From a virus, in the IMG/VR virus record IMGVR_UViG_3300044646_001629, positions 1-21,575 of that record: a stretch of DNA of 21,575 nt. One strand, written 5' to 3'. A program made the position numbers and the translations under genes. Of the stretch, positions 1 through 21,575 are shown piece after piece (the stretch's first letter is position 1; every line of letters begins with the position of its first letter). The notes below the pieces were generated by a model. That model was not told the DNA's origin. It searched no databases and saw nothing but the letters and a program-made list of their open reading frames with translations.

Positions 1-1
1 C

Positions 2-295
2 TGGCGAGCTGTTTTGACTAATAGAGTTAGCACAACTGAGTTTGATGGTTACCTGTCTGCTTACGGTAGCTTTACCTGGTCAACGATCAAGATTTACGAT
101 GTTTGGAGCGTGATGCCAAACACTACCGACCTACCAACTGGCAGCTGTAGTGTACCTTGCGGCATTGAGTTAACGCAGGGGCTTTTAGAGCCAACCAGCG
201 AGCAGACCAACCTACCCGACATTACCGGCTACATTATTTCTGTTAACCGCGGGACAACGATAACCAATTTACAGACCGTTAGTGAACCGCCATAA
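2..295 (+). CDS. Partial phage protein of unknown function (5' end outside window)
   Basis: The reading frame is open from base 2, so this is the C-terminal part of a gene that starts upstream. A TTG at 14 could serve as a start but has no clear ribosome binding site, and the four codons before it are also open. The visible part is rich in Ser, Thr and aromatic residues with alternating hydrophobic stretches, suggesting a beta-rich structural protein. I do not recognise the family. It lies 11 bases before a small membrane protein gene and belongs to the run of tail-distal genes at the left of the window. A tail-tip or fibre role is inferred from position only. Confidence 0.6.
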   Translation, partial: WRAVLTNRVSTTEFDGYLSAYGSFTWSTIKIYDVWSVMPNTTDLPTGSCSVPCGIELTQGLLEPTSEQTNLPDITGYIISVNRGTTITNLQTVSEPP

Positions 296-306
296 GGTGC
301 CAAAAT

Positions 307-528
307 ATGCAAGAGAATTTGACGTTGCTAGGGACGCTGTTAACTGGCATGACCGCTATGGGCGGCGCTGTTGGGATGCTGTGGCGGCACGTTGAAAAGC
401 TGCACAGCGAAACCATGGCCAGAATGGACAAAACCACCGATCGCATCGAGCATGAGCTGAAAGACTGCCAAGCCGACAGGCTTAAGTTGTGGGAACATAT
501 CACAAAGACGCAGGAGAATAACCAGTGA
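307..528 (+). CDS. Small membrane-anchored coiled-coil protein (holin-like candidate)
   Basis: This 73-residue protein has one hydrophobic segment at about residues 5-26, rich in Gly, Leu and Met. It is followed by a charged stretch with heptad-like spacing (about residues 30-70) that should form a helix or coiled coil facing one side of the membrane. One membrane segment plus a charged tail is a common layout for small phage holins and accessory lysis proteins, and the position among late tail genes fits that. Nothing proves the role; an anchor or tail-associated membrane protein is equally possible. It overlaps the next gene by four bases (GTGA), so the two are probably translationally coupled. 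Confidence 0.6.
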   Translation: MQENLTLLGTLLTGMTAMGGAVGMLWRHVEKLHSETMARMDKTTDRIEHELKDCQADRLKLWEHITKTQENNQ

Positions 529-974
529 ATCTACAATTGCTTGTGGATGAGCTGCGTAAGCCGCAGTACCAAAGCATGACCGACGCGCAGGCCGCAGCGG
601 CGGTAAATGCTAAAACCGTAGCGATCAGGCAACTGGTACCCAACTGGAAGATTAAACAGACAGCAATTTTGGCTGGCTACTGGGCCGCAGTAAAAGCTGG
701 CCAGTTATCCGCCAACACGATTGCAGCCGGCCTATGCGTGAGTGTTATTGACTGGGTAACAGACCCAAAGATTGAAAGCACAGACATGGACATACCAGGC
801 GTTCAGCAGATGATAGACGGTCTGCTTACGTTTGGGTTTATTACGACGACACAGGCCAACGACCTCGATGCACTCGCCGATAGTACAAAGCCATGGACGC
901 AAAGCGTGGGCCTTGATGTTGTTGGTGATGGTCACGTTCGATCAGCCAGGTTAGAAATCGGAGTCACAATCTAA
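525..974 (+). CDS. Conserved phage protein of unknown function
   Basis: A 149-residue protein starting at GTG 525, overlapping the stop of the preceding gene. Its N-terminus, beginning MNLQLLVDELRKPQY and followed by an Ala-rich helix with a VNAKTV segment, matches a recurring unnamed phage family that I recognise only loosely, usually found near tail-fibre or lysis genes. The protein appears mainly helical, has no signal peptide or membrane segment, and ends in a short beta-like stretch (about residues 125-149). The stop TAA overlaps the next ATG as TAATG, so the genes are coupled. Function is not known; I infer only a late, virion-related or lysis-related context. Confidence 0.65.
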   Translation: MNLQLLVDELRKPQYQSMTDAQAAAAVNAKTVAIRQLVPNWKIKQTAILAGYWAAVKAGQLSANTIAAGLCVSVIDWVTDPKIESTDMDIPGVQQMIDGLLTFGFITTTQANDLDALADSTKPWTQSVGLDVVGDGHVRSARLEIGVTI

Positions 975-1510
975 TGGCATTGCCCGACTATTTTGTACAG
1001 ACACAAGGTACAGCCGTTATTTGGCGAGACAGCGGCGGAACCGGCGGAACGGCGGTTATTACGCTCGATGCACTCGCAGATGGTTCAGCCCGCATGGGTG
1101 CAGCGGTTGACCTTGGCAGCGACTGGAACCGTGAGTATTTGGTTACGCTTGTCGTCGAAACGGGAACCGCCCCAACCGCTGGCAACCGCGTCGATTTGTA
1201 TTTTGCTTGCAGTTACGACAACAGCCTATGGCCCGCTGGTGTAACCGGCAGCGATGGTGCGTGGCCCGCTGATGGCAATGAGGATGAATGGGCCGTGCAA
1301 CTTGGTTGGCCTGTGACAAGCCTACTAGCAACGAACGATGGCAACACAACTCAGGTTCAAAATCCTGTCATCTGGCGACCTTCTGGTAGATACGTGGCTC
1401 CTGTTGTTGACAACAATCTCGGTCAAGCGTTCCGCGATCAAGCAACAGCAGCAAACAATACCAGCCGAATCATCCTAGTACCACTCCGCGAGGCTGTCGT
1501 AGATACATGA
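974..1510 (+). CDS. Tail-distal structural protein, beta-rich
   Basis: 178 residues, low in charge, with repeated Gly-Thr and Val-rich strands and an aromatic, acidic central loop (about residues 80-110, with SYDNSLWPAGV and a Trp/Asp/Glu-rich continuation). That composition is typical of beta-sandwich tail or baseplate-periphery proteins. No signal peptide, membrane segment or catalytic motif is visible. The ATG overlaps the previous stop, and its TGA overlaps the next ATG at 1507, placing it in a tightly packed tail-distal operon just before the lectin-like protein. It may be an adaptor or fibre-associated protein. The family is not securely recognised. Confidence 0.6.
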   Translation: MALPDYFVQTQGTAVIWRDSGGTGGTAVITLDALADGSARMGAAVDLGSDWNREYLVTLVVETGTAPTAGNRVDLYFACSYDNSLWPAGVTGSDGAWPADGNEDEWAVQLGWPVTSLLATNDGNTTQVQNPVIWRPSGRYVAPVVDNNLGQAFRDQATAANNTSRIILVPLREAVVDT

Positions 1511-2340
1511 TGCAGCAAGTGGTTGTTAGTCAGCAAACAGGCTACGCACGTAATGCCAGTGAGTCAGCGTATCCAAACCTATGGCGTGGCCTTGTGGGTT
1601 GGTGGCTACCATCGGTCAACCCGCGCGGAGGCAATCGCCTTTTTGATTTGTCGCCGTTTCGCAACCACGGCACTCTCACCAACATGGCCAACGATGATTG
1701 GGTTGTGAGTGGCGGGGCGTTAAGTTTAGATTTCGATGGTGTGAATGACAATGTACGAGTACCGTTTGCTAGACCAGCGTTTCCATTTACAATCACTTGC
1801 TGGGCGTTAACGACATCGGATACAACCAACGAATATTCTCTCATCTTATGTCGCAGCACTGCCGACGATGGACAGTTCTCGATTTTATGGGGCGGGGCAA
1901 TCGCGGGTGATTATATTTACGCCCGACAAGAACCAGATACGGGTGGTGGGCTAGTTGCTGCGAGATCGCAAAACGCTTTCACGACAAATAAATGGACTCA
2001 CGTTGTCGCTATTTTCCGTTCAAATACATATCGTCAAATTTATGTTGATGGCGTGGCAGGTATCGAAGATACAACTAACGTAGCCACTCCAAGCGTAGAT
2101 CGTTTAGCAATCGGTAGATTTGACAGACTGAACCCAGGAGGAGCGTTTCTCGGTCAAATTGATGACGCAAGAGTCTATTCGAGAGAACTAACCCCTCCCG
2201 AAATCCGCCAGTTAGCCAGCAAACGTGGCATCGGCCTCCAGCCAACACGCCCTCGACGTATACCGGAAGAAATCGCAGCAGCAGGCGTAGCTAATCCGGT
2301 GCTGTTTTACAACCACTATACAAACCAAGGATTCTTTTGA
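1507..2340 (+). CDS. LamG/concanavalin A-like lectin domain tail protein
   Basis: 277 residues with a LamG-type jelly-roll domain spanning about residues 25-220. Recognisable landmarks are GLVGWW at the domain start, DLSPFRNHGTL (the usual 'D-S-x-x-x-N-HG' signature), a central WTHVVAIF strand, YVDGV, and the closing IDDARVYSRELTPPEI motif. Domains like this bind carbohydrate or protein surfaces; in phage tails they are usually receptor-binding or adhesin modules, which is the likely role here. There is no signal peptide, as expected for a virion protein. About 55 residues after the domain are of unknown function. Two adjacent ATGs (1507, 1510) are possible starts; the first overlaps the preceding stop. 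Confidence 0.85.
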   Translation: MMQQVVVSQQTGYARNASESAYPNLWRGLVGWWLPSVNPRGGNRLFDLSPFRNHGTLTNMANDDWVVSGGALSLDFDGVNDNVRVPFARPAFPFTITCWALTTSDTTNEYSLILCRSTADDGQFSILWGGAIAGDYIYARQEPDTGGGLVAARSQNAFTTNKWTHVVAIFRSNTYRQIYVDGVAGIEDTTNVATPSVDRLAIGRFDRLNPGGAFLGQIDDARVYSRELTPPEIRQLASKRGIGLQPTRPRRIPEEIAAAGVANPVLFYNHYTNQGFF

Positions 2341-3998
2341 TGTTTTTACGACAATCAACAGCATCACAGGAAATTCTACTTGGGCCGTTTCTGGATGATA
2401 CCGACGGTAAAACTGCCGAATCTGGTTTAACCATTGCCAATACCGACATCAAGATTTGGAAATCTGGCGGAACAACCGAGAGCAACAAAAACAGCGGCGG
2501 GGCAACGCATATTGCCAGTGGTCGATATTACGCAGTGTTAGACGCAACAGATACCGATACAGTTGGCGTTTTGGAGGTCAGTGTTTCGGTAAGCGGTGCT
2601 TTGCCAGTCCGTAGGCAATTCTACATTTTGGAAGAGGCGGTATACGATTCGCTGTTTGCAGGTTCAGCAGCAGGGTATCAGGTGCCGATTTGGTCAAGTG
2701 CCAGTGCAACGGTCAACCTAAGCGGAACCACAATTAAGACCGCGACGGATGTTGAAACGGATACGCAGGACATACAAACGCGATTACCGGCGACACTTGT
2801 TGGTGGTCGCATAGATTCATCTGTTGGTGCGATGGCAAGCAACGTGATAACAGCGGCAGCGTTTGCAACCGATGCAGTCGATGAAATCGTTGACGGTGTT
2901 TGGGACGAGGTACTGACCGGCGCGACGCACAACGTAGCGTCTTCGGCAGGGCGACGATTAAGGCAACTTGCCAGTGTAATTGTTCGGGCAGGGACAGCAC
3001 AGGGGTCAGGAACGGGCAATAATCAGATCCAGCTTGATGCGGGCGCAAGTGCGACTAACGGCGAGTACGATCCTGGATTGATATTTATCGAGACCGGCAC
3101 AGGTGCAGGGCAGGCTAGGCTCATTTTGCAGTACGTCGGCTCGACCAAGGTTGCGACAGTTGACCGAGATTGGCGAATCAATCCCGACAATACCAGCGAG
3201 TTTGTCATTCTTGCAGATGCAGGAAGAAACTCAGTCAACGAAGGGTTAGCACAAGGTGGTACATCGACCACCATCACGCTTAACACAAGTGCGTCAGCAA
3301 GTGACGATGCCTACAATGGGCAGTTGGTTTTTATCCGCAGCGGAACGGGGCAGGATCAAGTTGGGCTTGTCGAGGATTATGTCGGCTCAACTAAAGTTGC
3401 GACGATCCGAACGCGATCATCGACGGGGCAATGGGCAACCGTGCCGGACACAACATCGGCGTATATGATGATTCCAAACCTGACTTTCACTATTTCAGAA
3501 ATACAAGCGGGGCTGGCAACGTCGAGTGGCGTTACCAGTGCGTTTACTGAAATCAAGGGTGCTGGCTGGTCGAGTGGCACGGATACGCTGGAGAAGATTA
3601 GCGACGCCTCGGGCAGCGGTGGGGCAACTGTCATTGTTAGCCCACTATCTGCCCAGGCACCCGAGCGCGTCGTAGGCACAACCATAGACATAGCTGTTGG
3701 GGATCGCAGCCCAGTCAGTGTAGATGTGTTCGATGCAAACGATGCAGCCGTTGACCTGTCAGCGCAAGGTAATCTGGAAGTGTGTATCGAAAACCGAAAC
3801 AATACCGACCTGCAAGTTGTGGCCCATGCGAGCATAACGATAGGCGGCACAGGTAACAGGCGAGCGACATGGACACCTAACGCAGCTGCTGTAGCAACCG
3901 TTGATAAGCATCGCTGGAGCCTACGTACAGAGAGTGCAAAGAAAGTGTTAGCCTACGGGCCATGGGTAGTGTCTAGAGTGGCCCTAAAGGACGCCTAG
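2340..3998 (+). CDS. Tail fibre-like protein with internal duplication
   Basis: A 552-residue protein. ATG 2340 is preferred over the in-frame TTG 2337 because it overlaps the preceding TGA directly. The N-terminal ~105 residues (LLGPFLDDTDGKTAESGLTI onward) form a domain I associate with planctomycete prophage tail proteins. A helical linker (VWDEVLTGATH region) follows, then two diverged copies of a ~75-residue beta module, each containing YVGSTKVAT (about residues 265 and 347). The C-terminal ~100 residues form another beta domain, possibly an upper-baseplate-type or fibre-tip fold. No catalytic residues are evident. Host recognition or fibre scaffolding is inferred from size, composition and position beside the LamG protein. 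Confidence 0.75.
   Translation: MFLRQSTASQEILLGPFLDDTDGKTAESGLTIANTDIKIWKSGGTTESNKNSGGATHIASGRYYAVLDATDTDTVGVLEVSVSVSGALPVRRQFYILEEAVYDSLFAGSAAGYQVPIWSSASATVNLSGTTIKTATDVETDTQDIQTRLPATLVGGRIDSSVGAMASNVITAAAFATDAVDEIVDGVWDEVLTGATHNVASSAGRRLRQLASVIVRAGTAQGSGTGNNQIQLDAGASATNGEYDPGLIFIETGTGAGQARLILQYVGSTKVATVDRDWRINPDNTSEFVILADAGRNSVNEGLAQGGTSTTITLNTSASASDDAYNGQLVFIRSGTGQDQVGLVEDYVGSTKVATIRTRSSTGQWATVPDTTSAYMMIPNLTFTISEIQAGLATSSGVTSAFTEIKGAGWSSGTDTLEKISDASGSGGATVIVSPLSAQAPERVVGTTIDIAVGDRSPVSVDVFDANDAAVDLSAQGNLEVCIENRNNTDLQVVAHASITIGGTGNRRATWTPNAAAVATVDKHRWSLRTESAKKVLAYGPWVVSRVALKDA
2994..3220 (+). repeat. Copy 1 of internal duplication in fibre gene
   Basis: First copy of a diverged in-gene duplication. 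The best-conserved part, 3132-3157, encodes YVGSTKVAT and matches 3378-3403 at 22 of 26 bases. The offset is 246 bp, exactly 82 codons. Outer borders are approximate. Confidence 0.75.
3240..3466 (+). repeat. Copy 2 of internal duplication in fibre gene
   Basis: Second copy of the duplication. It shares the order Gly/Thr-rich strand, 'G-x-x-I/V-F-I-x-x-GTG' strand and YVGSTKVAT with copy 1. The end is more diverged than the centre, so the duplication is old. Confidence 0.75.
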
Positions 3999-4093
3999 GA
4001 GGCTTAAAAGGTACTCCGGCGGGCAAGGTCGAGGGAAAAGGTCGAGCGAATCGGTCATATTTTTGGCAATTGTTTGTTTTAGGGGGGTGAGTT

Positions 4094-4507
4094 ATGGCTG
4101 ATGTAAGCATTACAGCCGGAAACGTGGCGATTAGTGCCGAAGCGACAACAATCCTGACCGTACAGGCCGGCGAATCAATCACGCAGGGACAGCCAGTGTA
4201 TCGCAGCAGCAGTACAGGCAAATACTTGAGAGCTGACGCCAACGATACAGCAGCGAAGGCCGAGGCGCTGGGTATCGCACTGACGCCAGCCAGTGCCGAT
4301 GGCTATTTTCTCATCGCAACCAATGGCGAAATCAACATTGGCGGCACCCTGGTTAAAGGATCGCCCTACTACGTCAGCAACGCAGTTGGCGGAATCGCAC
4401 CATTTGCCGATTTGACCACAAACGATTACGTCACAATCCTGGGCCATGCTAAGACGACAGCGATTTTGCAGATTAACATCGTCGCGACTGGCATCCAGAA
4501 AGCGTAA
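4094..4507 (+). CDS. Decoration/head-fibre type small protein
   Basis: 137 residues, Ala/Thr/Ile-rich, with no membrane segment. The arrangement of QAGESITQGQPVYRSS, an EALGIALTPAS turn, an EINIGGTLVKGSPYYVS segment and a final ILGHAKT-type strand resembles phage capsid-cement/DUF2190-like and head-fibre proteins, which are small beta barrels on capsids or tails. A strong purine-rich ribosome site (AGGGGGG) precedes ATG 4094. It sits 95 bases after the fibre gene and ends the late left block. A second protein with the same style of fold lies at 19231-19980. Whether this one decorates the head or the tail cannot be told from sequence. Confidence 0.65.
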   Translation: MADVSITAGNVAISAEATTILTVQAGESITQGQPVYRSSSTGKYLRADANDTAAKAEALGIALTPASADGYFLIATNGEINIGGTLVKGSPYYVSNAVGGIAPFADLTTNDYVTILGHAKTTAILQINIVATGIQKA

Positions 4508-4528
4508 AAATTTGCAAAAGGTCTATTG

Positions 4529-4548
4529 TTGTAGCGCAGGTGTTACGA
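4529..4548. promoter_or_regulatory. Probable operator 1 (GTAGC-N6-GTTAC)
   Basis: An imperfect inverted repeat: GTAGC at 4531-4535 and GTTAC at 4542-4546, separated by six bases. The 20-base site agrees with 4761-4780 at 16 of 20 positions, including flanking TT and GA. It lies 12 bases upstream of ATG 4561 of the HTH protein, where autoregulation would be expected. Confidence 0.6.
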
Positions 4549-4560
4549 TATAAACCCGAC

Positions 4561-4743
4561 ATGGACAAGCTATTTTCTACCAAAGAAGTTGCAGCGAGGA
4601 TCGGTGTTAGCCCAGTGACCGTCAGGCAATGGCTGCTGCGTGGCAAGCTGAAACCTCGGCCAAAGATAATCGGTGGCGGTTATCTATTTACCGAGGCTGA
4701 CCTACAGCGACTGAGCCAGAGAACTGACAACCGTAGAAAGTAG
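4561..4743 (+). CDS. Small MerR/excisionase-like HTH DNA-binding protein
   Basis: About 60 residues containing a MerR-type helix-turn-helix: FSTKEVAARIGVSPVTVRQW, then LLRGKLKPRPKIIGGGYLF (wing) and FTEADLQRL. This is the HTH_17/excisionase layout, in which the first helix reads 'S-T-K-E-V-A-x-x-x-G-V-S'. Such proteins act as excisionases or small transcription regulators. ATG 4561 is preferred over GTG 4540 because the domain begins there and a probable operator would otherwise lie inside the coding region. No good Shine-Dalgarno precedes it, so it may be leaderless or weakly translated. With one matching operator on each side and a recombination operon downstream, a regulatory role is more likely than excision; no integrase is seen nearby. 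Confidence 0.85.
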   Translation: MDKLFSTKEVAARIGVSPVTVRQWLLRGKLKPRPKIIGGGYLFTEADLQRLSQRTDNRRK

Positions 4744-4760
4744 CTTTTTATTTCTTTGGA

Positions 4761-4780
4761 TTGTAACGATGTTGTTACGA
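4761..4780. promoter_or_regulatory. Probable operator 2 (GTAAC-N6-GTTAC)
   Basis: A perfect inverted repeat, GTAAC 4763-4767 and GTTAC 4774-4778, with the same six-base spacer as operator 1. It ends 10 bases before ATG 4791 of the exonuclease gene and abuts its Shine-Dalgarno (GAAAGG), so binding here could block transcription start or early elongation. Confidence 0.65.
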
Positions 4781-4790
4781 AAGGTTTAAC

Positions 4791-5678
4791 ATGCAGGGAA
4801 TTGTCGAAACATTTGGTAGCCGCGAGGCGTGGGCCGCTAACCGCGCGACCTACATTGGCGGCAGCGATGCTGCTGGGATTATGGGCGCTTGCCCGTATAC
4901 GTCGGCTATAGAAGTTTATGCCCGTAAGCTAGGACTGCTCGAGCCAGTACAGGCCAGCGAGGCCATGCTGTGGGGTCAAAAGCTGGAGCCAGTGATAGCT
5001 ACCGAGGTGGCAGATCGCCTGGGCCGGCCTGTAGAGCTGTGGGATCAGTCAGCGATCATTCGGCACCCCGAGCGCAACTGGCAGGGCTGTACGCCCGATG
5101 CTTTGCTCGATGATGGTGAGCAGATTGTACAGATCAAGACTACCAGCAACCGCGACGCAGCCGAGGAAGTGCCGCTGAATTACCAGGTGCAGGTACAGCA
5201 TGAGCTGTGCGTTACAGGTGCCAGCCGAGCCTATTTGGCGATCCTGATTGGTGGCCAGCGTTTGGTCATTCACGAAGTTGAGCCTAACGAGCGTTTCCAG
5301 CAATTTATGGTGCAGCGTGAGCAGCTATTCTGGGAAAACCTACTGAATCACCAGCCGCCACCTGTGGACGCCAGCGAGTCGGCCAGGCGAGCTATCGGCA
5401 CGATGTTTAAGTGGACGCCCGAGGCCATGCCCATGGGTTACGAGCAGGGCATATCTGCCATGGAACTGGATCAGCAGCTAACGCAGATCAAGGATACGCT
5501 GAGCGACCTAGAAACCAAAAAGCGTTACCTAGAAAACCAGCTGCTGCAACTGATGGGCGGGGCGGAGCTGGTCGAGCTGCCTAACGGCGTCAAGCTGAGC
5601 TACAAGCAGCAGACGCGTAAAAGCTATGTTGTCGAGGAGTCTACTTATCGAGTTTTTCGCAGGAGCCAGCCTAAATGA
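4791..5678 (+). CDS. YqaJ-family viral recombinase exonuclease
   Basis: 295 residues with the YqaJ/lambda-exonuclease nuclease fold in the first ~190 residues. Visible landmarks are YIGGSDAAGIMG (21-32), LWGQKLEPVIA (60-70), the acidic motif CTPDALL with Asp103, QIKTTS (114-119) with Lys116, and QVQHELCVTG (134-143). The enzyme should resect double-stranded ends 5' to 3', leaving single strands for the annealing protein encoded immediately downstream (ATGA-type overlap at 5675). The position normally held by the second catalytic acid in 'E-x-K' is Gln114 here. About 100 C-terminal residues include a coiled coil (225-255) seen in related phage exonucleases. The RBS is GAAAGG just before ATG 4791. 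Confidence 0.88.
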   Translation: MQGIVETFGSREAWAANRATYIGGSDAAGIMGACPYTSAIEVYARKLGLLEPVQASEAMLWGQKLEPVIATEVADRLGRPVELWDQSAIIRHPERNWQGCTPDALLDDGEQIVQIKTTSNRDAAEEVPLNYQVQVQHELCVTGASRAYLAILIGGQRLVIHEVEPNERFQQFMVQREQLFWENLLNHQPPPVDASESARRAIGTMFKWTPEAMPMGYEQGISAMELDQQLTQIKDTLSDLETKKRYLENQLLQLMGGAELVELPNGVKLSYKQQTRKSYVVEESTYRVFRRSQPK

Positions 5679-6301
5679 GTGAACTAATTGAACAACAGCA
5701 GACCGAGCCGCTAGAAAGGGCCGAAAGGCAGCTAGCCCATTTGAAAGACGCGTTTGAATTTGCCCAGCGCGAAGCCAAGCTACTAGCCAGTAGCGATTTT
5801 GCCCCAAAGGCATTTAAAGGCAACGTACCAAACTGCGTCATAGCCATGAATTTAGCCCGAAGGTTTGGTTTTGATCCAACTATGGTCATGCAAAACGTGG
5901 CGATCATTCATGGCAAACCAGCCTGGGAAGCTAAATTCTTAATCGCCCTAATCAACAACAGCCGGCAATTTGAGCGCCTTACCTATGTGTTCAGTGGTAC
6001 GCGGGGCCAGGATAGCTACGGCTGCCGCGTAGTTACCAAAGACAGAGCTACTGGCGAGCGTATTGAGGGAACCATTGTTGACCTGGCCATGGCTAAGGCT
6101 GAGGGCTGGTATCACAAAGAGGGTAGCAAGTGGAAAACCATGCCCGAGCAAATGCTGATTTACAGGTCAGCTAGTTTTTTTGCCCGCCAGCATTGCCCCG
6201 AGCTGCTGCTGGGGATGCAAGCCGAGGATGAGGTTGTAGACATTGAGCCTGTGCAGGCAGCACCAAAGAGATTGGAGGATTTGATAGATGAGGTGGGTTA
6301 A
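5675..6301 (+). CDS. RecT-like single-strand annealing protein
   Basis: 208 residues. The core pattern fits the RecT/Bet-like family: an Ala-rich N-terminal helix, ALA-type helix with NLARRFGFDP (59-68), a VAIIHGKPAWEAKFLIALI strand-helix (75-93), the central beta sheet with GCRVVTK, and the closing segment KTMPEQMLIYRSASFFAR (154-171), where RecT proteins have 'W-x-x-x-P-x-x-M...R'. The protein should coat and anneal single-stranded DNA made by the YqaJ exonuclease upstream. The acidic C-terminus (183-208) resembles the tail that often contacts partner proteins. The gene overlaps both neighbours, giving a coupled recombination cassette. Confidence 0.82.
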   Translation: MSELIEQQQTEPLERAERQLAHLKDAFEFAQREAKLLASSDFAPKAFKGNVPNCVIAMNLARRFGFDPTMVMQNVAIIHGKPAWEAKFLIALINNSRQFERLTYVFSGTRGQDSYGCRVVTKDRATGERIEGTIVDLAMAKAEGWYHKEGSKWKTMPEQMLIYRSASFFARQHCPELLLGMQAEDEVVDIEPVQAAPKRLEDLIDEVG

Positions 6302-6620
6302 ATTTTCCGAACGATTTCCAGGCAGCAAAGACCAGGCTAGTTTGGACATAGACGACGACGTGATTATTAGATCAGACGGCGCGTTCTTAATTCGCAATTT
6401 AGATGAACTGCAAGACGTTGTTTCACTAGACGACCATTGGCTAGAGATTGTGAAGGCCGAGCCTGTGAGAGCCTGTGAATCTTGTCGGTTTTATGACAAT
6501 TTTGAGCCAGGCGTAGGGCAGTGCAGAAAAAACCCGCCAGTGCGTGAGGAAGGTGGCGAGGATGCAGTGTGGCCTTGGGTAGTGCCAACTGATTGGTGCG
6601 GGGAGTTTAAGCCTAAATAG
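6288..6620 (+). CDS. Small phage protein with C-terminal four-cysteine motif
   Basis: 110 residues in two parts. The N-terminal ~55 residues (RWVKFSERFP, then IRSDG and DDHWLEI) resemble the DUF551-like/'W-x-x-S-x-x-x-P' proteins common in phage early regions. The C-terminal part has CESCRFYD, then GQCRKNPP, WPWVVPTDWCGEFKP, giving C-x2-C...C...C with conserved aromatics. That cysteine pattern recurs in small phage proteins and could bind zinc or an iron-sulfur cluster, but no function is established. It starts inside the end of the annealing-protein gene (14-base overlap), so it is part of the recombination operon. Confidence 0.72.
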   Translation: MRWVKFSERFPGSKDQASLDIDDDVIIRSDGAFLIRNLDELQDVVSLDDHWLEIVKAEPVRACESCRFYDNFEPGVGQCRKNPPVREEGGEDAVWPWVVPTDWCGEFKPK

Positions 6621-6697
6621 TGCAACGCGCCTGGTCTGGCCGGCAGGGAATGCCAAACGACTGCGCTAGCCGTGAGTGCGCGTATCGACAGCATTAA
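6620..6697 (+). CDS. Possible 25-codon small ORF with two cysteines
   Basis: A GTG start at 6620 overlaps the preceding TAG stop (TAGTG). The reading encodes a short basic peptide with PNDCASREC. Purine-rich GGGGAG lies about 15 bases upstream, rather far. The overlap and the C-x4-C pair are suggestive, but 25 codons can arise by chance. Confidence 0.28.
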   Translation: MQRAWSGRQGMPNDCASRECAYRQH

Positions 6698-6726
6698 CCG
6701 CGGCAGGGATTGGTGATGACGCCCTG

Positions 6727-6755
6727 GCCCCTAGGCGTTATATCGGGGCGTTTTA
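6727..6755 (+). terminator. Weak candidate terminator or leader hairpin
   Basis: GCCCC (6727-6731) can pair with GGGGC (6745-6749), followed by GTTTTA. The 13-base loop and short stem make this weak, and alternative pairings of CGCCC with GGGCG exist. It lies between the cysteine-rich protein gene and the 6775 gene. Confidence 0.3.
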
Positions 6756-6774
6756 TCAGTAACAGAGGTAGGGT

Positions 6775-6999
6775 ATGAAAACCAAAAAAACCGAAATGCC
6801 AGAAATTTGGCATAAGTTGAACATTCAGCTAACAGCAGCCGAGCGGCGCAAATTCAATGAATGGCGTCGTGAGTTGTACTACGAAGCTGATAGACAGCGC
6901 GATTTGATGCGACTTTTGACCGTCAGAACGCCGCATCGAATGGAATCCGCAGAAAAGATTTACGAAACAGTATGCAAGATACCTAGATTTGAGAAGTAG
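6775..6999 (+). CDS. Small basic helical protein of unknown function
   Basis: 74 residues, strongly charged (many Lys, Arg and Glu), predicted almost entirely helical, with no membrane segment or signal peptide. It has one Cys (KIYETVCKIP near the C-terminus) and no recognised motif. A moderate purine-rich RBS (AGAGGTAGGG) precedes ATG 6775. It sits directly upstream of csrA with only 37 bases between, so the two are probably co-transcribed. A DNA-binding or protein-binding early accessory role is possible but is not supported beyond position and charge. Confidence 0.6.
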   Translation: MKTKKTEMPEIWHKLNIQLTAAERRKFNEWRRELYYEADRQRDLMRLLTVRTPHRMESAEKIYETVCKIPRFEK

Positions 7000-7017
7000 C
7001 AGGCAGTTGTAGTTTTT

Positions 7018-7037
7018 TAACAAGGAGGTTTTTGTTA
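7018..7037 (+). promoter_or_regulatory. csrA leader hairpin with GGA loop over the Shine-Dalgarno
   Basis: TAACAA (7018-7023) can pair with TTGTTA (7032-7037), placing GGAGGTTT in the loop. The loop contains both the Shine-Dalgarno AGGAGG and an AAGGA (A-N-GGA) CsrA site, and the 3' strand reaches the first base of the start codon. That is the layout expected for CsrA binding and shutting off its own translation. Confidence 0.55.
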
Positions 7038-7234
7038 TGGGTAAGCTAGTTTTGAGCCGCAAGGTACGAGAGCGAATTATTGTTGGCGATCGCATCGCCG
7101 TTGAGGTCGTGTCGATCAAGGGCAATACCGTAAGGATCGCAATTGAGGCACCAAAGGAGGTCAAGGTGTTGCGACAGGAAATTGTGAATTTGCAAAGCGA
7201 CAGTGAAGGTGGTAAAACGGAATCAGCTGAGTAG
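7037..7234 (+). CDS. csrA: CsrA/RsmA-family RNA-binding translational regulator
   Basis: 65 residues, aligning along their length with bacterial CsrA: KLVLSRKVRERIIVGDRIAV at the N-terminus, GNTVRIAIEAPKEV, and VLRQEI. The RNA-binding determinants match E. coli numbering with an offset of two: Leu6 and Arg8 in strand 1, and Arg46 in LRQE corresponds to the essential Arg44. CsrA dimers bind GGA motifs in mRNA leaders and usually block ribosome access. A very strong RBS (AAGGAGG) precedes ATG and lies in a GGA loop, suggesting autoregulation. The tail after residue 50 is Ser/Glu-rich and variable, as usual. A csrA inside a phage early operon could retune host or phage translation. A strong terminator follows. 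Confidence 0.93.
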   Translation: MGKLVLSRKVRERIIVGDRIAVEVVSIKGNTVRIAIEAPKEVKVLRQEIVNLQSDSEGGKTESAE

Positions 7235-7273
7235 ACGCAGCTGCTGAAACAACAACGCGGGCAACCGCTAGAG

Positions 7274-7317
7274 AACCAGTCATTCAGGACGTCTACCCTG
7301 GATGGCTGGTTTTTTTG
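7274..7317 (+). terminator. Strong intrinsic terminator after csrA
   Basis: A 14-bp stem (7274-7288 with 7297-7311) made of AACCAG/CTGGTT, CAT/ATG and CAGG/CCTG, with two G-T wobbles and an 8-base loop, followed directly by a run of seven T (7310-7316). This is a textbook rho-independent terminator and ends the recombination/csrA transcription unit before the replication genes. Confidence 0.9.
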
Positions 7318-7328
7318 TTGGGTGAGAT

Positions 7329-8090
7329 ATGGGAAAATCGCCAGGGTTTTGGTTTTTTACGGGGGATTGGCTGAAAGATCCCGAGCTACGATTTTGCTCG
7401 ATTTTTGCTAGAGGTTTGCTTGTCGATTTGCTTTGCTACATGTTTGAAGCAAGCGAGCAAGGATACTTGAGCAGACCAGACGGAACGCCGAGGTCTGACC
7501 TGGAAATTGTGGACGCTATTTCAGGCGGCAGCCGCGAGGAAAAGCTGGCCGGTTTAGCTGAGTTAGAGGCCAGTGGAGTTATTTCCAGGGATTTGCGAGG
7601 TGTTTTGTACTCTAGGCGAATTGCCAGGCTGGCTGAGGTGTCAGAAATACGCAAGCAAGCAGGAAGCAAAGGCGGAAGCAAAACGCAAGCAAAACCTAAG
7701 CAAACTGACAAGCAAATGAGCAAGCAAAAACGGGGGGTTTCGGATTCGGATTCTGTTTCGGATTCAGATTCGTTTAATAACAATACACCCCCTAAACCCC
7801 CTGTGGGGGAAATGGGTGTTCTGTACGAGTTTAGCGAAAGCCTAAACACAGACGCCTTTCGAGTCGCCTGGAAAGACTGGCTACGCCACAGAGTCGAAAT
7901 CAAGAAACCACTTAAACCGACATCAGCAACCAGACAACTGGCGCAGCTGGCCAAGCTGGGGCCAGAAGTGGCAACGGAGTGGATTAACTACACCATCGCC
8001 AAAGGCTGGCAAGGGCTATCTGCCCCCGATCCAACCTGGCAACGCAGCGTGAGGAAGCATGAATCATTTACCGAGGAGCTAGGTTTCTAA
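7329..8090 (+). CDS. Replication initiator/organizer-like protein
   Basis: 253 residues in three parts. Residues 1-105 look like a winged-helix domain of the DUF1376/phage replisome-organizer type: FWFFTGDWLKDPELRFCS, ARGLLVDLLCYM, then EEKLAGLAELEASGVIS and LYSRRIARLAE. Residues 107-155 are a low-complexity Lys/Gln then Ser/Asp linker. Residues 160-253 form a second helical domain with AWKDWLRHRVE and KGWQGL, a C-terminal arrangement common in phage initiators. It should bind the phage origin and nucleate helicase loading. DNA encoding the linker carries phased AAGCAAA repeats, so the origin may lie inside the gene as in lambda O. The stop overlaps the next ATG. Confidence 0.75.
   Translation: MGKSPGFWFFTGDWLKDPELRFCSIFARGLLVDLLCYMFEASEQGYLSRPDGTPRSDLEIVDAISGGSREEKLAGLAELEASGVISRDLRGVLYSRRIARLAEVSEIRKQAGSKGGSKTQAKPKQTDKQMSKQKRGVSDSDSVSDSDSFNNNTPPKPPVGEMGVLYEFSESLNTDAFRVAWKDWLRHRVEIKKPLKPTSATRQLAQLAKLGPEVATEWINYTIAKGWQGLSAPDPTWQRSVRKHESFTEELGF
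7653..7728. repeat. Iteron-like array: seven AAGCAAA repeats, candidate replication origin
   Basis: Copies begin at 7653 (AAGCAAG, one mismatch), 7664, 7676, 7687, 7698, 7710 and 7722 (all exact AAGCAAA). Spacings are 11, 12, 11, 11, 12 and 12 bases, about one helical turn each. Copies fall in all three reading frames of the host gene, so peptide repetition does not explain them. Confidence 0.7.
7772..7809. other. AT-rich segment and C5/G5 hairpin beside the iterons
   Basis: After a run of GGATTC-type hexamers (7742-7771) there is an A/T-rich stretch (7772-7787), then CCCCC (7797-7801), TGT, GGGGG (7805-7809), a perfect 5-bp hairpin. An AT-rich unwinding region next to iterons is normal for origins. 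The assignment depends on the iteron interpretation. Confidence 0.45.
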
Positions 8091-8554
8091 TGAATCGCGA
8101 CGAAACAACCAAACTGATTAACCGCGTTTTTGTGCTGTTCCCAAGTTTTAAGAGCTGGTTTGACGAACTGCCCAGCCGCAACGCGACCGGCAAAGCGTGG
8201 ATGGATGCCCTCGGGGCTGTGGACTATGTAGACGCCTTGGCCGTACTGGATGCCTGGGCAACTGGCAAGCAAAAGCCGCCTGCTGGGTTTGAACGTGACC
8301 AGACAATCTATCGACTGGCAGCAAATGCCCGAGAATTAGCAAATTTGCGGCATAGACGCGAGCAAGCAGCCCAGGAGGTGTCAGTAGACGTAAAAGCGCG
8401 CAGGGCTGCCTACGAGGCGTTACCGAGGTTTAGCGGAAGTGCCAAAAAGGCGTATGACAAGATATTGAGCCGCAAACATGAATACGAGGACGGGAAGATG
8501 ACCGGCGTGGAGTGGGTTGAGTGGTGTAAAGTTTGTGCAGAGGAGGTGGCGTAG
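8090..8554 (+). CDS. G39P-like helicase loader/inhibitor candidate
   Basis: 154 residues. The first ~85 follow the pattern of the phage helicase loader family typified by SPP1 G39P: MNRDETTKLINRVFVLFPSF, a Trp (AWMDALG), a helix VDYVDALAVLDAWAT, and a Pro-containing exit (KPPAGFERD) before the next helix. Such proteins bind the replicative helicase and deliver it to the initiator at the origin. It overlaps the initiator gene by one base, the same order as initiator then loader in SPP1, which supports the call. No helicase gene follows, so the host DnaB would be the partner. The C-terminal half is helical and unassigned, and similarity is by pattern only. Confidence 0.55.
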   Translation: MNRDETTKLINRVFVLFPSFKSWFDELPSRNATGKAWMDALGAVDYVDALAVLDAWATGKQKPPAGFERDQTIYRLAANARELANLRHRREQAAQEVSVDVKARRAAYEALPRFSGSAKKAYDKILSRKHEYEDGKMTGVEWVEWCKVCAEEVA

Positions 8555-8875
8555 ATGAAAAGCGTTTTAATTACCCTGGCATTCATCCTGGGGCTACTTG
8601 CTACCGAGTGTTTTGGCCAACAGGCCGGCACAGCCGAAGTGGCTACAGACCAGGCGGCCTATGTGTTTGCAAAGCGTGAAGCCCAGCTGCAAGCGTCTAG
8701 GGGTGTAGTTGGGCATCTACTAGGCATCGCCCCAGGGTGCAGATTTGCAGGTGTGGGCAGCAGCAATTCCACAGCCAAGCCGAACCACTGCACAACCAGC
8801 AAATACAGGCTAGTAGCCCGAGCGTTTGCGATTGGAAGAAATGGCAAGGTTTACTGGTCAGCGCATTACAGGTGA
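8555..8875 (+). CDS. Small exported protein, host-like family
   Basis: 106 residues with a clear Sec signal peptide: Lys2, a hydrophobic core (VLITLAFILGLLA), and a likely cleavage near CFG-QQ (about residue 21). The mature part has AKREAQLQASRGVVGHLLGIAPG, FAGVGSS and C-x17-C before RLVARAFAIGRNGKVYWSAHYR. That order (helix with a conserved His, 'GVG', cysteine, Arg-rich strand, closing aromatic strand) resembles small secreted proteins I associate with planctomycete genomes, distantly CAP-like; this is from memory. Function is unknown. It sits between replication genes and the resolvase, so it looks like a captured cargo gene acting at or outside the membrane. Confidence 0.65.
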   Translation: MKSVLITLAFILGLLATECFGQQAGTAEVATDQAAYVFAKREAQLQASRGVVGHLLGIAPGCRFAGVGSSNSTAKPNHCTTSKYRLVARAFAIGRNGKVYWSAHYR

Positions 8876-8879
8876 AAAC

Positions 8880-9242
8880 ATGAAGCTAATTCTACCCTGG
8901 CCCCCGTCAAACAATCACTACTGGGGCAGCCGAGACAAATACCGCTATCTGACCGCAAAGGGCAAGCAGTACCGAGTTGATACCCTGCTGGCCGTGTTTG
9001 CCTGCAACCGTGGCGCACCCAGGCCGATGACCGGCAAGCTGCGCGTAACCATCACAGCTAACCCGCCAGATCAGCGAGCAAGGGACTTAGATAACTTGCT
9101 GAAAGCGCCCCTTGATGCCCTTGCCAAAGCCGGCGTTTACGCAGACGACAAGCAGATAGATGAGCTAATGATTAAGCGCGGGGAGGTAATGAAGCTGGGC
9201 CAGCTGGTGATGGAAATCGAGGTGATTAGTGGCGACGATTGA
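8880..9242 (+). CDS. rusA: RusA-family Holliday junction resolvase
   Basis: 120 residues from ATG 8880; earlier in-frame starts would overlap the preceding gene and add unrelated residues. Motifs are the N-terminal LPWPPSNNHYW, then RARDLDNLLKAPLDAL and YADDKQIDEL, which carry the Asp residues (DxD and DD) that bind the catalytic metal in RusA, and a final VMEIEV strand. The enzyme cuts Holliday junctions by symmetric nicks, here to resolve recombination or replication intermediates and branched DNA before packaging. Length matches E. coli RusA (about 120). The gene ends 14 bases inside the terminase gene, consistent with resolving concatemers just before packaging. Confidence 0.9.
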   Translation: MKLILPWPPSNNHYWGSRDKYRYLTAKGKQYRVDTLLAVFACNRGAPRPMTGKLRVTITANPPDQRARDLDNLLKAPLDALAKAGVYADDKQIDELMIKRGEVMKLGQLVMEIEVISGDD

Positions 9243-11301
9243 TAAGACCAGCGAGCAGTACCAACGGCACAAAGAGGACATGGCTAGGCGCAGCCGTGAG
9301 CGAGCGCAAAGCAGCCGTGAGATTGGGCCGCTGCCAACTGTGGCCGATCCAGCCAGGCGAGCCAGATGCAAGGATAGCCTAAAACTGTTTTTGGAAACCT
9401 ATCTTAAAGAAACGTTTAACTTGCCCTGGTCAAACGATCATTTACGCGCGATCGAGGTAATGCAGGACGTTATTTTGCACGGTGGCCAGTACGCCCTCGC
9501 TATGCCCAGGCGGCAGGGCAAGACAACCCTGATTACTGGGGCGACGCTGTGGGCTATTCTTTACGGCCATTGCAAGTTTGTGGTGGTTGTGGCTGCGACT
9601 AAGGCCGACAGTATTAAGATCGCCAACAACGTCAAAATAACCATCGAGGCCGATGAAAATTTAAGCGGCGACTTTCCTGAAGCGTGTTACCCCATTCAGC
9701 GGCTGGAAGGTATCAACCACAGAACAGGCGGCCAAACCCTCGATGGTGAACAAACCAGAATACGCTGGACTCGGGAGGAGCTGGTATTTCCGACTGTGCC
9801 AGGAGCGCCCAGCAGCAGCGCGCGGTTGTACTGCCGAAGCATTACTGGGGCTATCCGCGGTTTATCAGATAAGCTGCCGGACGGTACCACAATACGCCCC
9901 GAACTGGTGCTGCTCGATGACCCGCAGACCGAACGCAGTGCAAAAAGTGCCCACAGCACAGCTGAGCGAGAACGCACAACGAGCCGCGCAGTTTTGGGAC
10001 TCGGTGGAGCCAGGAAGCGACTAGCAGCGTTTGCAGCAGTGACAGTGATTCAGCAGGATGACCTGGCGGCCAGGCTGCTGGATCGCAAACGTAACCCAGA
10101 TTGGCGCGGCGACCTAATGAAGCTGGTTTACAGAATGCCTGACAATATGGACTTCTGGCGAGGGTATCGAGACAAGCGCAACGAGCTGATACGACTAGAG
10201 CAGCCGCTAGAGCAACTGAACGATTACTACCGAGCGAACCGAGAAACAGCCGACGCTGGGTGCCAAGTAGCATGGGAATATCGGCACGAACCCGACCAAG
10301 TAAGCGCGATCCAGTACGCGATGGATTTGTGGGCCAAAGATGAGGACGCCTTTTTAAGTGAATACCAAAACAGCCCCAGAAGCCAGGACGTAGAAAACGC
10401 CTTTGCTCTAGTGCCAGCAGACATCGGCAAAAAGCTAAGCGGGATACCGCGCGGATTTGTGCCAGACTGGGCCGAGCAGCTAACCGCATTTTGTGACGTT
10501 CAGCAGGATGCCCTGTTTTACCTAGTGGCCGCCTGGGATCAGCAGCTGCGTGGCCATGTTATCGATTATGGCAGCTGGCCCGAGCAAGGCCGGCAGTATT
10601 TCACCAAGCAGGACATTAGAAAGACGCTGCAAGAGCATTACGGCGTAGCAACCGTACAGCATGGACTGCTGGCAGGTATTACCGAAATCAGCGAGCGACT
10701 GCTGGGCAAGCAATATGCCTACCAGACCCGCGGCACAACCAGCGTTAACCTACTGCTGATTGATGCTAACTGGCAACCTAGCACGGACATTGTTTACCAA
10801 GTAGCCAGAACGCTTGGCGCAGGCCGGCTGATGCCCTGGCACGGTAGATACGTCAGCGCGACGACAGCCCCTATTGAAAGCTGGAAACGGGAGCCAAGCG
10901 ACAAAGTAGGGCCAGGCTGGAAAACGCAGCTGGGCCGGAGAAATCAGCGGCACCTGATTTGCGATGTGAACCAGTGGAAAACCGTAGTAGGCCAGCGAAT
11001 TAAGACGACCGACGACAAAACAGGCATTACGGTGTTCGGGGATCGCCCAGACACTCACGCCATGTTGGCCGATCATCTGAGCAGCGAGTACGCCATAGAC
11101 TCTAGCAGTGAATCAACGGGCCGGCGGGTGCTGGAGTGGAAGCTAAGGCCGAACCGCGACAATGAATGGTTCGACGGCCTAGTGGGTTCAGCCGTGGCAG
11201 CCAGTTTTCTAGGTGCAGCCCTGCCAGGCCAGGTAGTTAAGCAGCACAAGCAAAAAGTGAGCTGGCGTGAGCAGCAGCAAGCTAAGCGGCATACTCGGTA
11301 A
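9229..11301 (+). CDS. terL: Terminase large subunit
   Basis: 690 residues starting at GTG 9229. The ATPase part has a Walker A-like PRRQGKTT (93-100), a Walker B-like ELVLLDDP (225-232) and a following motif near VTVIQQDD (271-278). The nuclease part begins around 415: AFCDVQQDALFYLVAAWD with Asp423 in the first acidic strand, a second acidic strand LLLIDANW with Asp512, and a C-terminal segment with HAMLADH. This protein translocates DNA into the prohead and cuts concatemers. No convincing small terminase gene lies just upstream; the preceding gene is RusA. It opens the packaging/head block, and a hairpin follows the stop. Confidence 0.93.
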   Translation: MATIDKTSEQYQRHKEDMARRSRERAQSSREIGPLPTVADPARRARCKDSLKLFLETYLKETFNLPWSNDHLRAIEVMQDVILHGGQYALAMPRRQGKTTLITGATLWAILYGHCKFVVVVAATKADSIKIANNVKITIEADENLSGDFPEACYPIQRLEGINHRTGGQTLDGEQTRIRWTREELVFPTVPGAPSSSARLYCRSITGAIRGLSDKLPDGTTIRPELVLLDDPQTERSAKSAHSTAERERTTSRAVLGLGGARKRLAAFAAVTVIQQDDLAARLLDRKRNPDWRGDLMKLVYRMPDNMDFWRGYRDKRNELIRLEQPLEQLNDYYRANRETADAGCQVAWEYRHEPDQVSAIQYAMDLWAKDEDAFLSEYQNSPRSQDVENAFALVPADIGKKLSGIPRGFVPDWAEQLTAFCDVQQDALFYLVAAWDQQLRGHVIDYGSWPEQGRQYFTKQDIRKTLQEHYGVATVQHGLLAGITEISERLLGKQYAYQTRGTTSVNLLLIDANWQPSTDIVYQVARTLGAGRLMPWHGRYVSATTAPIESWKREPSDKVGPGWKTQLGRRNQRHLICDVNQWKTVVGQRIKTTDDKTGITVFGDRPDTHAMLADHLSSEYAIDSSSESTGRRVLEWKLRPNRDNEWFDGLVGSAVAASFLGAALPGQVVKQHKQKVSWREQQQAKRHTR

Positions 11302-11312
11302 ATAATTTCCAG

Positions 11313-11339
11313 CCAAGGGACTTGGAAAATTAAAAAGGA
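11313..11339 (+). promoter_or_regulatory. Candidate CsrA site upstream of the zinc-ribbon gene
   Basis: CCAAG (11313-11317), loop GGA (11318-11320), CTTGG (11321-11325) makes a perfect 5-bp hairpin presenting GGA. A second GGA lies in the Shine-Dalgarno AAAAAGGAG (11337-11339), 19 bases further on. A GGA hairpin plus a GGA in the ribosome site is the arrangement bridged by CsrA dimers. An alternative outer pairing of AATTTCCA with TGGAAAATT also exists. Confidence 0.5.
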
Positions 11340-11345
11340 GTTTCC

Positions 11346-11540
11346 ATGAGTCAGGGTCTGACCTGCCCAAAGTGCGGCTGCGCTGATTTGCGGGTACATA
11401 AAAGCCGCAGCTATGGTGAGGGCCGCAGGCGAGTCAGGATTTGCCGCAACTGTAGCCAGCGAATAGCGACCACAGAAAAAATTTTGGGCAAGTTGGTCAC
11501 AGGTGACCCAAAACCTAAAGATAAGCCGCCAGGCAATTGA
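11346..11540 (+). CDS. NrdR-like zinc-ribbon protein
   Basis: 64 residues. The first ~40 read CPKCGCADLRVHKSR, a Gly/Arg-rich turn (RRRVRICRNC) and IATTEKI, matching the zinc ribbon of NrdR ('C-P-x-C... R-R-R-x-C-x-x-C... T-x-E-x-I') but without the ATP-cone that NrdR carries next. Four cysteines (C-x2-C...C-x2-C) should hold one zinc. The likely role is nucleic-acid binding. It lies between terminase and the gpW-like joiner, where it may help DNA recognition for packaging or regulate late transcription; neither is proven. The tail after 50 is Lys/Pro-rich and disordered. A strong RBS (AAAAAGGAG) precedes the ATG. Confidence 0.75.
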   Translation: MSQGLTCPKCGCADLRVHKSRSYGEGRRRVRICRNCSQRIATTEKILGKLVTGDPKPKDKPPGN

Positions 11541-11571
11541 CTAGCGCTGTGGCATTCTAAAAACTTGGGGC

Positions 11572-11775
11572 ATGAGCAACCCCAGCGACCTTGAAACGAC
11601 GATAGAGAACGCAGCCGAAAACCCACAGTCTGCCAGCGTAGACGGTGTGACCGTAACCCAGCGCAATTTGTCGGAACTCATTGAAGCCGATAAATATCTG
11701 CAAGCCAAAAAGGCATCGAGGCGCAAAAATCGAGGGCTGCGTTATACGCGGATAGTGCCGCCAGGTGCCAATTGA
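11572..11775 (+). CDS. gpW-like head-tail joining protein
   Basis: 67 residues between the terminase/zinc-ribbon genes and the portal, the position lambda gpW occupies. The pattern is an N-terminal helix (DLETTIENAAENP), a two-strand turn (SASVDGVTVTQRNL), a second helix (SELIEADKYLQAKKASRRK) and a basic, Gly/Pro-rich C-terminus (GLRYTRIVPPG), which follows gpW's alpha-beta-beta-alpha layout and basic tail. gpW stabilises packaged DNA and forms part of the head-tail connector. Its stop overlaps the TTG start of the portal gene. Sequence identity to gpW itself is low; I infer the role from size, order and pattern. Confidence 0.68.
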   Translation: MSNPSDLETTIENAAENPQSASVDGVTVTQRNLSELIEADKYLQAKKASRRKNRGLRYTRIVPPGAN

Positions 11776-13292
11776 TAAACCTGTTCCGGCGCCTATTCCG
11801 AAAAACCAAAACACGGCTGGTTAGGGTGCGAGCGAAATACGACGCAGCCCAGACTACCTACGACAACCAGCGGCACTGGGCAGCGGCAGACGACCTATCG
11901 GCTAAAAGTGCTAACAATGCCCATGTGCGCCGGCAGCTAAGAAAACGTAGCAGATACGAAATCGCTAACAACAGTTACGCCCGAGGTATCGTTTCTACGC
12001 TTGCTAATTACACGATTGGCAGCGGGCCGACCCCTGGAATAACGTACCTGGGCAACATGCTGGAGCGCCAAGACGTCAGCGAACTATCTGCCGTAGTTAT
12101 GCGGCTGTTCCATGAATGGTGGCAGGAAGCGGAAATTCAAAACAAGCTAGCAACTGCTGGCGAAACGGTGCCGCGGGATGGTGAGGCGTTTTTGACAAAG
12201 TACACCAGCGCTAACCCGTTTTGGCGTTCACCAGTGCGCCTTAACGTCAGGCTGCTCGAAGCTGACCAGTTTGAAACTGACAATTTGCAGGGCCAGTTGG
12301 GTAGCGATGAAAGCGGCGTGGAGTTAGACCAGAATGGCGACATTATGGCCTACTACCTGTTGCCTTACCATCCAGGCGACACGTTCAGCCCCATCCAGTC
12401 AGCCATCAGAGTTAGCGCCCGCGATGTGTATCACCTGTACCGAGCCGACCGACCCGGGCAGCTGCGTGGCATCCCCTGGTTAACGCCGTCGCTAAACATC
12501 TTTGCACAGCTGCGTAGATTTGTTTTGGCAACGCTGACCGCAGCCGAAACAGCGGCAGACCATGCAGCCGTGTTAGAGCAAATGGCCGGCGCAGACGATG
12601 AAGATCAAGCCGAACCGTGGGAACGGATGGAAATTGAGCGCGGGGCGATGGTAACGCTACCAGCCGGTGCCAAGCTAAGTCAATTCAAAGCCGAACACCC
12701 CAACGCGACGTTTGAGCAATTTATTACCAGCATGGTGCGTGAGGCGGCCCGCTGCGTAGATATGCCCGCAGTGCTGGCTATAGACGCCTCCAAGTACAAC
12801 TACGCATCTGGCCGATTAGACCTACAGGCGTTCTGGCGAACCCGCGGGGCTGAACGCGTTTTGATTTACGAGCGACAGTTTTTAGACCCGCTATGGCGCG
12901 ACTGGCTAGATGAAGCCCTGTTAATACCTGGTTATCTGCCGGATTTGTTTGCCGAAACTGCCTATGACTGGGCGCCACTATGGCGCTGGAGCGAGGCCGA
13001 GCATGTGGATAGGGCCAAAGAAGCAGCCGGCCAAGCAGCCGAGCTGGCGAACCATACCACGACGCTGGCCCGAGAATATGCCCGCAGGGGTTTGGATTGG
13101 GAAGATGAGCTAAAGCAGCGAGCCAGGGAATTAGAGGTGATGCGAGAGCTAGGGCTGACCGCAGCCCAGGCACAGCCGCAGCCACAAACCCAGCCGCAGC
13201 CGCAACCAGAAGAAATAGAAGATAGCCCTGAAGATGACATCGAGGACGACCTAGAGGACTCGGTAGAGGATAGCCCAGATGAGCAAGTCTGA
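11772..13292 (+). CDS. Portal protein, lambda gpB family
   Basis: 506 residues from TTG 11772, which overlaps the preceding stop (TTGA). The N-terminus has AKYDAAQTTYDNQRHW and later NNSYARGIVSTLANYTIGSG, both characteristic of lambda-type portals. A mid segment with VPRDGEAFL, LLEADQF and DVYHLYRADRPGQLRGIPWL is the portal stem/wing signature 'R-x-x-Q-x-R-G-x-P'. The C-terminal ~45 residues are a Gln/Pro tract then a very acidic Asp/Glu tail (about 460-506), unusual in length. The dodecameric portal is the DNA gateway at the head vertex. The 3' end overlaps the protease-capsid gene by 14 bases. Confidence 0.92.
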   Translation: MINLFRRLFRKTKTRLVRVRAKYDAAQTTYDNQRHWAAADDLSAKSANNAHVRRQLRKRSRYEIANNSYARGIVSTLANYTIGSGPTPGITYLGNMLERQDVSELSAVVMRLFHEWWQEAEIQNKLATAGETVPRDGEAFLTKYTSANPFWRSPVRLNVRLLEADQFETDNLQGQLGSDESGVELDQNGDIMAYYLLPYHPGDTFSPIQSAIRVSARDVYHLYRADRPGQLRGIPWLTPSLNIFAQLRRFVLATLTAAETAADHAAVLEQMAGADDEDQAEPWERMEIERGAMVTLPAGAKLSQFKAEHPNATFEQFITSMVREAARCVDMPAVLAIDASKYNYASGRLDLQAFWRTRGAERVLIYERQFLDPLWRDWLDEALLIPGYLPDLFAETAYDWAPLWRWSEAEHVDRAKEAAGQAAELANHTTTLAREYARRGLDWEDELKQRARELEVMRELGLTAAQAQPQPQTQPQPQPEEIEDSPEDDIEDDLEDSVEDSPDEQV

Positions 13293-15204
13293 ACGCATTG
13301 AATTATCAAGCCAAGCCACGATTGAGCTACAGGCCGACATCGAGGGCGTACCAGCCAGGCCGACTGTGGCTATTAACGCTTACAACGGTGGCCCAGTACG
13401 CGTAGGCGGCTATCGGCACCCAGTTGTTATCGACCTGGAAAGCCTACAGACGCCAACCAGCATACCGCTATTTCGCAATCACGACAGTGACCGCATTATT
13501 GGCCATGGATCGCCAACAGTGCTGCCGCCTAACCGACTGGACATTGGCGGCGTGATTAGCGCCAGCAGCCCAGACGCTGAACAGGTTATCGACCTGGCCA
13601 AGGGTGGTTTTCCGTGGCAGGCATCGGTGGGCGTAGATGTGATTGCCAAGCCGCAGTTTTTAGCCGATGGCGAAACAGCCATGGTAAATGGATCGAGAGT
13701 AAACGGCCCCGCATACGTTGTGCGAGGTGGTGAGTTGTACGAGGTAAGTTTTGTGACACTAGGCGCAGACCGCACAACCAAAGCAACGGTGGCCGCGCAA
13801 AGAGAGGAAACTGAGAAAATGGAAGATAGAACAGAAAGCACAGACTCGGCAGACGTTCAGGGACTGTTTGACCAGATCAAAATGGAAAAACAGCGACAGA
13901 AAGAAATTGTTGACATCAGCAAGCGATACATTGAGCTAGGCTACGACGTCAGCACGGTTCAGGCAGCCGCAACCCATGCCCTCGATAACAAAACTGACGC
14001 ACAGCAATTTGAGCTGGGTCTGGTACGCAGTAGCCGCGGTGTGAACATCCGTCGCAGCAGCGGCCAAAAGCTGACCGGTGAAGTCATCGAGGCCGGCCTA
14101 GCATTGGCTATGGGCAGCGCATTCGACAGCGAAAAATACTACAAGCCGCAGGCGCTGGAAGCTGCTCGAGAAAACTGGAAGCGCGGTTTGACCGTTACCG
14201 AGTTTTTGCGCATGGCAGCCCGCAGCAATGGCTGGACGGGTGAAAGCAACAAAGACGTTAAGAGTCTGCTCAGAGCAGCATTTGCCCCAGTCGAAGCCGC
14301 AAGCGGTGTATCGACCTACGACGTATCGGGCATTTTGTCCAACGTCGCTAACAAGATGATTATGGACGCCTTTAACGCAGTCGATAACGCTTGGCGACAG
14401 ATCGCCCTCATTAGCCCAGTTAGCGACTTCAAGCAGATGGAAACGTATAGCCTAGTAGGCGACGTTGACTATGAAAAGCTGGGCCGCGGTGAGCGAATCA
14501 AACACGGTACGCTAAACGAGGTGCAGTACACCAACCAGGCCGACACCTATGCCAAGTTTATGGGCATCGACCGACGCGACATTATCAACGACGACATGGG
14601 CGCATTTAATCGCGTTCGTCAGCGTTTGGGCCGTGGAGCTGCAACTAAGCTCAACAAAGTGTTCTGGACTGAGTTTATGGACAACTCATCGTTTTTCGCC
14701 TCGGGCAACAACAACTACATCAGCGGCGCGACAACTAACCTTGCAAGTGAAGGTCTGCGCCAGGGTGTTGAAAAGTTTATGAAACAGACTGACCCAGACG
14801 GTGAGCCGTTGGGCATCATGCCACGCATTCTGCTAGTACCGCCAGAACTGGACAGCATTGCCCGTGAGTTGTTTGTTTCGACTAACAACAATACTGGCGG
14901 AGCTGCAACGACTGAGCGAGTACCAAACGCTAACGTGTTTGCTAACCGATTCATTCCGGTTTCGACCCCGTACCTAAGCAACAGCACGTACACAGGCTAC
15001 AGCACAACCGCCTGGTATCTGCTGGCTAGCCCAGCTGAAATGGCAACCATCGAAGTTGTTTTCCTCAATGGCGTGGAAACCCCGACCGTGGAAATGGCCG
15101 ACGCTGATTTTGATCTACTTGGTATTTCCATGCGAGGCTATCACGACTTCGGTGTTAACCTGATGGAAAAGCGAGCTGGGGTTAAGAGCAAAGGCGCAGC
15201 ATAG
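13279..15204 (+). CDS. Fused prohead protease and major capsid protein
   Basis: 641 residues combining two genes that are usually separate. Residues ~1-175 form an S78/U35-type prohead protease: FRNHDSDRIIGHG with His68, WQASVGVD with Ser116, and ELYEVSFVTLGADRTT with Glu155 or Asp164 as the third member. Residues ~180-250 are a charged coiled coil (KMEKQRQKEIVDI) probably acting as scaffold. Residues ~250-641 are a major capsid protein with NVANKMIMDAFN, GDVDYEKLGRGERI, FMGIDRRDIINDD, PRILLVPPEL and a C-terminal SMRGYHDFGVNL, resembling Mu gpT-like capsid proteins. Self-cleavage during assembly should release the mature subunit. The start ATG 13279 lies inside the portal's end. Confidence 0.88.
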   Translation: MSKSERIELSSQATIELQADIEGVPARPTVAINAYNGGPVRVGGYRHPVVIDLESLQTPTSIPLFRNHDSDRIIGHGSPTVLPPNRLDIGGVISASSPDAEQVIDLAKGGFPWQASVGVDVIAKPQFLADGETAMVNGSRVNGPAYVVRGGELYEVSFVTLGADRTTKATVAAQREETEKMEDRTESTDSADVQGLFDQIKMEKQRQKEIVDISKRYIELGYDVSTVQAAATHALDNKTDAQQFELGLVRSSRGVNIRRSSGQKLTGEVIEAGLALAMGSAFDSEKYYKPQALEAARENWKRGLTVTEFLRMAARSNGWTGESNKDVKSLLRAAFAPVEAASGVSTYDVSGILSNVANKMIMDAFNAVDNAWRQIALISPVSDFKQMETYSLVGDVDYEKLGRGERIKHGTLNEVQYTNQADTYAKFMGIDRRDIINDDMGAFNRVRQRLGRGAATKLNKVFWTEFMDNSSFFASGNNNYISGATTNLASEGLRQGVEKFMKQTDPDGEPLGIMPRILLVPPELDSIARELFVSTNNNTGGAATTERVPNANVFANRFIPVSTPYLSNSTYTGYSTTAWYLLASPAEMATIEVVFLNGVETPTVEMADADFDLLGISMRGYHDFGVNLMEKRAGVKSKGAA

Positions 15205-15587
15205 TGGATTTACTTGCCAACGGCGCTGAGTGGCTGCGAACGCAGCGGAAAAGCTATTTAGGGCAAACTGTGGTGTATGCCCAGGATGGTGATACCGTCA
15301 TCGTTACAGCTACCAGCGCTGAAACCAGATTTGAGACCGATACCGGCGACGGTGTTTTGTTAACTGGTAGGCAAGTGGATTGGTTGATAGACGTAGCAGA
15401 TTTAGAAGCAACGCTGGGTGCAGGGACGCGCCCGCTACCTGGCGACAGGATACAGGCCGGCAGCGGCGCATCAGCGATCCAGTACACGGTGGTACAGATC
15501 GGGGGTGAGGCTGCCTGGCGCTGGCATGATCGCCAGCAAAAGACCTTGAGAATACACAGCATTGAGACAGGAGCCGGCGCGATATGA
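15204..15587 (+). CDS. Head completion/head-tail connector protein
   Basis: 127 residues from GTG 15204, overlapping the capsid stop by one base. It is beta-rich: KSYLGQTVVYAQDGDTVIVTAT, then VDWLIDVADL and a loop with RPLPGDRI before strands ending in TLRIHSIE. This pattern ('P-x-x-G-D-x-I' after a 'D-F/W-I-V' strand) is common in small proteins placed just after the major capsid gene and likened to lambda gpFII or adaptor proteins. It should seal the portal or dock the tail. Identification rests on position, length and fold pattern, with no catalytic features. Confidence 0.65.
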   Translation: MDLLANGAEWLRTQRKSYLGQTVVYAQDGDTVIVTATSAETRFETDTGDGVLLTGRQVDWLIDVADLEATLGAGTRPLPGDRIQAGSGASAIQYTVVQIGGEAAWRWHDRQQKTLRIHSIETGAGAI

Positions 15588-16006
15588 CCAGCGTCTGGTT
15601 TGGCCTGAGAAACAAGATTAAGACACAGATCAACGGTTTGACTGGTTACGAAACCATCGTAGCCAACATACCGACGATAGACCGCGCCGAACTGACCGCA
15701 CCTAAGATTTTGGTAACGCCAGCCGACGCAACAATTGGGTTTAGAAACCGCAGCAACACCCCCAAAACCATGGCCGTTTTTGTTGCGTTTTTTGCCCCAC
15801 TTGGAACAGATACAGCGACCTGGGACGACGATGCCGAGCTGTGGCTGGGTGATGTGGAGTTGATACAGAAAAACCTGATGGACGACCCGCCCGAGGGCTG
15901 GCGAGCTATTGAGGTAGAGTGGCCAGTACCTATCAGCGAGGATAGGTGGCGAAATTACAGCCAGTTTTCAAGTGTGTTACGAGCGAGTTACGAGGAGCTA
16001 GCATGA
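15584..16006 (+). CDS. Neck/tail completion protein
   Basis: 140 residues starting at ATG 15584, overlapping the previous gene by four bases. Alternating strands and helices include ILVTPADATI, KTMAVFVAFFAPLG, LWLGDVELIQ and a final helix with SQFSSVLRASYEEL. The arrangement fits tail terminator or completion proteins (gpU or HK97 gp9/gp10 class), which form a ring at the head-proximal tail end. No sequence motif fixes which neck component it is. It ends in an ATGA overlap with the next gene and is followed by an unusual insert before the other neck gene at 17677. Confidence 0.6.
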   Translation: MTSVWFGLRNKIKTQINGLTGYETIVANIPTIDRAELTAPKILVTPADATIGFRNRSNTPKTMAVFVAFFAPLGTDTATWDDDAELWLGDVELIQKNLMDDPPEGWRAIEVEWPVPISEDRWRNYSQFSSVLRASYEELA

Positions 16007-16311
16007 TCGAGAGTATCGAGGAACTAGAAACGACGCTGACCGCTGGTATCCCCATGAGTGGCGGCCTAATGAACAAGCTAGGCGTCATTGACCGCCTACT
16101 AGACAAACTGGGCCAGCTAGTGGCGTTCATTGGCGATTTGCCTAAAGAGAAAATCCTAGAGATGCTGGGCCAGGTGTACGACGACTACATTGGGCCACTA
16201 GACATCCCAGGCATTCCTAACATCCTGATTGAAGCGCAACTGGATGCCATGCTGCGCGAAGTGTTTTTGGCTATTGCGTCAAGGATTATCGACCGTGTTA
16301 ATCAGCAATAA
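16003..16311 (+). CDS. Amphipathic helical protein of unknown function
   Basis: 102 residues from ATG 16003 (ATGA overlap with the preceding stop), preferred over an earlier in-frame ATG at 15946 that would run inside the neck gene. It has a helix LGVIDRLLDKLGQLVAFIGDLP and a C-terminal helix ILIEAQLDAMLREVFLAIASRI, with a short PLDIPGIPN turn between. The helices are amphipathic and moderately hydrophobic, so the protein could touch membranes, but there is no convincing transmembrane span or signal peptide. The family is not recognised. It opens a group of four genes that do not look like standard neck components. Confidence 0.62.
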   Translation: MIESIEELETTLTAGIPMSGGLMNKLGVIDRLLDKLGQLVAFIGDLPKEKILEMLGQVYDDYIGPLDIPGIPNILIEAQLDAMLREVFLAIASRIIDRVNQQ

Positions 16312-16675
16312 CCGCGCCCAACTTATTTTTGATTTGCTAATGCTGACCTCGCTATTGTCGTTCGGTCTAGTGCTAGGCTGCCAGCGCGGCCAGCCAAAGG
16401 TAGAAACGACCGCAAGCCGGTTTTTGAAGGATTACGCAATTGGCATGAGTGGTGCGTTTATTGAAGCAGCAGCCGCAGTGGAGAATGGTGTAATCAAAAC
16501 CGATGCAGAGCTGCTAGAGTTTTTGCAACCAGTGACTGCCCAAGCGCGCAAAGAGGCAGCCATTGGCATTGACCAGTACCTTGAAAACAACCTAAGCAAC
16601 GGCGAGCTAAAGAAATCAGACGTTACCGTACTACGCGACCTCGGGCAGCAGTTTAGGGGCGTTTATGGACGATAG
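16295..16675 (+). CDS. Putative lipoprotein
   Basis: About 127 residues. GTG 16295 is chosen because AAGGA lies nine bases upstream; ATG 16340 is the alternative and would leave a very short leader. The N-terminus has a positively charged residue, a hydrophobic core (LIFDLLMLTSLLSFG) and a lipobox-like LVLGC, so the cysteine would be lipidated and the rest anchored to a membrane. The mature part is helical: RFLKDYAIGMSGAFIEAAAAV, a GVIKTDAELLEFL segment, and DQYLENNL. An outer-spanin-like role has a fitting anchor but no family match. It overlaps the gene before and the peptidase after. Confidence 0.55.
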   Translation: MLISNNRAQLIFDLLMLTSLLSFGLVLGCQRGQPKVETTASRFLKDYAIGMSGAFIEAAAAVENGVIKTDAELLEFLQPVTAQARKEAAIGIDQYLENNLSNGELKKSDVTVLRDLGQQFRGVYGR

Positions 16676-17498
16676 CTACGGCTACAGATTAGACCTCGAA
16701 AACCGCGACGCAATTATTGAGCAATCGCCAGCGTTTTTGCTTAAAATGAGTACCGAGCCAGAGCGCGTAGACCCGCGGCCAATTTTGGTTACAGAGGATC
16801 AGGGCAGCATAGGCAGCTGCCAGGGCCACAGCCTATCGAGTTGCTTAGAGTGGTGCCACTATCTGGCGACTAAAGGCCATTACCTACAACTGAGCCGGCT
16901 ATTTGCTTACCTGGGATCGCAGCGCCTCGATGGCATTATTGGCGATAACGGCAGCACGTTACACGGTGGCGCCAGGTTAGCCAAAGACTACGGTATTTGC
17001 CCAGAAAACATCCTGCCCTACCCAGTGCCAGCGGTTTACCCCCGCGGTGGCTGGCAAAGCATGAGCAGTGCAGCCTGGGACGCAGCGACAAAATTCAAGA
17101 TCGCCACAGCGCAGTTTATCGAAACCGAGCCACAGGCTAAGACCTGGCTAGCCGCAGGAGCTGGGTTAATCAACATCGGGATCGCCTGGGGCCAGGCTAT
17201 GACGCCAGACAGCCGTGGTTGTATCAAGTCATTCAGGCCAGGTGGTGGCGGCCATGCAGTTGTACTAGGTGGCTATTTACCAGATGCAGCTGTGGGCGTC
17301 AGCAGCGGCGACGGATATTGGTATTTATTGCACAACAGCTGGTCAAAACGCTGGGGCATGAGTGGATGGGCCTATGTGGCCCCTAACGCTGTACGCCAGA
17401 TGCTGGAATCAAGATTTACGACCTTCGTTGGCCTGAGCGATATGACCGACGTCAAGCCGCGAGAAATCGATTTTACCGAGGAGAGCGCAGTAGCATGA
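16665..17498 (+). CDS. Papain-like (C1 family) cysteine peptidase
   Basis: 277 residues with a full papain-type catalytic set: oxyanion Gln46 and Cys52 in DQGSIGSCQGHS, His197 in GGGGHAVVLGGY, and Asn224 in LLHNSWSKRWG, followed by GMSGWAYV as in papains. There is no propeptide or signal peptide, so it would start active in the cytoplasm or be carried in the virion. Spacing from Cys to His (145 residues) is normal for C1 enzymes. It could cleave a host or virion protein, or act in lysis or entry. Its place in the neck/tail operon is atypical. ATG 16665 overlaps the lipoprotein gene end, so it is translated with it. Confidence 0.9.
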   Translation: MDDSYGYRLDLENRDAIIEQSPAFLLKMSTEPERVDPRPILVTEDQGSIGSCQGHSLSSCLEWCHYLATKGHYLQLSRLFAYLGSQRLDGIIGDNGSTLHGGARLAKDYGICPENILPYPVPAVYPRGGWQSMSSAAWDAATKFKIATAQFIETEPQAKTWLAAGAGLINIGIAWGQAMTPDSRGCIKSFRPGGGGHAVVLGGYLPDAAVGVSSGDGYWYLLHNSWSKRWGMSGWAYVAPNAVRQMLESRFTTFVGLSDMTDVKPREIDFTEESAVA

Positions 17499-17680
17499 TT
17501 GCAACCATGATTTTAACCCTAGCACTTGCACAGGATTGCCCTAACGGCCAATGCCAGATGCCCCAAAAGCCGGCACCAGCCGCAGCGGTGGTAGTTAGCC
17601 AGCCAGTGCGTCAGTTGGTTAGCAAGCCAGTTAAGCGGGTGCGTTTGTTTGGCCGTAAGCTGCTGCGTGGCTGCCGATGA
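17495..17680 (+). CDS. Small exported peptide, planctomycete-like
   Basis: 61 residues with a short hydrophobic leader (MIATMILTLALAQ) and probable cleavage before DCPNGQCQMP, a C-x4-C pair. A Pro/Ala/Val-rich spacer and a very basic C-terminus (KPVKRVRLFGRKLLRGCR) follow. Short secreted proteins with a 'C-P-x-G-x-C' start and Arg-rich end are a style I associate with planctomycete genomes; this is a recollection. Its function is unknown; a cationic peptide acting on an envelope is conceivable. It overlaps the peptidase gene (ATGA) and the next gene, so it is firmly within the operon. Confidence 0.58.
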   Translation: MIATMILTLALAQDCPNGQCQMPQKPAPAAAVVVSQPVRQLVSKPVKRVRLFGRKLLRGCR

Positions 17681-18111
17681 TTAACCTGAGGCTCGATTTA
17701 GCAAAGGTGCAGTTTAACGCGCGACCTGTGCTATCAGCCAAAGACAAAGGCACCAGGCGAGCGCTGGTGAAAGCCGGCGCGTTTGTTCGCAGCTTTGCAA
17801 AGCTAAGCATTAAAAAACGAAAGCGGCCAGCCGAGGAAGGGCAGCCGCCTAGAGAGGTAAAAGGGCAGTTAAAAAAGTTTTTGTTTTTTGTCGTAGACAA
17901 AGCCGAGAGCGTGACTATCGGGCCAATCAAGCTAAGCAACACCAAAGCACCTGGAACGCTGGAATACGGCGGGGCCAGAACAACGATGAGAATGGTACGC
18001 GGCAGAAAGCAAGCCGTAAAAGCCGACTATAAACCGCACCCCTACATGAACCCAGCCTTAGACAAAAACGCAGCAAAAGTACCTGAGTTATTTAAAAACG
18101 CATTTAAGTAA
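17677..18111 (+). CDS. HK97 gp10-like neck/minor tail protein
   Basis: 144 residues. The early helix KGTRRALVKAGAFVRSFAKLSI, a basic loop with KRKRPAEEGQPPRE, a strand KFLFFVVD, the TIGPIK strand and a LEYGGARTTM ... KPHPYMNPALDKN finish match the HK97 gp10/tail-completion family, in which 'G...Y-G...P-x-P-x-x-x-P-A' is the usual ending. Such proteins link head and tail. It lies directly before the tail tube gene, its expected place. The start at ATG 17677 overlaps the previous stop. Basic composition and Pro-rich loop are normal for the family. Confidence 0.78.
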   Translation: MINLRLDLAKVQFNARPVLSAKDKGTRRALVKAGAFVRSFAKLSIKKRKRPAEEGQPPREVKGQLKKFLFFVVDKAESVTIGPIKLSNTKAPGTLEYGGARTTMRMVRGRKQAVKADYKPHPYMNPALDKNAAKVPELFKNAFK

Positions 18112-18123
18112 GGATCGCAAAAT

Positions 18124-18570
18124 ATGGCAGTGCTAAAAGGCATAGACTGCAAGGTATACCGCAACACGGCTACCTATGGATCGCCAACGTGGGCGCTGGT
18201 TAACCCAACGATTGAGGTGACTGTTAACCTGGAAAACAGCACGTTTGACGCGTCCAACCGCGACAGCAACTACAGATTACAATTGCCAGCGCTAACCGAC
18301 ATCAGCGTAGATTTTCGGTTCCACAAAGACAAAGACGACGCAGATTTTTTGGCACTGGAGACCGCAGCGCAGACCCGAGTAAATTTGGATTTACTAATTC
18401 TGGACGGGCTGCAAACAGTAGCCACTAGCGATGGCTGGCGTATTTTGGGATTCTTTAGTAGCTGGACAGAATCGCAGCCGCTGGAGGATGCCATCACCGT
18501 AGACGCAACCTACGTTCCAGCAGCGGTGGCCAACGCTGTGGCAGTAGCAACGGGAACGGCGCCCCCATGA
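18124..18570 (+). CDS. Major tail tube protein
   Basis: 148 residues, beta-rich: an N-terminal GIDCKVYRNTATYGSP, WALVNPTIEVTVNLENSTFDASNRDS (a long arm-like stretch), LPALTDISVDFRFHKD, and LLILDGLQTVATSDGWRILGFFSSW with EDAITVDATYVPA. The order of a strand, a 'D-x-S-x-R' loop and a final strand set is typical of siphovirus tail tube proteins. AAGGA sits 14 bases before ATG. It is placed between the neck gene and the chaperone genes as expected. An Ala/Pro-rich C-terminus follows the fold. Confidence 0.78.
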   Translation: MAVLKGIDCKVYRNTATYGSPTWALVNPTIEVTVNLENSTFDASNRDSNYRLQLPALTDISVDFRFHKDKDDADFLALETAAQTRVNLDLLILDGLQTVATSDGWRILGFFSSWTESQPLEDAITVDATYVPAAVANAVAVATGTAPP

Positions 18571-19025
18571 TGACTTTTAGCGATGGACAGAAAACGTGGC
18601 ATCTGCGCTGGACGGTAGGCGTCTGCCGAGACTGCCAAGGATTGCCATACCTCGATGCCGAGGGCAATGAGCAGCGACTAAACCCAGGACTTATTGAGGT
18701 CTGGTTTCCAGCCCTGTTTACCAACCCTGTGCTGGTCTGCGATTTGGTTTGGGCAGCTGCTCGAAAGCAACATGCAGATCGCAGCAAAGAGCAACTAGAG
18801 GACGTACTAGCCGGCGAAGTTATAGACGCAGCCAGGGAGGCGCTACTTGATGAAATCCTAAATTTTATCAAGAGCCAGGCAGGCCGATACAAAGTGCTGA
18901 GCCTGATGAGGAAGCAGGCCAAAGTGGCACTAGAGGAAAGCTACGAGGACATAGCAAACCAATTGACGGGTACAGACTCGCTATTGAGTGTGCAGGAGAA
19001 ATCGGGATCGACCCAACTGACCTGA
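18567..19025 (+). CDS. Tail assembly chaperone, first frame (G-like)
   Basis: 152 residues. The N-terminal domain (MMTFSDGQKTWHLRWTV, a central WFPALFTNPVLVCDLVW helix, then helices ending near residue 135) resembles the GTA gp10/lambda gpG style of tail assembly chaperone. Such chaperones sit just before the tape measure and are usually made with a frameshifted extension. The final ~20 residues lose helical character at about codon 133, exactly where the -1 frame becomes protein-like. ATG 18567 overlaps the tail tube stop; ATG 18570 is the alternative. The role is inferred from order, size and pattern. Confidence 0.65.
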   Translation: MMTFSDGQKTWHLRWTVGVCRDCQGLPYLDAEGNEQRLNPGLIEVWFPALFTNPVLVCDLVWAAARKQHADRSKEQLEDVLAGEVIDAAREALLDEILNFIKSQAGRYKVLSLMRKQAKVALEESYEDIANQLTGTDSLLSVQEKSGSTQLT

Positions 19026-19036
19026 CGCTGGGCGAG

Positions 19037-19234
19037 TTGCTGCTCATGGTAGGCAGTAGGCGCAAGGCAGAATGGGCTAGGGCGGGTACAATAGCCGCAG
19101 CAGTGTATAACGTACACAAACGCAAAGGCGGCAAAACAATTAAGCCGAGCGATTTTTACAAGCCGCTAGGTGAGTCAAATGTTAGCTGGAAACAGGCAGT
19201 AGAGCAGTTTAAGAAAAGGAAACCCAAAGGATGA
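19037..19234 (+). CDS. Tail assembly chaperone, second frame (T-like part)
   Basis: At least 65 residues from TTG 19037, in the -1 frame relative to the gene before. The frame is open back to 18854, and from about 18962 it reads as protein: IDGYRLAIECAGEIGIDPTD then LTLGELLLMVGSRRKAEW, AAAVYNVHKRKG and KPSDFYKP. That C-terminal pattern ('L-T-x-x-E-L...A-R/S-R-x-x-E-W...N-V-H...D-F') is familiar as a phage tail-chaperone partner, and its conserved part starts before TTG 19037. Either an unusual start near 18962 or a frameshift from the first frame would produce the full form. It ends with an ATGA overlap to the next gene. Confidence 0.6.
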   Translation: MLLMVGSRRKAEWARAGTIAAAVYNVHKRKGGKTIKPSDFYKPLGESNVSWKQAVEQFKKRKPKG

Positions 19235-19980
19235 GCCAAGCAGAAGTAAAGACAGTTACAGACATTTTGCCCTATGTGCCAAGCAGCGCAGCGGCAGCGG
19301 GTGACGTAGCCCGAGTTGGAGGTATTTTAGGCGTAGTAGCAACCGACCTCGCAGCCAGTGAGCGCGGATCGCTAGTAGTCAATGGCACAGTCAAGCTGCC
19401 AAAGATTACCGGCGCTATTACTCGCGGCGCTAAGGTATTCTGGAATCCAACCGGCGATCCAGTCAGCGGCACAGCCGGCAGCGGCGCGGCGACCGTAACG
19501 GAAACCTCGGGCAGTTTTGTCGGCTACTGTGTGGAAAGCGTAGTCAGCGGCGACGCGTCTGTAGTGGTTTATCTGACCGGCGCAGGCGAACAGGGCGTGC
19601 AGCAAAAGCGTTTCCGAGTCACAACCGCCCAGGTCAACGCAGGGTTTACCTTGTTGCCAGCGATTGCAGGTGTTCAGTATCAGCTAACAGACCTTGCCCT
19701 GATTGCGATTGGCGGCAACGCAGCAACTGCAACCGGCGTTATGGTGCGCGGCACTCAGTCGGCCAGCGTGGTTAAGCTCATGGACGCCAAGGTAGCTGGA
19801 CTCACCCAGTCAACGCTGCTGCGAATCGGTACGGCGACCAACGGTGTTATCCTGGCCGATGGCGCATCATTTGTGCCAAACGACGCCAATACGGCTATCA
19901 CCATTATCAAGGATGGTAGCGACCTGGCGACCGCAACGCATATCGACGTTTTGATTAGTTACAAGACGGTAATCAGCTAA
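19231..19980 (+). CDS. DUF2190-type decoration protein with C-terminal extension
   Basis: 249 residues. The N-terminal ~120 match the DUF2190/capsid-cement pattern well: a VARVGGILGVVATDLAASERGSL segment, VVNGTVKLPKITGAITRGAKVFW and FVGYCVESVVSGDASVVVYL. Such proteins form small trimeric beta barrels decorating capsids. Residues 125-249 are a second beta-rich domain with little charge that I do not recognise. Its place between the tail chaperones and the tape measure is odd for a capsid protein, so it may decorate the tail or have been moved. It is the second decoration-like protein in the window, after 4094-4507. Confidence 0.75.
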   Translation: MSQAEVKTVTDILPYVPSSAAAAGDVARVGGILGVVATDLAASERGSLVVNGTVKLPKITGAITRGAKVFWNPTGDPVSGTAGSGAATVTETSGSFVGYCVESVVSGDASVVVYLTGAGEQGVQQKRFRVTTAQVNAGFTLLPAIAGVQYQLTDLALIAIGGNAATATGVMVRGTQSASVVKLMDAKVAGLTQSTLLRIGTATNGVILADGASFVPNDANTAITIIKDGSDLATATHIDVLISYKTVIS

Positions 19981-19992
19981 CGCGGGGCCGCT

Positions 19993-21525
19993 ATGGCATC
20001 CAAGCAAGGCATTGAGGCAGGGGGCGCATTTGTTCGCATATTTGCGGACGATTCGCCCTTGCGCCGAACACTAAAAGACGCAGCAAACCAAATGAAATCA
20101 TTTGCGACGCCCCTAGTTGGCGCCTCAAAGATTTTAGGCGGTGGGCTGTTGGCAGCAGGTGCCGCAGCTGTTGCAGCTACTCGCAGTTTCGCCAATTATG
20201 GCGATTCGGTAGGTGATGCAGCAGCGAGAACCGGACTATCAGCCGAAACGCTGAGCGAGCTGGGTTACGCGGCCAAGCTGTCCGGTTCGGATATGGCAAC
20301 GCTGGAAGCCGGATTTAAGACGTTTACCAAAGGACTGGTAAGCGGTGGCAATGTCAAAGCGCTCGAAACACTAGGGCTAGACGCTGCGACCCTCAAAGCG
20401 CAGTCACCAGACCAGCAACTACAGTCAATTATGACCGCGTTTCAGGGTATTCAGAACCCGACGCAAAAAGCTGGTTTGGCTATGCAGGTTTTTGGTAAAG
20501 CCGGCGCTCAAATGATACCGCTATTGTCAGCCAGTAGCGAGGAGCTGGCCGGAATGCGGGATGAGGCCAAGAAATTTGGCATGAGTCTTTCAGCCGACCA
20601 AGTAGACTCGGCAGCCAAGTTTAACGACGCCATAGACAAGATGGGCATGGCACTACAGGGAGTCGCTAACACGATTGGCGCAGCCCTGGCGCCACTTCTT
20701 ACTTGGATGGCAGATTCCGTACTAATTGCAGCCGAAAGTTTTATTGCCTGGCTAAAAGAGATTACTAAGTTTGTTGGGTCATCCAAAACAGCGTTTGCTA
20801 CATTGCAAATGGCCTGGGCCGCTACGACCGAATTTTTTGGTAACGCATTTAGCTACGCGGTGCAGGGAATATCGTCAGCCTTGGTAGTAATGCAAACCAC
20901 GATCGAGGGCGTATTTGATACAGTAGCGACAAACATACAAATTGTCTGGGCCAAGGCGATGCAGGCCATGACTGGCGCGACGTTTAGCATGGTACAGAAA
21001 ATCAGTAAGCCGCTGGCCGATGTGCTGCGAGGAGCCGGCCTAGATAGTGCCGCTAATTTCATTCAGGGTGCAGCCACAGGCATTGGTGTAGGCGCGCCGA
21101 TGATCGCAGCCGAGCAAAGCAAAGAGTCAGCCAAGTTAGGTACTGAGCTAGAAAAGCGTAGGCAGCAGCGCGAACTAGACCAGGCCGCTATGCTGGCCAA
21201 CATTCAAGAGGATGCAGCCAGGGCGCGATCGCAGCGAACCCAGGCCGTGGTAGATGCCCAGACCAAGCTGGCCGAGTCTATGGCAGCTGACCAGAAGCGG
21301 GCCAGCGAGGAAGCGGCCAAGCGGGCCGAGCGAGCGCAGTTAGAGGCAGGTGTAGCCTTTGCGGGTGCAGGTGGTGGCATGGAAACCGCTGGGACGTTTG
21401 CAGCACAGGCCATTGCGGGACTTGGGGCGCAGAGCCTCCAGCAGGACATGCTAAACGCCCTTAATAAAGTGGCTGCTAATACCGGCGCCATTGTAGACGA
21501 AGTTGCCAATGGGGGTCTGCAATGA
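19993..21525 (+). CDS. Tape measure protein
   Basis: 510 residues, helical and Ala-rich. Residues 1-60 contain FVRIFADDSPLRRTLKDAANQM and a Gly/Ala helix (LGGGLLAAGAAAVAATRSF), typical of tape measure N-termini. Residues 75-180 have the usual 'GLSAETLSELGYAAKLSG' and FKTFTKGL motifs and QVFGKAGAQMIPLLS. Hydrophobic segments lie at about 215-250, and a long charged coiled coil spans about 370-450. It sets tail length during assembly; at roughly 0.15 nm per residue this predicts a tail near 75 nm (inference). It is short for the family but complete in this window. Its stop overlaps the next gene. Confidence 0.85.
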   Translation: MASKQGIEAGGAFVRIFADDSPLRRTLKDAANQMKSFATPLVGASKILGGGLLAAGAAAVAATRSFANYGDSVGDAAARTGLSAETLSELGYAAKLSGSDMATLEAGFKTFTKGLVSGGNVKALETLGLDAATLKAQSPDQQLQSIMTAFQGIQNPTQKAGLAMQVFGKAGAQMIPLLSASSEELAGMRDEAKKFGMSLSADQVDSAAKFNDAIDKMGMALQGVANTIGAALAPLLTWMADSVLIAAESFIAWLKEITKFVGSSKTAFATLQMAWAATTEFFGNAFSYAVQGISSALVVMQTTIEGVFDTVATNIQIVWAKAMQAMTGATFSMVQKISKPLADVLRGAGLDSAANFIQGAATGIGVGAPMIAAEQSKESAKLGTELEKRRQQRELDQAAMLANIQEDAARARSQRTQAVVDAQTKLAESMAADQKRASEEAAKRAERAQLEAGVAFAGAGGGMETAGTFAAQAIAGLGAQSLQQDMLNALNKVAANTGAIVDEVANGGLQ

Positions 21526-21575
21526 CGATAAGCGTTATAGAGCATTCACCAGAGAGCCGCAGCGGTGACGCATCG
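21522..21575 (+). CDS. Start of the next tail gene (3' end outside window)
   Basis: ATG 21522 overlaps the tape measure stop (ATGA) and the frame stays open for the 18 codons to the window end, beginning MTISVIEHSPESRSGD. The overlap and the conserved compact gene order make it a real start, probably of a distal tail or tail-tip protein. Too little is present to assign a family. Confidence 0.7.
   Translation, partial: MTISVIEHSPESRSGDAS

Follow-up and report, generated by a model that had tools for sequence, protein, structure and literature searches.

Opposed short-word arrays within a phage initiator gene as a probable replication origin

The replication initiator gene of a virus from a public collection carries two arrays of the word AGCAAA in opposite orientations, one in the code for the predicted DNA-binding domain of its product and one in the code for a disordered linker. 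These arrays are most likely the replication origin of the phage, with the words acting as iterons that are bound by the winged-helix domain of the initiator beside a TTTCGG-type tract that probably melts. The DNA is IMG/VR record IMGVR_UViG_3300044646_001629, which is probably a fragment, and the window, meaning the whole stretch analysed, comprises its positions 1 to 21,575 (21,575 bases). To our knowledge, hardly any uncultured phage has a known origin. The main features are as follows.

7329 to 8090, plus strand: replication initiator (O-like) gene, 253 aa, assigned by PHROG profiles, AlphaFold2 and BFVD
7393 to 7437, minus strand: inverted iteron array, TTTGCT (AGCAAA on the minus strand) at 7393, 7404, 7415 and 7427
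7653 to 7728, plus strand: direct iteron array, AAGCAAG at 7653 and AAGCAAA at 7664, 7676, 7687, 7698, 7710 and 7722
7737 to 7775, plus strand: hexamer tract GTTTCGGATTCGGATTCTGTTTCGGATTCAGATTC (peptide VSDSDSVSDSDS), a candidate DNA-unwinding element recognized by codon bias and low stability
8090 to 8554, plus strand: candidate helicase loader gene, 154 aa, following the initiator gene (phrog_2289, E=0.021, a weak match)
8555 to 8875: small signal-peptide-like gene, also at 4613 to 4909 in L003, 5815 to 6108 in L005 and 5878 to 6231 in L010

Two arrays and a hexamer tract in the initiator gene

An earlier reading of the letters alone (the sequence-only reading) had described seven copies of AAGCAAA, the first with one mismatch, in the linker DNA, and a recount bore out their number, positions and spacing. 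The copies lie 325–400 bp into the gene, in DNA for residues 109–134, with gaps of 11, 12, 11, 11, 12 and 12 bp. Over both strands of the window AAGCAAA occurs 14 times against an expectation of 5.9 ± 2.5, a count reached by none of 100 shuffles. The AAGCAAG at 7653 is a real, decayed copy, since most homologues keep an exact AGCAAA aligned with it. The conserved core is the 6 bp AGCAAA, which is not a dyad and has no inverted sub-repeats, and the bases between cores are free. The helical phasing claimed for the array holds between neighbours and fails over its whole length. Because 11–12 bp exceeds one turn of B-DNA, only neighbouring copies lie near one face; the 69 bp from 7653 to 7722 amounts to 6.6 turns at 10.5 bp, so that the array winds by more than half a turn in all.

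Repeats in coding DNA may be the by-product of a repetitive peptide, in this case a KQ/SK-rich linker written with biased codons. This linker is predicted to be disordered and has many K, Q and S residues, and other 12-bp arrays that stay in frame simply reflect ordinary repeats in the peptide, such as AAKPAAKP. The copies here, however, use all three codon phases (0,2,2,1,0,0,0), as the sequence-only reading had noted. Synonymous recoding of the initiator gene with codons drawn from the window's own usage did not place six copies within 80 bp in any of 20,000 trials (maximum 4), and permutation of codons within the linker gave a six-copy array in 0/20,000. Homologous linkers have differing peptides (SKTQAKPKQTDKQ, SKKVANEKANRIANGKQ, SKTSSKRAANRVANEQQ), and the DNA word and its spacing stay constant. 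Codon phases, recoding and differing peptides together refute peptide-level repetition, to which we attach practically no probability; as judged from the sequences, the linker array reflects selection on DNA.

Alignment of homologous initiator genes, the check suggested at the outset, gave conserved spacing and varying codons. Of 153 gaps between A[AG]CAAA words in homologous linkers, 148 measured 11 bp (94) or 12 bp (54), and the other five, of 22–24 bp, correspond to one lost copy. Homologues have 5 to 11 linker copies and vary in codon phase and peptide; examples are the window itself (SKGGSKTQAKPKQTDKQMSKQ), L002 (SKGGSKKVANEKANRIANGKQ), L031 (SKGGSKTSSKRAANRVANEQQTEQQ) and L027, with eleven positions. 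When each of 29 sequences was recoded synonymously in 2000 trials, p ranged from 0 to 0.0045 and was mostly 0/2000.

The sequence-only reading was sound for the linker half of this arrangement and missed the other, the inverted array at 7393–7437. This array starts 64 bp into the gene, in codons for the conserved peptide RFCSIFARGLLVDLLC of the N-domain; its gaps are 11, 11 and 12 bp, and an additional, overlapping TTTGCT lies at 7432. The opposed arrays are about 220–230 bp apart, a near-constant distance across records. All 28 distinct homologous genes tested that have a window-type N-domain carry the upstream array in 3–5 copies, with p ≤ 0.001 by synonymous recoding in each, and between its words synonymous changes do occur among homologues. 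Conservation at both places goes beyond what the codons require. Pairwise same-codon identity among homologues peaks at 0.74–0.86 over 7389–7445, where 0.27–0.41 is expected, and rises again to 0.61–0.74 at 7641–7680, compared with roughly 0.31–0.62 elsewhere; many homologues are closely related and so do not agree independently of one another. Synonymous codons are also conserved, more weakly, in a third zone at 7569–7610, where no obvious repeat lies.

The linker array is adjoined by a G run and then by GTTTCGGATTCGG..., which encodes VSDSDS. The hexamer tract at 7737–7775 is 62% A+T and contains the least stable 50-mer of 7600–7850, which ranks among the least stable 0.8% in the window. Its serine codons across homologous genes are TCN in 154/154 cases, compared with AGC/AGT in 252/601 elsewhere in the same genes, and a similar tract is kept in relatives of 35–41% identity. 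We predict that this TTTCGG-type tract is probably the melting site.

The initiator protein and its gene neighbourhood

Profile searches agreed with the earlier description of the gene as encoding a replisome-organizer-like initiator. Most of the protein (residues 75–235) matched phrog_678, replication initiation O-like, at E=5e-14, as did relatives L003 (E=1.1e-14) and L042 (E=2.1e-11), and phrog_13246, replisome organizer, matched at E=1.5e-4; Pfam gave no match at E ≤ 0.1. AlphaFold2, run with 29 relatives, predicts a winged-helix N-domain (about residues 7–112, pLDDT mostly 80–90), a disordered linker (residues 113–163, pLDDT below 50) and a helical C-domain (residues 175–250). The linker is encoded by 7665–7817, which holds nearly the whole linker array and the hexamer tract, in line with the earlier placement of the repeats in DNA for a disordered linker. 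Fold matches among viral proteins (BFVD) were to DUF1376, Lin1244_N, DUF6291 and replication-initiation proteins. A PDB fold search gave nothing significant (best matches at E about 0.1) and a PDB sequence search no meaningful match; since there is no close solved relative, DNA binding by the N-domain is a prediction from fold and context.

The context is a block of replication and recombination genes, in which RecE-like (start 4791), RecT-like (5675) and CsrA (7037) genes precede the initiator gene at 7329, and loader-like (8090), RusA (8874), terminase (9229) and portal (11772) genes follow it. The loader-like gene of 154 aa is retained 3′ of the initiator in the L010 group, in which the N-domain is swapped (see below). 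A DnaB-type helicase gene takes its place directly 3′ of the initiator in a clade with AACAAA words (Pfam E=2.7e-48 and 1.5e-51), and in a third clade a 169-aa gene follows the initiator, with a sliding-clamp gene further on. L009 has a homologue of the DNA polymerase III beta clamp downstream of its initiator (6786–7934; Pfam E=2e-16). The small, conserved gene with a signal-peptide-like start (CRFAGVGSSNSTA..PNHC) travels with the replication module. Directly 5′ of the initiator, in the window and in a domain-swapped relative, is a phage-encoded CsrA homologue (7037–7234 in the window; Pfam E=5e-19). Between csrA and the initiator gene lies a strong terminator-like hairpin with a U run (7271–7314; fold z = −5.45), and in L010 the equivalent place holds a hairpin with another sequence (z = −4.6). 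This suggests that the structure is conserved, and it may be a terminator or attenuator under regulation.

The main rival to an origin, although an improbable one, is that the arrays are operators through which the initiator or another phage protein represses or roadblocks the initiator gene, the origin lying elsewhere. The position of the upstream array, near the start of the gene, suits a roadblock or autorepression, and the strong hairpin just 5′ of the gene can be counted on the same side. Seven copies, however, are far inside the gene beside a constrained, weakly melting tract, and across phages such arrays occur in initiator linker DNA and not at promoters. Origin and operator roles can coexist, as in iteron plasmids, and they may do so here.

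Less probable again is some other cis-acting site, for packaging (pac), partition or the exclusion of related phages. Partition systems do use short direct-repeat arrays. Against such a role, the start of the terminase gene is over 1 kb distant, no gene for partition was recognized, the array class is present in initiators of many families, and the word changes along with the initiator N-domain, as described in the next section. An inflection of GC skew at the array, which the sequence-only reading had named as a check on an origin, was absent at the arrays both in the window and in four longer relatives; phage skew mostly follows gene direction, so this is weak evidence either way.

Change of the word with the N-domain

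A scan of viral sequences found 43 relatives of the initiator, and the linker array is present in every one with a window-type N-domain. A collection of genome contigs searched by protein pattern yielded no initiator relatives, and named phages only distant ones. No clear array was seen in the initiators of EF62phi and LBR48; the three copies of CCTAATA at 12 bp in Pam1 are in frame and hence uninformative. In 12 whole records all three-copy phased matches to AGCAAA fall within the two arrays, and a backwards control pattern gave no match in any of 16 records. The four of these 16 without a phased AGCAAA match comprise one domain-swapped record and three of the AACAAA clade.

In that clade (L029–L043) the linker word is mostly GAACAAA at a spacing of exactly 11 bp, and the upstream array has TTTGTT (AACAAA) at copies 1 and 3. 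The same word has thus changed in both arrays, which is what a common reader would be expected to produce. The clade shares ancestry, so the change from AGCAAA to AACAAA counts as one event and not many.

A natural domain swap separates the word from the rest of the protein. L010, L011, L015 and L016 share the window's C-domain (74–76% identical over residues 113–253) and the next gene, and have an N-domain unrelated to the window's, which matches phrog_2509 (E=6e-61) and resembles YdaU of Escherichia phage Rac (48.5%). None of the four has an AGCAAA array. They carry instead GTAACG/CGTTAC groups at 11, 12 or 22 bp, at both places: GTAAC at gene positions 337, 348, 360 and 382 (gaps 11, 12, 22), and GTTAC at 156, 167 and 189 (gaps 11, 22) and at 407. 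The same two word groups occur with other C-domains in VW-6S, CP2, ZX5, TL-2011b, PAN70 and Rac, and the nine YdaU-type genes tested have no such word outside the two groups (p from 0 to 0.0013). By eye, L583 and Vibrio phage 1.211.A have GTCAC/GTGAC words at both places instead. The word therefore goes together with the N-domain, whereas both N-domains have the spacing in common.

These changes bear on whether the arrays might act by shape, A-tracts every 11 bp curving the DNA with no sequence-specific reader. AAA runs do recur near the helical repeat, and lambda iterons are intrinsically bent (PMC5043065, PMC7466680). But the invariant part of AGCAAA includes its C (and usually its G) and has only 3–4 consecutive A, a spacing of 11.4 bp is poorly phased for curvature, the sole change seen, AGCAAA to AACAAA, occurs in both arrays, and the GTAACG of the swapped N-domain has no A-tract and yet the same spacing. 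We consider an effect of shape very unlikely. The predicted binding of AGCAAA by the winged helix of the initiator is strongly, if indirectly, supported.

If the arrays are an origin bound by the initiator, copies of the protein would attach through their N-terminal winged-helix domains to the seven words that run one way in the linker DNA and to the four to five that run the opposite way in the code for the binding domain. Initiators on adjacent words, 11–12 bp apart, would line up as an oligomer, wrapping or underwinding the DNA, and the resulting strain would open the adjoining hexamer tract at 7737–7775. The C-domain would then recruit the helicase, through the loader in the window's clade and beside a phage DnaB in another. 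Stacking, opening and helicase recruitment are modelled here on lambda (PMC5043065, PMC7466680). The opposed arrays might pair by looping, bring in extra initiator or set direction.

Known origins and related initiator families

By analogy, the candidate origin would work like lambda ori but is not one. In lambda the repeats occupy the central part of O, the initiator gene, beside a weak region and in an operon with a helicase-loading function (PMC5043065, PMC7466680); the iterons are four 19-bp inverted repeats bound by O dimers (six in Stx phages), next to a 40-bp A+T-rich region (PMC5043065, PMC7466680). The comparison with lambda in the sequence-only reading is apt for the layout, the window's iterons lying likewise in the linker-coding part of an initiator gene. 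It does not extend to the iterons. The AGCAAA core is not a dyad, and no 19-bp inverted-repeat iterons are present; the window has 6-bp non-palindromic direct words about 11.4 bp apart, in 5–11 copies across its family, and this family adds the second, inverted array in the binding-domain code. The counterpart of lambda's A+T-rich region would be the hexamer tract, and that of the P loader after O would be the gene with the weak phrog_2289 match, or the DnaB gene in the other clade.

In iteron plasmids the repeats are spaced at about two turns and generally lie outside the rep gene. Direct repeats adjoin a melting region and are bound by the initiator in P1, RK2, R6K and pSC101 (PMC5043065). 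The window similarly has direct repeats beside a candidate melting region, whereas the Rep proteins of these plasmids are unrelated to its initiator. Several RepA_N replicons have iterons inside the rep gene. A DnaD-like winged-helix N-domain binds short iterons in RepA_N replicons such as pSK41, pTZ2162 and the PLE RepA (PMC7145576). Their repeats are 8–9 bp, semi-palindromic and converge on poly-A, unlike the AGCAAA cores, which lack inverted sub-repeats, and the RepA_N domain (PF06970) was found neither in the window's initiator (E ≤ 0.1) nor in its relatives (0.05). Since an initiator gene that carries its own iterons is of an already known kind, the earlier suggestion of a new origin type was too strong.

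The YdaU/phrog_2509 initiators (Rac ydaU, Pseudomonas phage VW-6S, Xanthomonas phage CP2) are closer in design. Their short words form two groups, one in the code for the N-domain and one in that for the linker, at 11/12/22 bp and followed by a purine-rich tract, and four relatives of the window use this N-domain; they differ in the N-domain itself, in the word (GTAACG/CGTTAC) and in the mixed orientation within groups. Open-licence papers yielded no published origin mapping to YdaU-type repeats. Rac has been reported with an active origin, oriJ (PMC3945230). We dropped E. coli oriJ as a proven case: ydaU of E. coli MG1655 (L593 3620–4477) has a DUF1376 N-domain, differs from the ydaU of Escherichia phage Rac and lacks GTAAC groups, and we did not find oriJ mapped to these repeats in the papers searched. 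The MG1655 linker has TGTTCAAACA-like repeats, and the origin word may vary with the ydaU allele from one E. coli strain to another.

The DUF6291, DUF1376 and Lin1244_N initiators have a predicted fold similar to the window's, and many of their linkers have AGCAAA words 11 bp apart; they differ in having no inverted upstream array and little sequence similarity. The likeness is at the level of fold, no Pfam match of the window's initiator to PF07120 or PF19808 being found. Among viral contigs with three phased AGCAAA words, 84/120 loci among the matches listed show an 11-bp gap. Such a gap changes the codon phase, so these arrays do not come from simple in-frame peptide repeats. Where all gaps are 12 bp, the loci mostly encode ordinary peptide repeats of unrelated proteins. 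With the array masked, 56 of the 67 frame-crossing AGCAAA ORFs of 100 aa or more among the matches listed resemble another of the set, which includes DUF6291 (17), DUF1376 (15) and PHROG replication-initiation, primosomal and replisome-organizer families. In viral contigs, AGCAAA arrays that cross the reading frame thus belong mostly to initiator genes. The inverted upstream array was present in 3/67 of the listed ORFs, all of the window's family, and in no other AGCAAA-bearing family; it was seen only in the window's family and the YdaU type. A two-array layout as a rule for all AGCAAA families is thereby ruled out, and the upstream array cannot be required by every such origin.

Control motifs at the same spacing also picked up initiators: 10/18 listed frame-crossing ORFs with ACAGAA and 51/60 with the reversed motif AAACGA resemble the AGCAAA initiators. 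The class is therefore wider than AGCAAA, and the motif scans are unusable as a background rate. A family with 'GWIKLHR...NYDKYQ' (L286–L363) has CAAACGA-type words at 11 bp in its linkers, and Riemerella phage GRNRAP2 has AAACC five times at 11 bp. L291 has up to 11 CAAACGA-like copies, and such linkers often continue with AAGAATGATAAGAATG-like tracts. A short repeat is consequently less unusual than the sequence-only reading supposed, other phage initiator families having other short words at the same 11–12 bp. In bacterial genomes (Pedobacter, Pseudomonas), four AGCAAA at exactly 11 bp are often intergenic or non-initiator short repeats, so that 11-bp spacing alone is no proof of an origin. 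Pedobacter (L409, L411, L419, L429, L440, L447 and others) has apparently non-coding arrays of TAGCAAAAGA-type 11-bp repeats, an unrelated family of short arrays at several places per genome.

As far as the compared genes indicate, many phages share this design and differ in the words. We found no account in open-licence papers of 11-bp word arrays in DUF1376-, DUF6291- or YdaU-type genes, nor of a self-contained origin cassette. Tentatively, and with rather more doubt than for the window's own origin, we suggest that many phage initiators may encode their origin twice, as short-word arrays in the code for the binding domain and in that for the linker, the N-domain setting the word and stacking setting the 11–12 bp. 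If this is true, an N-domain swap would move the protein, its word and most of the origin together, as such a cassette. The initiator gene by itself reveals both word and spacing, and the domain swap, together with the concerted change in two arrays, ties the word to the N-domain with no need for an experiment. If confirmed, this design would make origins predictable for thousands of phages and prophages, render initiator specificity readable as a code, and offer structural biologists a concrete nucleoprotein in the 11–12 bp packing. It would also explain the recurrent KQ/SK/EAN-rich linkers of DUF1376/DUF6291-type proteins as the shadow of a DNA signal.
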